Of a stretch of DNA of 64,000 nt, positions 1-64,000 are shown piece after piece. Both the position numbers and the translations under genes were made by a program. Origin of the DNA: Candidatus Roizmanbacteria bacterium. GTDB taxonomy: Bacteria > Patescibacteriota > Microgenomatia > UBA1406 > GWC2-37-13. Location: contig JACRJL010000003.1 of NCBI GenBank assembly GCA_016215445.1, positions 62,001 through 126,000 of the forward strand, written 5' to 3'. Positions within the stretch are counted from its first letter, which is position 1, and each line of letters starts with the position of its first letter. Under the pieces are notes generated by a model. That model searched no databases, was not told where the DNA came from, and worked only from the letters and a program-made list of their open reading frames with translations.

Positions 1-138
1 TTTGGGGACCTTTAAAATAATATATTGACCGGGAAGAAAATCGATTGTTTGAGGATCTGTAAGTTTGAAATTAAAAATAAAAATGTTTTCTCTTGGTTTC
101 TTAATCTCACTCAGTATAGTTTCAAAATTAGTTAACAT
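1..138 (-). CDS. Partial ferredoxin-reductase-like flavoprotein (N-terminus only)
   Basis: Reading the minus strand from the ATG at 138-136 gives 46 residues with no stop before the window edge, so the gene continues off the left end. The end of this piece reads FLPGQYIILKVP, which resembles the start of the FAD-binding barrel in ferredoxin-NADP reductase and flavodoxin reductase families (F-x-P-G-Q-Y). The FAD-binding R-x-Y-S motif and NAD domain would lie outside the window. It starts 10 bases after the stop of the T4SS coupling ATPase on the same strand and may be cotranscribed with it. The family call rests on one short motif. Confidence 0.6.
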   Translation of the reverse strand, partial: MLTNFETILSEIKKPRENIFIFNFKLTDPQTIDFLPGQYIILKVPK

Positions 139-148
139 ATAAAGAAAG

Positions 149-2503
149 CTATAACCTAGCTCTTTGATTTATCTCTGCCTCCACTAACTCTCTTGGTCGG
201 CCGAATTTTAACCGCGAAAGCTGAATGATTGCTTGAGAAACTTTTTCATTGGCAGCTTCTTTAAACTTCTTCAGATCCTTGGTCAAGTCGACGGAAAAAG
301 GCGGGACTGGTTCGTTATCTACGATTGTCTTCATATATACATGAAATCGTTCAATATTTATCAAGTCTGACTCGCCAAAAACAGGCTGATATTCGCGCTG
401 CAGGTAAGAAGCATCAGTGACTCCAACTCGGAAAGAAACCAAACTACCAACGTTGCCGAAAACAGCATTTTTTACCTCTTCTTCCATCTGGCCTATAAAT
501 TGATTGGCAACAGTTAAGTTGAGATGATATTTTCTCGCCTCAGACAAAATTGTCGCAAAGTCGGGTGTGGCAAAATTTTGGAACTCGTCGACGTAAAGAA
601 AAAAATCGCGCCTCTTTTCTTCGGGAATCTCCTGCCGGCTCATCGCCGCCACTAGTACTTTAGGAATAAGAACCAACCCCAAAAACGAAGAGTTTTCTTC
701 ACCCAGTTTTCCTTTGGATAGATTAATAAGGAGAATTTTCCCTTCATCCATACAGCGCCTGAAATCAAAGGCAGAAACTGATTGGCCGATGATATTTCTC
801 ATAGTCTTATTTGTGACAAAGCGACCAAACTTAGAAACAATGTAATCGAGAACTTCCGACTTATGGAAATCAGAGGTTTGGGCGATTTGGTCTGTCCAAT
901 AACGTCTGACAATCGGGTCTTGAACCTTGGGTAGAAGTTCTTGGACGTATTTTGGGTCTGTCAAAACACGGACTACTTCGACAAAAGTAGCACCAGTATC
1001 GCTCATCACTGTCAACATGGCGTTACGAACTGCGTGTTCAAAACGCGGGCCGATAATTCCTGTGCGCTGCGGGTCATAAAGTTTGTACATAAGATTAATG
1101 ATCGCAGTTGTTAAAAAGTGTTTTTGATCTTCTGTCTTGGCTTCAAGAAGGTTTAATCCCATCGGTCGCTCTGTATCTGATGGGTCAAAATAAATAACAT
1201 CTTCTGCCCTTTCTGGGGGAATAAATTTGACAATATTGTCAATCAAGTCTCCGTGGGGATCTATCACGCAAACGCCGTGACCGGCTTTGATGTCTTGGAT
1301 TGCCATATCTTCAAGTAGAACTGATTTTCCCGTACCGGTTTTACCGATGATATAGACATGGCGACGGCGGTCTTCTTCTCCTATATAAACCGGTCGTTTG
1401 ACACCACGATAGTAACCGTGACCTACAAAAGTTCCTTTGTCTTGGGGCACTTCAGAAGGAACTGGCGCTGTCTTCGCTTTTAGCCATTGGATATGAGGTG
1501 TTTCTATAGTTTTGTTTGGAAAATGAAAAAGACTCGCTAATTCATCTGTTGAAAGAATCGAGATTGATTTGAAAAAAGGCAGATCGACAACAGGAAAAAA
1601 CTTATAAATAAAATTGACCATAAAACCGCCTTTAAAAAAGTTTTTTACTGAAGTAAAGTAGTTCAAGTCTGAATTAAACTGGGAAAATGCAGTTTTGATG
1701 TTTTTCATGTGTAAATCTGCCATCTCTTTTGTCGGCGAAGAAACGACAAACCTGATAGCTGTTTCAAATCCATTCCTTGAACTCTTGTCGTCAATCTTTT
1801 CTAAAACTTTAGGGTCAGTTTTGAAAGTGGCTTTTTCCGGATTAGCTTCATTTTTTTTGGTGGAAGAAACATATGATTTACCGGCTTTTTTCCATTTGCT
1901 AGCCGCTGGTCTAATAAGAACCTGAATTATTGCTCCCTCATTGTCGCCGATTTTAGAGACAGTTGAAGTAATCGCCGCCAAAGTATCTGTCGGTAGATCA
2001 CGATAGGTTTTCACGGGAAGATATGGAGCTTCTTTAGTGACAATGGCTCCGAATGAAACCTTGCCTTCTTCGTTGAAAATATTCGGTTCGTCAACTTTCC
2101 TGACGTCGGCATTAGGATAGTAACTATAGATAGTTTTTTCCACCAAGTCGATAATTCTGTTTGGTGCGGAAACGTAAAACCTTATTTCTGATTTCCTACC
2201 GACGATTTCGAAAGATATCACGTCGTCGACGTCCAAAAAAGAAAACATTCCCGATTTTTTTAGACTGGAAAACGACGAAAACATCTGATCGGCCGCGTCA
2301 ATTTTTATCTCGTTTTCTTTGGGAAGCTTTACTTCAACCGTGACCATTTCCAAAGAAATCTTTTCTCTCTTTTTCAAGCGCATGTAGATGACTACAAAGT
2401 AGATAAAAACCAAGGTAAGACCACCGGCCAAAAGGGCCGCCAAGGAAGCTAAACCGATTGTTATCATCCGATCAAAAATTATTTGGTAGGCTAATGGATC
2501 CAT
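149..2503 (-). CDS. T4SS coupling-protein-like ATPase (VirD4/TraD/TrwB superfamily)
   Basis: A 784-residue protein with one N-terminal membrane helix (about residues 15-38), a long region before the motor, then a FtsK/HerA-type ATPase domain. Walker A is IIGKTGTGKS near residue 386 and Walker B is FFLYVDEFQNF near residue 638. The anchor followed by a hexameric-motor fold is the plan of coupling proteins that feed DNA or protein to a type IV secretion channel. VirB4, PrgI, pilin and VirB6-like genes occur elsewhere in the window, so it probably belongs to that system. The ATG at 2503 follows a TATATT box by 8 bases and diverges from the gene at 2536. Many CPR genomes carry such proteins without a known substrate; DNA uptake or transfer is inference. 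Confidence 0.85.
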   Translation of the reverse strand: MDPLAYQIIFDRMITIGLASLAALLAGGLTLVFIYFVVIYMRLKKREKISLEMVTVEVKLPKENEIKIDAADQMFSSFSSLKKSGMFSFLDVDDVISFEIVGRKSEIRFYVSAPNRIIDLVEKTIYSYYPNADVRKVDEPNIFNEEGKVSFGAIVTKEAPYLPVKTYRDLPTDTLAAITSTVSKIGDNEGAIIQVLIRPAASKWKKAGKSYVSSTKKNEANPEKATFKTDPKVLEKIDDKSSRNGFETAIRFVVSSPTKEMADLHMKNIKTAFSQFNSDLNYFTSVKNFFKGGFMVNFIYKFFPVVDLPFFKSISILSTDELASLFHFPNKTIETPHIQWLKAKTAPVPSEVPQDKGTFVGHGYYRGVKRPVYIGEEDRRRHVYIIGKTGTGKSVLLEDMAIQDIKAGHGVCVIDPHGDLIDNIVKFIPPERAEDVIYFDPSDTERPMGLNLLEAKTEDQKHFLTTAIINLMYKLYDPQRTGIIGPRFEHAVRNAMLTVMSDTGATFVEVVRVLTDPKYVQELLPKVQDPIVRRYWTDQIAQTSDFHKSEVLDYIVSKFGRFVTNKTMRNIIGQSVSAFDFRRCMDEGKILLINLSKGKLGEENSSFLGLVLIPKVLVAAMSRQEIPEEKRRDFFLYVDEFQNFATPDFATILSEARKYHLNLTVANQFIGQMEEEVKNAVFGNVGSLVSFRVGVTDASYLQREYQPVFGESDLINIERFHVYMKTIVDNEPVPPFSVDLTKDLKKFKEAANEKVSQAIIQLSRLKFGRPRELVEAEINQRARL

Positions 2504-2523
2504 ATTGAACCAATATAAAAGTA

Positions 2524-2529
2524 TATAAT
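2524..2529 (+). promoter_or_regulatory. -10 box of the 2536 gene
   Basis: A perfect TATAAT ends 6 bases before the ATG at 2536. Transcription would begin at or next to the start codon, giving a leaderless mRNA. This short spacing recurs across the window. Confidence 0.6.
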
Positions 2530-2535
2530 AAAAAC

Positions 2536-3009
2536 ATGAATGACATGAAGGAAATCCTTAATAAATTAAGAGATGTGGGAAAAAATTTAAACGCACCTAA
2601 AAATAAGTCAAAAAAACAGCTGTTTTTCGTGTTTGCCATCTTTTTGACATTTTTTGTTTTTCTTGAAATCTTTTTTTCACAACAAATCTCACCGGTTTTT
2701 TTCGGACTTGTCAACAATGACAGAAAAGCTATTGTTGAATTTTTGAGAGAGATAAGGACTCTTCCCCAATTCTCAAAACAACTCAATTATTTTGAAAGTG
2801 TATTTGGTTCTTCTTTGAAAACAGAAGTTTTTTCAGTCGAAAAGGCTAGGGAAGAAAAAATAAAAAAACTTGAACAAATGTTAGAAAAAAACACGCAGTC
2901 ACGGGATATTCTATATAGTCTTTATTTACTTTATAAAGAAAAAGGCGACAGCTTAACAGCCGGTAAATATTTACAATTGGCAAAACAAGTTGATCCGTTG
3001 GTAAAATAA
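2536..3009 (+). CDS. Hypothetical single-pass membrane protein with a TPR-like tail
   Basis: A 157-residue protein that I do not recognise by family. It has a basic cytoplasmic N-terminus rich in Lys and Asn, one hydrophobic segment at about residues 33-55, and a soluble C-terminal part. The last 45 residues (RDILYSLYLLYKEKGDSL, then a second helix ending in DPLVK) look like a single TPR-type helical hairpin. It is 6 bases upstream of acylphosphatase and probably cotranscribed. The start follows a TATAAT box. Confidence 0.7.
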   Translation: MNDMKEILNKLRDVGKNLNAPKNKSKKQLFFVFAIFLTFFVFLEIFFSQQISPVFFGLVNNDRKAIVEFLREIRTLPQFSKQLNYFESVFGSSLKTEVFSVEKAREEKIKKLEQMLEKNTQSRDILYSLYLLYKEKGDSLTAGKYLQLAKQVDPLVK

Positions 3010-3015
3010 ACTTAT

Positions 3016-3291
3016 ATGTTAAAACAGGCTCATCTTTATATTAAAGGCGACGTCATAGGCGTTGGTTTCCGCGCCTGGACAAAGATTCAAGCAAAGATTA
3101 CTGGAGTTACAGGCTGGGTAAGAAATAATGAAGAAGGTTTTGTCGAAGCAGTTGTCCAGGGAGAAGAAGACAAGGTTAGTTCGATGATTAAGTCAATAAA
3201 ACAAGGGCCACCGGTTTCCCGGGTTGAAGACGTTGAAATCTATTGGCAGGACGCCAAAGAAATTTTCGAAGGCTTTGTAATCAGAAAGTAA
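3016..3291 (+). CDS. acyP: Acylphosphatase
   Basis: A 91-residue protein, the normal length of the family, which hydrolyses carboxyl-phosphate bonds such as acetyl phosphate. The active-site loop is near the start: G-x-V-Q-G-V-G-F-R in typical members appears as KGDVIGVGFRAW, with the catalytic Arg kept but the usual Gln replaced by Ile. The later N-x-x-x-G-x-V motif, carrying the catalytic Asn, is present as WVRNNEEGFVEAVVQG. It is the second gene of a short operon with the 2536 membrane protein. Confidence 0.93.
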   Translation: MLKQAHLYIKGDVIGVGFRAWTKIQAKITGVTGWVRNNEEGFVEAVVQGEEDKVSSMIKSIKQGPPVSRVEDVEIYWQDAKEIFEGFVIRK

Positions 3292-3296
3292 TTTGG

Positions 3297-3302
3297 TATA
3301 AT
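3297..3302 (+). promoter_or_regulatory. -10 box in front of a leader peptide and attenuator
   Basis: TATAAT lies just after the acyP stop codon and 11 bases before the ATG of a 16-codon ORF. It would start a separate short transcript that enters the attenuator-like structure at 3345-3421. Confidence 0.5.
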
Positions 3303-3313
3303 ATTTCTTACAA

Positions 3314-3364
3314 ATGAGCCTAAACAAACCTTTTTTTTTACTTATTAACCTTATTGCCGCATAA
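3314..3364 (+). CDS. Putative leader peptide, 16 residues
   Basis: ATG to TAA encodes MSLNKPFFLLINLIAA. The last codons and the stop overlap the first hairpin arm of the downstream RNA structure, as in classical transcription attenuators. It contains two adjacent Phe, then several Leu and Ile codons, so no single control amino acid is obvious. It could also be a chance ORF upstream of the acyP terminator. Confidence 0.45.
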   Translation: MSLNKPFFLLINLIAA

Positions 3365-3404
3365 AGGCGGAGGTTAATTCTAAAAAAAGAAAATTAACCC
3401 CGCC
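3345..3404 (+). promoter_or_regulatory. Attenuator-like alternative hairpins
   Basis: Arm 1 (TTAACCT, 3345-3351) can pair with AGGTTAA at 3371-3377. The segment GGCGGAGGTTAA at 3366-3377 can instead pair with TTAACCCCGCC at 3394-3404 with one bulged base. The latter pairing would consume the 5' arm of the terminator at 3398-3421. This gives the pause, antiterminator and terminator states of a leader-peptide attenuator. It controls, if real, the 67-codon ORF at 3444. Confidence 0.5.
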
Positions 3405-3421
3405 GCAGGGCGGGTTTTTTT
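3398..3421 (+). terminator. Rho-independent terminator
   Basis: CCCGCC, a four-base loop GCAG and GGCGGG are followed by seven T residues. It ends the acyP operon and/or is the terminator half of the attenuator. Confidence 0.85.
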
Positions 3422-3443
3422 GTTAGGGGGTGAATAATAATAT

Positions 3444-3647
3444 ATGCAAATAATAACGAGCGATCATCAAAAAGACGTTTTTCTTCGAGCCTCTATGGCA
3501 ACACTTAATGCAATTGCATCAGCTCTTAGCAGTGAAGGTTTCAGAGTGGTTGGTGGGTTACTGCATAAAGATTTGCCTGAAGGAAACATCCACACCTCAA
3601 AACCAAAAGCAGCCTGGTTATCCCAAAATCCCCAGACTGTTAAATAA
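3444..3647 (+). CDS. Hypothetical 67-residue protein behind the attenuator
   Basis: I do not recognise this protein. It starts at an ATG preceded by GGGGGTGA at 3426-3433, one of few clear Shine-Dalgarno sequences in the window, about 10 bases upstream. The N-terminal half is predicted helical (ASMATLNAIASALSSEGF); the C-terminal part is polar with SKPKAAWLSQNP. It has no membrane segment. Its 3' end overlaps the end of radC, encoded on the other strand, by 8 bases. The ribosome site and the structured leader argue that it is translated, but it is short. Confidence 0.5.
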   Translation: MQIITSDHQKDVFLRASMATLNAIASALSSEGFRVVGGLLHKDLPEGNIHTSKPKAAWLSQNPQTVK

Positions 3648-4332
3648 GTTTCTTTATTTTGAAGCTGAAAAAATTATTTCTAACGATTATTAAATGATCA
3701 ATCAGCTCTATCCCTATTATTTTTCCAGCTTCAAGAATATTTTTAGTTATATTCAAATCATCTTCCGAAGGAGTTAATTCACCTGAAGGGTGATTGTGGC
3801 AAAGAATAATCTGGGCGGCGTGACGCTTAATAGCAATCTCAAATGTTTCTCTTGGGTGAATAAGATTGCTGTTTAACGTTCCAACTGAAATCGTGTCAAC
3901 TCCGATGATTTTGTTCCTATTATCTAAAGAGATAACCAATAAATGTTCTTTATGGAAGTTGATAATTTTTGAGCGAACTATTTGATAGATGTCTTCTGGA
4001 GAAACTGGATTTTCGCCATCGCGGGAATGACGAACAACCTGCTGTAAAAAGTTCAGGCGCCTCGCCACTTCAAAGCAGGCTTTTAATTGACACGCTTTAG
4101 CTAGACCCAAACCTTTAATTATTCTTAAATCTTCAATCGAAGCTTCCTCAATTAATCGAAGTGACCCAAACTTTGATAATAGCTTTTGCGAAATCATCAT
4201 CACAGGATTATCCTTTGTGCCACGACCAAAAATTAATGCCAAAAGCTCTTGTAGTGACAATGCTTCAACGCCATATTTAACTAATCGCTCTCGAGGACGC
4301 TCATCAACGGGTAAATCATGAAGATTAGACAT
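3640..4332 (-). CDS. radC: RadC/JAB-domain protein
   Basis: A 230-residue protein of the RadC family at normal length. An N-terminal helix-hairpin-helix-like region (IEDLRIIKGLGLAKACQLKA) is followed by a JAB/MPN metal-binding domain with the complete motif CHNHPSGELTPSEDD (H-x-H-P, S-x-x-D). The family was named for repair but its real role is uncertain; JAB+ members are predicted metal-dependent hydrolases. It ends inside the 3' end of the 3444 ORF on the other strand. Confidence 0.93.
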   Translation of the reverse strand: MSNLHDLPVDERPRERLVKYGVEALSLQELLALIFGRGTKDNPVMMISQKLLSKFGSLRLIEEASIEDLRIIKGLGLAKACQLKACFEVARRLNFLQQVVRHSRDGENPVSPEDIYQIVRSKIINFHKEHLLVISLDNRNKIIGVDTISVGTLNSNLIHPRETFEIAIKRHAAQIILCHNHPSGELTPSEDDLNITKNILEAGKIIGIELIDHLIIVRNNFFSFKIKKLI

Positions 4333-4421
4333 CTTAGTCTTATTAAACTCATAAGATTTATTGGTTGTCTATAGACTATACGCTACAAAAAATGGGTTTT
4401 GGATTATTTAGAGGAGCAGTG

Positions 4422-4494
4422 TGGACCGGAGGGGATTTGAACCCCTAGTCTCTTCCATGCCATGGAAGCGCGATGGCCATTACGCTACCGGCCC
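4422..4494 (-). tRNA. tRNA-Ala(GGC)
   Basis: On the minus strand a full cloverleaf can be drawn. The acceptor stem GGGCCGG pairs with CCGGTCC and contains the G3-U70 wobble pair that marks alanine tRNAs. The D arm is GCG/CGC, the anticodon arm is CTTCC-ATGGCAT-GGAAG with anticodon GGC, the variable loop has five bases, and the T arm is AGGGG-TTCAAAT-CCCCT. The discriminator base is A, and the CCA tail is not encoded. Confidence 0.95.
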
Positions 4495-4521
4495 AAGTCT
4501 CATTATTATAAAATATAAATA

Positions 4522-5133
4522 GTGATATTTAAAGACAGATTTGTCGCTGGTAAAAAATTAGCCAACCTTATCGTTGACAAAAATCTGAAAAACGCCGTAG
4601 TTATTTCCCTTCTCCGCGGTGGGGCTATAATTGGCCGGGAAATTTACCTAAAACTAAAGACTCTTCATCTCCCTTTAATTGTCGCAAAAATTCCTACCCC
4701 TTTTCAATCAGAGTTGGCAATCGGCGCTCTCTGTTTTGATTTTATCTATCTTGAGTCGCGGATAGTTAATTCGCTTAATATTGACAAACCAACTATTAAA
4801 AAACAAATCGGCATTGCCAAAAAGAAGTTTTTTCTATACGTAAAAAAATTCAATTTGAATAAATCAATATATAAAATTAAAAATAAAAATGTCATTATAG
4901 TCGACGACGGTATTGCTACTGGTTCAACCGTCAAAGCCTCTCTCTTATTTGTAAAGAGCCTCAACCCGAAAAGAATTATTTTAGCAAGTCCTGTAGGCCC
5001 GACTGACTTTGAAAACCCGGGTTTTGACGATCTTATTATTCTCTATCGCGATGCCAACTTTTCTTCTGTTTCCCAATTCTACAAGAATTTTCCTCAGGTT
5101 GAAGATGAGGAAATAAAAAGACTGCTATACTAA
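4522..5133 (+). CDS. Phosphoribosyltransferase-family protein
   Basis: A 203-residue protein starting with GTG, with TATAAA boxes just upstream and no ribosome site. The PRPP-binding loop is clear: VIIVDDGIATGST near residue 130, with acidic residues followed by T-G-S-T. The earlier ISLLRGGAIIGREI resembles the PPi loop of the type I PRTase fold. Such stand-alone proteins often act on nucleobases, but the specificity hood is not diagnostic here. It precedes the T4SS genes by 4 bases and may share their transcript, although a TATACT box also lies in front of the next gene. Confidence 0.85.
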   Translation: MIFKDRFVAGKKLANLIVDKNLKNAVVISLLRGGAIIGREIYLKLKTLHLPLIVAKIPTPFQSELAIGALCFDFIYLESRIVNSLNIDKPTIKKQIGIAKKKFFLYVKKFNLNKSIYKIKNKNVIIVDDGIATGSTVKASLLFVKSLNPKRIILASPVGPTDFENPGFDDLIILYRDANFSSVSQFYKNFPQVEDEEIKRLLY

Positions 5134-5137
5134 AATT

Positions 5138-5962
5138 ATGGACCAGCATCCGATCCCGAGACAGATCACCACTTTTGAATTTAAATTGATTGGTTTTTTA
5201 ACCATTAAGCAGTTTATTTATCTGGTGATTTTTGTCGCGTTGGGATTTGCTGTTTATGCCATAACCCCAATACCAATTTTGAACATTATTATGGGAGTAT
5301 TGACGGGTGCAATCGGGGCTGCTTTTGCCTTTATTCCAATTAATGACAGACCAATGGAAGTCTGGATAAGAAACTTACTGAAAAGATTGACTTCACCAAC
5401 TCAATATAGTTTTCATAAACAAAACAAGCCGATTAGTTTTTTACTGGACCTTTCATTCAGCAACAATCCCCACCAAATCACCAGTCATATTGATTCACAA
5501 AAAAAACTCAATAATTATATGTCAGGGAAAACAACCACAACCCCTACTAACAATAAAAAACAGTCGATCAATGATCTATTGATGAATCCATTATCCTTTC
5601 TCTCCCAAAAACCAAAAACTTCCCAACCAACTAAACCAACAGTTTCTACTCAACCCCAGACTCCGGCATCAAAAGCGCCAAACACTAAACATCCTTTTCT
5701 AACAGGTATGGTTAAGAATCATAAATTAACTCCCTTAGGCGGAATATTAATCTATGTTAAAAAAGAAACCATTAATGAACCAATCAGGATTCTAAAATCT
5801 AATATTCATGGAATTTTTTTGAGTTATAATCCCTTGCCTCCTGGTGAATATGTTTTCGAAAGCAAAGACCCGAAACAAAGTTACTTTTTTGATACAATGA
5901 AAGTTAAGGTCGAAAATGAAAATAATCAACCAATAGAAATTCATTCGAAAGAACTAATTTAA
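5138..5962 (+). CDS. PrgI-family T4SS membrane protein
   Basis: A 274-residue protein beginning QHPIPRQITTFEFKLIGFLT, which matches the PrgI family (VirB3-like inner-membrane subunits of Gram-positive and CPR T4SS). Two membrane helices lie at about residues 27-45 and 50-70. A Pro/Thr/Gln-rich linker (about 130-190) joins an unusual C-terminal domain (about 195-274) that looks like a small beta-sandwich. That tail is beyond the normal PrgI length and may be a CPR-specific addition. Its stop overlaps the next start by one base (TAATG), so it is in the same operon as the VirB4 genes. Confidence 0.85.
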   Translation: MDQHPIPRQITTFEFKLIGFLTIKQFIYLVIFVALGFAVYAITPIPILNIIMGVLTGAIGAAFAFIPINDRPMEVWIRNLLKRLTSPTQYSFHKQNKPISFLLDLSFSNNPHQITSHIDSQKKLNNYMSGKTTTTPTNNKKQSINDLLMNPLSFLSQKPKTSQPTKPTVSTQPQTPASKAPNTKHPFLTGMVKNHKLTPLGGILIYVKKETINEPIRILKSNIHGIFLSYNPLPPGEYVFESKDPKQSYFFDTMKVKVENENNQPIEIHSKELI

Positions 5963-6618
5963 TGCCTACCCAAAAACCAACCTCACCAGTTAAGGCTTCA
6001 ACTCAATCTTTTATCGAGATTGAGGAAATTAAAGACGATATTGTTTTGATGAAGGATTTCTCCGCTTCGGTAGTTGTTGAGGTGGGCGCAGTTAACTTTT
6101 GGCTCCTCTCAACTGAGGAACAAAGTTCAATGATCTATTCTTACGCCGGACTTCTTAATTCTCTATCTTTTCCAGTCCAAATCTTGATTTTGTCTAAAAA
6201 GATGGACATTTCTTTATACTTGGATTATCTCGACGGTAAAATCAGCTCTCAGTCAAATGATCTTTTAAAATCACGCGTCTCCAGTTACAAGGAATTTATA
6301 AAAAACGTCGTCAAAAAAAACACTGTTTTGGAAAAAAGATTTTTCTTTATTGTTCCCTTCTCCCCCCTTGAACTTGGTATTTCCGGATCTAGCCCAGGAT
6401 CTCTCAATAAAGAATATGTTATTTCAAGGGCTAAAACATCCCTTTATGCAAAACGAGATAATCTTATTCGTCTATTGTCAAAAATCGGACTGCAAGCTAG
6501 TATCCTGCAAAACCAGTCTTTAACCGAACTTTATTACAATTTATACAACCCGTCTTCGACTGGAAGAAGATTGGCTCCGGTTGAAAGCTACACTGACGTT
6601 GTTATGTCGCAAACTTAA
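5962..6618 (+). CDS. TraC/VirB4 N-terminal-like T4SS protein
   Basis: A 218-residue soluble protein between PrgI and the VirB4 ATPase. The pattern with FIEIEEIKDDIVLMKDFSAS, then LLSTEEQSSMIYSYAGLLNSL and VQILILSKK, resembles the N-terminal domain of TraC/VirB4 proteins, here as a separate polypeptide without Walker motifs. It overlaps the PrgI gene by one base and precedes virB4 by 3 bases. It is likely a structural partner of the ATPase. Confidence 0.75.
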   Translation: MPTQKPTSPVKASTQSFIEIEEIKDDIVLMKDFSASVVVEVGAVNFWLLSTEEQSSMIYSYAGLLNSLSFPVQILILSKKMDISLYLDYLDGKISSQSNDLLKSRVSSYKEFIKNVVKKNTVLEKRFFFIVPFSPLELGISGSSPGSLNKEYVISRAKTSLYAKRDNLIRLLSKIGLQASILQNQSLTELYYNLYNPSSTGRRLAPVESYTDVVMSQT

Positions 6619-6621
6619 AAA

Positions 6622-8388
6622 ATGAACATATTTGACTTATTTTCCAAATCCAGTAGTAAACCAGGAACAAACGGCCCCAAACCAACGGGTGCAAACAGCA
6701 TGGCTAATTTTTTAGCAGCCGGTTCTGTATCAACTAAAGACTTAGTTGCCCCTTCTTATATTGAAGTAGATTTTAATCATTTAAAAATTGACGAGAAATA
6801 TTACCGGACTATGTATGTAGTTGGTTATCCCCGTTATGTTTCCGCCAACTGGCTTTATTCCCTTATTACCTTTGACCATCCTTTATACATCTCAATGTAT
6901 ATTTACCCAACCGAGTCAAAAAATGTCCTTGACGACCTAAAAAGAAAGATTGCCGAAATGGAAGCAACCATCGAAGGTGATATTAAGGCCGGCAAAGTGG
7001 TTGATCCAACTGTCCAAGTCGCCCTTGATGATGCCTTGGCTCTTCAGGCTGAATTGGCCAAAGGAGCGGAAAGATTTTTCCAGTTCGGCCTTTATATTAC
7101 TATTCCAGCTGACACTCTCGACCAACTTAACCAACTGACTAAAGAAGTTGATTCGGTTTTATCGTCTCTTTTGATAGTCGCCCGCCAATCTACTTTGGAA
7201 ATGGAGGAAGGTTTTAAATCAACCCTACCTCTTTTTTATGACAAACTTGCTGTCTGGCGCAATATGGATACAACTTCGCTTGCGACTACTTTCCCATTTG
7301 CAACAGCTTCACTCACCCGCAACGAAGGTATTATGTACGGCATGAATGAACACGACGGATCGTTGATTATTTTTGACCGTTTTACTTTGGAAAACGCCAA
7401 CTCTGTCATCTTGGGAAAATCAGGAGGAGGAAAAAGTTTCTTGGTCAAACTCGAAGCTTCGAGACTCTTAATGATGGGAACAGACGTCATTATAATCGAC
7501 CCGGAAAACGAATATGAAAAATTAACTAAGTCCATGGGTGGAGAGTTTGTGGTTTTTTCAAATTCTTCCCAATTTAAAATCAACCCATTTGATTTGGAGA
7601 AAACCAATGCTGGTCCAGACGAGCTTTCAAACAAAATTCTTGACCTACATTCGTTAATGAGAGTGATTATGGGCGAACTAACACCCTCACAAGACGCCTT
7701 GCTTGATCGAGCCTTAGTCCTAACCTATAAAGAAAAAGGAATAACCCAAGATATTGAAACTTTTAAAAATGAACCACCTCTTCTTGAAGATTTATTTAAG
7801 GTATTTATTGGAATGGAAACAGCTGAAGGAAAAGAGTTGGCCGACCGTCTAGAGAAGTTTGTTTCAGGATCAGCATCAGGAATTTTTAACCAAAGGTCTA
7901 ACTTTGATATAAAAAATCCGTTTACTGTTTTTGGCATCCGCGACCTTGAAGAAAACTTGCGACCGGTTGCCATGTATGTTGTTCTGGACTACATTTGGAA
8001 TCGTGTCAGACGAGACCCGAGAAGACGCGTTCTTGTTGTCGACGAAGCCTGGTATTTGATTAAGCAAAAAGATTCTGGAGCCTACCTGCATTCTTTCGCA
8101 AAAAGGGCAAGAAAGTATAAATTAGGACTGACAACAATCACCCAAGACGTCGAAGATTTCTTGGCCACAGACGAAGGAAAGGCAATCATAACAAACTCTT
8201 CTTTACAGATTATTCTAAAACAGTCAACTGCGGCAGTGGAAAAAATTGCCGAGACATTTTACTTAACTGGTGGAGAAAGACACTTTCTCCTTTCTGCTGG
8301 GGTTGGTGAAGGGCTTTTCTTTGCCGGACACTCCCACGTAGGCTTTAAAGTAGTTGCTTCAGAAGAAGAAAAGACTTTAATAGAATAG
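6622..8388 (+). CDS. virB4: VirB4/TraC-family T4SS ATPase
   Basis: A 588-residue cytoplasmic ATPase of the VirB4 family, which powers assembly of and transport through type IV secretion channels. Walker A is ILGKSGGGKS near residue 264 and Walker B is RRRVLVVDEAWYLI near residue 475. The conserved ITQDVEDFL follows about 30 residues after Walker B. It is the third gene of the prgI operon and ends one base before the oppositely oriented S1 gene. Confidence 0.93.
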   Translation: MNIFDLFSKSSSKPGTNGPKPTGANSMANFLAAGSVSTKDLVAPSYIEVDFNHLKIDEKYYRTMYVVGYPRYVSANWLYSLITFDHPLYISMYIYPTESKNVLDDLKRKIAEMEATIEGDIKAGKVVDPTVQVALDDALALQAELAKGAERFFQFGLYITIPADTLDQLNQLTKEVDSVLSSLLIVARQSTLEMEEGFKSTLPLFYDKLAVWRNMDTTSLATTFPFATASLTRNEGIMYGMNEHDGSLIIFDRFTLENANSVILGKSGGGKSFLVKLEASRLLMMGTDVIIIDPENEYEKLTKSMGGEFVVFSNSSQFKINPFDLEKTNAGPDELSNKILDLHSLMRVIMGELTPSQDALLDRALVLTYKEKGITQDIETFKNEPPLLEDLFKVFIGMETAEGKELADRLEKFVSGSASGIFNQRSNFDIKNPFTVFGIRDLEENLRPVAMYVVLDYIWNRVRRDPRRRVLVVDEAWYLIKQKDSGAYLHSFAKRARKYKLGLTTITQDVEDFLATDEGKAIITNSSLQIILKQSTAAVEKIAETFYLTGGERHFLLSAGVGEGLFFAGHSHVGFKVVASEEEKTLIE

Positions 8389-9471
8389 TTATCTATACAT
8401 AACAGGTTTTTCTTTTTGAGGAAGAACCAAACTCATTCTTCTTTCTTTTAGAGAGACTCGCTCTATAAAGGCCTTTATTTTTTGTCCCATTTTAAGATCT
8501 TCATTTCCCGTCAACTTGGAAATATGGATAAGACCTTCCACTCCCGGTTCAAGACGGATAAAATAACCGTATTTTTCCTTACGGACAACCTCTCCTTCAA
8601 CCTCTTTATCCTTAGGATACTTCTCTTCGATCTCTTTCCAAGGATCAAGAGTTAGTCTTTTTAAGGAAAGGTTCAATTTAAGGTCTTTTTCGTTTTTTTC
8701 GACGACATAAACGTCAATTATGTCTCCTACTGTGACATAACTTGCCGCATTGGAGACTTTTTCCCAGGAAATCTCGGAAATATGAATTAGACCTTCGACG
8801 CCTTCAACCTCACAGAAAACTCCAAACTCAGACGCACCCAAAACCTTGGCCTTATAGGTTTTTCCTTCTTTAATAGCGTCAAATTTCTTTTTTAGGTCTT
8901 TTTGGGAAATTTTTAGAACCGAGGCTTTTTGTGATACGACTAGTCGGTTTTTTTCTTTGTCAACCTCAAGTATCTTTACTTTAATTTTTTGGTGAACTAA
9001 CTTCTCCGGGGCACTTATAAAAGGTTCTGTTAATTGGATTTTTGGAATAACCCCTCTTATTCCCATAAAATCAATGAAGACCCCACCCTTGCCATAGTCA
9101 CCGCAAATTACCTCAATCTCTTCTTCTTTCTCTTTCTTCTCTGTTAAAATCTCCCACTTTCCTTTTTCAAAAAACTTTCTCAAAGAAACAACTGGAAAAC
9201 CGTTTTTTGATTCCTCGCTTATAACTCTCACCAATATTTTATCTCCCTGCTTTAAATATGGTAGATATGTAGAAACTTCCCTAATCTCAAGCTCCCCTAA
9301 AAGAGCGTGGGCTTTAGCGCCGACGTCAAAAACAATTCCTTTTTTGGATAAAGAAACGATTTTAGCTTCGATCTCCTTGCCTTTTTTTAAGATAGTGGGT
9401 TGCTTTTTCTTGAGAAGAGCCTCCATGATGTTAATTGGGGCTTTGTCTTTTTCTTCTTTCTTTTTAGGCAT
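8389..9471 (-). CDS. rpsA: 30S ribosomal protein S1
   Basis: A 360-residue protein made of four S1 RNA-binding repeats, at about residues 30-95, 110-180, 200-270 and 285-350. The third and fourth have typical sequences (GVFCEVEGVEGLIHISEISW and YFIRLEPGVEGLIHISKLTG). Enterobacterial S1 has six repeats; four are common in other phyla. S1 helps mRNA bind the 30S subunit. Unlike most neighbours the gene has a 5' leader with an AAGGAG sequence and a hairpin. It is tail to tail with virB4. Confidence 0.93.
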   Translation of the reverse strand: MPKKKEEKDKAPINIMEALLKKKQPTILKKGKEIEAKIVSLSKKGIVFDVGAKAHALLGELEIREVSTYLPYLKQGDKILVRVISEESKNGFPVVSLRKFFEKGKWEILTEKKEKEEEIEVICGDYGKGGVFIDFMGIRGVIPKIQLTEPFISAPEKLVHQKIKVKILEVDKEKNRLVVSQKASVLKISQKDLKKKFDAIKEGKTYKAKVLGASEFGVFCEVEGVEGLIHISEISWEKVSNAASYVTVGDIIDVYVVEKNEKDLKLNLSLKRLTLDPWKEIEEKYPKDKEVEGEVVRKEKYGYFIRLEPGVEGLIHISKLTGNEDLKMGQKIKAFIERVSLKERRMSLVLPQKEKPVMYR

Positions 9472-9483
9472 CTCTGATTTTTC

Positions 9484-9506
9484 TCCTTTTTACCCGCCAA
9501 GGCGGG
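9484..9506 (-). promoter_or_regulatory. S1 leader: Shine-Dalgarno and GC hairpin
   Basis: Upstream of the S1 ATG the minus strand carries AAGGAG (9489-9484), about 12 bases before the start. Just upstream is the inverted repeat CCCGC-CTTG-GCGGG (9506-9493), after a TATATTATT promoter-like stretch near 9520. The hairpin sits close to the ribosome site and could take part in S1 autoregulation, as known for enterobacterial rpsA; that is inference. Confidence 0.5.
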
Positions 9507-9606
9507 ACAGATTTAATAATATACCAAACAACTAATTAATTCTCAACACGAAATAAAACAAGAGGTCTTGTGTTTTTTTGAACAATATGTTATATTATAG
9601 GGCGTT

Positions 9607-10467
9607 ATGGATAATGCCTTATTACCATCTCTGGTTGAGAGGTTTATAAAAAATCTTGAAGCCCAAGCAAAATCATCTTTTACTATCATAGCCTATAAAA
9701 AAGATCTTGAACAGTTTGTCGGTTTTTTGACGGGAAAAGAGATCCAAGATATAAGAGAGGTAAAAAAAGATCAGATAAACGCCTTTATTGACAAACTTAT
9801 TGTCGATTCTTACACTAAAAAATCAGCTTCAAGAAAACTCAATTCAATTCGCACTTTTTTCCGTTACCTAAAACAGGAGGGAATTATTGACCAAAACCCC
9901 TCTCTCGACGTCTCCCATCCAAAATACGTTCAATCACCGCCTCGCATTTTTACCAAACTTGAGTATCGCGCTTTAAGAGACTTTGCCAAAGAAGACATGC
10001 GCACCTATGCTCTAGTGGAGATCCTACTCCAAACCGGAATGAAAATTGGTGAGCTGTCTAATCTAAGAACAAACGACGTCAATGATTCAATGATTCATAT
10101 CCGTGATTATGGTAAAACTACAGGAAGAGATATTCCTTTGAACAAGGCGGTTAAAAAAGCTGTTGATGATTATTTAAAAACTAGACCAAGCTCAAAAGAC
10201 GATAGACTTTTCATCACTAGAACAGGGCACCCGCTTTTAATAAGAAACATTCGTCAGATTATTGCCCGCTGTTTTCGTGAGGTTGGCATTGAAAAAGCCA
10301 CTGTTAATGACCTGAGAAATACATTTATTGCTCACCAATTAAAACAAGGGGCTTCGGTCGAATATATAGCTCGTTTGGTTGGTCACAAAAGACTTTCTTC
10401 TACAGAACGCTTCCTAAACTTAGTTAAAGAAGAGGTCCAAAAAAAAGAAGGTTTGGGCGAGCTTTAA
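9607..10467 (+). CDS. XerC/D-like tyrosine recombinase homolog lacking catalytic residues
   Basis: A 286-residue protein with the two-domain plan of Xer recombinases: an N-terminal SAM-like DNA-binding domain (about 5-90) and a catalytic-fold domain (about 105-280). Key residues are altered. The first catalytic Arg is Lys146 (TGMKIGEL instead of TGLRISEL), the H-x-L-R-H box reads NDLRN (Asn234, Arg237, Asn238), and the nucleophilic Tyr position is Phe269 in SSTERFL. Arg237, His260 and the beta-hairpin Lys are kept. The protein probably binds DNA but cannot cleave by the usual route. It stands directly upstream of dnaA. Confidence 0.85.
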   Translation: MDNALLPSLVERFIKNLEAQAKSSFTIIAYKKDLEQFVGFLTGKEIQDIREVKKDQINAFIDKLIVDSYTKKSASRKLNSIRTFFRYLKQEGIIDQNPSLDVSHPKYVQSPPRIFTKLEYRALRDFAKEDMRTYALVEILLQTGMKIGELSNLRTNDVNDSMIHIRDYGKTTGRDIPLNKAVKKAVDDYLKTRPSSKDDRLFITRTGHPLLIRNIRQIIARCFREVGIEKATVNDLRNTFIAHQLKQGASVEYIARLVGHKRLSSTERFLNLVKEEVQKKEGLGEL

Positions 10468-10473
10468 TCCCCA

Positions 10474-10522
10474 TTGACAATCAGTGTGAATTTGTTTATT
10501 ATTTGTGGACAAGTTATCCACA
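10474..10522 (+). promoter_or_regulatory. dnaA promoter with overlapping DnaA boxes
   Basis: TTGACA at 10474-10479 and TATTAT at 10497-10502 are separated by exactly 17 bases. Immediately downstream are a DnaA-box-like TTGTCCACA on the minus strand (10512-10504) and a perfect TTATCCACA on the plus strand (10514-10522). The boxes cover the expected transcription start, so DnaA would repress its own gene. Confidence 0.8.
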
Positions 10523-10532
10523 AATATAAAAT

Positions 10533-11867
10533 ATGTCTCTCTTAGGCTCTTTTTGGAATGAGTTTTTAACAAAATTTGAAACAAACAAAGATAAAAGCTC
10601 TGTTTTATACTCTGTTTTAAAACAAACCCACCTCGTCGAACTGACTGAAGAAAAGATTGTTGTCGGCTGTGACAATCAAGGGGTAAAAAAATTTCTTGAC
10701 CCAAAACTAAGAGAAGTTGAAGAAAAAATTTATCTTAATTTTAAAAAAAAACTATCTTTAGAGTTTATAATAGCTCCAATTCAAAGAAAGAAGGTTGTTC
10801 CACCCCTACTCTCTTTTGAGCCCCCAGTTGAAGACTTGTTTATTAGATCCGGACTCAATAAAAAATATAGTTTTGAAAATTTTGCTGTTTCGCCGACAAA
10901 TCAAGTGGCTTATGCAGCCGCCCAGGCAGTTGTTAATAATCTAGGAACAGCCTATAACCCACTTTTCCTTTACGGAGGTGTTGGGGTTGGAAAAACCCAT
11001 TTAGCGCAAGCAGTGGCAAAAAAAATTCTTGAGGCGGAAAAAAACAAAAAAATCTATTTTTGCCCAGGTGATAATTTCACAAACGAACTCATTGAGTCAA
11101 TTAGAGAAAAATCCACCCCAAGATTTAGAAGAAAATACCGTTATTTAGACCTTCTATTAATAGACGACATCCAATTCATTGCTGGAAAGATCCACGTCCA
11201 AGAAGAGTTTTTTCATACCTTTAATTCGATCGTTTCTAATGGGGGGCAGGTAATTTTGACCTCTGACAGGCCGCCAACTTCGATCAAAAACCTTGAAGAT
11301 CGACTTCGTTCTCGATTTTCTGGTGGACTGACGGTTGACATCCAGTCGCCGGATTTTGAATTAAGAACGGCCATTCTCCTAATAAAAGCTAAAGAAAAAA
11401 ACATTACCTTGGACATAGAGGCAGCAAAGATAATTGCCGAGAGAACGAGCGACTCAAGAACCTTAGAGGGTGTCCTTTTGTCCCTTTACGCAAAAATCCT
11501 TGGAAAAAAAGACCAGGTTGATCTGGAGTCTGTGGAAGAGTTTTTTTCTCAAAAAGAAGATGGTCAAGCAAAGCGAATTCTGCCTTCAGACATAATAAAA
11601 GCTGTCTGCGCTTATTATAACGTCAGACCCTCTCATTTAAAAAGCCGAGAAAGAACAGACTCTATTGCTCTGCCGCGCCAGGTAGCGATGTATTTAATCA
11701 GGAAACACCTTGGGTTGAAGTTGGTGGAGATAGCGGAGATTTTAAAGAGAAAAGATCACACAACGGTCCTTCACGCTGAAGAAAAGGTTTCTAATTTAAT
11801 AATGAGGGATCAAAATTTTAAGAAAGACCTTGATAATATAATCCAAACCTTTGAAGTATCAACATGA
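10533..11867 (+). CDS. dnaA: Chromosomal replication initiator DnaA
   Basis: A 444-residue AAA+ protein. A short N-terminal domain I (to about residue 90) leads into the ATPase core with Walker A GGVGVGKTHL and Walker B LLLIDDIQF. The C-terminal domain IV has the DnaA signature KRKDHTTVLHAEEKV that reads DnaA boxes. The gene opens melting at oriC and lies upstream of dnaN in the usual bacterial order. Its promoter overlaps DnaA boxes. Confidence 0.98.
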   Translation: MSLLGSFWNEFLTKFETNKDKSSVLYSVLKQTHLVELTEEKIVVGCDNQGVKKFLDPKLREVEEKIYLNFKKKLSLEFIIAPIQRKKVVPPLLSFEPPVEDLFIRSGLNKKYSFENFAVSPTNQVAYAAAQAVVNNLGTAYNPLFLYGGVGVGKTHLAQAVAKKILEAEKNKKIYFCPGDNFTNELIESIREKSTPRFRRKYRYLDLLLIDDIQFIAGKIHVQEEFFHTFNSIVSNGGQVILTSDRPPTSIKNLEDRLRSRFSGGLTVDIQSPDFELRTAILLIKAKEKNITLDIEAAKIIAERTSDSRTLEGVLLSLYAKILGKKDQVDLESVEEFFSQKEDGQAKRILPSDIIKAVCAYYNVRPSHLKSRERTDSIALPRQVAMYLIRKHLGLKLVEIAEILKRKDHTTVLHAEEKVSNLIMRDQNFKKDLDNIIQTFEVST

Positions 11868-11878
11868 TGTCCACTCTA

Positions 11879-11976
11879 TTTCCACAGTCTAAAAATCAGG
11901 TTTGTTTTGTCTTGAAAATCCCCGCCCTCTTTTATACACTTATACACACCGCCTATTATTACTATTAATATTAACA
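11879..11976. other. Putative oriC between dnaA and dnaN
   Basis: This 109-base gap contains tandem DnaA boxes TTATACACT (11932-11940) and the perfect TTATACACA (11940-11948), which share one base, and a weaker TTTCCACAG (11879-11887). An AT-rich run (11954-11975) next to them could be the unwinding element. The region upstream of dnaA also has two boxes, so the origin may use both intergenic regions. Confidence 0.55.
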
Positions 11977-13074
11977 ATGAAAATAGATATCAATAAGGAA
12001 GACTTTCTGAAAGAACTTATCCTTTCTTCAAAATTTACCTCTTCAAAACTTACTTCATCAACCTCTCTCCAAGGAGTCTATCTTAAAGGAGAAGAAAAAA
12101 AAATTCATTTTTATTCCACTAATTTAAATTTTTATTATCATGGTTCAATAAACGTCAAAGATACAGTTGAATTTAAGGTCGTTATTGAGCCTAAAAAAAT
12201 CAGCGAGTTTATTTCACTCCTTCCCCCAGGAAAAATAGACATAGAAGTCAAAGAAAAATCAATTATTTTTTTGCAGGGAAAAACCAAGGGTGAATTTCCT
12301 CTTTTTTCAACAACAGACTTTCCTTTTCCTCCAAAGATTACATCGGAAAAGCGAAAGTTAAGAACTTCATTTTTAAAAGAAGCCCTTCCTTTATTGTTTT
12401 TTTCGGCCTCAACCGACGAAACAAGACCGGTTTTGACAGGCGTAAACTTCGTCGCAAATGACGGATCAACTCAAGTTGTCACAACAGATGGATTTCGACT
12501 TTCTCTTCTGAATTTAAAAAACGAAATTCCCCTATCTTCCATAATAGTTCCGGCTGGTTTTTTATCTGAGGTCAATAGATTAATTGACAAGGAGGAAGAG
12601 GTCTCTTTTAGTTTCCAAGAAGAAGAAAAACTACTAGTTTTCTATCTTAATGGTCGGGAGCTTTTTACAAGGCTAATTGAAGGAGAGTATCCGCCTTATG
12701 AAAAGGTAATTCCAGGAGAAAAGAAAACCACTATTGTTCTAAACAAGGAAGATTTTTTGAGAAACGTGAAATTAGTTTCAGTCTTTGCTAGAGATTTTTC
12801 AAATATCATTATTTTGGAAGCTAACAAAGAAGGGCTTAAATTGAGCCCAAAAACCGGACAAGGCGAAGACAATTCTGCTTTTCAAGAGGCGGAAATAACC
12901 GGGGACAGTCAAAAAATAGCCTTCAATTATAAATTTTTGGTTGATTTTTTAACCAATATTTCCTCAAAAAAGATTATTATAGAACTATTAAGATCCGACT
13001 CCCCAGCAGTTTTTAAAGGGGAGAAAAACGACAATTTTTTACACATAATCATGCCTGTAAGGATCCAGGAATAA
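11977..13074 (+). CDS. dnaN: DNA polymerase III beta sliding clamp
   Basis: A 365-residue protein of the beta-clamp family, with three repeated clamp domains, starting at the ATG at 11977 (MKIDINKEDFL). An earlier in-frame start at 11902 would add residues with no clamp similarity and would run through the DnaA boxes. The typical TDGFRLSLL sequence of the second domain and the C-terminal IIMPVRI are present. The clamp tethers polymerases and repair enzymes to DNA; EndoQ in this window ends in a candidate clamp-binding peptide. Confidence 0.96.
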   Translation: MKIDINKEDFLKELILSSKFTSSKLTSSTSLQGVYLKGEEKKIHFYSTNLNFYYHGSINVKDTVEFKVVIEPKKISEFISLLPPGKIDIEVKEKSIIFLQGKTKGEFPLFSTTDFPFPPKITSEKRKLRTSFLKEALPLLFFSASTDETRPVLTGVNFVANDGSTQVVTTDGFRLSLLNLKNEIPLSSIIVPAGFLSEVNRLIDKEEEVSFSFQEEEKLLVFYLNGRELFTRLIEGEYPPYEKVIPGEKKTTIVLNKEDFLRNVKLVSVFARDFSNIIILEANKEGLKLSPKTGQGEDNSAFQEAEITGDSQKIAFNYKFLVDFLTNISSKKIIIELLRSDSPAVFKGEKNDNFLHIIMPVRIQE

Positions 13075-13075
13075 T

Positions 13076-13714
13076 ATGGAAAACTTTGTTTTAGATACAA
13101 ATCTTTTTTTTAACATGGAGGCAGGGTTGTCTTTGGGAAAAAAAACCGAAGAGGTGGTGATAAATCTAACAAAAACAATCAGCCAGTTGAAAAAAAATAA
13201 AACAGGTGTTTTTTTTATGCCACCAAAGGCAGTTGAAGAATTTTTAAGTTTTTTTGAAGATAAAGAGCAGTCTTTTCTAAAAGACTTTTTGTCTGTTATA
13301 AATGTTGAATCTCCTGACCTTGGGAAAATTTCTTTTCCAGGTACTGTTTTTTATAAATTAATCGAAGACATTAGACAAAGAAGCTATAGGGGGTTGAATG
13401 CGGCCGAGGAGGAAATCATAAAAGCCGCGACTGAATTTTCCGGAAAAAAAACAGAAGACAAAAAAGATTTCCAGATAAAGATAGGGGGATTTATCAAAAA
13501 GTTCAGAGAAAAGTATAGAAACGCCACTAGAACAGGATTTTTGGACAGCGTCACAGATTTTGAGCTGATTGTCCTGGCTAAGCAAAAAGATGGTTTTTTA
13601 GTGTCAACAGACGAGGGGGTTTTGAATTGGGGGCGTACTTTCGGGGTCAAAGAGATGCCTGCTTTAGTTTTTGCAAAACGACTTGAGTCTCTTCTTCATT
13701 CTCATCAGGAATAA
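13076..13714 (+). CDS. RNA ligase partner protein (UPF0278, PIN-like)
   Basis: A 212-residue protein starting one base after the dnaN stop, so in the same operon. The N-terminal FVLDTNLFFN and later FLVSTDEGVLNWG are PIN-fold acidic motifs, and YRGLNAAEEEIIKAA is typical of the RNA ligase partner family (UPF0278). That family is mainly archaeal and is usually encoded beside an ATP-dependent RNA ligase. No ligase is visible in this window. Function is unproven; the PIN fold suggests a nuclease or RNA-binding role. Confidence 0.8.
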   Translation: MENFVLDTNLFFNMEAGLSLGKKTEEVVINLTKTISQLKKNKTGVFFMPPKAVEEFLSFFEDKEQSFLKDFLSVINVESPDLGKISFPGTVFYKLIEDIRQRSYRGLNAAEEEIIKAATEFSGKKTEDKKDFQIKIGGFIKKFREKYRNATRTGFLDSVTDFELIVLAKQKDGFLVSTDEGVLNWGRTFGVKEMPALVFAKRLESLLHSHQE

Positions 13715-14189
13715 TTTTTGCTAAAAGATCAAGCATTTTGTCTGTTAGGGTTTTTTGTGGTTTTTCTTGGTAAACAAGGCGTTGAGAAAGAATTCCTATG
13801 AGTTTTTTTTTGATGTTTTCGTTGGGAACAACCATATAGGCATGGTAAAAGTAGGGCGCTTGGCTGACAATCGTTAAAGTGTAAAAACCAAACCTTTTTC
13901 CGAAGTAAAAATGAGAAAGAACCTCCCAACGTAAAGCAACTCCAGCCGCGTCTATTCCAAAAGTGGTTATTTTATTATCGACTTCGGGTGGCGGAGTAAT
14001 AGTTAAAACGTAAAACAGAAAGACAAGGGCCCAAATCGGAATAAGGAGGATCTTGTCCCCGAAAAAAAACATTATTGCCGACAAAAGAAAGGCAACCGCC
14101 AAATAAAAACGCAGTATTAGTCCAGACTGTTTTTTATATGGTCTCAAGGGTGCCCTCCAAGAGAAAACTATTTGCGGATTCGTTTCCAT
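13647..14189 (-). CDS. Hypothetical two-helix membrane protein
   Basis: A 180-residue protein with two adjacent membrane helices at about residues 25-42 and 47-65. A mainly beta soluble region follows (ITTFGIDAAGVALRWEVLSHFYFG, then YTLTIVSQAPYFYHAYMVV), then a helical C-terminus. The layout of a helix pair before a beta domain resembles bacterial PH-domain membrane proteins, but I see no diagnostic motif. Its 3' end overlaps the 3' end of the RNA ligase partner gene by 68 bases on the opposite strand. Confidence 0.7.
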   Translation of the reverse strand: METNPQIVFSWRAPLRPYKKQSGLILRFYLAVAFLLSAIMFFFGDKILLIPIWALVFLFYVLTITPPPEVDNKITTFGIDAAGVALRWEVLSHFYFGKRFGFYTLTIVSQAPYFYHAYMVVPNENIKKKLIGILSQRLVYQEKPQKTLTDKMLDLLAKIIPDENEEETQVVLQKLKQASL

Positions 14190-14279
14190 ATATATAAATA
14201 TAACATAACTGACAATTTGTTGGTTTATTGAATTTTGGAGGCTTGCAATAGGGAAATATTATGATATAATAAATACTAT

Positions 14280-14636
14280 ATGGATAGTTTCAATAGAGTA
14301 ATTTCTTTTGTTCTCGGTCTCGTTGTTGTCCTGGTTTTTTTTGCCGTGGTTACGGGTAGATTGAAGTTGCCAGGAAAACTTTCCACTCCTTTTAGTAAGG
14401 GCGCTACTCCTACCCCGACAAAATCAGTCAACCCGACACCGATTTCAACCGTAAAAATCGACGATCAAAAAGGCGGAAGCATCTTAGGAAACAACTACAA
14501 AGCTCAAATTACCCCGACAAAATCAGTCTCCAAGCCAGGTACAATTCCAGCCACAGGTCTTCCCACCTTATTTATCCCATCTTTGTTAGCCAGTGGTCTT
14601 GGTGGAATCTTCTTGAGAAAAACAGGTAAGAAATAA
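14280..14636 (+). CDS. Small surface protein with a sortase-like tail
   Basis: A 118-residue protein with an N-terminal hydrophobic helix (residues 5-25), a Thr/Pro/Lys-rich linker with two PTKSV repeats, and a C-terminal sorting-signal layout. That end has IPATG, about 18 hydrophobic residues and a basic end (RKTGKK). IPATG is a plausible variant of the LPXTG sortase site. A TATAAT box lies 9 bases before the ATG. The protein is probably extracellular and wall- or membrane-anchored; no sortase is in the window. Confidence 0.65.
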   Translation: MDSFNRVISFVLGLVVVLVFFAVVTGRLKLPGKLSTPFSKGATPTPTKSVNPTPISTVKIDDQKGGSILGNNYKAQITPTKSVSKPGTIPATGLPTLFIPSLLASGLGGIFLRKTGKK

Positions 14637-15197
14637 CTATGGTCCGGTTGTTTCTCCAAAACCAGGAATCTTAAGAACGCCAGAAGCTATAAAATTGACA
14701 AGAAGAACGCTACTGAATGTAAAAACCAAACCTATAATAGCTCCGCTCACCAACCTTCTTCCATAGTTTAATCTTTCCGGCTCAGCCTGGGATGTGGCAA
14801 TAATAAAACTACCATAGAGTAAGTATAGAAACGCAATTCCTCCTGCTGCGGAAAAAATAATATTCAATATTGACTGAACCACTGGTCCGGCCGAACCAGA
14901 CTGTGTAAAACTCGATGATCCGCCCAAACAACCAAGAAAAGTGTTTTGGTGCCCAGGGTAAGGAGTCGGAGGCAAATTGGTTTCTTCATCAATCTTCAAG
15001 CTGTCCATGGCAGCTGGGTCAGGGTTGACATTAGGATAGAGACACTTTTGACAAGATGACCAGCTTTGAGGAGCAGGATTAGGCGGGCAGAAACCGCAAA
15101 GATCACAGGCGGCATAGCGCGATCCGGCTGCTTCCTGGCCAAAAACCGAGCCGGCTAAAGAAAAAAGGATAAATAAAATTATAAGCAAACGCTTCAT
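14637..15197 (-). CDS. VirB2/TrbC-like T4SS pilin with a Cys-rich head
   Basis: A 186-residue protein with a signal peptide (to about residue 22, FSLAGSVFG-Q). Next come a Cys-rich stretch (CDLCGFCPPNP and CQKCLYP) and two hydrophobic helices at about 108-130 and 148-172. The helix pair with a polar hairpin (SQAEPERLNYGRRLVSGAIIG) matches VirB2/TrbC-type pilin or channel proteins. The Cys-rich head is not usual for VirB2 and may hold disulfides or a metal. A -10 box shared with the SpoIID gene lies between the two. Confidence 0.7.
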   Translation of the reverse strand: MKRLLIILFILFSLAGSVFGQEAAGSRYAACDLCGFCPPNPAPQSWSSCQKCLYPNVNPDPAAMDSLKIDEETNLPPTPYPGHQNTFLGCLGGSSSFTQSGSAGPVVQSILNIIFSAAGGIAFLYLLYGSFIIATSQAEPERLNYGRRLVSGAIIGLVFTFSSVLLVNFIASGVLKIPGFGETTGP

Positions 15198-15206
15198 ATT
15201 AAGTTA

Positions 15207-15214
15207 AGTATAAT
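15207..15214. promoter_or_regulatory. Shared bidirectional -10 element (pilin / SpoIID)
   Basis: AGTATAAT reads TATAAT to the right (15209-15214), 7 bases before the ATG at 15222, and TATACT to the left (15212-15207), 9 bases before the ATG at 15197. One element could serve both genes. It overlaps the earlier ATG at 15213, which argues against that start. Confidence 0.6.
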
Positions 15215-15221
15215 GGTTATA

Positions 15222-16889
15222 ATGAGAAAAATCCTCCTTTTTTTGTCAATAATTTTAGTCTTATTTTTTCCCTTTTTTATTAGGGCAGACGAGTTAGAAA
15301 ACATTACCAAGGAAATAGAGTCTCTAAGAAAAGACTTGGCCGGAAAAGAAGCAAACTATCAACAGTTAAACATAAGACTAAATAATATTAAAACAAGAGT
15401 AGCCGTCCTTGAAGCAGAAATTGTTAAAAAAGAAGTCGAGGTTAAAAAAGGTGAAGAGGCTTTAGAATATCAAAAAACCCTTCTTAATGAAAGAGCCCGG
15501 TCATACTATAAAAACGTCAATAAAAGCTCGCTCAACCTATTGACGATTTTAACCTCATCTAATCTTTCAGAGTCATTGCGAGATTTCTTCTACCAAAAAG
15601 CCTTAGTTGATCAGGATAAAAACACGATTATTAAGGTGGTTTTATATATAAAGAACTTAGAGGATATCAAGGCTAATTTAGAGACGGAAAAAACTCAACT
15701 CTCAGCTTTAAAGGTTGAAATTGACGCCCAGTCAAAAATTCTTTCCGGCCAGATAAACCAAACAAGAAATCAAATTGCCCAGCTTTCGGCTCGGCAGCAG
15801 GACTTAATAGCTCAAAAACAAGCAAGCTTGGGTATTTCTCGTTCAGCCTCCTCGCTTGGCCGGTGTGACAGCGATCTAACAAACGGTCGAGACCCTGGCT
15901 TCTCTCCCCGTTTTGCCATGTTTACTTATGGAGTTCCAAACCGCGTCGGCCTTAATCAGTTTGGGGCCAAAGGAAGAGCTGAAGCAGGACAAAACTACGA
16001 AACTATTTTGAGGGCTTACTATAATCTTGATGAAATAAAGAAGGCAGATACAAACATACAGATAAGGGTTGACGGTCACAGTTCCTACAATCTAGAAGAC
16101 TATGTTAGACGTATTTATGAGGTTCCTGAGTCGTGGCCCATAGAAGTTTTAAAGGCTCAGGCGATTGCTGCCCGTTCCTATGCGCTTGCTTACACAAATA
16201 ACGGTTCAGGTTCGATTTGCGATTCTGAAAGTTGTCAGGTATTTCACGAGGAACCGAAAACCGGGGCTTGGGATCAGGCTGTTAGAGAAACAGATGGCTT
16301 GGTCATCTATCAGGGGGGGTCGCCTATCAAGGCGTGGTATTCCTCAACTCATGGTGGATACATTTTCTCCTCCGGTGAAATAGGTTGGTCGGGAACTTCT
16401 TGGACAAAACATGCTTCTGATTTTGAAGGCTCGGTTGGCAGTTTTTCTGACCTGGCCTCAAAAGCCTATGATCGGGACTCCCCTTGGTTTTACTGTGATT
16501 GGGGATCTCGGGGTGAATACAACAAGACTGCTTGGCTTAAACCGCAAGAGCTAGCTGATGTTGCCAATATTATTCTTCTTGTCAAGGCTGATTCTTCGAC
16601 TCGAGATCACCTTTATCAACCAGACAAACCCAATCCAGCCGGGACAGATACTTGGGACTTTGAAAAAGTTAAATCAGAATTAAGATCAAGAGGTATAAAC
16701 GCGTTTTCTTCAATAAGCGACGTAACTGTTAGTGCCGACTTTGGTTCGGGAAGAAGCTCCTCTGTCAATATTAATGGAGATGGTGGGTCTACTTCGTTTT
16801 CTGCTGGAGAATTTAAAGACTGGTTTAATCTTAGGGCTCCGGCCAACATACAAATAGTTGGTCCGCTTTTCAACGCCGAGAAAAGATAA
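15222..16889 (+). CDS. SpoIID/LytB-domain secreted wall protein with coiled coil
   Basis: A secreted protein of 555 residues beginning MRKILLFLSIILVLFFPFF, a signal peptide. A long coiled coil (about residues 25-190, the PcsB/EnvC-like heptad type) is followed by a SpoIID domain (about 215-430). That domain has VPNRVGLNQFGAKGRAEAG, EDYVRRIYEVPESWPIEVLKAQAIAARSYA split over two blocks, and AWYSSTHGG. SpoIID enzymes are lytic transglycosylases acting on peptidoglycan. The ATG at 15222 is preferred over the ATG at 15213, which lies in the -10 box. It sits between T4SS genes and may open the wall for the channel. Confidence 0.88.
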   Translation: MRKILLFLSIILVLFFPFFIRADELENITKEIESLRKDLAGKEANYQQLNIRLNNIKTRVAVLEAEIVKKEVEVKKGEEALEYQKTLLNERARSYYKNVNKSSLNLLTILTSSNLSESLRDFFYQKALVDQDKNTIIKVVLYIKNLEDIKANLETEKTQLSALKVEIDAQSKILSGQINQTRNQIAQLSARQQDLIAQKQASLGISRSASSLGRCDSDLTNGRDPGFSPRFAMFTYGVPNRVGLNQFGAKGRAEAGQNYETILRAYYNLDEIKKADTNIQIRVDGHSSYNLEDYVRRIYEVPESWPIEVLKAQAIAARSYALAYTNNGSGSICDSESCQVFHEEPKTGAWDQAVRETDGLVIYQGGSPIKAWYSSTHGGYIFSSGEIGWSGTSWTKHASDFEGSVGSFSDLASKAYDRDSPWFYCDWGSRGEYNKTAWLKPQELADVANIILLVKADSSTRDHLYQPDKPNPAGTDTWDFEKVKSELRSRGINAFSSISDVTVSADFGSGRSSSVNINGDGGSTSFSAGEFKDWFNLRAPANIQIVGPLFNAEKR

Positions 16890-17198
16890 TTATTTTTTAG
16901 CTTTTGGAGAAAGAATCAGCTTTTTAAACCAGCCGCGTCTATATAAAATAGCAATTACTCCGTAGACGGCAATATCTAACCAATTGTCCTCAATTGTTTC
17001 ATTAGTGGGTTTTTTTCCGTTTTCAAGAAGGTGTTTTAATCGGTTGATTTTGTCGCTAATTCTATACAACACACCTGTTTCGCCCGTATCTAATATATTA
17101 TTTTTCCCATAGTCTTTATGTTTTTTTATAAATATTTTAAGAAGCTCTTCACAGACTTTTTCAAAAGACTCGTCTAGATATTTGGGTTTTTTTGTCAT
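16890..17198 (-). CDS. DUF1599-like small protein
   Basis: A 102-residue protein starting at MTKKPKYLDESF; the longer start at 17237 adds an unlikely hydrophobic stretch upstream of a TATAGT box. The pattern KKHKDYGKNNILDTGETGVLYRISDKINRLKHLL with a later DNWLDIAVYGVIA resembles the DUF1599 nucleotide-modification-associated domain (all-alpha, MazG-like acidic helices). A role in nucleotide metabolism is possible but unproven. Confidence 0.7.
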   Translation of the reverse strand: MTKKPKYLDESFEKVCEELLKIFIKKHKDYGKNNILDTGETGVLYRISDKINRLKHLLENGKKPTNETIEDNWLDIAVYGVIAILYRRGWFKKLILSPKAKK

Positions 17199-17251
17199 TA
17201 GCACTATATTGTATATTGTCAATTGGTAAAATATCAAGTAATATAATTTAT

Positions 17252-17794
17252 ATGAAAAAGGTTTTTTCTTTTGTTATCTCTTTCTTTATGTTTTTGATGC
17301 TGGCTCAAGCGAGTTTCGCGGTTACTTTTGATTTAATTGCTCCCTCAGGTGCTCTCGAACGTGGTCAAGACGTAAAATTTACTATCAATATTGATACAGA
17401 GACAAAATCGTATGCCTCGACAAAAATCGGCATGACCTATGATACTCAATATCTAGAATATGTTTCTGTCTCTGCTGGAAATACTTTTACTACGGTTTCC
17501 GCTGAACCGCTGGCCGGCGGAAAATTGGTTATTTCAGCCAGCTCAACAAGTGGTTATACTGGATCAGGCACTTTTGCCTACGTGACTTTTAAACTAATTG
17601 CCACCTCAGCTGGTTCAACGCAGCTTTGTGCCCTCTACAACCCGGAGACACCCACTCCGACTTCAGCGCCAACAACTCCGGTCCCAACCGCTCTACCTAC
17701 CTCCGGAACCAACGGAAACTTTACCCAGGTGGCTCTGGGGTTAGTTTTTCTTGCCTTGGCAGGAACAGGCTTGGTTGTCTTTAAAAATCTTTAG
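17252..17794 (+). CDS. Cohesin-like surface protein with LPTSG tail
   Basis: A 180-residue protein starting at the ATG at 17252, 4 bases after a TATAAT box. An earlier in-frame start at 17192 would lie upstream of this promoter. It has a signal peptide (to about residue 23, QASFA), then a beta-sandwich of cohesin type (FDLIAPSGALERGQDVKFTI to AYVTFKLIATSAGSTQ). A Pro/Thr linker, LPTSG, a hydrophobic helix and a short basic end follow. The tail matches a sortase-like signal. Cohesin folds bind dockerin or other surface ligands. It precedes the VirB6-like gene by 5 bases. Confidence 0.78.
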   Translation: MKKVFSFVISFFMFLMLAQASFAVTFDLIAPSGALERGQDVKFTINIDTETKSYASTKIGMTYDTQYLEYVSVSAGNTFTTVSAEPLAGGKLVISASSTSGYTGSGTFAYVTFKLIATSAGSTQLCALYNPETPTPTSAPTTPVPTALPTSGTNGNFTQVALGLVFLALAGTGLVVFKNL

Positions 17795-17799
17795 AATAT

Positions 17800-20253
17800 A
17801 TGAAGAAATGGCAGGCGGCTTTAGTAATTTTTTTTGTCGTGGTTTTTTTGTGGCCGCTGGTTATTTCTGCCCAGGAGGCGACTACTTTAGTTTCTCCCAA
17901 GGCTTACGTATGTCCGCCAGAATTCGATCAGATTTACGAACAAAAAGCCAAGGGTGAAAAATGTACAAGCGACTACGAGGAATTTAAGAAAAATCCATCC
18001 CTCTATCATTTTTGGACCGATGACCAAGAAGTCACTGTCCAGGGTCGTGCAAAAGAGAGGGCGCGTCAATTTATCTACTGGGTGATGACTCACTCTTCAA
18101 TAGACAATCACCCTGTTCTTATAAAAATCTGGACAACGGCGAGAAACCTTAGTTATTTTTTCGTTATCCTGACCGCTGCCCTATTGGGTTTAGGTATTAT
18201 AATCGGTCAGAGAACAAATTTTGATACAGGAGTGAAGGTGTGGCCTTCGGTAATGAAGATTTTAACCGCCATTTTATATATTTCCTTTTCAGCGACAATT
18301 GTTATCACTATAGTTCAAATCTCCGACGTCTTGATGAAGTTTTTTATCGAAAATCTGGGAGGAAAAGATCTTTTCAATATTTATTTCTCCGGAATCAGCC
18401 AGGAGAGTAACTATACTTTTTACGGGATAAAAGACTTAAATCTTGGCGCCCAAGAATCACTCAAAACTCAACTTTATCTACTTAAATTAACCGAAATAAG
18501 CTATTACTTTATGGGTGGAATGCTAATTCTGAGAAAAATAATTCTTTGGTTTTTGCTCTTTGTTTCTCCATTTTTGGCTCTTCTTCTCTCTTTTGCTTTT
18601 TTGAAAAACGTTGGTTGGATTTGGATTGGCGTCTTTTTCCAATGGGTTTTTTACGGACCTTTAATGGCATTATTTTTAGGAGGATTGGCGTCGATTTGGA
18701 AAGGTGGGATTCCCTTTATTTTCGATTTTTCAAGGTCTGGTTCAGCTGCCGGCTATATCTATCCGACCGCCACAAATATTTTATGGGGGGGTCCGGCCCA
18801 AGAGCTAACATCCATAAATAATGTCAACTATATTGATCCTTATGTCGAGTATATTATTACTTTGATCATGCTTTGGGCTGTGACAGTCTTTCCTTGGTGG
18901 TTACTTCGCAATATGCGCGACTACTGTTGTGATGGCATCAATGCCATCAAGAACATATTAATGTCTAACTTGGGTCAAGGGAGAAATCCTGGGCCAACTC
19001 CGAGTCTAAGTCCAGTTAATATTGCCAGCAATATTGGCGCGGCTTTGAAAATTCCAAGAGAAGTTGATAGTTCAATTAAAACAAGGATAGAAACAGTCGA
19101 AGAAATCAAAAAAGCCAAAACAGAAGAAATCGTCCACTCACTTGATATCCAAGCAACGAAACTGACTGATGTTGCTAGGTTGGAAACAAGTAAAGAAGCC
19201 ACTCAAAACATGAACTATTTAAAAAATCCAACCCAGGCGTCAACCGCGAGCGAAAGACAAAAGTACATGAATATTAGAGTTGAACTTTCTAGCCGTGCTG
19301 CTAAGGCTGACCCGTTGGCTGGAAGACTAGTTACCTCTGTATTTGCACCACCTTTTGAGCAGGTAAAAAACCGCCAAGCCATTATTACTTCCTTACCAAA
19401 GATGGTAGCTGTGACCCAAGTGGTTTCGGTCAAAGTAAAGCTTCCGACTGAAAAAGTCCAACAAATTTCTTCCTCAGTGGCGAACTATGTTTCGGGTAAT
19501 TCGACTATAGTTACTGAACTTTCCAAGAAGACCCAAGTGGAAGTAGGGAAAGTTCAACAGATACTTAGCCTGTTCCATCAGTCAAGTAATGAGCCGCCAA
19601 GCGCGATTGTTCAAAAAATTTCCACAGAGGTTAAAGTTGATAAAACTAAGGTATTATCTGTAATAAAGGAGTTTTCTCTGGCTGTTAAATCAGACGTCAA
19701 GATCGCGGAAGCAGTAGCAACCGAGCAGAAACTGAAGCCCCAAGAGGTTAAAGACGTTGTCGCCGCCCAAGCGCCTTTGTTGAGTGAACCGGAAAAGAAT
19801 ATAGAACAGACAATCAGCATACCTCAAACCGTCCCAATTGACGAGTATGAACAGGTAAAGAAGATGTGGGCGTCCCAGTATGAAAAAGGTGAAGTTCCTG
19901 TGACGGAAAACATCAGAAGTAGAGATTCTTGGGTGGAAAAAGACATTATTGCCATTACAAATACTCTGAATAAATTGTTTTCAGGCAATCAAGAGTTGAA
20001 ACAAGAAGGATTGGATGAAGTTGGTTATATTCTACCTGTTTTTATGGTGAACAGCTTGAATGGTGAACAGCTTGTAACCTATCTTAAAGCCAAAGTCGAG
20101 GCAGCCAAGTCGGTGAAGGAGCTTTTTGACAAGGAAAAGGAAATTACAGAAAAATTAAAGTCAAAGAGCGAAACAGTGGAAGTTTTCAAGCCAAAAAAGA
20201 AAGAAGCTGAGAAAACAATGGAATTAAAGGAAGAACTGAAAATGAAGAATTAA
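17800..20253 (+). CDS. VirB6/TrbL-like T4SS polytopic protein with a long soluble tail
   Basis: An 817-residue protein with a signal-like first helix (to about residue 26) and about six further membrane segments between residues 105 and 370, the core of VirB6/TrbL channel subunits. It ends in a 430-residue hydrophilic, helix- and Lys/Glu-rich C-terminus. The tail has repeated motifs such as LPTEKVQQISSSVANYVSG, KTQVEVGKVQQILSLF and EVKVDKTKVLSVIKEF, which look like degenerate repeats of about 35 residues. It follows the cohesin-like gene by 5 bases. The tail has no counterpart in classical VirB6. Confidence 0.8.
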   Translation: MKKWQAALVIFFVVVFLWPLVISAQEATTLVSPKAYVCPPEFDQIYEQKAKGEKCTSDYEEFKKNPSLYHFWTDDQEVTVQGRAKERARQFIYWVMTHSSIDNHPVLIKIWTTARNLSYFFVILTAALLGLGIIIGQRTNFDTGVKVWPSVMKILTAILYISFSATIVITIVQISDVLMKFFIENLGGKDLFNIYFSGISQESNYTFYGIKDLNLGAQESLKTQLYLLKLTEISYYFMGGMLILRKIILWFLLFVSPFLALLLSFAFLKNVGWIWIGVFFQWVFYGPLMALFLGGLASIWKGGIPFIFDFSRSGSAAGYIYPTATNILWGGPAQELTSINNVNYIDPYVEYIITLIMLWAVTVFPWWLLRNMRDYCCDGINAIKNILMSNLGQGRNPGPTPSLSPVNIASNIGAALKIPREVDSSIKTRIETVEEIKKAKTEEIVHSLDIQATKLTDVARLETSKEATQNMNYLKNPTQASTASERQKYMNIRVELSSRAAKADPLAGRLVTSVFAPPFEQVKNRQAIITSLPKMVAVTQVVSVKVKLPTEKVQQISSSVANYVSGNSTIVTELSKKTQVEVGKVQQILSLFHQSSNEPPSAIVQKISTEVKVDKTKVLSVIKEFSLAVKSDVKIAEAVATEQKLKPQEVKDVVAAQAPLLSEPEKNIEQTISIPQTVPIDEYEQVKKMWASQYEKGEVPVTENIRSRDSWVEKDIIAITNTLNKLFSGNQELKQEGLDEVGYILPVFMVNSLNGEQLVTYLKAKVEAAKSVKELFDKEKEITEKLKSKSETVEVFKPKKKEAEKTMELKEELKMKN

Positions 20254-21335
20254 ATTATTAATGGTTTTTTACTGAATTTAGTCAAAACTTCTACATCATC
20301 TTCTTTGACAAGGACAGTATCTTCTATTCTCATTCCCCAACTGTTTTCAAAATAGACGCCGGGTTCGACTGTTATTACCTGCCCTGGAAAAATTTGATCC
20401 CCTGATCTAGGTGCGATTTTTGGATATTCATGGACTTCCAAGCCGACGCCGTGGCCAGTGGAATGGTTATAGGAAAAAAGTGGAGAATGAGAAGTTAGAA
20501 GTTGACGGCAGTATAAGTCAGTGTCTTTTAGCATGGATGTTTTATTCATATTCAACTTCTCGATGGTTTTGGTTTGGGAATCAAGGAGGCTGTTATAAGC
20601 ATTTATTATTTTAGTATTGGTTTTTCCGACGAATACCATTCTTGTGATATCTGACATATAGTCTTTGTATTTGGCGCCAAAGTCAATAAGGACAACTGAG
20701 CCATCACTGACTTTTTTATCTCCCTTACTTTTTGTGTCATAGTGGGCCAGGGCAGAATTTTCATCTATGGCAACAATAGGGTAAAAAGCCAGGTCGTAGC
20801 CTTTTTCTTTGAGCCAGAATTCCAATTTAAAGGCGATTTCCTTTTCGGTCTGGCCGACCTTGATTGTTTTGACGATTTCCGTCAAACATTCATCGCTTAT
20901 TCGACAGGCTTTGCTTATTTTTTCTACCTCTTCTTTATCTTTTATTTCCCGCTGTTTGATGACTAGTCTTTCTGTTGGAACGAGTTTGACACCATTCAGG
21001 TATTGGTGAAAATTTTGAAACTCATTTAGTTTCAAATCATCCCCTTCGATTCCGATCAACATTATTTTTTCCTCGGAAATAATTTCCTGAAGATGTTTTA
21101 TAAGTTCTTTTTCCGCTGTCAAAAGTCTTAAGTTTTTAGTTTGGGTACTTGAATAACGACTATCGGTAAAAACATAACTGTTTTTTGTAGTTATTAGAAG
21201 CCAGGCTTCCCTTTCTTCAGGTACGAGAGTTTTAAATCCCGATAGATAAAGAATGTTATAAAAATTACTCACCAAAAACGCATCAATATTTTTTTCTTTT
21301 AAGGTTTTTCTAAACTTCTCGAGGCGTTGTAGCAT
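20250..21335 (-). CDS. pepP: M24 metallopeptidase (Xaa-Pro aminopeptidase family)
   Basis: A 361-residue protein with a creatinase-like N-terminal domain (1-125) and a pita-bread metallopeptidase domain (130-361). The metal ligands are visible: Asp pair in VLIDFGAKYKDYMSDITR, His in STGHGVGLEVHE, Glu in VEPGVYFE and Glu in MRIEDTVLV. It removes N-terminal residues next to proline, a common step in peptide salvage. PepP or PepQ cannot be told apart by sight. Its stop overlaps the VirB6 3' end by 4 bases. Confidence 0.92.
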   Translation of the reverse strand: MLQRLEKFRKTLKEKNIDAFLVSNFYNILYLSGFKTLVPEEREAWLLITTKNSYVFTDSRYSSTQTKNLRLLTAEKELIKHLQEIISEEKIMLIGIEGDDLKLNEFQNFHQYLNGVKLVPTERLVIKQREIKDKEEVEKISKACRISDECLTEIVKTIKVGQTEKEIAFKLEFWLKEKGYDLAFYPIVAIDENSALAHYDTKSKGDKKVSDGSVVLIDFGAKYKDYMSDITRMVFVGKTNTKIINAYNSLLDSQTKTIEKLNMNKTSMLKDTDLYCRQLLTSHSPLFSYNHSTGHGVGLEVHEYPKIAPRSGDQIFPGQVITVEPGVYFENSWGMRIEDTVLVKEDDVEVLTKFSKKPLII

Positions 21336-21342
21336 AATAAGT

Positions 21343-21356
21343 AATTATATATAATT
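21343..21356. promoter_or_regulatory. Palindromic bidirectional -10 (M24 peptidase / phosphotransferase)
   Basis: A perfect 14-base palindrome AATTATATATAATT contains TATAAT on both strands. The rightward box (21350-21355) is 9 bases before the ATG at 21365; the leftward box (21349-21344) is 8 bases before the ATG at 21335. Confidence 0.65.
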
Positions 21357-21364
21357 TACAACTA

Positions 21365-22381
21365 ATGAATAAAAATAGATATTTTTATCCTGTTTCTCTT
21401 TCGTCGACGCCGAAAAAATACCCCGTTCCTTTATTTTCCGATAAAAATCAGTTAGAAAAAGAACTGAACCGATTGGGCTTAAAAATCTCAATCGGAGGAG
21501 CTTTGAAAGGAGGTACGGTTTCTCAAGTCTATTCTGGACGATTAGATCATAAAAAAGTCGTCATTAAACATGTTGATAACCTTATTCCTTTTGATCCGAC
21601 AGAATTTTTTATTGATAAAAACGGCTTAAAGACCGACGTCCAGGTTTTGAAAAAACTAGATAAATCAAAAAATATAAGAGTTCCCAAAGTTATTAAAGTA
21701 TTTTTTGAAATCAATACAATAATTTTGGAAGATTTAAATGAGTCAGGTTTTTATTTATTAAACGACAAAATCATCTTGCGTGAGTTAGACGTTAATTCTG
21801 CCTTAACAATTGGAGAAAGTTTGGCTAATTTAGCATTAGAATCAAGGGAATGGGAGAAATTTATTACAAATGAGTCGGTCGAACAAAGCATTTATGAAAG
21901 AGGTTTGGAATTAAGATTAGCTTACCCAAATACTCAAACAGAATATCTTTTTTTGGAGAAAGAATTTGTTTCAAATAATCAATATTTTTGTTGGCCAGAC
22001 GGACACCCGAAGAATATTCTTATCAACAAAAAAGGAGAGTGCGCTTTTATAGATTTTGGTCGAAGTCATTGGGGTGATCAACACTATATGCTGCCTAATT
22101 TTTTGGCGCATATCGTTATTTATTATTTGGCTGGTTATATCGAAAAGGAATTGACTAGAGATTATCTATTACAATGCATCAATACATTTAAAAAGATCGA
22201 GCCAGTTGATGAAAATATTTTTTGCCAGTATTTGGCAATGGAAGTTTTACATAGGGCAAATGGAAAATGGATTACAGGAATTGAAACGAAAGAGCAAAAA
22301 TTGGCTCTACTTAAGTTTGGCTATACGGTTTTTGATGAGAAAATCGGCTCGGTTGATAAGTTATTAAAGCTTTTAAGTTAA
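21365..22381 (+). CDS. Aminoglycoside-phosphotransferase-fold kinase
   Basis: A 338-residue protein with the APH/choline-kinase fold. The N lobe includes KVVIKHV with the ATP-binding Lys and a Gly-rich loop (GGALKGGTVSQVYSG). The catalytic loop is WPDGHPKNILI, with Asp and Asn in the H-x-D-x-x-x-x-N-like layout, followed by FIDFGRSHWGD with the metal-binding Asp. Family members phosphorylate small molecules or sugars; the substrate cannot be inferred. It diverges from the M24 peptidase. Confidence 0.8.
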   Translation: MNKNRYFYPVSLSSTPKKYPVPLFSDKNQLEKELNRLGLKISIGGALKGGTVSQVYSGRLDHKKVVIKHVDNLIPFDPTEFFIDKNGLKTDVQVLKKLDKSKNIRVPKVIKVFFEINTIILEDLNESGFYLLNDKIILRELDVNSALTIGESLANLALESREWEKFITNESVEQSIYERGLELRLAYPNTQTEYLFLEKEFVSNNQYFCWPDGHPKNILINKKGECAFIDFGRSHWGDQHYMLPNFLAHIVIYYLAGYIEKELTRDYLLQCINTFKKIEPVDENIFCQYLAMEVLHRANGKWITGIETKEQKLALLKFGYTVFDEKIGSVDKLLKLLS

Positions 22382-22388
22382 TGTAGAC

Positions 22389-23303
22389 TTAATTAACTAG
22401 ATTAATTGGCTCTCCTTTTATTACGGAAATAATACTGTCAACCCAAACCTTCATTTTTTGTTCTACTGTTTCCTTTGTATACCAATTATTTATAAATATT
22501 GGGAATACATTTCCCTCAAAGTCGCTGATGGTTTTTTCACTTGATAAGGCGCAACCATATACTTTCTTCTCTTTGACTTTTTGCAATAAATAGGCCATAT
22601 CAACTACTTCCCCATTTATATTGGCGATTATAGAGGAGGTTGGCTTCATTAAATCAATTAACTTAGGGGAGACAAGTTTTTTGGTTTCATCATTTAGGAC
22701 GGTCGAAGTGAAGATGAAATCGGCGGTTTTAAACAGTTCATCGAGCTCAACATATTCATAATTATCATTCCGAGCTTTTCTTGACCAGTAGATTACGTTC
22801 ATCCCCAGTCTTTTTCCTAAATCGGCAATTCTCGATCCGATTCTTCCTAAACCAACAATTCCCATAGTTTTATTAGTTACTTCAAGTAAAAAGTTTTCCG
22901 GTTTGTATTCAAATTTTTTTTCTTTAAAAGTAACAGCATATCTTTTCGCAACAGCAAACATTGAAAAAATGGCTGACTCAGCGGCAACATTAGGCGGGTT
23001 AGGGACGTTGGTTAGATTGACATTGAGACTTCGAGCAAATTTTCCGTCAATCCAACTAAAGCTTGTCGTCGAAACACAGATTGCTTTTAAATCAGGGATA
23101 TCTTTAATAAATTCGCTTGGAAACTTCCAAGCCATTGGTTCGGGAAAAGGACATAGTATTTTCTCGCCTTTTTCCTTGAGCATCTTAATATTTCTGATGT
23201 CGATCGGAGATTCTTCAAAAAAATAAACTTTGGCGTATTCCTCAAGTTTTTTTATTAATTCGTTCGGTAGATTGACTTTTGGAGCGACGAAGATTATCTT
23301 CAT
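22389..23303 (-). CDS. D-2-hydroxyacid dehydrogenase
   Basis: A protein of 304 residues starting at MKIIFVAPKVNLP; the longer start at 23444 would read through the neighbouring gene. TATAAT lies 7 bases upstream of the chosen ATG. The NAD-binding Rossmann motif GIVGLGRIGSRIADLGKRLG and the substrate-domain layout match the D-isomer-specific 2-hydroxyacid dehydrogenases. The catalytic His box near the C-terminus is not typical: the region reads YGCALSSEKTISDFEGN where an E/H pair is expected, so activity may be altered. It differs from the SerA in this window. Confidence 0.82.
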   Translation of the reverse strand: MKIIFVAPKVNLPNELIKKLEEYAKVYFFEESPIDIRNIKMLKEKGEKILCPFPEPMAWKFPSEFIKDIPDLKAICVSTTSFSWIDGKFARSLNVNLTNVPNPPNVAAESAIFSMFAVAKRYAVTFKEKKFEYKPENFLLEVTNKTMGIVGLGRIGSRIADLGKRLGMNVIYWSRKARNDNYEYVELDELFKTADFIFTSTVLNDETKKLVSPKLIDLMKPTSSIIANINGEVVDMAYLLQKVKEKKVYGCALSSEKTISDFEGNVFPIFINNWYTKETVEQKMKVWVDSIISVIKGEPINLVN

Positions 23304-23341
23304 GGCTAAAATTATAGCAAATAGTTTGTTAGAATAATAAT

Positions 23342-24769
23342 ATGAAAAATCTGAAAAGGAAAATCCTTGTTTACATTTTTCTCTCCCTTTTGGCGATACC
23401 GGTTTTTTTCCTTTCTTTTCAGTATTTTTCCCGGGCGGCAGCAATCAAGGCCAATATTGTTGTCGATATCACAAAAACTTCCGGTCCTTTCCCAGCCCGT
23501 TGGAAAGCCTTAGCTCAAGGTGGTGAAGAGTCAGGGGTGAGAATGTTTGAAAACGTCATCCCCCAGGTTTCCGAGCTCTATCCAAGCTTAATAAGGATCG
23601 ACCACATCTATGATTTTTATGAAGTTGTTTCGAGAGATTCTTCAGGTAATTTGAGTTTTAATTTCAACAAGCTCGATCAAACCGTCTGCGACATCTATCA
23701 TACAGGCGCCAAACCGTTCTTTTCCCTTGGATATATGCCGCCGACGATGTCAGACGACGGATCCCTGGTCGGTAAACCAAAAAACTGGAGTGAGTGGAGT
23801 CTCCTTGTGCAAAAAACAGTCGAGCGATATAGCGGTCGGACAACAGTTCTGCCTTGTGGTGGTTTATTTGATTTTTGGCGGACAGACATTCATTATGAAG
23901 TCTGGAACGAACCAGACCTAGAGACTTTCGGTAAATGGAAGTACTTAGGAGGGAAAAGCTATCCAGAGCTCTATTTGTATTCAGCTAAAGGTGCCAATGC
24001 CGCCCAAAACGTCTTTCCTTACAAGCTCGGTGGTCCCGTGACAACAGCTATCTATAAAAATTGGATCCAAAAATTTCTGGATTTTGTCAGCGTTAACAAT
24101 CTTAAACTTGATTTTATTAGCTGGCACCACTATTCGAAAAAAACCGACGATTATACAGATGACATCATCAAACTAAACAAATGGTTGTCGGAAAGTCCGC
24201 GTTACGACAGGTTTGAAAACCTGCCAAGGATAATCTCCGAATGGGGGTATGACAGCGAGAAAAATCCAATCGCCGATACAGAAGTAGGTGCTGCCCATAC
24301 TTTGGCGTCAATCAGGAATTTTATAAATTCCAACTTATCCGCTGCCTTTTTGTTTGAAGTCAAAGATGGTCCGACTTTATCATGGGGGATTTTGAACCAT
24401 GACGGCAGCAAAAAGCCCCGTTGGTATGCTTTACAGATGCTCAATTCTCTTAGTGGCAATCAGATTATTGTCGACGGCGAGGGTACTTATGTGACGGTTC
24501 TGGCGAGCAATAATAATAATAGAATCAGTTTAATTCTGACCAACTATGACCAAAGCGGAAGAAATACAGAAGCGGTTCCGGTAGTCTTCAAAAATCTGGA
24601 ACCTGGAAAGTATAGTTTGACAAGGACTAATCTTAACGGTCAAAAGACTATTGACCTGAATCTTGAGCCTATAAATGGCGAAATCAGTCTGACGGGAGCC
24701 AAATCAATCATCATGTCGGCAAATTCTATTGTTAACCTTGAACTTACTTCTTCTCAAAGTATAAGGTAA
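23342..24769 (+). CDS. GH39-like glycoside hydrolase, membrane-anchored
   Basis: A 475-residue protein with an N-terminal membrane or signal helix (about 8-28) and a TIM-barrel glycosidase domain. The acid/base Glu is in HYEVWNEPDLETF and the nucleophile Glu in RIISEWGYDSEKN, as in family GH39 (beta-xylosidase and alpha-iduronidase type). A beta-sandwich C-terminal domain (about 390-475) follows. It probably acts outside the cell on plant or microbial polysaccharide or on surface glycans. TAGAAT lies 6 bases before the ATG. Confidence 0.82.
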   Translation: MKNLKRKILVYIFLSLLAIPVFFLSFQYFSRAAAIKANIVVDITKTSGPFPARWKALAQGGEESGVRMFENVIPQVSELYPSLIRIDHIYDFYEVVSRDSSGNLSFNFNKLDQTVCDIYHTGAKPFFSLGYMPPTMSDDGSLVGKPKNWSEWSLLVQKTVERYSGRTTVLPCGGLFDFWRTDIHYEVWNEPDLETFGKWKYLGGKSYPELYLYSAKGANAAQNVFPYKLGGPVTTAIYKNWIQKFLDFVSVNNLKLDFISWHHYSKKTDDYTDDIIKLNKWLSESPRYDRFENLPRIISEWGYDSEKNPIADTEVGAAHTLASIRNFINSNLSAAFLFEVKDGPTLSWGILNHDGSKKPRWYALQMLNSLSGNQIIVDGEGTYVTVLASNNNNRISLILTNYDQSGRNTEAVPVVFKNLEPGKYSLTRTNLNGQKTIDLNLEPINGEISLTGAKSIIMSANSIVNLELTSSQSIR

Positions 24770-25493
24770 CAACAGATGTGACTGTTTGTGTGCCCTGTTC
24801 GACTATCGGCGCTCCTCCCCCTCCTCCCAAACCTTCGGCCATGGCTTTTCCAAAAAGTGGAACTGGCGTATTGGCGGAAGATTCGACTATATTGACGATT
24901 TTCCCAAGCTTGATCCCTAAATTTTTTGCCATTTTTTCAGCTTGTTCCTTGGCGTTGGTAATCGCTTTATCTCGGGCTTCCTCGCGGAAGATCTCGGGTT
25001 TATCGATTGAGAATCTGACTCCTTGGATCTGGTTGGCGCCGGCGCTTGTCACGGCTTCAATAACTGTTGAAACCATCTGGGTATCTCGGACTTTAACTTC
25101 GACCGTGGCATTCCCGTTATAACCGTTTATTGTATTGACGTTGTTGTCGTATCTGTAATTCGGGTAGACAGAATAATTCGAAGTTTTTATGTCGGCCTTT
25201 TCAATTCCTAAATCGCGTAAGGCATTGATGATTTTATTATTGATTGTGTTTATTGTGTCTTGGACTTCTTTGACCGTTCCCCGGTTGTCGACGGTAATTC
25301 CCGCATCCACATAGGCCGTATCAGGTGAGACCTCAACCTTACCTTCACCTACGACCGCCAGTTCGGTTGACTTACTTGTTGAGACAACTGTCAGAGGATA
25401 AGAAATGTCAAAATATTTAATGACAAAAAGAGCCGCCACCCCGACGACAACGGCGATAAGAAAATTCTTGGAGAAATTATCTGCTTTTTCCAT
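24744..25493 (-). CDS. SIMPL-domain (DUF541) protein
   Basis: A 249-residue protein with one N-terminal membrane helix (about 9-26) and a SIMPL/DUF541 domain. The domain has VVGEGKVEVSPDTAYVDAGI near the start, then the AREEARDKAITNAKEQAEKMAKNLG-like helix (read as EARDKAITNAKEQAEKMAK) and a C-terminal TVTSVVTLYFE strand. The family forms large ring or tube assemblies at the cell surface in some bacteria; function is not settled. Its stop lies 26 bases inside the 3' end of the GH39 gene. Confidence 0.92.
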   Translation of the reverse strand: MEKADNFSKNFLIAVVVGVAALFVIKYFDISYPLTVVSTSKSTELAVVGEGKVEVSPDTAYVDAGITVDNRGTVKEVQDTINTINNKIINALRDLGIEKADIKTSNYSVYPNYRYDNNVNTINGYNGNATVEVKVRDTQMVSTVIEAVTSAGANQIQGVRFSIDKPEIFREEARDKAITNAKEQAEKMAKNLGIKLGKIVNIVESSANTPVPLFGKAMAEGLGGGGGAPIVEQGTQTVTSVVTLYFEKK

Positions 25494-25571
25494 AGAGAGT
25501 AATAAAATGTTTAATATTTTCAGTATATTAAAAAAATTAAAGAAAAGGATATGTTTTGATAAAATTAGCTT

Positions 25572-26036
25572 ATGAGAGTTAGACAGGCAACTTTAAAAGA
25601 CAAAGACCAAATATTTAAATTATTTGACGAACTAACAGACGAAGTAAATAAAAAAAGAGGTTATGCGACTGATACGAGAAGAACGGTTGAGATTGGTAGT
25701 CGGGTTTTTGAAGAAATAATAGAAAGAAAAGACACGATGATCTTCGTTGCTGAAGATGAATCAAGAAATCAACTTTTAGGATTAGTGACTTTTTATCTTC
25801 TTCCTAATATAAGACACGGTTGGCATAGAGGTCATGTTGAAGATATTGTTGTTACAAAGTCTTCGAGAAATCAAGGGGTGGGAAAAAAAATGTTTGCCGC
25901 TGTAAAAGAATATTGCCGAAAAAACAATATTAAAGTTATAAAACTAGATAGTGGTAATGAATTAACAAACGCTCATAGATTTTATGAGAAAGTAGGAGGG
26001 AAACATACAGAAAAAATGTTTCGTTTTGACCTTTGA
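25572..26036 (+). CDS. GNAT-family N-acetyltransferase
   Basis: A 154-residue protein with the GNAT fold. The acetyl-CoA-binding loop is VTKSSRNQGVGKKMF (R-x-x-G-x-G), followed by LDSGNELTNAHRFYEKVGG, the usual motif B. The substrate cannot be told; small GNATs acetylate amines or protein N-termini. TAAAAT lies 6 bases before the ATG. It ends in TGA, which shows TGA is a stop in this organism. Confidence 0.93.
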   Translation: MRVRQATLKDKDQIFKLFDELTDEVNKKRGYATDTRRTVEIGSRVFEEIIERKDTMIFVAEDESRNQLLGLVTFYLLPNIRHGWHRGHVEDIVVTKSSRNQGVGKKMFAAVKEYCRKNNIKVIKLDSGNELTNAHRFYEKVGGKHTEKMFRFDL

Positions 26037-26040
26037 CGTT

Positions 26041-26787
26041 ATGACAAATTTAAAAATCAAAAACTTTTTTGGAGAAAATTTAGACGTTTGGATTGAGGGA
26101 GAAGAAAAGTCTAATACCTCAATAATATTTATCCATGGGTTATCTGCCAATAAGCATTATGACTATTTTGATACGGCGGTCAAAGAATTAGGATCAACCC
26201 ATCGGATTATCCGTTTTGATTTTTCGGGCTGCGGTGAAAGCGAAGGAAAATTGGAAGAAAAAGATATTAAGAAATGGTCGGATGATTTGCGCATCATTGT
26301 CGATTTTGTCAAAGAGAAATATAAGGGGAACATATATTTTGTTGCCCAATCAATGGGTTGTTTTGTTGCAGTTTTAGCTAACACAAGAGGAATTGAGAAA
26401 ACTATTCTTACAGGAATACCCAACAGTAATACTGGGTTTATTGTTGACTTTATTGGTCGTAGATTGTCAAATAGGCCGGGCGGGAAATTGGACTATGAAG
26501 GAATTAGCATATTCCCGCGCTCGTCAGGAATGGTCCAAAAAATCGGTCCAAGTTTTTGGAAAGTATTAAAAGAATTTAGCCCGGTAGAGAAACTTAGAGA
26601 TTTTTCCAAAAAGACAAAACTCTTGATCGTTCACGCCAAAAAGGACGAGATAGTCGGCGATCAATTTTTAAAAGAATATTCAGTTATTCCTGGAATAGAA
26701 ATTATTTGGTTAGATGGCGACCACAGTTTCAGCGATCTTGAAAACAGAAAAAATCTTATTTTGAAAATAAAGGCATTTTTTAAGTAA
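26041..26787 (+). CDS. Alpha/beta hydrolase
   Basis: A 248-residue protein starting at the ATG at 26041, 4 bases after the GNAT gene; a TTG at 26026 would overlap that gene. The oxyanion region IIFIHGLSANKHYDYF, nucleophile elbow VAQSMGCFVAV (Ser in A-Q-S-M-G), acidic region and catalytic His (WLDGDHSFSDL) are in the right order. It is a serine hydrolase of unknown substrate, probably cytoplasmic. Confidence 0.9.
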   Translation: MTNLKIKNFFGENLDVWIEGEEKSNTSIIFIHGLSANKHYDYFDTAVKELGSTHRIIRFDFSGCGESEGKLEEKDIKKWSDDLRIIVDFVKEKYKGNIYFVAQSMGCFVAVLANTRGIEKTILTGIPNSNTGFIVDFIGRRLSNRPGGKLDYEGISIFPRSSGMVQKIGPSFWKVLKEFSPVEKLRDFSKKTKLLIVHAKKDEIVGDQFLKEYSVIPGIEIIWLDGDHSFSDLENRKNLILKIKAFFK

Positions 26788-26811
26788 TATAGTTAGGTAT
26801 AATAATTTTGT

Positions 26812-27318
26812 ATGGAACCTTTGGTTTTAATTGCTGTTCGTTCGGTAGTCGTTTACATCTTCGTTATTTTCGCGATCAGAATATTTGGAAAAAAAGAACT
26901 TTCCCAGTTGTCAATTGTTGACTTGGTTTTTATTCTATTAATCAGCAACTCACTTCAGGCAGCCATGGTCGGTTCCGATACCACCCTTTTAGGAGGCTTG
27001 GTTGCGGGGATAAGTCTTTTTTCCGTCAACGCTTTATTGAAAAATCTAATTTTCCGTTCAAAGAAAATCAGCGAAACCATTCAAGGCAATCCGATTATGT
27101 TGGTATATCAAGGAGAAGTAATCCAAAAGCACTTGGATAAGGCCCAGATTTCCAGGGACGAGCTTGACGCCGCCATCCGTGAACACGGGGTAAAAGATAT
27201 TTCCTTGGTTGACTTGGCTATTTTCGAAGTCGACGGAAATATCAGCGTTCTTTCCCATAACTTCACCAGAAAAACGAAAAAAAGACGTCTCCACAAATCC
27301 TTAAGCTTTACTAATTAA
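26812..27318 (+). CDS. DUF421 membrane protein (YetF family)
   Basis: A 168-residue protein with three membrane helices in the first 85 residues and a small soluble domain. The blocks IRIFGKKELSQLSIVDLVFILLIS, GNPIMLVYQGEV and LDAAIREHGVKDISLVDLAIFEVDGNISVL are typical of the DUF421/YetF family. YetF-type proteins act in spore germination or membrane stress in Bacillus; the role here is unknown. TATAAT is 8 bases before the ATG. Confidence 0.92.
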   Translation: MEPLVLIAVRSVVVYIFVIFAIRIFGKKELSQLSIVDLVFILLISNSLQAAMVGSDTTLLGGLVAGISLFSVNALLKNLIFRSKKISETIQGNPIMLVYQGEVIQKHLDKAQISRDELDAAIREHGVKDISLVDLAIFEVDGNISVLSHNFTRKTKKRRLHKSLSFTN

Positions 27319-27319
27319 C

Positions 27320-28183
27320 TCACACCGACAATTTTATTGCGCTGTAAATCATAACGGCTGCGGCTGTAAAACGAATCAAATACACTTTTAAAGTGTGTTT
27401 TTCTAACAATTTAGGAAGCAGCATGGAGAGAATAAAAACGAAAATCATCGAAAGTGGTATAGCCATGATTAAAGAAGTAATCCCTAAATTTTTACTGTAA
27501 GCAAAATTTGCCGAAGCGTTGGTTATCATCTGTAGAATTCCCATTGCAAGAACTGGAAGCAGTTGTTTTAGGCCAATATTTTTGACACTTTTGTTGAAAA
27601 AAACAACCGTCGGAGTAATAGCAAGAAGCGTTATTAAGCTCATCCATAGATTGGCCGTCCAAAGACCATTTTTCATCAGAGCAATTTTTATAAAAGCATT
27701 ATTTATGGCTAGAAATAGCATTGCCAAAAGTCCAATCGCAATTGACGGCTTAAAAAACGATTTTAAATTCAATTTTTCATCAACTGAACTAAAAATTCCG
27801 CCAATAAGAATTGTAAAAAATAAAACAAATTGACTAAATGTTAACTTTTCTTGAAACAAAACAGAACCAAGGATAATTGCAAATACCAATCTAAAGTTAA
27901 AGAGAGGAGAGAATGTCGTTACGTCGATTTTGTACATTGATAGGATATATAAAGTGTTCCATCCAGCGGCAAATATACCAGCTAAAATTATCGGTGGCCA
28001 ATCGTTCGGCAAAGCCGCCTGATAATAAAGAGCCGGAAAAACAGTAAAAATAAAAATTACAAAAGTCCAAATAAAGTTGAATAACCAGGGATTTTTAATA
28101 GAATATTTGCTGGTTAATTTGGAGACAATTATTATTAAAGCAGAAGCAATACAAGCGATCCAGGCAAAAGCATAAAAAGGCAT
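27320..28183 (-). CDS. DMT-superfamily (EamA) transporter
   Basis: A 287-residue protein with ten predicted membrane helices arranged as two EamA-type halves, joined near residue 145. The pattern VFAIILGSVLFQEKLTFSQFVL in the first half is typical of drug/metabolite transporters. Substrate cannot be inferred. TATACT lies 7 bases before the ATG, and the gene ends 1 base after the DUF421 gene on the other strand. Confidence 0.88.
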   Translation of the reverse strand: MPFYAFAWIACIASALIIIVSKLTSKYSIKNPWLFNFIWTFVIFIFTVFPALYYQAALPNDWPPIILAGIFAAGWNTLYILSMYKIDVTTFSPLFNFRLVFAIILGSVLFQEKLTFSQFVLFFTILIGGIFSSVDEKLNLKSFFKPSIAIGLLAMLFLAINNAFIKIALMKNGLWTANLWMSLITLLAITPTVVFFNKSVKNIGLKQLLPVLAMGILQMITNASANFAYSKNLGITSLIMAIPLSMIFVFILSMLLPKLLEKHTLKVYLIRFTAAAVMIYSAIKLSV

Positions 28184-28211
28184 ATCGTAAAGTATATCAC
28201 GCTAATAATTT

Positions 28212-28599
28212 TGGTGGAGATGGCGGGAATTGAACCCGCGTCCGAGAAAACACCGATATAAATTTTTAGTTGGGGTTAGATTGTTTTTACTCTTGCTTAC
28301 CCGCTTAAACAATCAAATCGGAGTAAACAGTCAGTTAGGGTTTGTCGATCTTAAATACAACTGAATACTTTTTAAGACCTTATTCCGATTGGTTTTCCCC
28401 TCATAAGATTGAATCGGACAAAATCAAGTGAGAGGGCGATTAGTTAACGTAAGCAAAGTTCATATTTGCATATGATCTTGCCAACATAGCTTCTCGCAAT
28501 TCTGACAATTGCTTATCAGTTATTTTTTCCGTTTAACGCAACAGGTGCGCCCCAACGATTTATAAAAGTGCAAATTTCCCGTCGATGCCTGGCATCCCC
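28212..28599 (-). ncRNA. ssrA: Transfer-messenger RNA
   Basis: The minus strand forms the tRNA-like ends of tmRNA. The 5' GGGGATG pairs with 3' CATCTCC, followed by the discriminator A and an encoded CCA (28214-28212). The T arm is GCGGG-TTCAATT-CCCGC, and the conserved 5' stretch CATCGACGGG is present. The mRNA-like part has a short ORF ending at 28440. The RNA is 388 bases long and rescues stalled ribosomes together with SmpB, whose gene is just upstream on the same strand. This RNA accounts for the only long non-coding stretch of the window. Confidence 0.96.
28440..28469 (-). other. tmRNA tag-peptide reading frame
   Basis: GCA to TAA encodes ANMNFAYVN. A GCA three codons upstream would add ARSY. 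The core NFAY resembles common tags such as those ending NFAYAA or NYALAA, but the last two residues read VN rather than AA. The resume codon is chosen by eye. Confidence 0.6.
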
Positions 28600-28630
28600 T
28601 TCGTCACTTCGTTCCTCAGGGTTATAACCC

Positions 28631-29077
28631 TCAAATTTTCATATATTCTTTAGCCTCTCTTTTTTCGTTTATAGCGATATCTCTTTTTTTCTCTAATTTT
28701 CTCTTTTCAATGTCTTTTCTGCCCTTGACCAAAGCGATTTCTAGCTTGATCAGAGGCCCTTTATTATAGCAGGAAACAGGGGCTAAAGTCAATCCTCCAG
28801 AAGCCATTTTTGTCTTCAACCTTAGCAGTTCTTTCTTGTGTAAAAGCAATTTTCTCGATCTTTTTGGATCGTAGTCCGGTAACCGGGCATATTCGTAGAT
28901 AGGGATCTGGGCATTGATCAAATGAGGCCCGCTTTCCAATATTTTTACAAAGGAGTCGTCAAGATTGAGTCGACCAGACCTCACTGATTTCACTTCGGCT
29001 CCTGTCAGAACTATACCGGCTTCTACCCTCTCTATTCCCTGATATTCCCGGTTAAACTTTCGATTGATGATTTTCAT
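28631..29077 (-). CDS. smpB: SsrA-binding protein SmpB
   Basis: A 148-residue protein, the family length, starting at MKIINRKFNREYQGIERVEAG-like residues. TATAAT (29089-29084) lies 6 bases before this ATG, which excludes the longer start at 29095. Conserved blocks include LTGAEVKSVRSGRLNLDDSFVKI and the basic C-terminal tail RDIAINEKREAKEYMK that enters the ribosomal mRNA channel. It is cotranscribed with or just upstream of tmRNA, its RNA partner. Confidence 0.96.
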   Translation of the reverse strand: MKIINRKFNREYQGIERVEAGIVLTGAEVKSVRSGRLNLDDSFVKILESGPHLINAQIPIYEYARLPDYDPKRSRKLLLHKKELLRLKTKMASGGLTLAPVSCYNKGPLIKLEIALVKGRKDIEKRKLEKKRDIAINEKREAKEYMKI

Positions 29078-29116
29078 GATCTTATTATAGCTCAAGATTT
29101 ATACTAAAATATCTTT

Positions 29117-29281
29117 ATGTCAGCCAAAACCAAAGTGATGGCCGGAATGATTATAGGTTCTAGTTTAGGCGGTTACCTACCTTCTTTATGGGGAGATAGC
29201 TTGTTTTCTTATTCCGGGCTGATTTTGAGTACAATCGGAGGTTTACTTGGAATTTATATCGGCTACAAACTCAGTCAATAA
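29117..29281 (+). CDS. Small two-helix membrane protein (54 residues)
   Basis: ATG at 29117 to TAA encodes 54 residues beginning MSAKTKVMAGMIIGSSLG and ending GLLGIYIGYKLSQ. Two glycine-rich hydrophobic segments (about 9-22 and 34-50) suggest a helical hairpin with a glycine-zipper look. TAAAAT lies 6 bases before the start, and smpB diverges from the same region. I do not recognise the family. Confidence 0.6.
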   Translation: MSAKTKVMAGMIIGSSLGGYLPSLWGDSLFSYSGLILSTIGGLLGIYIGYKLSQ

Positions 29282-29325
29282 ATTTGCATCTTGCAAAATA
29301 AAAAAACTTTCTCTATCATAAATTT

Positions 29326-31074
29326 ATGAGTAAAAAAATCTTACTTTCTCTGTTTTTATTCTTAGCTTTGCCTTTATTTTTATTCTCTATTTCCGCTCAA
29401 GAAAAAAGCGAAAGATGGGTCTGTTTAAAAGCTGAAAGGGCTGAAGTTCATTCAGCTACGGTTTCGGTTGACCCGGGTTCAAAACTGCTTCCTGCTAGTA
29501 ATACATATGTTTTTGAATGTCTGTCATCTTCTGACTGCACGAGCGGTAATGCCACAGTTGATCTGGAAGTTTTCGGAAAAAATAATCTAGGTGATATGCA
29601 GGGTAAATACGGTTATAACTTTGAGGGTTCGAGTTTAGCTTCCAATCCTGTTATGAGCGACGGCGCCGGCGAAGTACCTCCTTTTACTTGGCAAAGCTCG
29701 AGTGAAGGTCATGATAGGCGCTGGTTGGCGATGAACTATCTTGAACCAATCCCAGCAATGGGTCAAGGTGATGAATCAACGCAACAAATAGGCACTTTTA
29801 GTTTTGAAGAAGCTATTAATAAAGATAGCTGTGTTGCCTTGTCATGGGATCCTTACGGTCGGCTGTTTGATTCTTCGACTCTCGAGCCTGTATCAGGTGC
29901 CAGTGTTACTTTGCTCGTCAAACGGGGTGACGGTTCGTTTACTATGATGACTCCAGCTGACCTTTTGGGTGGAAACATAATCAATCCCCAAACAACTAAA
30001 GAAGATGGTGGTTTCAGTTTTGTCGTTCCCGACGGAACTTATAAATTATCAGTAGCTATTGGAAGTTATAGTTTCCCGGAGCAACTGGCAAATCTTCAAT
30101 CTAATTATTACCGAATTTATTCCGATATTTATCCAAGCCAGACAGGCGAGGAGATAGTGCAAGCAGGAGTTATCCAACATCGTGATATTCCTTTAACACC
30201 CAAGTCAGCTTCACAGTCAAATGAAGCTAAGCTGATGGATAATTTTTACGACCTTGATAAGGTTACCTCGACGATATATGTTAAAGGTAGAGTGTCTCAC
30301 CCTTTTGCTCAGATCAAAGCCTACAGTTTGAAACCCGATCCTGTCTTAAACGAGAATGTTCGTTACAGATTGTTGACGGAAGTTCCAGTCAAAGCCGATG
30401 CTTTGGGTTCATTCACTTTGAAAATTGACCAGTCAAAATTTGAACCGGATGAAAACTTCGGCGATATTACTGTTGAAAAAGTCGACTTAACCCAGTCGGC
30501 CAATTTAGTGCAAAAAATAAAAAACTGGTTTTTCGGGTTAATTGGACAGGTTGACGCCCAGGTAGTTTTGGCGTCCAATTTCCGCTTTGAACCCATTCCA
30601 AACTATCTTGAAGGATATGCCTATGATGCTCAAGGGAATGCCATTCCCAATGCTAAAGTTTCCGTCCTTCTTTCATTTTCCAATAAACCAGCTTACCAGT
30701 CAGAAGCCGATGAAAACGGCTATTTCAGAATTGGTTCCGAATTCCTACCCTCGATGCCTTACAGGGTTAAGTTCACCTCACCCACAGGACAGGTTACAGA
30801 GACAACCACTTCCAGATTCATTGTTCAAAACCAAAGTTTGATTGAAGATTCGCAAATCAAAGTCAATCAGTTCAAAAATGCCCAAGGTGAAGTGCTAACT
30901 CCGCCGCCTTCTAATGAATCAACAACACCCGAAGGACAGTCAAATGGAGTCATTAACCAAGGGGTCAAGGCTTTAACTTCTAGTAACACTCTGCCTTTTG
31001 TTTTGGCCTTGGTAGTTACCTTAGTTCTTGGAGGAGTGGCGGCCTTTGTTTACTTCAAGAAGAAAAGTCTTTAG
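29326..31074 (+). CDS. Secreted multi-domain surface protein with C-terminal anchor
   Basis: A 582-residue protein with a signal peptide (to about residue 25, FSISAQ), several beta-sandwich segments and a C-terminal membrane helix followed by KKKSL. Two segments look like carboxypeptidase-regulatory/CNA-B-type domains: GRLFDSSTLEPVSGASVTLLV to GGFSFVVPDGTYKLSV, and GYAYDAQGNAIPNAKVSVLL to GYFRIGSEFLPSMPYRVKF. It is likely displayed on the cell surface with the domains outside. Its partner and function are unknown. Confidence 0.75.
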   Translation: MSKKILLSLFLFLALPLFLFSISAQEKSERWVCLKAERAEVHSATVSVDPGSKLLPASNTYVFECLSSSDCTSGNATVDLEVFGKNNLGDMQGKYGYNFEGSSLASNPVMSDGAGEVPPFTWQSSSEGHDRRWLAMNYLEPIPAMGQGDESTQQIGTFSFEEAINKDSCVALSWDPYGRLFDSSTLEPVSGASVTLLVKRGDGSFTMMTPADLLGGNIINPQTTKEDGGFSFVVPDGTYKLSVAIGSYSFPEQLANLQSNYYRIYSDIYPSQTGEEIVQAGVIQHRDIPLTPKSASQSNEAKLMDNFYDLDKVTSTIYVKGRVSHPFAQIKAYSLKPDPVLNENVRYRLLTEVPVKADALGSFTLKIDQSKFEPDENFGDITVEKVDLTQSANLVQKIKNWFFGLIGQVDAQVVLASNFRFEPIPNYLEGYAYDAQGNAIPNAKVSVLLSFSNKPAYQSEADENGYFRIGSEFLPSMPYRVKFTSPTGQVTETTTSRFIVQNQSLIEDSQIKVNQFKNAQGEVLTPPPSNESTTPEGQSNGVINQGVKALTSSNTLPFVLALVVTLVLGGVAAFVYFKKKSL

Positions 31075-31077
31075 AGC

Positions 31078-31380
31078 TTATTTCTTTTTGTCCTTTGCCT
31101 CCAGTTTTTTAATACCTTTTACTAGAAGATAGACGATTAAAGATATAATAAGAAAGTTGATCAAAGCACTGACAAAATCACCCCATTTAATTTTTGCTCC
31201 AGCGATTTCAAAATACATTGACTCCAGGCTTTTTGTTTTTGAAAAAATCAGTCCCAAAATAGGATTGATTATATCAGTGACTAAAGCTATGACAAGCTTT
31301 GTCACTGCGCCTGCCATGATAAAGCCAATGGCAAAGCCGACAATTATTCTCTCTCTCAAAAACTCAATGAATCCCTTCAT
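31078..31380 (-). CDS. mscL: Large-conductance mechanosensitive channel
   Basis: A 100-residue protein with the MscL layout: an N-terminal amphipathic helix, TM1 (VGFAIGFIMAGAVTKLVIALVTDIINP), a short periplasmic loop, TM2 (ALINFLIISLIVYLLVKGI) and a basic C-terminus. Its short loop and short tail make it smaller than E. coli MscL (136 residues). It releases osmolytes on sudden osmotic downshift. It shares a bidirectional -10 with the glycosyltransferase gene. Confidence 0.94.
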   Translation of the reverse strand: MKGFIEFLRERIIVGFAIGFIMAGAVTKLVIALVTDIINPILGLIFSKTKSLESMYFEIAGAKIKWGDFVSALINFLIISLIVYLLVKGIKKLEAKDKKK

Positions 31381-31389
31381 AGTAAATTA

Positions 31390-31397
31390 ATTATAAT
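31390..31397. promoter_or_regulatory. Palindromic bidirectional -10 (mscL / glycosyltransferase)
   Basis: The palindrome ATTATAAT holds TATAAT on each strand. Spacing to the start codon is 9 bases on both sides (ATG at 31407 on plus, 31380 on minus). Confidence 0.65.
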
Positions 31398-31406
31398 AGA
31401 TCAATA

Positions 31407-32660
31407 ATGGTATTTATCATTTTTGGACTAATAATAAGGTTGCTTCTAATTTTCTCTTTTTCTAGTTTTGATATTAATAACCACCTGAGCTGGTCGCAGG
31501 ATCTTGTTAACCGGGGTTTCCCCGGATTCTACGAAACAATTTCAAAGGAAGTCTATTGTTGTCTTTATCCAAACTACCCACCGCTTATCCTTTATATTTT
31601 TTATCCGTTTTTTCTTCTCAAAAATGTTATTTTTAATCTTGGCTGGTGGCTAAATATTCATCTGTCGGTCTTTCCTTCTAATATTATTTTCTTTTTGGAA
31701 AAAAAGGAAATGGTGTTAGGTTTGATGAAATTACCGGCGATTATTTTTGATCTGGGACTTTTCTTTTTGCTCTTTTTGTTTGCCAAAAAAATCACACCTA
31801 AAAGTAAAAAAAACTGGTTATGGGTTTTTTACTTTATTCTTTTGAATCCGGTTTTTATCTATCTCTCTTCTCTCTGGGGACAGGTCGAATCGGTTAATTT
31901 ATTTTTAATCTTTACTTCGGTTTATTTACTTTTATATTCGCGTCAGGCTATGTTAAGTCTGTTATTTTTTATTCTGGCTCTTTTGATAAAACCGACTGCT
32001 TTAATATTTTTACCTGTTTATCTGATTTACTTTTTGAAAAAGTTCGATATGAAAAAATTATTAACATCTTTTTTAGTCGGTAACGTAATTTTCTGGTTGA
32101 TGTTTTTGCCTTTTTACAAAAGCGGCAATGTCTTGTTTTTTCCCTATCTGACTTATTGGCAGAAAATAATCAGTGGTCAGAGTATGCCGTTTGTCACCAA
32201 TTCGGCCTTTAATTTCTGGTCTGTTTTTCCATTCCTATCTCATGTGAAAGACCAATCTTTGTTTCTGAATCTGTTTAGTTATCGGGTTCTTGGGGTGCTA
32301 ATAACCATCATCTTGTATTTGTTTGTCATTTTAAGAAATATAAAAAAGATCAGGCAAGAAACTACCTTTTCTAAGGTTGCTTTTTTAACAGGTTTTTCTT
32401 TCATTATGTTTTTTACCCGGATGCACGAGAGATACTTTATCTATCTTCTGCCGTTTTTATTTTTGATTGTCCTAAAAGAAAAGAAATATTTGATCTGGTT
32501 GATTAGTTGTTCGATAATTTTTTTTCTCAACGTTTACTATTCCTGGTCTGTGCCATATGCTGATTTTATCGGCATATTAAAAAATAATTTTACAGTTTCT
32601 CTTATTTCCTCTCTGAATGTTTTCCTCTTTTTTAAACTTCTACTCAAAATGAATGGTTGA
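31407..32660 (+). CDS. GT-C-type membrane glycosyltransferase
   Basis: A 417-residue protein with about ten membrane helices. Near the N-terminus FDINNHLSW carries the acidic residue expected in the first lumenal loop of GT-C enzymes, and YLSSLWGQVESVNLFLIF resembles the WGQ-x-D/E block of PIG-M/ALG-type mannosyltransferases. It would transfer a sugar from a lipid-linked donor on the outer face of the membrane. Its last 21 bases overlap the end of the SerK-like gene on the other strand. Confidence 0.78.
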   Translation: MVFIIFGLIIRLLLIFSFSSFDINNHLSWSQDLVNRGFPGFYETISKEVYCCLYPNYPPLILYIFYPFFLLKNVIFNLGWWLNIHLSVFPSNIIFFLEKKEMVLGLMKLPAIIFDLGLFFLLFLFAKKITPKSKKNWLWVFYFILLNPVFIYLSSLWGQVESVNLFLIFTSVYLLLYSRQAMLSLLFFILALLIKPTALIFLPVYLIYFLKKFDMKKLLTSFLVGNVIFWLMFLPFYKSGNVLFFPYLTYWQKIISGQSMPFVTNSAFNFWSVFPFLSHVKDQSLFLNLFSYRVLGVLITIILYLFVILRNIKKIRQETTFSKVAFLTGFSFIMFFTRMHERYFIYLLPFLFLIVLKEKKYLIWLISCSIIFFLNVYYSWSVPYADFIGILKNNFTVSLISSLNVFLFFKLLLKMNG

Positions 32661-33497
32661 CTCTTCGTAGATACGGAGGATTTTTTTCAGCAAGAATTTG
32701 TCTAGATCTTTATTGAGTTGGGTTATTGATTTTTTGTTGTCAAAAAAGGACAAGGAAATATTAACATTTAAACAGCGATCTTTTATAAAGTGCCGCGTGA
32801 TTCCTGCCGGTACCAAAGCTCCTCCTCGAACGACTTCTATTATCTGCTGGGGTGTAAGTTTGGGAAAGACAACCATGAGATTGGCGTCTGGGTGGTCGTA
32901 GAAATTTAGATCGGGGTGTTCATAGAAAAAGAGTCTTATATTCCGTGATGTCATAGGAAAAGGAAGTATAGCCCGGTTTATTATGTCCTGATAAAAGGAA
33001 ACTATATAGTTCATTCTTTTTATTTTTTCAATAAAATTTCCGGCCGTCATCACCAAAAAAGTGCCGGCTTTTTTATCGACCACAGTCACCAACCGGCCGA
33101 AGTCTTGCGCTTTTATATAACGGGGACCGATCTGGTTTATGTCGGCTTTTTTTATTATCAAGCTTTTGTCTTTTTTTATATGTTTGAAAAAATCTTCTCT
33201 TTTAGCTTTGAAAATATGGATCCATGAAGAAAGTTCAAACTCTTCCTGGTTGTTATAGTCTATGATTTGACAAAGAATATATTTGAAACCTAGTTTTTTA
33301 AAACAGTTAATCCGGTTCATGCCGTCGAGTTGAAGGAATTTATTATTTCCAAGTGAAGCGACTATAATTGGATCGGTGAAAAGATTGCTCTCTTTCAGTT
33401 TTTTGATTAAATTTAAACTTCTTGAAGGGTCAAATTCTTCATGAGTGATTATGTCTTTGATGGCGACAACTTCCAAATGAAATCGATCAGTTTTCAT
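32640..33497 (-). CDS. ParB/sulfiredoxin-fold free serine kinase (SerK/SbnI-like)
   Basis: A 285-residue protein with an N-terminal ParB/Srx-like fold (about 10-90). HEEFDPSR is followed by PIIVASLGNNKFLQLDGMNRINCFKKLG, in which D-G-x-N-R replaces the D-G-x-H-R of related proteins. The C-terminal region (about 130-285) includes VPAGITRHFIKDRCLNVNISLSFF, as in SerK and SbnI. SerK of Thermococcus interconverts ADP plus serine and AMP plus phosphoserine; SbnI makes phosphoserine for siderophore synthesis. It is the last gene of an operon with an aminotransferase and SerA, with a 3-base gap, which supports a serine-phosphate role rather than chromosome partition. Confidence 0.72.
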   Translation of the reverse strand: MKTDRFHLEVVAIKDIITHEEFDPSRSLNLIKKLKESNLFTDPIIVASLGNNKFLQLDGMNRINCFKKLGFKYILCQIIDYNNQEEFELSSWIHIFKAKREDFFKHIKKDKSLIIKKADINQIGPRYIKAQDFGRLVTVVDKKAGTFLVMTAGNFIEKIKRMNYIVSFYQDIINRAILPFPMTSRNIRLFFYEHPDLNFYDHPDANLMVVFPKLTPQQIIEVVRGGALVPAGITRHFIKDRCLNVNISLSFFDNKKSITQLNKDLDKFLLKKILRIYEESTIHFE

Positions 33498-33500
33498 AAA

Positions 33501-34391
33501 TTATTTTCCGGACAAAATTTTAATTATCTGTTCTATGACTTGTTTTGTGGCCAGGGTCAAAGCTTCTCCAGTCGAAGCGCCTATATGAGGTGTGAGAAGG
33601 ACGTTATCAAGTTTTCTCCAAGGAGACATATCTTCAAGGGGTTCGTGCCAATAAACGTCCAGGGCGGCGCCTTTTATTTTTTTCTCGGACAAAATATTAT
33701 AAAGATCTTTTTCGTCAACCACTTTGCCGCGAGAAAAATTAACAAGGTATGCTGATGGTTTCATCAAGGAAAGATATTTCTTATTAATTAATTTTTCGGT
33801 TTGAGCGTTGAGCGAAAGGTGGATTGTCACTATATCTGCAGTTTGAAAAAGTTTATTTAAAGAAGCGGTTTTTTTTCTCCGGCTGAAAATCAAAGTTTTG
33901 GCGCCGAAAGCATCCAGAATTCTTTTGACGATTTTTCCAATATTCCCATAACCGACAATACCGACAACTTTTCCTTGCAGTTCTTGTCCTTTCAACTCTT
34001 TTTTAAGCCAGAGGCCTGTTCTCATTGATGAATGACCTTTTTCCAGCAGACGAAGCAGGGAAAGAATTGAGGCGATTGTTATTTCGGCGACGGCATTGGC
34101 ATTGGCTCCTGGTGCATTGACGATCTTAATCTTATTTTTGCCGGCCGAATCTGTATCTATATTGTCCAAACCACTGCCAACCCGGCCGATGACCCTGAGA
34201 TTCTTTCCGGCTTCGATCATTTCTTTTGTTACCTTGGTTCGGCTTCTCACCATTAACCCCTGATATTTAGAAATAATTCCCAATAGGTCTTCCGGTGTAA
34301 TTTCCGGTTTATAGTCGAAAACAAAGGATTTTTTTTTAAAAGAATCAAGTACTTTTTGGTCGATTTTATCGGCGATTAAGACTTGACTCAT
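33501..34391 (-). CDS. serA: D-3-phosphoglycerate dehydrogenase
   Basis: A 296-residue short-form SerA without a C-terminal ACT domain. The Rossmann motif is VVGIVGYGNIGKIVKRILDAFG. Catalytic residues appear in MVRSRTKVTKEMI, then Arg in VNFSRGKVVDEKDL and the His of LLTPHIGAST. It oxidises 3-phosphoglycerate to phosphohydroxypyruvate. It overlaps the upstream aminotransferase gene by 4 bases. Lack of the ACT domain means no classical serine feedback site. Confidence 0.88.
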   Translation of the reverse strand: MSQVLIADKIDQKVLDSFKKKSFVFDYKPEITPEDLLGIISKYQGLMVRSRTKVTKEMIEAGKNLRVIGRVGSGLDNIDTDSAGKNKIKIVNAPGANANAVAEITIASILSLLRLLEKGHSSMRTGLWLKKELKGQELQGKVVGIVGYGNIGKIVKRILDAFGAKTLIFSRRKKTASLNKLFQTADIVTIHLSLNAQTEKLINKKYLSLMKPSAYLVNFSRGKVVDEKDLYNILSEKKIKGAALDVYWHEPLEDMSPWRKLDNVLLTPHIGASTGEALTLATKQVIEQIIKILSGK

Positions 34392-35470
34392 ATTTCTTTT
34401 AAAGATTTTTTAAAGGCAGTAATAACCTGATCGAGGTCTTTTTTATTGACAAATCCCATATGGGCAACACGGACGATTTTTCCTTTCAAACCACCCATGC
34501 CTCCGGCGATAACTGTCTGATATTTTTCCCGCAAGAGTTTTCTCCAGGCAGATTCATCTACTTGTTCCGGCGGCCAGATGGAAGTTACAGTCGGAGAGGC
34601 ATTTTTTTCGTCAACAACAAGTTTTAATCCGATTTTTTTTAATTGCTGGCGAAAATAGTCCCGAAGAGCCAGATGTTTTTTAAAGATGTTTTCTTTTCTT
34701 TGTTTGTTCATTAATACCAGGGCTTTTTCAAGACTGTATAAAACCGAAACTGCCGGTGTCGCCGGTGTTTGATTTTTCTGGGCAAATTTTTCGTACAAAG
34801 ACAGATCAAAATAAAATTTTGGCATTTTAGAAAGTAGGTGTCTCGCCCAGGCTTCTTTGGAAACGGCAACCATGGCGATTCCAGGGCTGGCCATCCAGGC
34901 TTTTTGGGAGGCTGTGATCAAAACGTCAATTTTGAGGCGGTCCATCGGTAGGTCGACAGCTCCGAGGGCGCTGACTGAATCGACCAAGAGTAAGGGTTGG
35001 CTCGGATGGTTCTTGACCAAGGGCGCGATGCTGAATAAATCGTTTAAGACTCCGGTTCCGGTTTCGTTGTGGGTGATGAAAACTCCGGCGAGTTTTTTCG
35101 TTTTTTTCAAAGTTTGTCGGACTACTTCTTTATCAACACCTGTGCCTTCAGGGAACTTGATTTGATTTACTTTCAATCCATATCTGCGGCCGATTTCACT
35201 CCAACGGTTTCCGAATTCTCCGCAGGTAAAATAGATTACTTCGTCTCCGGGCGAGAAAAAATTGACGACCCCTGTTTCCAACCCTCCTGTCCCTGAGGCG
35301 GTTAGAAGATAAATTGGATTTTCGGTTTGAAAGAAATACTGCAGATTCATAACGATGTTTTTATGGATGACTTCGTAACCTTTGCCCCGGTGGCTGATTA
35401 CTTGTTTATTCAATGAAGAGATGACTTGAGGCGGAAGTGGTGTTGGCCCTGGAATCCTAAGGTTCACCAT
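34388..35470 (-). CDS. Class V aminotransferase (serine/phosphoserine type)
   Basis: A 360-residue PLP enzyme related to alanine-glyoxylate and serine-pyruvate aminotransferases. LTASGTGGLETGVVNFFSPGD opens the PLP domain, LLVDSVSALGAVDLPMD carries the cofactor Asp, and ITASQKAWMASPG holds the Schiff-base Lys. The related MJ0959-type enzymes of methanogens make phosphoserine from phosphohydroxypyruvate. As first gene of an operon with SerA, that step is the likely role. TATGAT lies 10 bases before the ATG. Confidence 0.85.
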   Translation of the reverse strand: MVNLRIPGPTPLPPQVISSLNKQVISHRGKGYEVIHKNIVMNLQYFFQTENPIYLLTASGTGGLETGVVNFFSPGDEVIYFTCGEFGNRWSEIGRRYGLKVNQIKFPEGTGVDKEVVRQTLKKTKKLAGVFITHNETGTGVLNDLFSIAPLVKNHPSQPLLLVDSVSALGAVDLPMDRLKIDVLITASQKAWMASPGIAMVAVSKEAWARHLLSKMPKFYFDLSLYEKFAQKNQTPATPAVSVLYSLEKALVLMNKQRKENIFKKHLALRDYFRQQLKKIGLKLVVDEKNASPTVTSIWPPEQVDESAWRKLLREKYQTVIAGGMGGLKGKIVRVAHMGFVNKKDLDQVITAFKKSLKEI

Positions 35471-35529
35471 AGTTTTTTAAATCATACTTAGTGTCAATGA
35501 ATTTGTCAACTTTTGTTAGAATATTAAAT

Positions 35530-36885
35530 ATGCAGATTATTGCTGATTTACAGCTTCATTCACGATACTCACGCGCCGTCTCCCCCAACATGACTTTAGA
35601 TGAAATCTCTCGTTGGTCAAAAGTCAAAGGAATCCAGTTGGTCGCAACCGGCGACTGGACTCACCCGCTGTGGTTTAGGTCAATAAAAGAAAAGCTAAAA
35701 GAATCTTCTTCTGGGATTTTTACATTGAAAGATAAGCCCGGAGAAACTCAATTTTTACTGTCTACGGAAATTTCTAGTATCTATTCCCAAGGTGGTCAGG
35801 TCCGCCGGGTTCACAATCTGATTTTTTCCCCGTCAATTGAAACCTGTGAAAAAATCATCAAAGAGTTAAATAGTCGGGGATGCAATCTGATGGCAGACGG
35901 CCGGCCGATTATTGGAGTATCATCTGTTGATTTGCTTAAACTGGCTTTAAATATAGACGAGAGAATTCTTTTTATCCCCGCCCACGCCTGGACTCCCTGG
36001 TTTGCCGTTTTTGGATCGAAATCAGGATTCGATTCATTGCAGGAGTGCTTTGGAGACTATGCTAAATATATTTATGCAGTTGAAACCGGATTGTCTTCTG
36101 ACCCGATTATGAACTGGCAGGTGAAAGAATTGAAGGACCGGTCGATCGTTTCCTTTTCCGATGCTCACTCAGGACCCAAGCTTGGTAGAGAGGCAACTGT
36201 GTTTGTGCCAAATTTAAATGATAAATCACAAATTACAAATGAATTTCAAATTTCAAATTTCAAATTTCAAGATATAGCAGACGCGATCAAGAAAAACCCA
36301 GACGGAAAATTAAAAATCGGTTATACAATTGAATTTTTTCCCGAGGAGGGAAAGTATCATTGGTCAGGTCATAGAGTTTGTAATATTCGCTACAACGCTC
36401 GGGAAATCAAGGAAAAAGGATCTGTCTGCCCTGTTTGTCATAAACCATTGACTGTCGGCGTGGAGAATCGCGTCCTTGACCTGTCTGAAAAACTTCTCGG
36501 TCCGGAAGACCTTTTGTTTATAAAAAATAAGGTCGGTTTGACCTTTGTCTATGATAAGGAAAAAACCAGGAGACCTTTTGTATCTATGATTCCTTTTCTT
36601 GAAGTTTTACTTGAGCTAAACAACCACTCGCCGACCAAAGCACAAAGAGAGTATGAAAGGTTCACGACTAATTTGGGGACTGAATTTGATATTTTACTTC
36701 GCAAGGATTATGAAGAGATAGGAAAGTTTGGCGGGGAGAAATTGCGTCAGGCGATTGAAATAATAAGGGAAAGAAAGGTGTTTGTTGATCCGGGATACGA
36801 CGGGGTTTTCGGAAAGGTGAAGATCTTTAATGAAGCAAATGAAGAAGTTAAAGAAAAAAAACAAACCCAACAAACCTTATTTTAG
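35530..36885 (+). CDS. Endonuclease Q
   Basis: A 451-residue protein starting at the ATG at 35530, 7 bases after a TAGAAT box; a start at 35491 would be upstream of it. It has a PHP-type nuclease domain with DLQLHSRYSRAVSPNM, TGDWTHPLW, STEISSIY and FSDAHSGPKLG. A zinc finger follows (C at VCNIRYNARE, then SVCPVCHKPL), then a helical C-terminus. EndoQ cuts DNA 5' of deaminated bases and abasic sites. It ends in QQTLF, which fits a beta-clamp-binding peptide. A low-complexity in-frame insertion is at 36220-36270. Its last 56 bases overlap the next gene. Confidence 0.9.
   Translation: MQIIADLQLHSRYSRAVSPNMTLDEISRWSKVKGIQLVATGDWTHPLWFRSIKEKLKESSSGIFTLKDKPGETQFLLSTEISSIYSQGGQVRRVHNLIFSPSIETCEKIIKELNSRGCNLMADGRPIIGVSSVDLLKLALNIDERILFIPAHAWTPWFAVFGSKSGFDSLQECFGDYAKYIYAVETGLSSDPIMNWQVKELKDRSIVSFSDAHSGPKLGREATVFVPNLNDKSQITNEFQISNFKFQDIADAIKKNPDGKLKIGYTIEFFPEEGKYHWSGHRVCNIRYNAREIKEKGSVCPVCHKPLTVGVENRVLDLSEKLLGPEDLLFIKNKVGLTFVYDKEKTRRPFVSMIPFLEVLLELNNHSPTKAQREYERFTTNLGTEFDILLRKDYEEIGKFGGEKLRQAIEIIRERKVFVDPGYDGVFGKVKIFNEANEEVKEKKQTQQTLF
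36220..36270 (+). repeat. In-frame low-complexity insertion in EndoQ
   Basis: AAATCACAAATTACAAATGA is followed by four copies of a 7-base unit (ATTTCAA), encoding KSQITNEFQISNFKFQ. A related sequence with the same frame occurs in thiL at 39179-39210. Confidence 0.7.
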
Positions 36886-38095
36886 AATAATTAATAAAAT
36901 ACTTTTTTTATTATTTATTTTTTTATTATCGACGCAGTTGGGGAAGCATTTTTTCCCTTCCTTTTCTTATCTCAATGGAGTTAGGGTGGACTATCTTTCC
37001 CCTACTTTATATCTGACGGACATTTTAGTTGTTTTACTTTTTTTTCTTAATTTCAATACTGTTGTTGATTTTTTCAAAAACAAAAAAGTTTTAATCGGGC
37101 TGAGTCTATTGTTTATCAATGCTGTACTCGCAAAAAATCAGCCCGTAGCTCTTTATCAATTGATAAGGATTGTTGAATTCCTGATTATTTTTTCCCTAAG
37201 CAGCATTTTATTCAAAGTCATCAAGGAAAAGACAATTTTGGTAGTTTTGTTATTAACTTCAAGTTTCCAATTCCTTTTGGTCGTATTGCAGTTGGTCTAT
37301 AGACAGTCGATCCAGGGAGTATTTTACTGGTTTGGGGAAAGACTTTTTAACCTCTCGACTCCTGGGATTGCCAAAGCAAGTCTAAAAGGTATAGAATTTC
37401 TCCGTCCTTACGGAACTTTTTCCCACCCGAATTCACTGGCAGGATTTTTCCTTCTTTTATATTTTTATGTCCTTGTCGACAGGAAGTTTGAAAAATATTT
37501 TTTACTGAAATCTTTGTGTCTTTTTATTTTTAGCGTTTTGATTCTCCTTTCCTTCTCAAAAGTAGCCATTCTAACTTATTTAATACTAAATACTTTTTAT
37601 TTCATGCGTAATACTAAAGTCACCTGCCGGATCTGTTGGTTGTCGCGGATTATTATCCCAATAATTATTTCCTTTCTTTTCCTCCAGGCGGTAACAGATC
37701 CTTTGACACTTGAAAAAAGGATAGGTTTGTTCAAAAATTCGCTTGAGATCATTTCCCAGCACCCGGTTTTAGGTGTCGGAATAGGGAATTATCTCATTGC
37801 TCAATCGGTTTTTGCTTCAAAGTATTTTCTATTTTTTAACCAACCGGTTCATAATATCTTTCTTTTGTTTATTGCAGAGACGGGTATTTTAGGCGGAGCA
37901 GTAATTATCAGCTTTCTTTTCAAGCCTGTTTATCGGATTATTAAAAACAACCCTTATATAATTTTTGTTGTTTTTTTGACAGGTTTTTTTGACCATTATT
38001 GGTTGACTCTGATGCAGAATTGGTTGGTTTTGGCTTTGGTTTATGGAAGTGTCTCTAGTTCTTTCTTTATTTCAAGATTTAATTTGAGGAGCTGA
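36830..38095 (+). CDS. O-antigen ligase/polymerase-family membrane protein
   Basis: A 421-residue protein with about eleven membrane helices. The periplasmic signature region PYGTFSHPNSLAGFFLLL and the later ISQHPVLGVGIGNYLIA and NQPVHNIFLLFIAETG are typical of the WaaL/RfaL-Wzy family. It would join or polymerise surface glycans. The ATG at 36830 has AAAGGTGA about 9 bases upstream and lies inside the end of EndoQ, so the two are probably translationally linked. Confidence 0.88.
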   Translation: MKQMKKLKKKNKPNKPYFRIINKILFLLFIFLLSTQLGKHFFPSFSYLNGVRVDYLSPTLYLTDILVVLLFFLNFNTVVDFFKNKKVLIGLSLLFINAVLAKNQPVALYQLIRIVEFLIIFSLSSILFKVIKEKTILVVLLLTSSFQFLLVVLQLVYRQSIQGVFYWFGERLFNLSTPGIAKASLKGIEFLRPYGTFSHPNSLAGFFLLLYFYVLVDRKFEKYFLLKSLCLFIFSVLILLSFSKVAILTYLILNTFYFMRNTKVTCRICWLSRIIIPIIISFLFLQAVTDPLTLEKRIGLFKNSLEIISQHPVLGVGIGNYLIAQSVFASKYFLFFNQPVHNIFLLFIAETGILGGAVIISFLFKPVYRIIKNNPYIIFVVFLTGFFDHYWLTLMQNWLVLALVYGSVSSSFFISRFNLRS

Positions 38096-38589
38096 TTAAG
38101 AGGTTCCTGCAATCCTTCGGGAAGAGTTTTGATCATTTCACCTATTAGTTCGGCGTGTTTAGCATTGGATAATTTTAAGGTTTCGACAAAGCTCGACGGC
38201 GGCTGCCCACCTTGTTTTTTAACTTCTTTTAAAAGTCCGGGAATTTTGGAAAAATATTTTTCAGCCTTGGAAAAGGTTGTAATAGCGGGTTGGCTTTTGC
38301 CTTTTTTGGCTAAGGCCATTGCCATGGCAGCTCTTTTATCAGAGTACAAAAGGTAGACTTGGGCCTTTTTTATATTATCCCGAGTGAGAAATTCAGTGAT
38401 GCGATCGCGGACGATTTTCAAAAAGTATAAAGGATGGTCTGGCAGAATCCCCGGGTAAGGAAGGTCATAGATGACTTTTTCTTGGGGAGTGCTTATACTG
38501 GCTCCAGATGACTCCATGACAAAGTACGCCATAGCCGGAAGAATGACCAGGATTAAGAATATCAGGATAGCTCGACCAAATTTCTTCAT
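38041..38589 (-). CDS. DUF5667-domain secreted or anchored protein
   Basis: A 182-residue protein with an N-terminal membrane helix (about 6-24) and a helical domain. The signature YPGILPDHPLYFLKIVRDRITEFLT, followed by AQVYLLYSDKRAAMAMALAKKG, matches DUF5667. The family is common in CPR and related groups with no known function. TATAAT lies 11 bases before the ATG. Its 3' end overlaps the ligase gene by 55 bases on the opposite strand. Confidence 0.85.
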   Translation of the reverse strand: MKKFGRAILIFLILVILPAMAYFVMESSGASISTPQEKVIYDLPYPGILPDHPLYFLKIVRDRITEFLTRDNIKKAQVYLLYSDKRAAMAMALAKKGKSQPAITTFSKAEKYFSKIPGLLKEVKKQGGQPPSSFVETLKLSNAKHAELIGEMIKTLPEGLQEPLNQLLKLNLEIKKELETLP

Positions 38590-38619
38590 AAAACAGTTTA
38601 ATTATATAAAAATCATGCT

Positions 38620-38652
38620 AAAAAAACAACCCCGAACCACATTGGGTTCGGG
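38620..38652 (-). terminator. Rho-independent terminator after HU
   Basis: On the minus strand CCCGAACC and GGTTCGGG form an 8-base stem with a 6-base loop, followed by GTTG and a T run. It starts 27 bases after the HU stop. Confidence 0.88.
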
Positions 38653-38678
38653 ACTGTTGGATTGTTATTAAGATCCGT

Positions 38679-38951
38679 TTACTTAACCATTCTTTTCAAG
38701 CTTTTACCAGCGGTAAAGCCTGGAGTTTTGGTGGCTGGGATTTGGATCTCAGCACCAGTTTGTGGATTGCGGCCTTTTCTGGCAGCTCTCCTTCTTACCA
38801 TAAAGGTACCAAAACCAGTAACAACTACTTTTTCTCCTCTTTTCATGGCGTCAGCCATTGTGGAAAAGACTGTTGAGACTGCATCTTTGGCGGCTTTTGC
38901 GGTAAGATTAGCTTTTTTTGCAACTTGGGCAACTAAATCTGCTTTTGTCAT
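38679..38951 (-). CDS. hup: HU-family nucleoid protein
   Basis: A 90-residue DNA-bending protein of the HU/IHF family at normal length. Conserved features are MTKADLVAQVAKKANL, FGTFMVRRRAARKGRNPQTG in the DNA-binding arm and the C-terminal FTAGKSLKRMV. The arm Pro-containing tip IQIPATKTP is present. It has one of the strongest translation signals of the window and a clear terminator, consistent with high expression. Confidence 0.97.
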   Translation of the reverse strand: MTKADLVAQVAKKANLTAKAAKDAVSTVFSTMADAMKRGEKVVVTGFGTFMVRRRAARKGRNPQTGAEIQIPATKTPGFTAGKSLKRMVK

Positions 38952-38959
38952 GTATGTGT

Positions 38960-38969
38960 CACCTCCTTT
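38960..38969 (-). promoter_or_regulatory. Consensus Shine-Dalgarno of HU
   Basis: The minus strand reads AAAGGAGGTG, 8 bases before the ATG, fully complementary to the 16S anti-SD. It contrasts with the many operon heads lacking any SD. Confidence 0.85.
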
Positions 38970-39087
38970 GAAAGACTATAAATATTAATTGAAATGAATT
39001 AACAACAACAGAATATTACTTTTTAGGCTTCCTGTCAATCCATATTTAAAACATCTTATTATAACAATCTGTATCAATTTAAGGGCT

Positions 39088-39999
39088 TCATGACGGGGAG
39101 AAATGATCGAAGCTTTTGTCTTTTAGTTTATTTTTATCCAAGAAAACACCCGACCCTTTGTAAACTTTTCCAATCAAAATTAATTTGTCATTTGTCTTTT
39201 GTGATTTACCATTTTGTGTCAATAATACTTGATAATCTTCTCCTCCTTTTAGGGCAAAATCAATTGGATTAAATCGATATTTTTTACAAAATAATTTTAA
39301 TTCTCTGGATAAAGGAATTTTTTCAGAGTTGATAATTATTTTTTTTTGGCTTGAATTAGCAAGGTGATAAATGTCAGAAGATAAACCGTCACTGACGTCG
39401 ATCGAGCTCGTTGCATTTTGGCTCAAGTATTTTGCGTGATTTAAATTAATTACTGGTTTAAGATGTTTTTCAATTAATATTTTCTCAAAGCTTTCGTAAG
39501 GCTTTTTTTTCATCGTTAAAAGTTTCAGCCCGGCGCGTGAGTCACCGATTGGACCGGTTAAATAAACATTGTCTCCTGGTTTGGCTTGTCGTCTCCCGAT
39601 AAATTTTTTTGTTTCTCCTATCATGAAAACGTCGAGTCCGAGTTTTTCAGAACCCGTTATGTTTCCGCCGACAACCTGGCAGTCGTAGTACTGACAGGCT
39701 TTTTTAATCTGCCGCGAAATCGGTTCGACAAGCGTAATTTTATTTTTAGGAAGAAGAAGAGAAACGAGGGCATATTTTGGTTTCCCTCCCGAAGCGACGA
39801 TGTCGGAAACATTAACGCTTATTGCTTTCCAACCGAGAAATTCCTGCGGAAAATAATTCAGGAAATGTCTGCCTTCGAGAAGAATATCATTGGTTAACAG
39901 TAAAGTTTTGTCGCCAATTTTAATCGGAGCCGTATCGTCTCCGATGAGGTCGTTCTTTAAAATAGATTTTATTTTGTCGATTAATTGGAATTCGTTCAT
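39088..39999 (-). CDS. thiL: Thiamine-monophosphate kinase
   Basis: A 303-residue ATP-dependent kinase converting thiamine phosphate to the diphosphate cofactor. Family motifs are present: IGDDTAPI near the start, LTNDILLEGRHF, VNVSDIVASGGKP, VVGGNITGS, TGPIGDSRAG and SSIDVSDGLSSD, then LKGGEDYQVLL. A short insertion KSQKTNDK (39179-39210) extends the loop after QVLLTQNG. No other thiamine gene is in the window, so the cell may salvage thiamine phosphate. Confidence 0.92.
   Translation of the reverse strand: MNEFQLIDKIKSILKNDLIGDDTAPIKIGDKTLLLTNDILLEGRHFLNYFPQEFLGWKAISVNVSDIVASGGKPKYALVSLLLPKNKITLVEPISRQIKKACQYYDCQVVGGNITGSEKLGLDVFMIGETKKFIGRRQAKPGDNVYLTGPIGDSRAGLKLLTMKKKPYESFEKILIEKHLKPVINLNHAKYLSQNATSSIDVSDGLSSDIYHLANSSQKKIIINSEKIPLSRELKLFCKKYRFNPIDFALKGGEDYQVLLTQNGKSQKTNDKLILIGKVYKGSGVFLDKNKLKDKSFDHFSPS
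39179..39210 (-). repeat. In-frame insertion in thiL related to that in EndoQ
   Basis: The minus strand reads TAAATCACAAAAGACAAATG, matching the EndoQ insertion at most positions and in the same reading frame (KSQ-x-TN). Confidence 0.6.
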
Positions 40000-40015
40000 T
40001 GGTTAATATTGCGGG

Positions 40016-40114
40016 GCCTGTCTCGTGTCTTTTCCCGTCGGTGCTCGCTTCGGTCAATATACCTCGACTGCGCGCCGCCGGGATCCCTAGACCCTCGACA
40101 CCCGCAGCTTTTTA
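40016..40114 (-). other. GC-rich intergenic element between rny and thiL
   Basis: About 100 bases much richer in G+C than the surroundings. It has the palindrome GGGATCCC, a direct repeat CTCGAC and, on the minus strand, a possible long-range closing stem GCGGG...CCCGC. It may be a structured RNA in the rny-thiL transcript. I could not match it to a known RNA. Confidence 0.4.
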
Positions 40115-40115
40115 A

Positions 40116-41573
40116 CTAAATTTTTGTTGTTGCCTCTGCTCGCGTTTCCCTAATAATTGTTACCTTGATTTGGCCTGGGAAGACGTCGAATTTCGATTCC
40201 AACTCTTCTCTTATTTTCTCAGCCATCACTGTCGCCTCATCGTCTGTTATCTCGTCGGGGCGGACAACCACTCGAAGTTCCCGTCCTGCCTGCAAAGCAT
40301 AGGCTTCGCGGACGCCTTTTTTGGCCTTGGCAACTTCTTCGATAGTTTTGATTCTTTTCAGATATTCCTCAAAGTCTTCGTGTCTGGCGCCTGGTCTTCC
40401 TCCTGAAACAGCATCTGAGATGTAGACTATAATAGCTTCGATTGATGGAAATGGGATATCCTCGTGGTGGGCGGCGACGCAGCCGACAACGGTTTGCGGA
40501 AAGCGGTGCTTATTCAAAAGTTCTACTCCCAGGTCAACATGGGATCCTTCTTTGTCAGTGACGACTTTACCTATATCGTGTAATAAGCAACCCAATTTGA
40601 CGACATTGACGTCTGCTCCCAGTTCGTGAGCCAAGGCAATACCGATTTTGGTTTCCTCAAGGGTATGGACGATCATGTTTTGACCGTAAGAATAACGATA
40701 TTTGAATCTTCCCAGAGTTTGGGTGATTTCAGAGGGGAGGTTGAAGACTCCTACCCGATGGGCTAAATCTTCTCCGGCTTTGAAAATATCTTTGTCAACG
40801 TCTTCCTTGGTTTTTTTGACTATTTCCTCAATTCGTTGCGGTTGGATTCGACCGTCTTTAATGAGTTTTTCTAAAGACAAACGGGCAATTTCCCGTCTGG
40901 CGGCGTCAAATGAAGAGAGTCGAATTACCCCTTCTTCTTCCAGATCGACGTCTACGCCGGTTGCGATCTCAAAGGCGCGAATATTTCGTCCGTCCTTACC
41001 AATGATTCTTCCTTTAAAATCTTCACTTGGAAGGTTAATCACTGACAAGGTATATTCGGCAGTGTAATCAACTGCGCCATAGCGCATCGCGTCGACTAAA
41101 ATACTTTTAGCTTTGTCGTCGGCAGTTGACTTGATTTCCTCTTCGGCGGCTTTTATTTTTTTCGCGATTTCTTCTTTGAGTTTATCTTCCCAACCGCGAA
41201 GCAGTAAATCTTTAGCCTCGTCCTTGGTCATCTTAGCGATTTTTTCTAATTTTGCGAGCATTTCGGTTTTCTTTTCCTCGAGTTCTTTTTTCAATTTTTC
41301 ATAGAAGTTTTTTGTATCGAGAGCTGACTGTTTTTCCCGATTAGCGAAATTTTCTTTTTCTTCAAGTTGCTCTTCGCGCTTGGAAAGTCTTTTTTCAACT
41401 TCGAGAGCGGCCGTGGCCGTCTCTCCGGCTTTTCTTTCGGATTCTACTTTGAACTTTAGAGCCTCATTACGGGCTTTAATAATAATTTCTTCGGCCTGAA
41501 TTTTGGCCGTATTCAATAAATTTTCCCGATCCTGTTTTATAGAAAGGAACTTTTTAAAAAATTTCTGAAGCAT
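40116..41573 (-). CDS. rny: Ribonuclease Y without membrane anchor
   Basis: A 485-residue endoribonuclease. A coiled coil fills residues 1-160, then a KH domain (LPSEDFKGRIIGKDGRNIRAFE) and an HD domain with GCLLHDIGKVV follow. RNase Y initiates mRNA decay. The usual N-terminal membrane helix is missing: the protein starts MLQKFFKKFLSIKQDRENLL, and an in-frame stop lies a short way upstream of the ATG. A structured leader is at 41598-41672. Confidence 0.93.
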   Translation of the reverse strand: MLQKFFKKFLSIKQDRENLLNTAKIQAEEIIIKARNEALKFKVESERKAGETATAALEVEKRLSKREEQLEEKENFANREKQSALDTKNFYEKLKKELEEKKTEMLAKLEKIAKMTKDEAKDLLLRGWEDKLKEEIAKKIKAAEEEIKSTADDKAKSILVDAMRYGAVDYTAEYTLSVINLPSEDFKGRIIGKDGRNIRAFEIATGVDVDLEEEGVIRLSSFDAARREIARLSLEKLIKDGRIQPQRIEEIVKKTKEDVDKDIFKAGEDLAHRVGVFNLPSEITQTLGRFKYRYSYGQNMIVHTLEETKIGIALAHELGADVNVVKLGCLLHDIGKVVTDKEGSHVDLGVELLNKHRFPQTVVGCVAAHHEDIPFPSIEAIIVYISDAVSGGRPGARHEDFEEYLKRIKTIEEVAKAKKGVREAYALQAGRELRVVVRPDEITDDEATVMAEKIREELESKFDVFPGQIKVTIIRETRAEATTKI

Positions 41574-41597
41574 ATGATTTATGGAAGCTTGAAGAGG

Positions 41598-41672
41598 AAA
41601 ATGTTGTTATGCCACAATACCGCGGTCTGCGGTTTGATGGGAAGTTAGATATAAACTTTTTAACAACATTTT
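41598..41672 (-). promoter_or_regulatory. Three-way-junction-like 5' leader of rny
   Basis: A 12-base perfect stem (AAAATGTTGTTA at 41598-41609 with TAACAACATTTT at 41661-41672) encloses two smaller hairpins. These are ACCGC/GCGGT (about 41619-41633) and AAGTT/AACTT (about 41642-41657). On the minus strand a TTGCTT-17-AATAAT promoter would start transcription near the first arm. The element ends 25 bases before the rny ATG and is not followed by a T run in that direction. Confidence 0.55.
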
Positions 41673-41743
41673 TTAAATTATTAACTTAAATAATTCTTCA
41701 AGCAATTTCTAATATCACCTATTTTACTCCATTTATTTGAAAA

Positions 41744-42943
41744 CTACAACTTGTTTTTTACCAAATAATAATTATTTTTCATTTTTATTACCAGATAGAT
41801 TATAAATGGTAGTGGAACAATACCGGTCCAGAAAAAGATCCATTTTGGATGAGCAACTTCTGCCAAAGGCCCAGAAACAGCAACAATCACCGAATATACT
41901 ACTCCTAACAATAGATTCAATGCAGATAGTGCAGTAGCACGGTGGCGCGAATCAAAAACTTCATTGGTTAATTTATTCAATAAATTAAATCTTAGGGTTG
42001 AGGAAAACATTAAGAAAACAATTGCTAAAATATTTATTAGTGGATTTGGTATTAGGGCTAAGAGGGCGCCGAGTCCCATGATAATAGGATGAATCCAAGC
42101 CCCTTGTTTTTTAGTAAATGAAAATATTTTTACTGCCACAAATCCTATTATTAAAGCATTAAAAGCTCTGATCGACGATAAAATAATTCCCTGTGTGCTT
42201 TCACTGAAACCAAGACTATTAATGAAGATCAAATTTAAGTAAGTCATCCAAGACCAAGAAATTCCAGCGACGAACATAAAATAAACAGACAGGTGTTTTA
42301 TATATGTATTTTTAAATAATTCTTTCAGACCGTCTTTGGTTTTATTTATATAAGCAGACCATGAATATTTAATTGTATCGATGTGGGGTTCTCTCATATT
42401 TAGATAAACAAGAGAACTTAAAGCAATGCTTATACCGGTCAAAAGAAATGGCAGTGTTTGAAAAACTGAATACAGGAATCCTCCAGAAAGGGTGGCAATT
42501 ATTAATCCTGTTTGGGTAAAAATTCCTTCTCTTGCGGCTATTTTTACATATTCATCTTCTCGACCGCCTTCTTTTAATGTGTCATAAATCAAAGCTGTGT
42601 TTGCGCCGGACATGGCGCTTTCTCCAATAGCTCTAATAAGTGTTCCGACAATTATCCAAAAGCTACTAGGATAAAGAACGATAATAAACAATCCTAGCGC
42701 GTCGAGAATTCCGCCAATCGCGCAGCTGATTTTTCTTCCCCAAAGATCGGCAAAAACTCCAGTGGGCAACTCCATAAGAAACATTAAGATATATCTTGCG
42801 CTTGCCAATAACCCCATTTGAGTTAAGGTAAGATATTGATTTTGAAAGGAGATATAAACGGGAATTAAGAAAAAAAGATTGTTTAGAAATTCAGTAAGGT
42901 AGTAATAAAGAATATTTCGGTTGACCCAGTGTTTAGAATTCAT
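41744..42943 (-). CDS. Major facilitator superfamily transporter
   Basis: A 399-residue protein with twelve membrane helices. The loop after helix 2 reads PTGVFADLWGRKISC, a good match to the MFS motif G-x-x-x-D-x-x-G-R-[KR]. Substrate unknown; drug export and small-metabolite export are both possible. Confidence 0.9.
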   Translation of the reverse strand: MNSKHWVNRNILYYYLTEFLNNLFFLIPVYISFQNQYLTLTQMGLLASARYILMFLMELPTGVFADLWGRKISCAIGGILDALGLFIIVLYPSSFWIIVGTLIRAIGESAMSGANTALIYDTLKEGGREDEYVKIAAREGIFTQTGLIIATLSGGFLYSVFQTLPFLLTGISIALSSLVYLNMREPHIDTIKYSWSAYINKTKDGLKELFKNTYIKHLSVYFMFVAGISWSWMTYLNLIFINSLGFSESTQGIILSSIRAFNALIIGFVAVKIFSFTKKQGAWIHPIIMGLGALLALIPNPLINILAIVFLMFSSTLRFNLLNKLTNEVFDSRHRATALSALNLLLGVVYSVIVAVSGPLAEVAHPKWIFFWTGIVPLPFIIYLVIKMKNNYYLVKNKL

Positions 42944-42958
42944 AATTGATTAGATATT

Positions 42959-43435
42959 CTAATCTTGTTCATTAAGCTTTTCAAACGATCTCTTGACAAG
43001 TTCGTAAGAAAATCCTCGGCTCAAAAGAAAGCGGGCGGCTTTTTCGAAGCGCTTTTGAGAAGTCAGGCTTTTATATCGGGGCCAACGTTTTGACAAAATT
43101 TGCAAAGCCAGCTTTTCTTCGTCGACTTCGTTTTCAGAAAAATATTTTTCAATCAGTTCGTCTGCAATTCCCTTTAGTTTCAGTTCACGAATCAATAACT
43201 TTTTTCCTTTTGGTTTTAAAGCAGTGCGATCGCGAACAAAAAGGTCGATAAACTTTTTATCATCAATCAAATTTTCTTCTTTTAATTCTTCAATAACTTT
43301 TTCGGCGTCATCGCGGGACCAGTGGGTTTTGGCCACTTTTTTATAAAGATAGTTGCGTATTTCCTTTTCGGATCTAGGGCGGAATTTGAGAAAGAAATAA
43401 GCTTTGTTCAAAAGCGCCAGCAGGTCATCATTCAT
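42959..43435 (-). CDS. recX: Regulatory protein RecX
   Basis: A 158-residue helical protein with three tandem three-helix repeats ([73 protein letters not shown]). RecX modulates RecA filaments. Its start overlaps the recA stop by 4 bases (ATGA), so the two are translationally coupled. Confidence 0.93.
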
Positions 43436-44418
43436 TTCTTATGCAAAATTTGTTTCATCAACTGTTCTCTCAATTTTTCATTTTTTGCAATTACCTGCTT
43501 GACCTCTTCTTTTCCTTGGCCTAACAATTTTTCGCCGATTCTAAAAAATGACCCGGATTTAGTGATGATTCCGGAAGCAATTGCTGCGTCGACAAAACCT
43601 TCTTCACGGTCTATCCCGGAAGCTGTGATGACAACTTCCGCTTCCTTAAAAGGTGGGGCTACTTTATTTTTTACCACTTTGACTCTGATTCTCGCTCCAT
43701 AGACCTGGTTATTTTTTTTCAAAGTTTCAATTTTCCTGACGTCCATTCTGATTGAACAATAAAATTTCAATGCCAGTCCTCCCGGGGTTGTTTCGGGGTT
43801 GCCAAACATAATACCGATTTTTAAGCGGATCTGATTTGTGAAAATCACGGTGGTTTTTGATTTCGAAACGATTCCGGTCAACTTTCTTAGGGCTTGGGAC
43901 ATTAATCTGGCTTGCAGCCCCATCTGTGAATCTCCCATTTCTCCTTCGATTTCGTTTTTTGGGACAAGAGCGGCGACCGAATCAATGACAACCAGATCAA
44001 CTCCACCGGAGCGGATCAAGGTCTCGGCAATCTCAAGAGCTTGTTCTCCTGTGTCAGGTTGGGAGACTAAAAGGTCGTCAAGTTTGACGCCGATTTTTTT
44101 AGCCCACTCTGGATCAAAAGCGTGTTCGGCATCTATAAAAGCGGCTGTTCCGCCTTTTTTTTGTGCTTCGCCTATTATTGACAGACAGACTGTGGTTTTT
44201 CCAGCTGCCTCAGGTCCGTAAATTTCAATTATTCTTCCCCGGGGAATTCCGCCGACTCCGAGGGCAGTGTCAAGATTAAAAATTCCTGTCGGAATGACTT
44301 CAACTGGCACGACCGGTGCCTGGCCAAGTCTCATGATTGACCCGCGGCCGAACTGTTTTTGAATCTGCTCGATCGCCAAAGTGACAGCCTGTCTTTTGTG
44401 AGAATCCTGTGTTTTCAT
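43432..44418 (-). CDS. recA: Recombinase RecA
   Basis: A 328-residue protein with the RecA core. Walker A reads GPEAAGKTT (usually GPESSGKTT), Walker B is [12 protein letters not shown], and the L2 region is [20 protein letters not shown]. It forms filaments on single-stranded DNA for recombination and repair. The C-terminal tail is short. The gene has a 5' leader and an operator-like palindrome. Confidence 0.97.
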
Positions 44419-44457
44419 ATTTATCTTCGCTTTCTCTTTATGAACTTTATAACTTTA

Positions 44458-44490
44458 GGACAGGATACTATCCTGTCCCTACTTTGTCAA
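44458..44490 (-). promoter_or_regulatory. recA promoter with overlapping palindrome
   Basis: On the minus strand TTGACA (44490-44485) and TATCCT (44467-44462) are separated by exactly 17 bases. A perfect inverted repeat with arms GGACAGGATA and TATCCTGTCC around one central base (44458-44478) covers the -10 and part of the spacer. This is the position of a repressor operator. No SOS box consensus is recognisable. Confidence 0.6.
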
Positions 44491-44501
44491 CGGACTATAA
44501 C

Positions 44502-45419
44502 CTACAAAATATAGATCAGGCCAACGACAATCGTTCCCCAAAGTCCAATTGTGACAATAAGGGGGATATCTGTAGTGATAAGTTTTTCAGGCCTTTCTCC
44601 CTCTTCTCTTTCATAAAGCAGTTGAGCATAACGGGCAATTCCGTAGACGACCAGAGGAATTGTTAACATCATCCATTTTCTCGCCTCAAATCCTGGAAAG
44701 TTATTAGAAATCCAATTAGAAAATAAAGTTCGGATTTCCGGCGGTTTTTCCACATAGGTATAAAAGGCATAAGCGAGGATTGTAGCGGCGGCAAAAGTCT
44801 GCGTCAAAAAATCTAAGAAATGTTCTTTATATAGATTGAGAGACTCGCGTGTTTCACCGCCATGGGTGACGAGCTCGGCATGCCTTTTTATGGTTGCCAT
44901 AAAAAGAGATATAAAGAAAATTGTCAGAATCAACCAGATAGGAATGTGATATCCGGAAGCGACTTCTCCAGCAAAGGTGCGGATCATGAAAGAAAAAGAA
45001 ATCGTGAATATATCAATGGTCGGATATTTTTTTAGGTAGAGGGAATAAAAAAAATGAAGAAGGATAAAAAGCAGACTTAGGAAAAAAAACGGTAGGGAAA
45101 AAAATAAACTCAAGATTAAAGATCCTAAAGTTAAAACAAAGACGAGAAAGCTGGCCTGTTGCAGGGAAATTTCTCCAGATGCGATCGGTCTGTATCTCTT
45201 GATTTTGTGTTTCCGATCGAAGGGAAAGTCTATAATATCGTTTAAAACATAGGAGGTCGATGACAAAAGGCAGAAGATGAAAAATGCGTAAAGCGTATTT
45301 AGGAAAATCGGCAGATCAAAAAGCTTTCCGGAAAAAATAATTGCGGTAAAAACAACCAAATTTTTTACCCATTGACTGACTCGTAAAGCACGGAACAAAA
45401 CGAAAAGCCTCTTTTTCAT
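44502..45419 (-). CDS. UbiA-family prenyltransferase (decaprenyl-phosphate phosphoribosyltransferase-like)
   Basis: A 305-residue protein with about eight membrane helices, starting at MKKRLFVLFRALRVSQWVKN; TATAAT lies 9 bases upstream, and the start at 45464 would overlap the next gene. The Asp-rich motif NDIIDFPFDRKHK is typical of UbiA enzymes. RVSQWVKNLVVF and GEISLQQA resemble the subgroup that moves phosphoribose onto decaprenyl phosphate (DprE pathway). Arabinan-type glycan precursor synthesis is possible; quinone synthesis is less likely. Confidence 0.8.
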   Translation of the reverse strand: MKKRLFVLFRALRVSQWVKNLVVFTAIIFSGKLFDLPIFLNTLYAFFIFCLLSSTSYVLNDIIDFPFDRKHKIKRYRPIASGEISLQQASFLVFVLTLGSLILSLFFSLPFFFLSLLFILLHFFYSLYLKKYPTIDIFTISFSFMIRTFAGEVASGYHIPIWLILTIFFISLFMATIKRHAELVTHGGETRESLNLYKEHFLDFLTQTFAAATILAYAFYTYVEKPPEIRTLFSNWISNNFPGFEARKWMMLTIPLVVYGIARYAQLLYEREEGERPEKLITTDIPLIVTIGLWGTIVVGLIYIL

Positions 45420-45462
45420 TATGATAGAATTATATAATAAAATGAGGTAATATAATACTTCC

Positions 45463-46551
45463 ATGATTAATCTAGACGATCAAGAAAAACTCAAGAATTT
45501 AGACAAAAAAAATACCTACGGATCGGTTGAAGAGCTTTCAAAACAATGTGTTCATGCTTTCGAAGACGCAAAAAAAATTAAGGTAGACGATTCTTATAAG
45601 GGTATAAATAAAATTGTTATGACTGGTATGGGCGGATCAGGTTTAGGGGCAAGAATAATTGATGGAATTTTTGGGCTTGAACTTAAATTTCCTTTTTTTC
45701 ATTTACATGACTATGATTTGCCTTCATGGGTAGATGAAAAAACCCTTGTGGTATGTTCGGCTTTTTCAGGTGAAACAGAAGAACCGGTTCAGACTGCGCA
45801 TCAAGCTCTAAAGAAAGGTTGTAAATGGATGACGATAGGTTCTGGTGGGACAATAATAGAATTGGCAAAAAAATACAAAGTACCTTACTATCATATTATT
45901 CCGACTTATAACCCATCAAAACAACCGCGAATGGCGATTGGTTATTCTGTTGTTGGTCAGTTAATGTTGGTTGCAAAAACCGGTGCCATAAAATTTTCAA
46001 AAGGAGAAATCGATCTTCTAGTTAAATCAATGAGTAAAGTAGTTGATGATTCTAAGATGTCTGTAAAAATAGATGACAATCAAGCAAAACAAACTGCTTT
46101 AAAAATGTATAAGAAAAATGTGATTTTCGTTGCTTCCCGTCATTTGGTTGGCGCTGCTCACACAACGAAAAACCAATTAAATGAAAACTCTAAAAATTTC
46201 TCAACGATTTTTGAAATTCCCGAATTAAATCATCATTTAATGGAAGGATTAAGATATCCTGAATCAAATAAAAAAGACATGATATTTTATTTTGCCGAAT
46301 CGGACCTTTATCCTGAAAGAATTATAAAAAGATACAAAATTACCGAGGATGTTGTCAACCAAAACGGAGTTGGCTATGTTACTTATAAACCGAAATCATC
46401 AGATCCCCTAGCTCAAGTATTTGAATACCTCCAATTTGGAGGATATGTTTCTTTTTACCTTTCTATGTTGAATGGCTTGGACCCGGCTCCGATTCCTTGG
46501 GTTGATTATTTTAAAGTTAAATTGGGTCAATCATTGGGTCAATGGAAATGA
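45463..46551 (+). CDS. Bifunctional phosphoglucose/phosphomannose isomerase (SIS fold)
   Basis: A 362-residue protein with two SIS sugar-isomerase domains. The first has MTGMGGSGLGARIIDG and LVVCSAFSGETEEPVQTA, the phosphate-binding sequences of the archaeal-type glucose/mannose-6-phosphate isomerase family. The C-terminal half contains ELNHHLMEGL with the catalytic-type His and Glu. It links glycolysis and mannose donors. TATAAT is 6 bases before the ATG. Confidence 0.88.
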   Translation: MINLDDQEKLKNLDKKNTYGSVEELSKQCVHAFEDAKKIKVDDSYKGINKIVMTGMGGSGLGARIIDGIFGLELKFPFFHLHDYDLPSWVDEKTLVVCSAFSGETEEPVQTAHQALKKGCKWMTIGSGGTIIELAKKYKVPYYHIIPTYNPSKQPRMAIGYSVVGQLMLVAKTGAIKFSKGEIDLLVKSMSKVVDDSKMSVKIDDNQAKQTALKMYKKNVIFVASRHLVGAAHTTKNQLNENSKNFSTIFEIPELNHHLMEGLRYPESNKKDMIFYFAESDLYPERIIKRYKITEDVVNQNGVGYVTYKPKSSDPLAQVFEYLQFGGYVSFYLSMLNGLDPAPIPWVDYFKVKLGQSLGQWK

Positions 46552-46567
46552 GTTAGTTTTATTAATT

Positions 46568-46695
46568 GGCTTTGTTTCTGGGAATGCTGTGTAAATCAGC
46601 AGCTGTGCCGCAACGGTAACCCCTTCGGGGAAGCCCGAGACCACCAAAGCCTTATCAGGTGCCGCCTGGTACCTGACCCCGTGCAGGGACGATTT
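46568..46695 (+). promoter_or_regulatory. Cobalamin riboswitch
   Basis: The closing stem GGCTTTG (46568-46574) pairs with CAAAGCC (46645-46651). Inside are GGGAA, the TGTG-x-AA-x-TC segment, CCGCAACGGTAA and the B12-box-like AAGCCCGAGACCACC, in the order of the cobalamin aptamer. A second hairpin (TCAGGTGCC/GGTACCTGA, 46655-46676) then precedes the AGGGA ribosome site of the 46696 gene. Translational control is therefore likely. Confidence 0.88.
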
Positions 46696-47808
46696 ATGTT
46701 GGCTACCCATAAGCTTGAAGGTGACTTTTTAAAAAAATATTCTGTTAATCCCCGCGAGTCTTCATATCTTAAAAAATTATCAAAAAAAGAGAGAGAGTTG
46801 ACTTTTAAGAAAAATCTCGACTCATATGTCAACCATGTCTTGGAAGATAATGTTGTTTCCACTCCTTATAGTTATCAATTGGATCAAAATAGTAGGATTA
46901 TTGTCTATCCGACAGGAGCCGAAGTGTCTTTCGACGAAAGGGAAAGGGGCGGTTTATACAAAAAAGGTCTAACAGATTCTTTGATAAATTCAATCAACCA
47001 CCCGGGTAGACTGTCTTTTCTCTATAGCCCGCCCGGGGTCACAAGCTTTGACAATAACCCTGACAATCCTTATACGAAAATAGGCAAATATAAAGACGGC
47101 CAACTCTATGTTATGTATTTTGACGGCGTCAAAATCAACGCCGTCGCCGTCAGCATTTCGGAAAGCGGAGAAACTTTTGTCAAGGAAGTTTTAGGGAGTT
47201 TATATGAAGAGGCATTGGTAAAACCGACTGAAATAGAGACAATCTCTCATTTTATTTCTCATTCTTTTTTGAGTGGTATAACCATAGATCAGTTTTTGGA
47301 TTTTCATGGTCACCATGGTTTGGACAGAGTAATTTACAGAAACAACAAAGATTACGAATTCAGCCTTTGGGAGACACTTGATCTTTTGAGAAAATCTTTT
47401 ACAGGGAATCTTGGTGTATTACGGGGAACGTCTTTTGGCGCCTCCTCCCTCGAAGATAAAAATCTTGACGAAGATTTTATTATTGAAACTTACAAAAAAC
47501 TGATTGTCGAATATATGATAAATAACGGTTTGAAATCTTTGAAACTGGGAGGGAGTTGTGGAGCGGAGGAAAAATTTTCAATCGAACAGGTGATAAACAG
47601 ATTTGATAATTTTTTTAATAATTTTTCGTCTTTGGACCGAATGCTCAAACAAAAAATGCCCAAGGAATTGGAGGAAAAGGAAAATAAAAAAGAAGGAGAA
47701 GAGGCTTGCGTTACCTGTCCGTATTGCGGAAACAAAGAGGAAAATAGAAAGACCGCGGTCGGATATATCTGTGGAAACAACGGTTGTGCTTCCAACAAAA
47801 AGAACTAA
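46696..47808 (+). CDS. Unknown cobalamin-riboswitch-controlled protein with C-terminal zinc ribbon
   Basis: A 370-residue soluble protein starting at the ATG at 46696, with AGGGA 6 bases upstream; a GTG at 46681 would start before that site. I do not recognise the main domain. Visible features are SYVNHVLEDNVVSTPYSYQL, a beta-rich stretch with YFDGVKINAVAVSISESGETF, HGHHGLD, and SLKLGGSCGAEEKFS. The end has four Cys pairs in the order CVTCPYCGN and ICGNNGC, a zinc ribbon. Control by a cobalamin riboswitch suggests a role in cobalamin supply or in replacing a cobalamin enzyme. Confidence 0.78.
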   Translation: MLATHKLEGDFLKKYSVNPRESSYLKKLSKKERELTFKKNLDSYVNHVLEDNVVSTPYSYQLDQNSRIIVYPTGAEVSFDERERGGLYKKGLTDSLINSINHPGRLSFLYSPPGVTSFDNNPDNPYTKIGKYKDGQLYVMYFDGVKINAVAVSISESGETFVKEVLGSLYEEALVKPTEIETISHFISHSFLSGITIDQFLDFHGHHGLDRVIYRNNKDYEFSLWETLDLLRKSFTGNLGVLRGTSFGASSLEDKNLDEDFIIETYKKLIVEYMINNGLKSLKLGGSCGAEEKFSIEQVINRFDNFFNNFSSLDRMLKQKMPKELEEKENKKEGEEACVTCPYCGNKEENRKTAVGYICGNNGCASNKKN

Positions 47809-47815
47809 TTTTATA

Positions 47816-48394
47816 TCATAAACGAAGTTTTATTCTTTCCAAAAGATAAGGAAATTTTTTGAATTTCTTGTACGTGGTAATATTAAAGTGCCCGGCGTTT
47901 TTGACTAAAATAAGTTTTGCGTTTAGATTTTGGGCGAGTTCTTTTCCCTCGGTTACTGGTATGACATCGTTCATCGATTGAAATATCTCGAAATATGAAC
48001 TTCGATTTCTAATTTTGTCCCACTCAAATGACTTATTATGAAATGAATCTATGATTGTTGGATCAGAACTCCAGAGGCTAGTCTTCCAATAAATCCACGG
48101 TGCAACAAGATAGGTTGCCTTAACTTGGACGGGGTATTTCATAAAAAATCTATAAAGAAATACATTTCCCCGACTGTGGGCGACAAAAATTGTTTCCTCA
48201 TTAATATAATTCATATACTGTTCCATTTTTTTTAACCACTCATTTATTCTGTGGTCGTGTTTCGTATTAGAATGAATCGGAAATTTTGGGACAATAACAT
48301 TGCAGTTTAGTTCTTCCAGTTCACTTTTGAGCCAAGGGAACCAATTTTCTTCAGGATGACCATATGAACCATGGATAATAAAAATGTTTCTCAT
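47816..48394 (-). CDS. RBBP9/YdeN-type serine hydrolase
   Basis: A 192-residue alpha/beta hydrolase. The start NIFIIHGSYGHPEENWFPWL carries the oxyanion region, FVAHSRGNVFLYRFF the nucleophile Ser, and KNAGHFNIT the catalytic His. The size and order match the RBBP9/YdeN group. It is second in a two-gene operon: its start overlaps the upstream hydrolase stop by 4 bases. Confidence 0.88.
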   Translation of the reverse strand: MRNIFIIHGSYGHPEENWFPWLKSELEELNCNVIVPKFPIHSNTKHDHRINEWLKKMEQYMNYINEETIFVAHSRGNVFLYRFFMKYPVQVKATYLVAPWIYWKTSLWSSDPTIIDSFHNKSFEWDKIRNRSSYFEIFQSMNDVIPVTEGKELAQNLNAKLILVKNAGHFNITTYKKFKKFPYLLERIKLRL

Positions 48395-49266
48395 AAAAAG
48401 TTTTTTTTAACCCAGTCAATAATTACTTTTACTAGCTGTTTTTCATAACCTAGATAGCTATGAGAAGCGTCTTTAATAATTTTAACTTCAGCCCGTGATT
48501 TTTCTTTGATTAGTCTTGTGGCAGTTTCAACAGATGGTTTCATGTAAATATCTTTTGACCCGAAAATTACCAATAAAGGCTCTTTGACTTCAGAGATGAT
48601 TTTCCAATTTAGAGAGTCGGGATTATGATAAGGGGTTAATGTTCCTTTTCCGTAATCAGTTAAATAACCATAATACATCTGGGCTGAAGTCATATAACTA
48701 ACAGGAGAAAACTCTTTTGACAGTATCTCATTACCTTTGCCTTTTTTAACCATCTCTTTAATTTTGTTGTTTATTTCTTTGTATTTTTTTTCGCCTAGCG
48801 CATAAAACATTAATCCGTCATCATTCTGCGGAGAAAGATGGATTTGCCCGATTACCCTTTTATCCTTTTTTACATGTTGATAATAAAGATTTTTTTGAGA
48901 AAGGCTGTGACCTTGAAGAATAATCTTTTTTACACCTCGTTTGACAAGAAATTCTATCCAGGCTTTTATGTCCAAAAGACAGTCTTCGAACTTTTCAAAA
49001 CCACCGCCGATTTGCGTCCATTCGACTTTTCCATCCTTGTGTTTTCTAATATCGGCAAAAACATCGTGTCCCCTATTATTTGCGGTTAAGAAAGAAATTC
49101 CATTCGTTGCTAATCTTTTTCCCTCCGTGTCAACGAATTTATGAGTATAAAAATCTCCGGCTGTGCCGTGAAAATGGAGGACAGCCAGGTCGCTTTTTTG
49201 ATCTATGAAAAAGCCCGCCAATTCCAAGCCATCCAAAGTAATTGTTTTTACTAATTCTCCTTTCAT
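48391..49266 (-). CDS. Alpha/beta hydrolase (DUF1749-like)
   Basis: A 291-residue hydrolase. LAVLHFHGTAGDFYTHKFVD is the oxyanion region, IILQGHSLSQKNLYYQ contains Ser in the G-x-S-x-S/G elbow, and KDASHSYLGYE holds the catalytic His. LLVIFGSKDIYMKPS carries the acid. The size resembles the DUF1749 group. The substrate is unknown. The two hydrolases are coupled by a 4-base overlap. Confidence 0.85.
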   Translation of the reverse strand: MKGELVKTITLDGLELAGFFIDQKSDLAVLHFHGTAGDFYTHKFVDTEGKRLATNGISFLTANNRGHDVFADIRKHKDGKVEWTQIGGGFEKFEDCLLDIKAWIEFLVKRGVKKIILQGHSLSQKNLYYQHVKKDKRVIGQIHLSPQNDDGLMFYALGEKKYKEINNKIKEMVKKGKGNEILSKEFSPVSYMTSAQMYYGYLTDYGKGTLTPYHNPDSLNWKIISEVKEPLLVIFGSKDIYMKPSVETATRLIKEKSRAEVKIIKDASHSYLGYEKQLVKVIIDWVKKNFL

Positions 49267-49277
49267 ATTTTTATAAA

Positions 49278-50528
49278 CTATATCATTGCTGCGACCTGTT
49301 TGCCCAATTTTACAGCATAGTTGGTTCCTCTGTCATAAGGGTAAGTCATGTCGAGGTTGGCGATATAAAAATTTTTCAAAGGCGTTTTAAAATCAGGTTT
49401 ATTTTTTACAAAATCTTTGTCAAAAATTGGTTGGGCAAAAGAACCCTTGAAATTGTAAGTATTTAGTATTTTGTATTTAGTATTTAGTATTTTTAAATAA
49501 GGCAAAACGAATTTAAGTAATTCCTCTTTGGTTAGAGCGAATAACCTGTCATCTCTTTTTAAATACCAACCTAAATAAGCAATGTGGCTTCCGCCGTAGT
49601 GTTTTTTGTCAATAAAATTCGTGTGCTGGATAATACCCATGATTGGAATCTGTGGAGCGGAAACATTAAGCCAGTAAGTTTTTTTAAGAAGCGGTTGATT
49701 TGTTTCCAGTATCAAAGTCAAGGCGTGGAGATATTTTAATTTGGAAAATCTCTCCAAATATTTTTTTGGAAAGAGGTTACTAGTTAGTTTTACCATTACA
49801 GGCGTCGGCAAGGTGGAAATGACAACGTCAAAAATTTGGCCGTTAATTAGATACTTCGCTCCCCGCTTTTTTATCTCCTTTATTTCATAACCCGTTAACA
49901 CGTTAACTCGTAAACTCCTTGACTCTTTAACTAAATGGTTAATGAATGTTTGAAATCCTCCCTCAATGTATCCGAGATTTTTTGTCCTTTTTGTAATTCT
50001 AGCCCAGATAAAAGAAGCCAAAATAATTCCCGCATAATCCCCGAACTTTTTCCGAAAAAGTTCTTGCCACAGTCTTTTCCACACAATTTTGCCCATGGTT
50101 TTTTTAATAAACTCTTTTGCGGTGATTTTCTCGAATAAAGACAGAAATGGCGTAAATTTCAAAAAAGCCAGGACAAAACCGGCACGGAATTTATTGAATA
50201 GGTTAAGATGGGGAAGTTTGAGAAAGTCTAGGGGTGTATCCATGGGGTGGATACCTAAATCTCCAAAAATAGAGGCTGTTTCTGGTGTCTTGAAAAATAT
50301 CTTGTTAAATCCCGTTTCCTTGGCAAAATTTATAATATCGTAGTCGTTGGCAAAGAGATGGTGATAAGCTCTTTCCAGGTGCCAGTTCCAGTTCGGTTGC
50401 TTGAAACCGACGGCCAATCCTCCCAGTACAGGACTTTTTTCAAAAAGAGTCACTTTATTTTTTTTCTTGGTCAGCGTGTAGGCTGCTGTTAATCCTGTAA
50501 TTCCTCCTCCTAAAACCGCTATTTTCAT
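49278..50528 (-). CDS. FAD-dependent amine-oxidase-family protein
   Basis: A 416-residue flavoprotein. The N-terminal dinucleotide-binding motif is KIAVLGGGITGLTAAYTLTKKKNKVTLFEK, with the protoporphyrinogen-oxidase/UDP-galactopyranose-like pattern. The C-terminal GTNYAVKLGKQVAAMI fits the second FAD contact. Related proteins in bacteria act on isoprenoids or sugars; the substrate is unknown. An AT-rich microsatellite (49455-49494) is in frame and encodes KILNTKYKILNTYN. TATAAT lies upstream. Confidence 0.85.
   Translation of the reverse strand: MKIAVLGGGITGLTAAYTLTKKKNKVTLFEKSPVLGGLAVGFKQPNWNWHLERAYHHLFANDYDIINFAKETGFNKIFFKTPETASIFGDLGIHPMDTPLDFLKLPHLNLFNKFRAGFVLAFLKFTPFLSLFEKITAKEFIKKTMGKIVWKRLWQELFRKKFGDYAGIILASFIWARITKRTKNLGYIEGGFQTFINHLVKESRSLRVNVLTGYEIKEIKKRGAKYLINGQIFDVVISTLPTPVMVKLTSNLFPKKYLERFSKLKYLHALTLILETNQPLLKKTYWLNVSAPQIPIMGIIQHTNFIDKKHYGGSHIAYLGWYLKRDDRLFALTKEELLKFVLPYLKILNTKYKILNTYNFKGSFAQPIFDKDFVKNKPDFKTPLKNFYIANLDMTYPYDRGTNYAVKLGKQVAAMI
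49455..49494 (-). repeat. In-frame microsatellite in the FAD-oxidoreductase gene
   Basis: Direct copies of an ATACTAA-type unit lie in the coding strand and add an Ile/Leu/Asn/Lys/Tyr stretch to the protein. Confidence 0.7.
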
Positions 50529-50591
50529 ATATGTATTATTATAGTCTATAATAATTCCCGCATAATTACCGAAAGATTACCGCAGAAATTA

Positions 50592-51569
50592 CTAACTTTG
50601 CAGTCTCTGTCTTTCAATCAAGATGGTTTCGATAAAAATGGTCGCCGGCACGGCTAGTAAAACGCCCAAAACACCGGCCAGCTTGCTGCCTATAATGAGA
50701 GCCATTAGAGTAATGATAGGGTGGAGGCCGACGACTTTTTTCATAACAATAGGAACAAGGAGGTTGTTTTCCAACTGCTGGACAATAATATATATAGCAA
50801 TACTTGAAAGTCCTAATTTGTAAGAAGTTGAAAAACCAATTAATGCCGCTGGAACAGTTGATATTATTGGTCCAAGCGTCGGGACAACTTCAAGAAGTCC
50901 GGCGAGAACTGATAGAGCCAGGGCGTACTTCATCCCGATAAATGTTAAACCGATATAAGTGAGAATGCCGACGATCGACATCAAAATTATTTCTCCCCAA
51001 AACCAGACGCCGGCTCTTTTTTGGGCCCTTTCGACAATCAAATTGATTCTTTTAGCTTCGACGTCGTCATAAAAATTAACCAGAACACTTTCGATAAAAT
51101 TTTTTTCCAAAAGAAGATAGAAGCCAAAAAAAAGCGTTGAAGTAACAAAGATAGCATTGGAAAATAGACCTTTGACCAAGCTGACAGCTTCATTGGCTAA
51201 GTTCGGAAGATTTTGAGCTAGTGTACTAAAGTCAAGGTATGGCGAAACTTGGGGAAGAGTTGTTTTAACAATTCCGGGAAAATTTTTAAAAAGATGGCCA
51301 ACTTCATTAACTAAAGGAGGAAGAACTAAGGCGAACAAATTAGCAATAGTAAATAGAAACAAAATATAAACAATAAAAGCTGATAGACCACGGTGGAGTT
51401 TCCTCTTTTCTAAAAAATCAACGATAGGCTTTAGGGCTCCACTAATAATAAAAGCAATAAATAGAGAGAAGATAAGTTCTCTTATTTGCCAGAGGATACT
51501 TAGTCCCAAAAGAAAAAAGACGGTAAAAATTACTGTTTTTGACGAAATCTCTATTTTTTGCGATTTCAT
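50592..51569 (-). CDS. AI-2E-family transporter
   Basis: A 325-residue protein with eight membrane helices and the family blocks ALKPIVDFLEKRKLHRGLSAFIV, PLVNEVGHLFKNFPGIV and VVGLHPIITLMALIIGSKLAGVLGVLLAVP. The family includes TqsA and sodium/proton antiporter-like proteins. TATAAT lies 7 bases before the ATG. Confidence 0.92.
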   Translation of the reverse strand: MKSQKIEISSKTVIFTVFFLLGLSILWQIRELIFSLFIAFIISGALKPIVDFLEKRKLHRGLSAFIVYILFLFTIANLFALVLPPLVNEVGHLFKNFPGIVKTTLPQVSPYLDFSTLAQNLPNLANEAVSLVKGLFSNAIFVTSTLFFGFYLLLEKNFIESVLVNFYDDVEAKRINLIVERAQKRAGVWFWGEIILMSIVGILTYIGLTFIGMKYALALSVLAGLLEVVPTLGPIISTVPAALIGFSTSYKLGLSSIAIYIIVQQLENNLLVPIVMKKVVGLHPIITLMALIIGSKLAGVLGVLLAVPATIFIETILIERQRLQS

Positions 51570-51587
51570 AAATTCAATTATACACGA

Positions 51588-52283
51588 TTATCCTTTGGCG
51601 AGGGCTAAAACATAGACTTTTTCTGCTCCGGCTTTTTTGAGAGTTTTGGCCGCCTCCCTGACAGTTGAACCGCTTGTGACAACGTCGTCAACAAGAATGA
51701 TCCTGGACTTCGGGATTAGATCAATTTGAGAGCGAGGGTTTATTTTAAATGCGCCTCTTAGATTTTGGTAACGCTCTTTTTTTGTTTTCAGCTCCGCCTG
51801 ATTTTTTGTCTCTTTCACTCTTATTAGAAAATCAACCAGAGGAAGTTTGACAAACTTTTGAAAAAATTTCGTCAAAAATAAGGCTTGATTGAAGCCCCGT
51901 TCTCTGATTTTTTTCTCAGTCAAAGGAATGGGCTGAAAATAGATAGGATTAGCGAGCTTATTGTAGAAGGCCAAATTCCTGATTGTCTCCGGTTTAATGG
52001 CTTTAAAGAATTCCCGACCGGTTTCTGTTGCTAATCTATATTTGATATTTTTAATGACTTTTTTCAAAATACGGTTGTAATGAAAAATAGAGGCGACTCC
52101 GTCAATGTTAAACTTATTTAAACAAATCGGGTGGGTTAGACCGTTCAGGCTGGCCTTTTTACAATAGAAGCAGATTGGATGATCGACTGTCCAAAGGTCG
52201 TTCCGGCAACGGGGGCAAAAGTAGGTCCCGGGGAGGCTACAGCCCACGCAGAACTTAGGAAAAAAAAGGTCTACAAAAGACAT
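51588..52283 (-). CDS. comF: ComF-family phosphoribosyltransferase
   Basis: A 231-residue protein starting at MSFVDLFFPKFCVGCS. TATAAT (52295-52290) lies 6 bases before this ATG and inside the longer ORF that begins at 52304. An N-terminal zinc ribbon (CVGC, CPRC, later CFYC) is followed by the PRPP loop IILVDDVVTSGSTVREAAK. ComF is needed for DNA uptake in several bacteria and may act with the T4SS-like genes; that is inference. Confidence 0.88.
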   Translation of the reverse strand: MSFVDLFFPKFCVGCSLPGTYFCPRCRNDLWTVDHPICFYCKKASLNGLTHPICLNKFNIDGVASIFHYNRILKKVIKNIKYRLATETGREFFKAIKPETIRNLAFYNKLANPIYFQPIPLTEKKIRERGFNQALFLTKFFQKFVKLPLVDFLIRVKETKNQAELKTKKERYQNLRGAFKINPRSQIDLIPKSRIILVDDVVTSGSTVREAAKTLKKAGAEKVYVLALAKG

Positions 52284-52442
52284 AATCTCATTATAAGTGT
52301 TCACAAAATTTTGGGATGTTGTCTTTTTGAAAAATCTGAAAAATCGTTTGAGGCTAAAGTTTTAAGTTGATATAGTTTTTATATATTTTGACCTCTTGAA
52401 ATCCTACCATTAGTGTTTTAAATTGTAAATTACGCTAATTAT

Positions 52443-52889
52443 ATGTTTTGTATATTTTGCAAGAATAACGATACCGAAGTCATCGAGACCCGGTTGTCCG
52501 AAGACGGAGGAGCGATAAGAAGAAGAAGACAGTGTCCGAAGTGCGAAAAGCGGTTTACGACTTATGAACGGGTGGAAGAGCTACCCATTCTGGTCATAAA
52601 AAGAGATGGTCGAAGGGAGCGGTTTGATAGGGAGAAGTTAAGGCGCGGGATGGTCATCCCTTGCGAAAAGACCACGGTTTCGGCCGAACAGATAGAAACG
52701 CTTATGAACGAGGTAGAGTCTGACCTCAAGGAAAAAGACACGACTGAGGTTGAAAGTAAGGAAATAGGCAATTTAGTTGCGAAAAAATTAAAAAAATTAG
52801 ATAAAATTGCCTACATCAGATTTGCGAGCGTTTTTAAAAGGTTTGTTGACTTGGAAGATTTTGAAACAGAGTTAAAAAAATTAGCCTAA
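52443..52889 (+). CDS. nrdR: Transcriptional repressor NrdR
   Basis: A 148-residue protein with an N-terminal zinc ribbon (CIFC near residue 3 and CPKC near residue 31) and an ATP-cone domain (VIKRDGRRERFDREKLRRGM). NrdR senses ATP/dATP and represses ribonucleotide reductase genes. It is the first gene of the nrdR-nrdJ operon, 4 bases before nrdJ, so it probably controls its own operon. I saw no clear NrdR boxes upstream. Confidence 0.95.
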   Translation: MFCIFCKNNDTEVIETRLSEDGGAIRRRRQCPKCEKRFTTYERVEELPILVIKRDGRRERFDREKLRRGMVIPCEKTTVSAEQIETLMNEVESDLKEKDTTEVESKEIGNLVAKKLKKLDKIAYIRFASVFKRFVDLEDFETELKKLA

Positions 52890-52893
52890 AAAT

Positions 52894-55278
52894 ATGAAAT
52901 TAACAGGAATATCGGAAAAAGTTTTTTTGGATAGATATTCATTAAAGGATAAAACAGGTAAACCTCTGGAAAAGAAACCAGAGGAGATGTGGTCGAGGAT
53001 TGCCAAGGCAGCGGCCGCAGTAGAAAAAAAATCAAAACAAAAAAAATGGGGAAAAGAATTCTATTCGGTTTTGAAAGACTTCAAATACGTTCCAGGTGGA
53101 AGGATTCTGTCCGGGGCAGGAACAGGTTTCGCCGTTTCCTTCTACAACTGTTTTGTCATTCCCTCTCCCAAGGATTCGCGCGGCGGAATCTTGGAAACAC
53201 TCAAACAGATGATTGAGATTATGGCTCGCGGAGGCGGCGTTGGAATTAATCTTTCCTCTCTTCGTCCAAGAGGCGCTCGGGTGAAAAAGGTCAATGGTTT
53301 TTCCTCGGGTCCATGCAACTGGGCTGAACTTTTCTCAGTCGCTACAAAAGACATCATTCAACAGGGTGGAACAAGGCGGGGTGCTTTGATGCTCATGCTT
53401 TGGGACTGGCACCCTGACATAGAGGAGTTCATCACGGTCAAACAGGATCTAAGCAGAATTAACGGCGCCAATCTTTCTCTCTGCGTTTCCGACACTTTTA
53501 TGGAGGCGGTTGAAAAAGACGCCGATTGGCCTTTGGTTTTTCCTGATTTTAAGGATCCAGAATATGATGAAAAATGGACAGGCGACCTTGAAGCTTGGAA
53601 AAAAATGGGTAAGAAGATAATTGTTCAAAAGATCGTCAAGGCGAGAAAGATTTGGGATCTTATTGCTGAGGCAGCCTGGAAGTCAGCTGAGCCGGGTGTG
53701 GTTTTTCTCGAGAGATACAATAAACTATATAATAACTACTATTGGAACAAAGTAATCTGCGTCAACCCCTGCGGCGAAGAAGGTTTACCTGCTTGGGGAG
53801 TGTGTAACCTTGGTTCGATTAATCTTTCTTCCTTAGTCAAAGGTTCAGATATAGATAAAAAAGGCAGTTTTGATTTCAATGCTTTGAAAAAAATCGTCAG
53901 GTCGGCTGTCCGTTTCCAAGACAATGTTGTTGACATGGATCCTTATGTTTTTCCGGGAATCCGCAAGACCCAGTTTGAAGGCGAGAGAAGAATCGGGTTG
54001 GGGACGATGGGTTTGGGTGATACTTTGATCAAACTCCATCTGCGCTACGGGTCGCCGGAATCTCTTGAATTTATTGACAAGGTTTACAAAATTATCCGCG
54101 ACGAAGCCTACCTGGCCTCCTCGATCTTCGGAAAAGAAAAGGGGAATTTCCCCAAGTACGACAAGAAACTGTTTTTAGAGGGAAAGTTCGTCAGCCAGCT
54201 TTCGGACAACGTCAAGAAATCAATCAAGAAAAACGGAATAAGGAATTCTTTACTTTTAATGCAGGCACCGACAGGATCGACTTCTTTGATGGCTGAGACA
54301 ACAAGCGGAATAGAGCCTGTTTATGAGTTTGAATTCAACCGTCACGACAGGCTAGGTGATCATGTCATCCGCCACTATCTCTATGACGCTTGGTATAAAA
54401 AACACGAGAAAGACGTCAAGGCGGGAAAGATGAAAAGACCAGATTGGTTTGTTTCTGCCAACGACCTAACGCCGGAAGATCACGTTACAGTCCAGGCCGT
54501 CATCCAAAAATACGTCGACGCCTCAATTTCAAAGACTGTCAATGCTCCAAAAACCCACACAGTTGAGGACGTCAAGAAACTCTATACTTTGGCTTATAAG
54601 CTTGGTTGTAAGGGAATCGCTTATATGAGGGATGGTTCAAGGCCTGGCGTTCTCGAAAGGAAAGAAGAAAAGAAAGAGGAAGTAAAAGTAGTTGTTCCGC
54701 CTTCATATACTGTCAAACCGAGACCGATGGTCGTCCGGGGCGCCACTTATAAAATTCAGACCCCAGTTGGTATGGCCTTCATCACCCTCAATACAAATGG
54801 CGGCGATCCACCCGAGCCTTTGGAAATGTTTATCACAGTCGGCAAAGCCGGATCAGATGTTTATGCTATGGCAGAAGGATTGGGAAGAATGGTGTCGGTG
54901 GCTTTGCGTTTTTCCTCCCATCTTCCGGTGGCCGAGCGGGTCCAGGAAATCATCAATCAGCTTTCGGGAATCGGCGGCGCCAGATCAAGCGGATTCGGCA
55001 AAGATAGGATAAGAAGTCTGCCAGATGCCGTCGCCAAAGTTCTTTCTATGCACTATGGCTTAAACGGCGAGGCGAAAAAGACAAACGGCAACGGACTATT
55101 ACACGAAGCAGTCCAGGAAACACCTAAACTTGTTACGTCGATGACCCAGCCAAGTCTGATCCAGCCTTCAGTCGCCCCTTCAACTTCGTTTGACATCTGT
55201 CCGAGCTGCGGAGAGGTCAGCTTGGTCCACGAAGAAGGCTGCAAGAAATGCTATGGCTGCGGATATTCTGAATGTTAA
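52894..55278 (+). CDS. nrdJ: Class II (adenosylcobalamin-dependent) ribonucleotide reductase
   Basis: A 794-residue reductase. Active-site sequences include SFYNCFVIPSP with one redox Cys, VNPCGEE with the catalytic N-x-C-x-E, and VCNLGSINL. Residues about 600-740 form a TSCPD domain (GGARSSGFGKDRIRSLPDAV), and the C-terminus has a CPSCGE...CYGCGYSEC tail for thioredoxin-type reduction. No small radical-generating subunit is encoded nearby; activity needs adenosylcobalamin. The next gene makes that cofactor. Confidence 0.95.
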   Translation: MKLTGISEKVFLDRYSLKDKTGKPLEKKPEEMWSRIAKAAAAVEKKSKQKKWGKEFYSVLKDFKYVPGGRILSGAGTGFAVSFYNCFVIPSPKDSRGGILETLKQMIEIMARGGGVGINLSSLRPRGARVKKVNGFSSGPCNWAELFSVATKDIIQQGGTRRGALMLMLWDWHPDIEEFITVKQDLSRINGANLSLCVSDTFMEAVEKDADWPLVFPDFKDPEYDEKWTGDLEAWKKMGKKIIVQKIVKARKIWDLIAEAAWKSAEPGVVFLERYNKLYNNYYWNKVICVNPCGEEGLPAWGVCNLGSINLSSLVKGSDIDKKGSFDFNALKKIVRSAVRFQDNVVDMDPYVFPGIRKTQFEGERRIGLGTMGLGDTLIKLHLRYGSPESLEFIDKVYKIIRDEAYLASSIFGKEKGNFPKYDKKLFLEGKFVSQLSDNVKKSIKKNGIRNSLLLMQAPTGSTSLMAETTSGIEPVYEFEFNRHDRLGDHVIRHYLYDAWYKKHEKDVKAGKMKRPDWFVSANDLTPEDHVTVQAVIQKYVDASISKTVNAPKTHTVEDVKKLYTLAYKLGCKGIAYMRDGSRPGVLERKEEKKEEVKVVVPPSYTVKPRPMVVRGATYKIQTPVGMAFITLNTNGGDPPEPLEMFITVGKAGSDVYAMAEGLGRMVSVALRFSSHLPVAERVQEIINQLSGIGGARSSGFGKDRIRSLPDAVAKVLSMHYGLNGEAKKTNGNGLLHEAVQETPKLVTSMTQPSLIQPSVAPSTSFDICPSCGEVSLVHEEGCKKCYGCGYSEC

Positions 55279-55279
55279 T

Positions 55280-55783
55280 ATGCCTATCTACACAAAAACC
55301 GGTGACAAGGGAACCACTTCGCTTTATGGTGGAAAGCGCGTCTCCAAATCTGATTTCCAAATAGAAGCCTATGGATCAATCGACGAACTATCGAGTTTTA
55401 CAGGACTGGTGGAAACTAAAGTAAAAAATAAATTAGATAAGAAGTTTTTGATTGATCTGCAAAAGGATTTCTATAAAATCATGGCTTCCTTGTCCGGAGC
55501 AAAGATCGACCTGGATTTTCTCGAGGAAAAGATTATTGGCTTTGAAAAAACAATGAACTCGATTGACAAAAAACTTCCCAGATTGACAAGGTTCATTATC
55601 CCGGGTGGAACAGAAATTGCCTCCTGGTTTCATATTCTTCGTGTCGTCTGCCGCCGGGCGGAAAGAAAAGTCATAAAACATTCTCAAAAAGAACTACAAG
55701 TAATTAAATACTTAAATCGCCTGTCCGATACTTTTTTTGTCATTGCCCGCAAGTATGGACAAAAAAACGAAGTTGTTTTATAA
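55280..55783 (+). CDS. Cob(I)alamin adenosyltransferase, PduO type
   Basis: A 167-residue protein starting at the ATG at 55280 one base after the nrdJ stop; longer starts would run inside nrdJ. Conserved blocks are YTKTGDKGTTSLYGGKRVSKSD, IDELSSFTGLV and VCRRAERKVIKHSQ. It converts cob(I)alamin and ATP into adenosylcobalamin, the cofactor of NrdJ. The tight coupling to nrdJ matches supply with demand. Confidence 0.95.
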   Translation: MPIYTKTGDKGTTSLYGGKRVSKSDFQIEAYGSIDELSSFTGLVETKVKNKLDKKFLIDLQKDFYKIMASLSGAKIDLDFLEEKIIGFEKTMNSIDKKLPRLTRFIIPGGTEIASWFHILRVVCRRAERKVIKHSQKELQVIKYLNRLSDTFFVIARKYGQKNEVVL

Positions 55784-55793
55784 TCTCTAAGCT

Positions 55794-56189
55794 ATGTTTT
55801 CCAAATTTAAAAAACCAATCGTCTTAATCGTTTTGGCCTTTATTCTGGTTGCGGCCGGCGTCTTCACCTATAAAACTTTTTTTGCCAAAAAAGCAACCGT
55901 CTCGGAGCAGATCACTGTATTTTTGAAAACCGACACAGGCGACCAGTATTTGGAATTGAGAACCAAAAAGGGAAATACAGCTTTGCAGTTGACTCAGGAA
56001 AGAATGGATGTCGACGTGCGCGGCGAAGGAAAAAACGCCTATGTGACTGGCATAAACGGCAGGGAAGCCGACTCAAAGAAAAAAGAATACTGGGCGTTTT
56101 ATGTCAACGGCAAGCCGGCTGAAGTCGGGGCAGGAAGTTATATATTAAAACAAGGTGACAAGATCGAATGGAAAATCGAAAATTACTGA
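55794..56189 (+). CDS. DUF4430/transcobalamin-like anchored protein
   Basis: A 131-residue protein with an N-terminal membrane helix (about 8-27) and a DUF4430 domain resembling the beta domain of intrinsic factor and transcobalamin. The C-terminal block KEYWAFYVNGKPAEVGAGSYILKQGDKIEWKI is the family hallmark. It follows the adenosyltransferase by 10 bases. Binding of cobalamin outside the membrane is likely from fold and context but not proven. Confidence 0.85.
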   Translation: MFSKFKKPIVLIVLAFILVAAGVFTYKTFFAKKATVSEQITVFLKTDTGDQYLELRTKKGNTALQLTQERMDVDVRGEGKNAYVTGINGREADSKKKEYWAFYVNGKPAEVGAGSYILKQGDKIEWKIENY

Positions 56190-56695
56190 AAAAAATAATT
56201 TCCTACGGTTTAATAATTTTGCTGGCTGTATTTGCCAGGTTGATTCCCCATTCTCCGAACTTTGCTCCGATTGGAGGACTGGCTCTATTTTCCGGATCGA
56301 AGTTTAAAAAAAATATTGCTTTATTAATTCCACTGTTCGCGATGTTGATTTCCGATCTATTTTTAGGATTTCATAACACAATAGTTTATGTCTATGTCAG
56401 TTTTATTATTACTGTTTTGATAGGGAGAATGATAAAAAATAATAACTGGCAGTCTTTGGCGTTGGCCAGTTTGACATCCTCGGTTTTGTTTTTTTTAATT
56501 ACAAACTTCGGCGTCTGGGCAGCTGCCGGATCTATGTACCCGAAAACTATTGATGGTTTATGGCAAAGTTATTTGCTGGGCCTGCCGTTTTTCAGAAATA
56601 CTTTACTGTCTGATTTTTTCTACACTTTTTCCTTTTTCTACTCACATAGATTTTTGTCCAACTTTCTTCTTAAAAAACCTTCCTTACTCGGTTAA
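56168..56695 (+). CDS. Six-helix membrane protein, ECF S-component-like (DUF6580-like)
   Basis: A 175-residue protein with about five to six membrane helices. FARLIPHSPNFAPIGGLALFSGSKF and FLGFHNTIVYVYVSF are typical of a small family often placed near cobalamin or metal genes, with the size and layout of ECF-transporter substrate-binding subunits. The start overlaps the DUF4430 gene by 22 bases, so the two are coupled. No ECF ATPase or T component is in the window. Import of cobalamin is inference. Confidence 0.7.
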   Translation: MENRKLLKKIISYGLIILLAVFARLIPHSPNFAPIGGLALFSGSKFKKNIALLIPLFAMLISDLFLGFHNTIVYVYVSFIITVLIGRMIKNNNWQSLALASLTSSVLFFLITNFGVWAAAGSMYPKTIDGLWQSYLLGLPFFRNTLLSDFFYTFSFFYSHRFLSNFLLKKPSLLG

Positions 56696-56737
56696 TTATT
56701 CAATTTTTTACCTTCTCTATTCATTAATTATATTGTC

Positions 56738-56766
56738 TTGACAAATAAAATTTGAAGTCTTATAAT
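56738..56766 (+). promoter_or_regulatory. Perfect consensus promoter
   Basis: TTGACA (56738-56743), exactly 17 bases and TATAAT (56761-56766), followed by the ATG at 56777, 10 bases later. It is the best promoter seen in the window. Confidence 0.85.
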
Positions 56767-56776
56767 CTCCCCAAAT

Positions 56777-58537
56777 ATGGGAAAAGAGTTGTTCGTCGCT
56801 CTAGCTAAAAGAGAGTCTTTTTCTAGTTCGAGGTCAGAGACAATTACCGCTCCATTAAGAAAAGAGACAAGAGTTGGTCGTTTTCTCGACCGGGTTAATC
56901 AACTTTCCATAGATAGATACTTTCATAATAGAAATCCTGAATTTTTGGAATATAGGCGAGAGATAGAAGCGGGTTTGACACAGGATAAAATCAAAAGGGT
57001 CCTTTTTGATCAGGATATGAAAGGCACAAAGCCTGGAACAGCTAATTTCGATAGGTTGATAGCCGTTTCTTCCTTGAGAGAGCAGATAAAAAGACAGATG
57101 ATTAGGGAAGTTTTGCAAAAAGGTGAAAATAGATTACGACTTTCTGAACCGGAAAAGATCGTTCTTTTGGCTAACTGTGATCTGGCCGACCAGATGGATT
57201 TGTTTTACCGAAGGTGGAGTCAAAACGAAGCCAAAAATCCCCTTTCAAAAAAGTTGAAGAAAATGTCGCCAAAAGAGAGAACCAAATTTCTTGAAAAAAA
57301 AGGTGTCCGTACTCCAGAGACAAATTATTTATATTTAGATTTGATTGAAAATCCTCCAGGGAGCGGTAAGATAGAAAAAGTGCCTTACTCGGTCGGATAC
57401 GGCGAACAGGTTGGTAAGATTGTCAAAACCATAAATCAAATGTGTGTTGATTTGGGAAAAGTAAAGACAGGAAAAAAGAGCGCCAAAAATTTGGCGACGT
57501 ACTACAGAAGTTATGCGAAAGCCCTCGCTTCAACCAATTTAGACAAGCAAGAAAAACTTTGGAAAAAAGTGGATGAAAACTGGCTAGCGGTCCGGGGAAG
57601 GATGCAACCTATTCACATGATGGAATCATATGTCGACCCGGCTGGGTTGAGGGTTGACCCCGATCTGTCTTTAATGTTTCTTGACGATCGTTATCAAAAA
57701 TTGACTAACCGGGCGAAAAATACCCAGGTAAAAATGGTCGATTGGTTAATCGAAGAACTGGGTGACAAAAAATCCGCCCTTAAATCGGAGAAATCAATGA
57801 GGATGGCTTTGGTCGGCATGTACAATCCTTCGGTCATCGCGGGAAGACGTCATACTTTCCGTCCGGCTGGACAAAATATCCCAAACAGGGAAGACGTCAG
57901 GTTGCAGGGAGTAAAAATATTTCTGGATGTCGAAACAATGAAACAGAGATGGCAGGAAGAAAAAAAACTATTGAGTAAGATTTTTGGTTCCAAACGAGCA
58001 GAGAAATTGTTCAATGAGGGGAAAATGATTGATATAGGGATGAGTGTTTTGGTGGCTGGACACGAAGTCGCCCACAATCTGTTTATTGTTAGAGGAACTA
58101 GAAAGGCTATGGGCGAGAGCGCTTATAACAATCTGGAGGAGCATAAGTCTAGTCATGCGATCACAGCTGCCGCTGGAGAAATTCTTTCACCGGAAGATCA
58201 AAAACAGCTGCTTCTTTATCTTTTTGCCTCGAGTCTGCGTAGTTTTTCCCTCAAAGGCGACGAATCAAGAAAGCCATATTACTATGATGCCGTTGTCTGT
58301 ATGAACTTAATGAACTTCGCCGGTATCGTAAGAAATAACAATGGGAAGATTGAGTTTAATTTTTCAGAGCCAAATATGAGAATATTTTTTGGACAAGCAA
58401 GACAGCTTCTTACAGGTCCTTTAGCAGAAACTTATGATAAAAAAGATCCTAAAATGGCAGAAGCATATATTAAGACTTATTTTAAAGAAAGCAAATTAGT
58501 CAACGATTTAGTGAAAAGAGTTAGTAAACAAAAATAA
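56777..58537 (+). CDS. Unknown HExxH metallopeptidase-like protein
   Basis: A 586-residue soluble protein. Near residue 429 it reads VAGHEVAHNLF, a H-E-x-x-H zinc motif, followed about 20 residues later by LEEHKSSHAIT with the E-E-x-K-like layout of dipeptidyl-peptidase III type gluzincins. The N-terminal half is helical and basic with no recognised domain. The strong promoter and the cluster of unknown genes after it are notable. Peptidase activity is a motif-based inference. Confidence 0.72.
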   Translation: MGKELFVALAKRESFSSSRSETITAPLRKETRVGRFLDRVNQLSIDRYFHNRNPEFLEYRREIEAGLTQDKIKRVLFDQDMKGTKPGTANFDRLIAVSSLREQIKRQMIREVLQKGENRLRLSEPEKIVLLANCDLADQMDLFYRRWSQNEAKNPLSKKLKKMSPKERTKFLEKKGVRTPETNYLYLDLIENPPGSGKIEKVPYSVGYGEQVGKIVKTINQMCVDLGKVKTGKKSAKNLATYYRSYAKALASTNLDKQEKLWKKVDENWLAVRGRMQPIHMMESYVDPAGLRVDPDLSLMFLDDRYQKLTNRAKNTQVKMVDWLIEELGDKKSALKSEKSMRMALVGMYNPSVIAGRRHTFRPAGQNIPNREDVRLQGVKIFLDVETMKQRWQEEKKLLSKIFGSKRAEKLFNEGKMIDIGMSVLVAGHEVAHNLFIVRGTRKAMGESAYNNLEEHKSSHAITAAAGEILSPEDQKQLLLYLFASSLRSFSLKGDESRKPYYYDAVVCMNLMNFAGIVRNNNGKIEFNFSEPNMRIFFGQARQLLTGPLAETYDKKDPKMAEAYIKTYFKESKLVNDLVKRVSKQK

Positions 58538-58544
58538 CTTCTTT

Positions 58545-59600
58545 TTAAATTTTTTCTATCATATTAACTAAAGCTTTACCAAGTTTATCGTTGGCTTTAG
58601 CTGCCATTGCTCTGACTTCGGGATCGAGTGAAGGCTCCAGGATTTCGAATTCTTGGGGATAACGAAATCTCAACTCCTCAACAGATATAGGTGATTTTCT
58701 ATTTGGGTTCTTGGGGTCATATAATTCTACCCGGTCTGTAATGACAGTAATACCCATAAATTTTCCAATTCGGTTTGAGTCGCCTTTGTTTCCAGAGTTG
58801 TTAGCGCCGCTTAGATGTACTTTTTCCGGTCCATATGACATGCCGATTGCCTGGACGTTGTTTATAATCAATAGATGCGCTAGTCCGGGATCTTCAAAGG
58901 CGGCAGGAATACTGGCATAATAAAGCGAAGGGACTTCAGTCCCGGGCGATACTTCCGCCATACTCTTAATAAAAGCGTCATTTAAATTCTGGTCGCCATC
59001 CTGTAAAGCAAAGAAATGTCCTTTACTAGCTTGATAGTGTCCCATATGTTCCATATTATATCCCCAGCTTATGTCTGCTCCGATCACTCCGATAATCGGT
59101 AGCCTATCTTTATTAAAAGGTTTTTTCCCTTTACGGCGCATCGGGTGATTAAATCCTCCGGAAGCCGTACATAGAATGACGTTTTCCGCGCCGATTTTTT
59201 CAACAACACTTAAAGCCGCCGACGCCACTTCCATCTGTTCCAAAGATCCTTCATCTGTCATGACCCCGTTTACAGGTACTTCCATTGCCGAAGTTCGGCC
59301 AACCGAAATGCCAACTTTTTTCCCCTGCGGAGTGGTGCCGACGACTATTTTTTTATGATGGGCGGGATTGGATCCCTCCGGTAGACCGATGTCGGAAAAA
59401 TTTATTTCTTCGGGATTAGATAGTTGAAAGGCGTCGAGCGCTCCTTCCATACCGGAGCCTAGAGTGATAAATGAATCGAAAGGGCCATTAAAAGGAAGTC
59501 TTTCTTTTAACCTATCTGCTATTTGATCAATCCACTTTATATATTGATGACTTCTTTCCTTGGGGAGAATAAAAGGTTTGGCGGCTTTGGCTTCTGCCAT
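58545..59600 (-). CDS. Divergent purine-nucleoside-phosphorylase-family protein
   Basis: A 351-residue protein starting at MAEAKAAKPFILP; TATAAT lies 10 bases upstream. The fold signals FITLGSGMEGALDAF, VGISVGRTSAMEVP, NVILCTASGGFNHPM and QAIGMSYGPEKVHLSG follow the order of trimeric purine nucleoside phosphorylases. The phosphate-site block G-R-x-H-x-Y-E-G is changed to GRTSAMEVP, so the substrate may differ. It is about 60-80 residues longer than usual. Confidence 0.7.
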   Translation of the reverse strand: MAEAKAAKPFILPKERSHQYIKWIDQIADRLKERLPFNGPFDSFITLGSGMEGALDAFQLSNPEEINFSDIGLPEGSNPAHHKKIVVGTTPQGKKVGISVGRTSAMEVPVNGVMTDEGSLEQMEVASAALSVVEKIGAENVILCTASGGFNHPMRRKGKKPFNKDRLPIIGVIGADISWGYNMEHMGHYQASKGHFFALQDGDQNLNDAFIKSMAEVSPGTEVPSLYYASIPAAFEDPGLAHLLIINNVQAIGMSYGPEKVHLSGANNSGNKGDSNRIGKFMGITVITDRVELYDPKNPNRKSPISVEELRFRYPQEFEILEPSLDPEVRAMAAKANDKLGKALVNMIEKI

Positions 59601-59681
59601 AATTTGAGCTATTATATAACCTAAACCAAATAACTGCAAGAATTGATTTCTAACACAAAAATTAATACCAAGTACTACAAT

Positions 59682-60305
59682 ATGGTCGTGGGAGAACTAT
59701 TTTTACCACGCGTGGAAGGCGTTGGCAAAAAGTGGAATAGACTTCATGACGTCCATAAGGGGACTGTCGTTGTTAAAGCCAAATCACCAAGGGTCCCCAG
59801 GATAATTCAGGGATTAGTCGAAACAGGCGATAAGCGTTATCTTCCTTTGGTTAGTTTGTCGGCAAACGAAATTGATCCTGCGACTCTTCCTCACGTCACC
59901 ATGGAAGCGCTTGGAAAAATACTTGCCGATGCCGCCTATGAAAAAAACAAGTTGGTAACCGCGCGAAAAAAGAAAACCTCGATTAGAACAGCGCCTGTAA
60001 AAGAAGCAGCTTACAGACCGATTAAAAAAATGAAATCTCCTTTTGAACAAAAGAAACAAGTGGAGATGAGAAAATTAAATGACATAATCAGAGGTGTTTT
60101 GGGTGAAACATGGACTTATGAACAACTTTTCTTATTGATTTACGGTTTTGGATATTCGTTGACCGAACCTAGTTTCGCGTCAGAAGTTCCATTCCGTCCT
60201 CTTAGACCTGAAAAACTTAAAGGCATGAAACCCGGAGAGGCAAGGATAATCAGAAAGAAACACCGCGAGCGTATGATTCTTCAAGGAAACATCTACCATA
60301 GATAA
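59682..60305 (+). CDS. Unknown basic protein
   Basis: A 207-residue protein starting at MVVGELFLPRVEGVG; the TTG at 59643 gives a longer version with less convincing sequence. The middle is strongly basic (ARKKKTSIRT, YRPIKKMKSPFEQKK), and the C-terminal end reads GEARIIRKKHRERMILQG. It is unrecognised. Basic stretches suggest nucleic-acid binding. Confidence 0.6.
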   Translation: MVVGELFLPRVEGVGKKWNRLHDVHKGTVVVKAKSPRVPRIIQGLVETGDKRYLPLVSLSANEIDPATLPHVTMEALGKILADAAYEKNKLVTARKKKTSIRTAPVKEAAYRPIKKMKSPFEQKKQVEMRKLNDIIRGVLGETWTYEQLFLLIYGFGYSLTEPSFASEVPFRPLRPEKLKGMKPGEARIIRKKHRERMILQGNIYHR

Positions 60306-60332
60306 TATTTCAATAGTGTAAAATAGAGCCTT

Positions 60333-60803
60333 ATGACAGAGAGATTCAATCCGATGTCAATCGGATGGGCTTTGGCGGCTGTTGGCCCAAAAAAAAGCGA
60401 AGAAATAATCAGGCTGACTAATTTTGACAGTCGGGCAGTATGGAAAAGAAGGCCCTACGCCCATGAACTGGCGCTTGTCCGAGCAGGATTTGGATTAATT
60501 GAAAGGGAGGGGAAAATTGACAAAAAGTTTATCGATAACATGATTTTTGTTTTGGAATGGATAAAAGACCTGACACCTGAACAGCCGCCTTTAATAAATA
60601 AAATTAAAGGCAGGGTCGGACCGATGTTTTTGGACGAAGAAAGCAAACGGATAATTTCTGTCGAGATTAATAATTTAAGAAGAAACGACAGGTTTGCTTC
60701 TGTTGGATTAAGTATGACTTTGACGTACTTTTACAGAGAACTAGAAGATTTTCGGATCTTACAAAGCGGCAGCAGTCCGACAGAACCGCTTCATTTTGCC
60801 TAA
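60333..60803 (+). CDS. Unknown helical protein, paralog A
   Basis: A 156-residue protein. Blocks WKRRPYAHELALVRAGFGLIEREGKID, FVLEWIKDLTPE and KGRVGPMFLDEESKRII recur in the next gene, so the two are tandem paralogs. TAAAAT lies 8 bases before the ATG. No known family was recognised. Confidence 0.7.
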   Translation: MTERFNPMSIGWALAAVGPKKSEEIIRLTNFDSRAVWKRRPYAHELALVRAGFGLIEREGKIDKKFIDNMIFVLEWIKDLTPEQPPLINKIKGRVGPMFLDEESKRIISVEINNLRRNDRFASVGLSMTLTYFYRELEDFRILQSGSSPTEPLHFA

Positions 60804-60862
60804 ATTTTGTTTATCCTATCTTGACAAGACAAAGATCTTTAATTAAAATCCTATCAGCCATA

Positions 60863-61351
60863 ATGGGAGTCGATATATTTACAGTCAAATCCACACTTGA
60901 GGTGCTTGGACCACATAGAAGAGAAGTGGTGGAGCCGATCAGGAAAGAATTTTCAACGAGAGGAAAGCTTTGGTTAAAAGAACCATACTCTCACGAATAT
61001 GCTTTGGCCTACATATATTTTGGCCTGGAAGAGCGAGAGGAAAAATTCACTCCTGAAGACCAAAATTTTTTGACAATCGTATTTAAATGGATTAAGGATT
61101 TAGACATGAAGAGATTTCCTAAACAAGAATGGATCCCCGACCGACCCGGTCCTTTATTTCTAAGAGGTAATGAGAAAGGAATTATTGATGAACATCTCGA
61201 CCATTTGAAACAGAATGATTTTCTCAACCATCCGGAATATAAGGAAGCTTTGATAAATAGTTTGCGATATTTTACCAGAAGTCTTGTCGCCGAAAAAATC
61301 CTCGCTCCCGACTACGACATTTTCAACTCTCTTCAAAACCAACCCGCTTAA
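60863..61351 (+). CDS. Unknown helical protein, paralog B
   Basis: A 162-residue protein starting at MGVDIFTVKSTLEVLG. A TTGACA (60821-60826) with a 17-base spacer to TAAAAT lies upstream and includes the TTG codon of a longer ORF, so the ATG at 60863 is preferred. WLKEPYSHEYALAYIYFGLEEREEKF, FKWIKDL and DRPGPLFL match paralog A. It is unrecognised. Confidence 0.68.
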   Translation: MGVDIFTVKSTLEVLGPHRREVVEPIRKEFSTRGKLWLKEPYSHEYALAYIYFGLEEREEKFTPEDQNFLTIVFKWIKDLDMKRFPKQEWIPDRPGPLFLRGNEKGIIDEHLDHLKQNDFLNHPEYKEALINSLRYFTRSLVAEKILAPDYDIFNSLQNQPA

Positions 61352-61405
61352 TTTTGAAGCTATTTTGTAGACTATCCGCTACATAAGTGCTACAATTCTT
61401 CTCAT

Positions 61406-62014
61406 ATGGTTAATGTTCTTAAGCCGACGTTAAAAAAAATGAAAATTAAGAACAGCGAAATTGAAGATTTACTTGGCGCAAAAAAAGTTAACTTTCCTAA
61501 ATATACGACTCAAATATTAAACTTAGCTAATAGAAATTCACAAGGTACTACTCCTAAGGTGGTCGGACAAATGAGTGAACTAATAAAACAATTTAGTGGA
61601 AAAGAATTAAATGAATGGGAAGAATGGTATAAGAAAAAATATCCAGAATCAATTAAAAATGCGACAGATAAAGCTATACCGATGGTTAAAAAATTAAAAG
61701 AAGCAATTGCCAAAATAGACGATAAATTAATAAAAGAGTGGGTTGAAGATCTAATTATTGTTAAAACATTTAGTGGACTAAAATTTCAAGAAGCTATATT
61801 AAAAAAAATATCTAAGCATTTAAGTAAACCTTATCGTTTATCCAACCCAAAAGAAGAAGCTAAGGGAATTGATGGATATATAGGTAAAATACCAGTAAGC
61901 ATTAAACCTGATTCATTTAAACATGAAAATAATTTGAATGAAGAGATTGATTTTAAAATAATTTTTTATTCTAAAAAAAAAGACGGTTTAACTATTGAAT
62001 TTAATCTTGATTAA
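61406..62014 (+). CDS. MjaI-like type II restriction endonuclease (CTAG)
   Basis: A 202-residue protein. The N-terminal part reads VNFPKYTTQILNLANRNSQGTTPKVVGQMSELI, and the catalytic region WVEDLIIVKTFSGLKFQEAIL with GIDGYIGKIPVSIK gives the E...D...S-x-K layout of PD-(D/E)XK nucleases. The sequence resembles the MjaI family, which cuts CTAG; specificity is by analogy. TACAAT is 9 bases before the ATG. It is convergent with the methyltransferase, and both are AT-rich. Confidence 0.8.
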   Translation: MVNVLKPTLKKMKIKNSEIEDLLGAKKVNFPKYTTQILNLANRNSQGTTPKVVGQMSELIKQFSGKELNEWEEWYKKKYPESIKNATDKAIPMVKKLKEAIAKIDDKLIKEWVEDLIIVKTFSGLKFQEAILKKISKHLSKPYRLSNPKEEAKGIDGYIGKIPVSIKPDSFKHENNLNEEIDFKIIFYSKKKDGLTIEFNLD

Positions 62015-62016
62015 GT

Positions 62017-63057
62017 TTATTTATAACTAACTTCATAAATATTATTTTTTAATTTTTCAATTTGAGCTATTTTATTTAGTACTATTTCTTCTTCTGGATT
62101 AGATACTACTGAAAAACCATATTTTTTGTTCCTATGTTTGAATTCTTTTCCTTTCCGTTTATTCAAAAATTCTTCGTGTTCTTTAATTCTTTTATCTATT
62201 GCTTTATTAGAAATATTAATTACATTATTAAAAGTTTTGTTTATAATGTTCGAAAAATCCTTTTCAATTTCAATACCGACACTATTTCTTTCAGAAACCA
62301 TTGCAGCCAACGATGTTGTACCTGTGCCTAAAAATGGATCTAATATAGTATCTCCTTTTACTGAATACATATTTATTAATCTGTAGACTAATTCAAACGG
62401 AAAAGCGGCGCTTCTTTTTCTCGTTTCTTTATCTAATAATTTTTGATTAGTTCCTTTTATATCAAACCAAATATCAGAAAACCATAAATTTCTTTCTTCC
62501 CAAAAAAAAGAGCTTTCCCTTCTATTTAGTTTTTGATCTTTTGTCTTAAATAATCTTTTACTATTTTTTCTAAATATTAAAATATATTCATGCTCTAGTG
62601 TTACATATGCACCAACAGGAAGCATTCCAGAGCCCATAAATTTATTAGGAGCATTAGTTTGTTTTCTCCATATTATTGCAGGCAAGATTTCAAAGCCAAT
62701 GCCAAAACAATAATTAATTATTCTTGAATGATTAGGATAAAGTTGAAAGTTACTATTTAAAGTTCTCGTTGCGTCACCAATATTAATACATGCAATAGCG
62801 CCGGGTTTTAAGACTCTATATAACTCGCTCCATACTTTGTCAAGTTCCTTGTGCATTAATTGAAAAGCACTTTTTCCATCATTTTGTTCTAATTTCTTTT
62901 CCATCATTTTGTTTTGTTTATTAAACATTTTGTCCCACATACTTATCATTGGATAAGGAGGAGATGTGACAACTAAATCAACGCTGTTAGATTTTAAATA
63001 ATCCATTTTTCTAGCGTCTTTATAAAGAATGCTATGGTTTGTATTTTTATTATTCAT
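62017..63057 (-). CDS. Type II DNA methyltransferase (N4-cytosine/N6-adenine, MjaI partner)
   Basis: A 346-residue methyltransferase with motif IV TSPPYPMISMWDK (S/T-P-P-Y, typical of N4-cytosine enzymes) near residue 30 and motif I DPFLGTGTTSLAA near residue 230, so the order is the beta group. It ends 2 bases after the restriction gene and would protect CTAG sites. AT-rich composition matches its partner. Confidence 0.88.
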   Translation of the reverse strand: MNNKNTNHSILYKDARKMDYLKSNSVDLVVTSPPYPMISMWDKMFNKQNKMMEKKLEQNDGKSAFQLMHKELDKVWSELYRVLKPGAIACINIGDATRTLNSNFQLYPNHSRIINYCFGIGFEILPAIIWRKQTNAPNKFMGSGMLPVGAYVTLEHEYILIFRKNSKRLFKTKDQKLNRRESSFFWEERNLWFSDIWFDIKGTNQKLLDKETRKRSAAFPFELVYRLINMYSVKGDTILDPFLGTGTTSLAAMVSERNSVGIEIEKDFSNIINKTFNNVINISNKAIDKRIKEHEEFLNKRKGKEFKHRNKKYGFSVVSNPEEEIVLNKIAQIEKLKNNIYEVSYK

Positions 63058-63237
63058 AGTTTATGCAGTATATAATTTATATACTAAAAACACTATTTTT
63101 TCTACACTAGTTCTCATAACATATTCAATATAAATAAACCTGAAAATTCTTTATAATCTCACTGCAATATTAGACTGGAATTATTACCCTTTTTCTCTTG
63201 CAAAGCTTCAAAAAAGGAGTATAACTGTCTCAAAAAT

Positions 63238-64000
63238 ATGGAAGATAAAATTACATATAGGAATTTATTAATGAAAATGAAGAAAATTAAAAAGAATTTA
63301 ATAAAGTTGAAACATTGGAAAAATAGCGCAAGGTTTGATTTGAACATTAATTTACTTGAAGAATTAACATTATCATTTGAAAATAACAGTTTACCCTACT
63401 TTTTAAATCAAAAAAATAAAAATGGTGAATGTATCTTTATGTTAAAAGAAGTAAGGGAATTTGTTTCTGTTTTCGAAATTCTATTTTTGTATTTTGAAAA
63501 ATTAGATAAAGAAAGCACTCAAGAATTAAATAATAAAATTGAGCATATACTAAGTGGGCCACAATTCACTTCAAAGGAAACTTTTATTAACAGCAAATCG
63601 AGAGACTATTTATTTGAAATAGTAATGGCAGCTGAATTTTTTAAACTTGGCGCAGAAATACAATTCAGGGTACATCCAGATGTATTGTTAAAAACAGCTA
63701 ATGATTATATGGTTGAATGTAAGAGAATATTATTTGGTGATAACGAATTTAAAAGATTAACTGGATTATCGTTAGAGGCCTGTAAACAATTATTCAATTC
63801 TAAAAAAAATACAGGAATAAAAATGGGAATAATTGCTTTAGATATAAGTTCAATTTTTGAACAAGGTAGATTTTTACTAAAAGCTAAAAATGAAAGAGAA
63901 GTCTTCTATAGGGTTCAGACAGATATGCAAAATTTACATGTAATTTTATTACATAATAATAGAATTCTAGATTATGCTAATAGAGGTTTATTAACTGCAT
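63238..64000 (+). CDS. Partial PD-(D/E)XK-like nuclease protein
   Basis: An ATG at 63238 opens a frame that stays open to the window edge (254 residues); TATAAC and a distant AAAGGAG lie upstream. SRDYLFEIVMAAEFFKLGAEI followed by PDVLLKTANDYMVECKRI gives an E...D...E-x-K layout typical of PD-(D/E)XK nucleases. It is very AT-rich and follows the restriction-modification pair, so it is probably part of the same acquired island. The C-terminus is missing. Confidence 0.7.
   Translation, partial: MEDKITYRNLLMKMKKIKKNLIKLKHWKNSARFDLNINLLEELTLSFENNSLPYFLNQKNKNGECIFMLKEVREFVSVFEILFLYFEKLDKESTQELNNKIEHILSGPQFTSKETFINSKSRDYLFEIVMAAEFFKLGAEIQFRVHPDVLLKTANDYMVECKRILFGDNEFKRLTGLSLEACKQLFNSKKNTGIKMGIIALDISSIFEQGRFLLKAKNEREVFYRVQTDMQNLHVILLHNNRILDYANRGLLTA

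Follow-up and report, generated by a model that had tools for sequence, protein, structure and literature searches.

The window analyzed here, 64,000 nucleotides of a Candidatus Roizmanbacteria genome, carries a gene for a Xer-like protein that is flanked by a ribosomal protein S1-like gene and by dnaA (Table 1). A conserved element lies over the promoter of the Xer-like gene. As an earlier, sequence-only reading of this DNA had stated, the Xer-like gene is directly upstream of dnaA, which starts 65 nt downstream of it; this adjacency proved to be lineage-specific. The S1-like gene is adjoined by a VirB4/TraG-like ATPase gene, which in many Roizmanbacteria is conserved alongside the Xer-like gene. 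Elsewhere in the window, we observed a tmRNA with a long predicted tag peptide ending in AYVN, where tmRNA tag peptides usually end Ala-Ala, and a cobalamin riboswitch.

Table 1. Features of the window and of related loci (window positions unless a locus is named).
Feature	Position	Strand	Remarks
VirB4/TraG-like ATPase gene	6622-8388		adjoins the S1-like gene
Ribosomal protein S1-like gene	8389..9471	-	divergent from the Xer-like gene; promoter conserved only in near relatives
TTGTGT, putative -35	9568..9573	+	17-nt spacing to the TATATT hexamer; TTG at this distance from a -10 hexamer in 55/56 loci
TATGTTATATTATAGG, conserved element, candidate operator	9586..9601	+	over the -10 region, adjoins the start codon
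Xer-like protein gene, 286 aa	9607..10467	+	ATG start; K146/K170/N234/R237/H260/F269; read as a non-cutting Xer paralogue
Pair of facing DnaA-box-like sites before dnaA	10503..10523	+	comparison for the look of a conserved control site
dnaA	10533..11867	+	TIGR00362, E 4.5e-129; neighbour in this lineage only
tmRNA	28212-28599	-	predicted tag peptide of 25 residues
Cobalamin riboswitch	46518-46662		40 bits (gathering score 31.5); precedes the gene at 46681
TGnTATACTATAGGG promoter and hairpin leader	L193 near 1500	-	
TGnTATACTATAGGG promoter and hairpin leader	L264 near 1190; L267 near 1206; possibly L271		

The protein has the fold of a tyrosine recombinase of the Xer type, with an N-terminal core-binding domain and a C-terminal catalytic-domain fold. 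Evidence for this comes from Pfam matches (Phage_integrase PF00589, E 1.4e-25; N-terminal SAM-like PF02899, E 2.8e-15), from an AF2 model (mean pLDDT 90.5, with only residues 280-286 poor) and from comparison of that model with solved structures. The top match was XerA (Z 23.0; rmsd 15.5, the domains being arranged differently), and other matches included the Tn1549 integrase on DNA (R225K, Z 22.5; Y379F, Z 22.0), XerH (Z 22.3), SroF (Z 17.0) and MrpR (Z 14.3). Scores against the NCBIfam equivalog models fell below the cut-offs for XerD (157.7 against 329.6), XerC (155.3 against 335.15) and XerA (143.6 against 220). The 155-158 bits reached with the XerC and XerD models are less than half of what those models require.

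Catalytic positions were read from a 110-row alignment composed of 75 distinct family rows and 35 rows of non-family Xer and integrase proteins. The Arg-Lys-His-Arg-His-Tyr set of active Xer proteins (XerC/D/A) is absent from the window protein, which has K-K-N-R-H-F at these positions. The substitutions proposed in the sequence-only reading, Arg to Lys146, His to Asn234 and Tyr to Phe269, are therefore correct, as is its statement that the Xer fold and the remaining active-site residues (Lys170, Arg237 and His260) are kept. The Asn234 change falls in the HxxR motif, and the second active-site histidine is the retained H260. A shifted nucleophile was ruled out since the last tyrosine of the protein is Y253, with none in residues 254-286. 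A pseudogene was ruled out by the open frame and by pairwise dN/dS values of 0.02-0.12 against 11 close relatives, although dS was saturated in these comparisons and unresolvable in a twelfth pair. Judged from these ratios, the gene is under purifying selection and not decaying.

The substitutions are also common to the relatives of the window protein. In the 75 distinct family rows, the complete catalytic set never occurs: the nucleophile position is Phe in 57 and Tyr in 18, the HxxR His position holds Asn in 69 rows and Gln in the other 6, and Arg237 is retained in all 75. An orthologue (E 9.2e-72 or better) was found in 52 of the 57 genomes searched, up to class level, and the five genomes lacking one (G002, G008, G014, G044 and G045) are each less than 90% complete. 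In a sample of the phylum, 35 of 145 Patescibacteria genomes had a family match at 1e-48 or better, separated by a clear gap from the remaining genomes, whose best match was 1e-26 or worse. Near loci of the family are mostly from Candidatus Roizmanbacteria. Searching by title or abstract in the open-licence literature, we found no paper dealing with this family.

A quick maximum-likelihood tree of 82 rows placed 58 family rows on one side of a branch with an SH-aLRT of 100 (L182 was omitted from the tree and from the upstream sets). On this tree, the family is a clade separate from canonical Xer. Distant members are mostly R-x-N-R-H-Y, a pattern that keeps the tyrosine, the two arginines and the second histidine. 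Deviations from it are a first-position Thr (L172, L174), K-F-R-H-Y (L186-L188) and a retained HxxR His (L183). In G107 and G179, an additional copy that has diverged further (L184, L185) has Phe as the nucleophile residue and Tyr in place of the second His. Many family members other than the window protein lack the hairpin Lys or have a shortened hairpin. Parsimony required four changes on the tree for Tyr, eight for the first Arg and three for the His position. Together, these counts and the residue patterns across members indicate that the chemistry has been lost stepwise, with the His and the hairpin Lys lost widely, and the Tyr and Arg later and mainly in Roizmanbacteria. Among 59 family sequences 42 columns are invariant, including the last residue, Leu286 (59/59), and positions in the stretches SASRKLNS and LLIRNIR, which probably align with DNA-facing parts of Xer.

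Upstream of the gene, the 16-mer TATGTTATATTATAGG occurs exactly once in the genome of the window, and with two mismatches allowed it has 11 matches against 4 in the control. The form of TATTATRGG written TATTATAGG occurs no more than 25 nt from the start in 42 of 54 family genes and in none of the 573 other genes of the same loci. The shorter TATRGG is found within this distance at 52 of 54 family genes but only 3 of the 573 others, while the usual TGnTATAAT shows the opposite distribution (0/54 against 36/573). At the order and class level, TATTATRGG was present within 150 nt upstream of 15 of 20 family genes, compared with 1 of 229 other upstream regions. Outside the class it was found in only 1 of 31 upstream regions, and we dropped the idea of a phylum-wide TATTATRGG operator. 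A weaker CCYATA signal outside the class (20/31 against 22/229) was chosen post hoc, and the enrichment of CC[CT]ATA (27/40 against 11/138; shuffles, mean 8.0 and largest 14) likewise concerns a motif picked after looking.

Of 57 upstream sequences in relatives, 56 offered an anchor in TATTATRGG or a similar form (L128 had none, and L104 and L110 were too short for the base counts), and because the base counts rest on this anchoring they cannot themselves prove invariance. The counts of TATTATAGG, TATRGG and TATTATRGG given above are free of this bias. Relative to TATTATRGG, the -10 hexamer of 46 loci begins 2 nt ahead of that of 9 others, with one locus ambiguous, and TATTATRGG is retained in both registers. 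Since the motif stays constant while the -10 register shifts, the conserved block is more than a -10 hexamer alone. Because the element overlaps the -10 region, ordinary promoter constraint accounts for part of this conservation. For comparison, in the same genomes the dnaA promoter combines a variable -10 with conserved DnaA-box-like sites, and the S1 promoter drifts. We read the TATTATRGG element over the promoter, described here for the first time, as a putative autoregulatory operator.

A few other transcripts are likewise preceded by strong promoters of this kind (TGnTATACTATAGGG), and the TATTATRGG site could belong to another protein. Among near-matches of the element in the genomes of relatives we found no recurring second target gene. 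These near-matches (CCYATAGTATANCATA) resemble ordinary extended -10 promoters standing before unrelated genes or leaders, and they were rejected as further targets. The S1-like gene was also dropped as a second target, its promoter sharing TGnTATATTAT in close relatives only and drifting elsewhere. In three genomes (G000, G004 and G003, with a variant in G020), a conserved leader containing a small hairpin, ATGTTT-AAGGGACG-AAACAT, lies downstream of TGnTATACTATAGGG. No Rfam family reached threshold in a search with this leader, which is perhaps an undescribed small RNA or leader.

The genome of the window also encodes a second, intact Xer of 312 amino acids (C2:209026), a protein that the sequence-only reading had suggested looking for together with a dif site. 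This locus is one of 18 intact-Xer loci, all of which retain Arg, His, Arg, His and Tyr. The dif site fared less well: a pattern search gave 37 one-mismatch matches against 18 in the control, none of them a clear dif site. The intact xer gene has a conserved promoter element of its own, TCGTTTAATATAA or a near form (L001, L056, L057, L062, L064), which occurs exactly once in the genome of the window. This element resembles a dif half-site, and because of this resemblance the intact Xer may likewise control its own gene. As a guide to dif, TCGTTTAATATAA was too common when mismatches were allowed (100 matches against 86 in the control) and was dropped.

With an intact Xer in the same genome, the window protein might serve as its catalytically silent partner and activate or restrain it after the two have paired, at dif or at some other site. 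In XerCD one Xer subunit activates the other, and Xer subunits contact each other through the extreme C-terminal region, which is conserved in the family as far as the invariant Leu286. Against such a partnership stand the missing dif site, the distance between the family and the intact Xer found in the same genomes (identity about 24-26%) and the clustering of TATTATRGG-type sites at the family's own gene. We regard a silent partner as unlikely, though it is the strongest of the alternatives.

The position beside dnaA had suggested to the sequence-only reading a role at the origin or as an architectural protein. Consistent with an architectural or timing protein at the replication origin, dnaA or dnaN is found in the fetched stretch of 49 of the 56 named loci (L073-L128), and the minimum of the cumulative GC skew falls near 11-13 kb of the window. 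However, nearly all of these loci are of one GTDB family, and no dnaA was seen in the fetched stretches of families other than that of the window. The orientation of dnaA-dnaN relative to the Xer-like gene varies among L073-L128, being co-oriented downstream, convergent or divergent (L091, L096); because all three orientations occur, the stretch near the origin is one that has been rearranged repeatedly among close relatives. In a set of 73 neighbourhood loci, 46 have a gene of about 110-150 amino acids (cluster C1) back-to-back with the Xer-like gene, a count that includes duplicates of one genome, and some of L035-L054 share genomes with named loci. This C1 gene is absent from all 12 loci of the window's GTDB family in the same set. 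All six C1 members tested matched DivIC (septum formation initiator) above the cut-off, and the divIC gene of the window's genome lies elsewhere (C3:135792). Because the other families usually have divIC and not dnaA beside the Xer-like gene, the dnaA adjacency is best read as derived and lineage-specific. An origin role is accordingly improbable as the general function of the family. The other half of that interpretation, DNA binding without cutting, remains the best reading from sequence comparison because the substitutions are real, shared and under purifying selection in a genome with an intact second Xer.

Non-canonical strand transfer, at least in distant members, can be set aside as very improbable: those members retain Tyr, both Arg and the second His, and Cre H289A is reported still to be recombination-competent (PMC4381057), but the window protein lacks any Tyr from the nucleophile position onward, most family rows have Phe at that position, and the hairpin Lys is lost or its hairpin shortened in many others, a residue without which Cre (K201A) is reported inactive in the same paper.

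We put the chances at about even that the protein is an old non-cutting Xer paralogue that has turned into a sequence-specific DNA-binding regulator and represses its own gene through TATTATRGG. This reading draws on the fold, the lost catalytic residues, the purifying selection, the separate clade, the intact second Xer and the gene-specific promoter element, and by analogy on the precedents of MrpR, IntS and the Cre mutants. Such a protein would bind duplex DNA through its retained positive residues and would form no phosphotyrosine bond. Bound to TATTATRGG at its own promoter, it would repress its own transcription, and in the ancestral arrangement, with divIC back-to-back with the gene, this binding could have tuned divIC as well. 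In Roizmanbacteria, the gene would then have moved beside dnaA/dnaN and S1 with its element retained.

A broader proposal is more tentative and, in our view, less probable than not by some way: that the family represents a patescibacterial chromosomal regulator of transcription or the cell cycle derived from Xer by stepwise loss (Lys and His, then Tyr and Arg), with self-repression through TATTATRGG and an ancestral pairing with divIC that linked chromosome processing to division. For its physiological task, the ideas most worth testing are division control via divIC and the silent partnership with the intact Xer. Phages of the SPbeta type provide a documented case of a recombinase turned regulator; the present family would be a vertically inherited chromosomal case in which intermediates are still visible and catalytic loss can be traced one residue at a time. 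Bacteria with few known regulators would also gain a candidate regulator whose operator is predicted. Public annotation probably names such genes Xer recombinases and credits them with dimer resolution.

Among known systems, XerA, XerC and XerD share with the window protein the fold, the overall length, Arg237, His260 and the hairpin Lys, which the window protein has kept. Unlike them, it lacks the nucleophile, the first Arg and the HxxR His, and it falls in a separate clade. The Cre mutants R173A and K201A are described as binding and synapsing without recombining (PMC4381057). IntS of prophage KplE1 is a tyrosine recombinase reported to repress its own promoter via sites that overlap it (PMC2951348), an arrangement that we predict for the window protein; IntS is, however, described as an active integrase whose site is attL, whereas the window protein is associated with no mobile element and, by its residues, with no catalysis. 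SroF of phage phi3T (PDB 9rd5, 9rgl) shares the fold. MrpR/YopR, the DNA-binding master repressor of the Bacillus prophage SPbeta (PMC10516654; PDB 8a0a, 8bpz), is reported to combine a recombinase fold with a lack of recombination activity, and like the window protein it has a broken catalytic set with Asn at the HxxR His position. According to the same report, MrpR is a phage protein that retains the Tyr and Lys and lacks the first Arg, whereas the window family is chromosomal and vertically inherited, has lost the Tyr in Roizmanbacteria and would act as a repressor by prediction. Neither MrpR nor SroF was among the phmmer matches to PDB chains at E<=0.001, so that both match in fold only. 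Thus, we do not file the window protein as a member of the MrpR or IntS type, and by analogy MrpR is its nearest documented counterpart.

Follow-up and report, generated by a model that had tools for sequence, protein, structure and literature searches.

A candidate cobalamin salvage-and-use cassette, with a putative solitary importer, in a Roizmanbacteria-like member of the Patescibacteria

How do cells with genomes of about 1 Mb and few transporters obtain vitamin B12? No described answer was found in the literature searched. The locus presented here raises the question, and we consider it very likely (probability roughly 0.85) that it is a B12 salvage-and-use cassette, which would combine capture of the vitamin, import without an ATPase, adenosylation, and use by the ribonucleotide reductase NrdJ. 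The window (the whole 64-kb stretch of DNA that was analysed) comes from a Roizmanbacteria-like member of the Patescibacteria, which is tiny and probably host-dependent. The cassette consists of five consecutive genes on the plus strand:

52443..52889, + strand: nrdR, ribonucleotide reductase regulator with zinc ribbon and ATP cone (TIGR00244, 191.6 bits, cut-off 124.7; PF22811, PF03477)
52894..55278, + strand: nrdJ, class II (adenosylcobalamin-dependent) ribonucleotide reductase (TIGR02504, 547.5 bits, cut-off 399.95; TSCPD domain PF12637)
55280..55783, + strand: PduO-type cob(I)alamin adenosyltransferase (PF01923, 2e-48, residues 3-158; TIGR00636, 158.2 bits, cut-off 108.45)
55794..56189, + strand: DUF4430, membrane-anchored extracytoplasmic protein (PF14478, 6e-21, 75.2 bits, cut-off 23.8)
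56168..56695, + strand: DUF6580, predicted solitary cobalamin S component, a membrane carrier (PF20221, 2e-47)

The initial annotation described these genes as consecutive, with gaps or overlaps of at most 22 bases. This holds: the spacings are 4, 1 and 10 bases, followed by a 22-base overlap between DUF4430 and DUF6580, which is found in exactly the same form in relatives L152, L157 and L172. The gene identities are shown by computation. NrdJ, which has a Cys-rich C-terminal domain, passes as class II by scoring above the curated cut-off of TIGR02504, and PduO passes by exceeding the TIGR00636 cut-off and matching PF01923 over its full length. NrdJ is the sole ribonucleotide reductase detected in the window's genome. 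No PF02310 B12-binding enzymes were found in that genome, and NrdJ is therefore the only B12 enzyme found there. A search of the window for NrdR boxes gave 6 matches with 3.5 expected, which is no better than chance, and none lies upstream of nrdR. The combination of NrdJ and NrdR with PduO or BtuR is ordinary and well known. What the cassette adds is a fixed operon with a putative dedicated capture-and-import pair, for which no earlier report was found in the literature searched.

The cassette is conserved across the phylum, as shown by computation. DUF6580 is present in 50 of 192 genomes, of which 47 also contain DUF4430, 41 contain NrdJ (Fisher p 7e-5), and 45 contain an adenosyltransferase of either type, compared to 73 of the 142 genomes lacking DUF6580 (Fisher p 4e-7). 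Related genomes are not independent, and these p-values are therefore optimistic. The order nrdR-nrdJ-adenosyltransferase-DUF4430-DUF6580 is conserved, except that the non-homologous BtuR replaces PduO in most genomes; the two types fill the same slot, and coexist in only 1 of 118 genomes. With dozens of genomes sharing this gene order, the arrangement is far beyond chance. It is not universal, and 15 of the 48 loci sampled have neither NrdJ nor an adenosyltransferase within 5 kb of DUF6580. One complete genome (G022) has neither NrdJ nor an adenosyltransferase, but 22 bases after its DUF6580 gene comes one for a B12-binding radical-SAM enzyme, a neighbour that makes it an exception that fits the B12 reading. 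Cobalamin riboswitches are located directly before DUF4430 in 7 of the 29 relatives scanned (L094, L100, L104, L109, L115, L158 and L169), a linkage again shown by computation. In a distant scan made with a 12-sequence alignment subset, a riboswitch and TonB receptors adjoin DUF6580 in five loci outside the phylum (L185, L189, L198, L214 and L222), and the receptors of L189 and L198 match BtuB best. Most neighbours of DUF6580 outside the Patescibacteria are housekeeping genes (MutL, carboxyltransferase), so gene context outside the phylum carries information only for the BtuB subset.

The DUF4430 protein has one N-terminal transmembrane helix followed by a transcobalamin beta-like domain. Searched against the PDB, its profile finds nothing other than the bacterial DUF4430 structure 3u7z and the beta domains of transcobalamin, intrinsic factor and haptocorrin. 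The AlphaFold2 model (pLDDT 87.5) gives the same result, since all 19 Foldseek matches with E up to 1e-3 are to these beta domains or to 3u7z. With PF14478 and a transcobalamin beta fold, as predicted by the model, the protein qualifies as a transcobalamin-like SLBB / DUF4430 domain; corrinoid binding is inferred. It is homologous by sequence and fold to the beta domain of transcobalamin and intrinsic factor, and to bacterial transcobalamin-like SLBB proteins (PMC1796856, PMC5599065), which are likewise extracytoplasmic. It differs in lacking the alpha/alpha toroid, which is the source of much of transcobalamin's binding, and in being coupled to DUF6580 and NrdJ, whereas the bacterial proteins are found in CbiO/CbiQ operons.

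The DUF6580 profile has a single match among 177,635 PDB sequences, namely CbrT (6fnp_A, E 6.2e-7 over 157 positions), from the B12 transporter ECF-CbrT of Lactobacillus delbrueckii (PMC5997447). CbrT is thus the only protein of solved structure with detectable sequence homology to DUF6580, and this homology, though distant, is shown. The AlphaFold2 model (pLDDT 94.7) predicts a six-helix S-component fold. Its best TM-score (0.67/0.66) is to B12-bound BtuM (8c7p), and nearly all of the top Foldseek matches are S components, most with a probability of 0.95-0.97, although the E-values are weak (all above 0.2, the best being 0.25). BtuM of Thiobacillus denitrificans (PMC6072759) resembles DUF6580 in several further respects: it works without an ECF module, in genomes lacking EcfT, its gene adjoins an adenosyltransferase (btuR), and metabolic trapping has been proposed for it. 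Unlike CbrT, however, it gave no reported sequence match in the PDB search, and unlike BtuM, DUF6580 is paired with a DUF4430 capture protein (a role that is inferred) and has no invariant cysteine. There is no cysteine at all in the DUF6580 of the window and none that is invariant across 46 DUF6580 sequences. The Cys-cobalt chemistry of BtuM therefore cannot apply, and DUF6580 is not a BtuM family member as defined by the cobalt-ligating cysteine.

The missing component is EcfT, an absence shown by computation. It (PF02361) was not found in the window's own genome, which is 97% complete. Across the phylum, only one of 192 genomes has CbiQ/EcfT, and it is not among the 50 containing DUF6580, while the same search was positive in 10 of 14 control genomes. 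FecCD is also absent from the window's genome, as shown in the same way, and with both missing no other B12 importer was seen there. For lack of EcfT the locus does not qualify as a complete (group II) ECF transporter, and import is probably independent of an ATPase module, with the vitamin trapped by adenosylation.

These results bear on the remaining proposals of the initial annotation. The resemblance of DUF4430 to a cobalamin-binding fold holds, both by sequence and in the predicted structure. The description of the last gene as S-component-like holds for the fold, and is refined in that this is not a strict ECF transporter, because EcfT is missing. Structure prediction, comparison with known S components and co-occurrence had been suggested as checks: all are favourable, the first resting on unliganded models and the second on CbrT by sequence and BtuM by fold. 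The proposal would have failed if the two genes occurred mostly in genomes without any cobalamin enzyme, which is not the case. Capture and import of cobalamin by the last two gene products is therefore supported by fold, sequence and co-occurrence, while the idea that the vitamin comes from partners remains an inference.

The mechanism that we propose is as follows. DUF4430, held in the membrane by its one helix, would capture a corrinoid outside the cytoplasmic membrane and pass it to DUF6580, an S-component-type carrier, which would move it inward without an ECF ATPase module, by analogy to the proposal for solitary BtuM. PduO would adenosylate cob(I)alamin, so that the coenzyme is both made and trapped inside the cell. 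NrdJ would use adenosylcobalamin to make deoxyribonucleotides, with NrdR adjusting nrdJ expression. Corrinoid binding and movement by DUF4430 and DUF6580, the hand-over between them, the solitary mode of transport and the outside source are all inferred, since no binding or transport has been shown. Apart from the role of DUF6580 as a B12 carrier, which appears to be new, the parts of the cassette are of kinds already known.

The alternative that survives best, though we think it unlikely, is that DUF6580 works within a conventional ECF transporter as its S component, and that the EcfT and EcfA of this transporter are too diverged to be recognized or lie in unassembled DNA. In its favour, CbrT operates with EcfT-EcfA-EcfA' and requires this module for uptake: without it, CbrT failed to support uptake in E. 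coli (PMC5997447), and an S component alone is therefore not always enough. Against it stand the EcfT counts and genome completeness given above. It is less likely still that DUF4430 and DUF6580 capture and import something other than B12, be it a different tetrapyrrole, a cobalt complex or an unrelated vitamin, and that they have no more than an operon in common with nrdJ. S components and SLBB domains do in general bind diverse ligands, a caution raised by a reviewer (PMC1796856), but the riboswitches directly before DUF4430, the BtuB-like neighbours in other phyla, the restriction of PDB matches for both profiles to B12 proteins, and the occupation of one slot by both PduO and BtuR all argue against this. 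A B12 sensor, or uptake of cobinamide or other corrinoids for remodelling rather than of finished cobalamin, is also very unlikely: CbrT does bind cobinamide (PMC5997447), but neither DUF4430 nor DUF6580 has a signalling domain.

The salvage-and-use reading has a second element upstream of the cassette:

46518..46662, + strand: cobalamin riboswitch aptamer RF00174 (40.0 bits, gathering score 31.5; full model, 1-189/189)
46677..46688, + strand: expression-platform hairpin CCCCGTGCAGGG, which overlaps the ribosome-binding site and lies 7 bases upstream of the ATG at 46696 (supported by motif conservation in relatives)
46696..47808, + strand: family R gene, 370 aa, with a C-terminal zinc ribbon and no transmembrane segment (15 true relatives)

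The riboswitch is a member of RF00174 by gathering score and full-length match (E 1.2e-6 in the window), and is the only one in the genome. A cobalamin riboswitch some 6 kb upstream, in front of an unknown gene, had been noted initially; this holds, the distance to the nrdR run being 5.8 kb, and the unknown gene can now be described as belonging to a recurrent B12-regulated family. Control of the nrdR-DUF6580 run by this riboswitch is not plausible in the window's genome, because five minus-strand genes (47816-52304) lie between the riboswitch gene and nrdR. No family was matched by R in Pfam, NCBIfam, PHROG or the PDB; the possibility that it is a B12-independent reductase was rejected, as no homology was found.

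If the main reading is true, two genes become a concrete candidate for B12 uptake in such cells, and DUF6580 gains a function in several phyla. B12 uptake that lacks a dedicated ATPase could then be put to the test, a new family of proteins under riboswitch control would be added, and there would be a genomic marker of Patescibacteria that need external B12 for DNA synthesis. A bolder reading, which could as easily prove wrong as right, is that a membrane-tethered transcobalamin beta-like receptor and a solitary DUF6580 form a minimal two-protein ATPase-free importer across the Patescibacteria, driven solely by intracellular adenosylation, with family R as a further dedicated part under a conserved translational cobalamin switch.

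Family R appears to be a new, unannotated and recurrent B12-regulated family, whose biochemical role is undetermined. Sixteen relatives were fetched, and one weak match (L248) was dropped as unrelated, leaving 15. In 13 of these an Rfam-detected cobalamin switch lies directly in front, and the other two have remnants. In most of the 15, the motif CCCG[AT]GCAGGG stands ahead of the start codon; it is degenerate in L236, L242 and L244. We infer that the CCCCGTGCAGGG hairpin exerts translational control, such that scarcity of cobalamin would allow R to be translated. Together, the riboswitch and family R make up a second unit under B12 control. In some relatives this unit is joined to the cassette, with family R following the whole cassette or parts of it in L166, L167, L172, L157, L235 and L239.

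The following features carry the argument; all five genes score over the curated cut-offs, and the riboswitch is above the Rfam gathering score.

46518-46662, cobalamin riboswitch
52443-52889, + strand, nrdR
52894-55278, + strand, nrdJ
55280-55783, + strand, PduO-type adenosyltransferase gene
55794-56189, + strand, DUF4430 gene
56168-56695, + strand, DUF6580 gene

The last two genes of this cassette are likely to serve uptake of vitamin B12 (probability about 0.85), transport itself being inferred. The initial annotation had described the five genes as consecutive, with gaps or overlaps of at most 22 bases, and a cobalamin riboswitch upstream. Both claims held, the spacing being 4, 1 and 10 bases and then a 22-base overlap. 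The riboswitch is the only copy in its genome (940 kb, 97% complete), and is separated from nrdR by five minus-strand genes (47816-52304). Among named organisms, Candidatus Roizmanbacteria are closest, sharing 82% identity in DUF6580. Just past the cassette is a perfect sigma-70 consensus, TTGACA-17-TATAAT (56738-56766, + strand), right before a DUF7897 gene (56777).

DUF6580 is predicted to be a cobalamin-type S component, corrinoid binding being inferred. A profile built from 46 Patescibacteria sequences was searched against 177,635 distinct PDB sequences with E up to 10, and gave a single match, 6fnp_A (E 6.2e-7), which is the B12 transporter ECF-CbrT (PMC5997447). The AlphaFold model (mean pLDDT 94.7) has its top Foldseek TM-scores with the S component BtuM, bound to cyanocobalamin (0.67) or hydroxycobalamin (0.65), and nearly all its top matches are S components, with one unrelated regulator within the first 16. 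Because the E-values are weak (0.25-1), the fold is inferred from the probabilities, the TM-scores and the coherence of the hits, combined with the sequence match. The comparison with BtuM and CbrT proposed in the initial annotation is thus supportive: the sequence matches CbrT, and the fold is nearest BtuM.

DUF4430 is predicted by sequence and fold to be a transcobalamin beta-like domain, where again corrinoid binding is inferred. Its profile matches only intrinsic factor, transcobalamin-1, transcobalamin-2 and bacterial 3u7z in the PDB, and all 19 Foldseek matches of its model at E up to 0.001 are intrinsic factor/transcobalamin-type proteins or 3u7z, so that the resemblance to the cobalamin-binding fold stated earlier held. 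The single invariant Trp100 lies in a YWxFYxxG motif, whose counterpart in the alignments is YWQF/YWEL in intrinsic factor and haptocorrin. The toroid domain of the eukaryotic proteins is missing. There is a single, N-terminal hydrophobic helix, and about one third of relatives have a lipobox-like motif. Bacterial transcobalamin-like SLBB proteins, in operons with CbiO/CbiQ, were predicted in 2007 to scavenge B12 (PMC1796856).

Among about 60 fetched stretches (L092-L151), nrdR-nrdJ-X-DUF4430-DUF6580 is the recurring order, where X is mostly a BtuR-family adenosyltransferase rather than PduO. BtuR and PduO are unrelated families catalysing the same reaction, and what is kept at this position is therefore the function; only one of 118 genomes with an adenosyltransferase has both types. 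DUF6580 was found in 50 of 192 surveyed genomes, which are not independent yet are drawn from some 30 families. The co-occurrence check suggested initially is supportive: DUF4430 is present in 47 of the 50, NrdJ in 41 (p 7e-5) and any adenosyltransferase in 45 (p 4e-7). Three DUF6580 genomes have neither NrdJ nor adenosyltransferase over the cut-off. G068 has a NrdJ piece on the DUF6580 contig, and G169 a weaker NrdJ match. In G022, the gene of a radical-SAM enzyme that contains a B12-binding domain lies 22 bases behind DUF6580. Enzymes of this kind work without adenosylcobalamin, which would account for the lack of an adenosyltransferase. The G022 arrangement, DUF4430-DUF6580-radical-SAM/B12-binding gene, is at L134, 8289-10794, minus strand. 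No earlier report of DUF6580 or the cassette was found in the literature searched, though most subscription papers lay outside the search.

Two further arrangements were observed. A thioredoxin-like gene lies directly behind DUF6580 in L094, L100 and L104, and could possibly supply reductant for NrdJ within one operon. Some Patescibacteria have class II ribonucleotide reductase in unusual multiplicity: three to five tandem nrdJ-like genes occur in G034:C46, G013:C12, G069:C39 (L133), G040:C6 (L135), G139:C73 (L149) and G148:C6.

Among 29 Patescibacteria loci, a cobalamin-class riboswitch immediately precedes DUF4430 in seven (L094, L100, L104, L109, L115, L158, L169), and in three it is immediately behind DUF6580, ahead of another gene (L157, L172, L174). 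Outside the phylum, cobalamin riboswitches lie within a few kb of DUF6580 in 6 of 20 scanned loci (Bacteroidota, Ignavibacteria). A Pfam-confirmed TonB-dependent receptor adjoins DUF6580 in five of these (L185, L189, L198, L214, L222); the corresponding 630-aa gene of the sixth, L223, was left out of the Pfam scan. Sequence comparison of two of these receptors, from L189 and L198, gave BtuB structures as the best matches.

The route of import is less certain. EcfT/CbiQ, part of the ECF module, was present in 1 of 192 genomes, and that one lacks DUF6580. FecCD (BtuC family) was not found in the window's own genome, to which that search was confined. The same genome has one NrdJ match and no B12-binding domains, making NrdJ the only B12 enzyme detected there; no class I reductase was seen in it. 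We favour, with moderate confidence, DUF6580 acting as a solitary carrier, with DUF4430 as its capture partner, both roles being inferred. The precedent is BtuM, which has no ECF module, is encoded beside btuR, and is proposed to work by facilitated diffusion and trapping by adenosylation (PMC6072759). However, BtuM uses cysteine ligation, which is not applicable to the window's DUF6580 because the protein has no cysteine, and isolated CbrT, the relative identified by the sole PDB match, failed in E. coli (PMC5997447). The solitary carrier is therefore held less strongly than B12 uptake.

The initial annotation also placed an unknown gene behind the riboswitch. This held, and the gene (46696-47808, + strand, 370 aa) belongs to a recurrent riboswitch-linked family, here called R. 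Searches of Pfam, NCBIfam, PHROGs and the PDB returned nothing for the protein beyond a zinc ribbon. The members of the family (the window gene; L233-L247; L157, L166, L167, L172) share a conserved core, ER...SPPG...YGQLY, and have a zinc ribbon at the C terminus. Relatives occur in 17 of 281 class genomes, counting the window's own. Sixteen loci were fetched, of which L248 was discarded as unrelated. In 13 of the remaining 15, a riboswitch over the Rfam threshold (RF00174 or AdoCbl-II) is immediately upstream of R; in L237 and L240, the latter cut by a contig end, remnants or sub-threshold forms can be recognised on visual inspection. Most relatives carry a CCCG[AT]GCAGGG hairpin ahead of the start codon (degenerate in L236, L242 and L244), which points to translational control, an inference. 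R directly follows parts of the NrdJ cassette in L166, L167, L172, L157, L235 and L239. Together, the upstream switches, shared hairpin and cassette adjacency indicate that riboswitch and R form a recurrent B12-governed unit. Expression of R is expected when B12 runs short, and R therefore probably either aids acquisition or stands in for a B12-dependent step; the choice is undecided, and both expression and function are inferred.

Elsewhere in the window (28212-28599, minus strand) is a tmRNA whose long tag ends in ...NFAYVN, not the usual ...LAA type.
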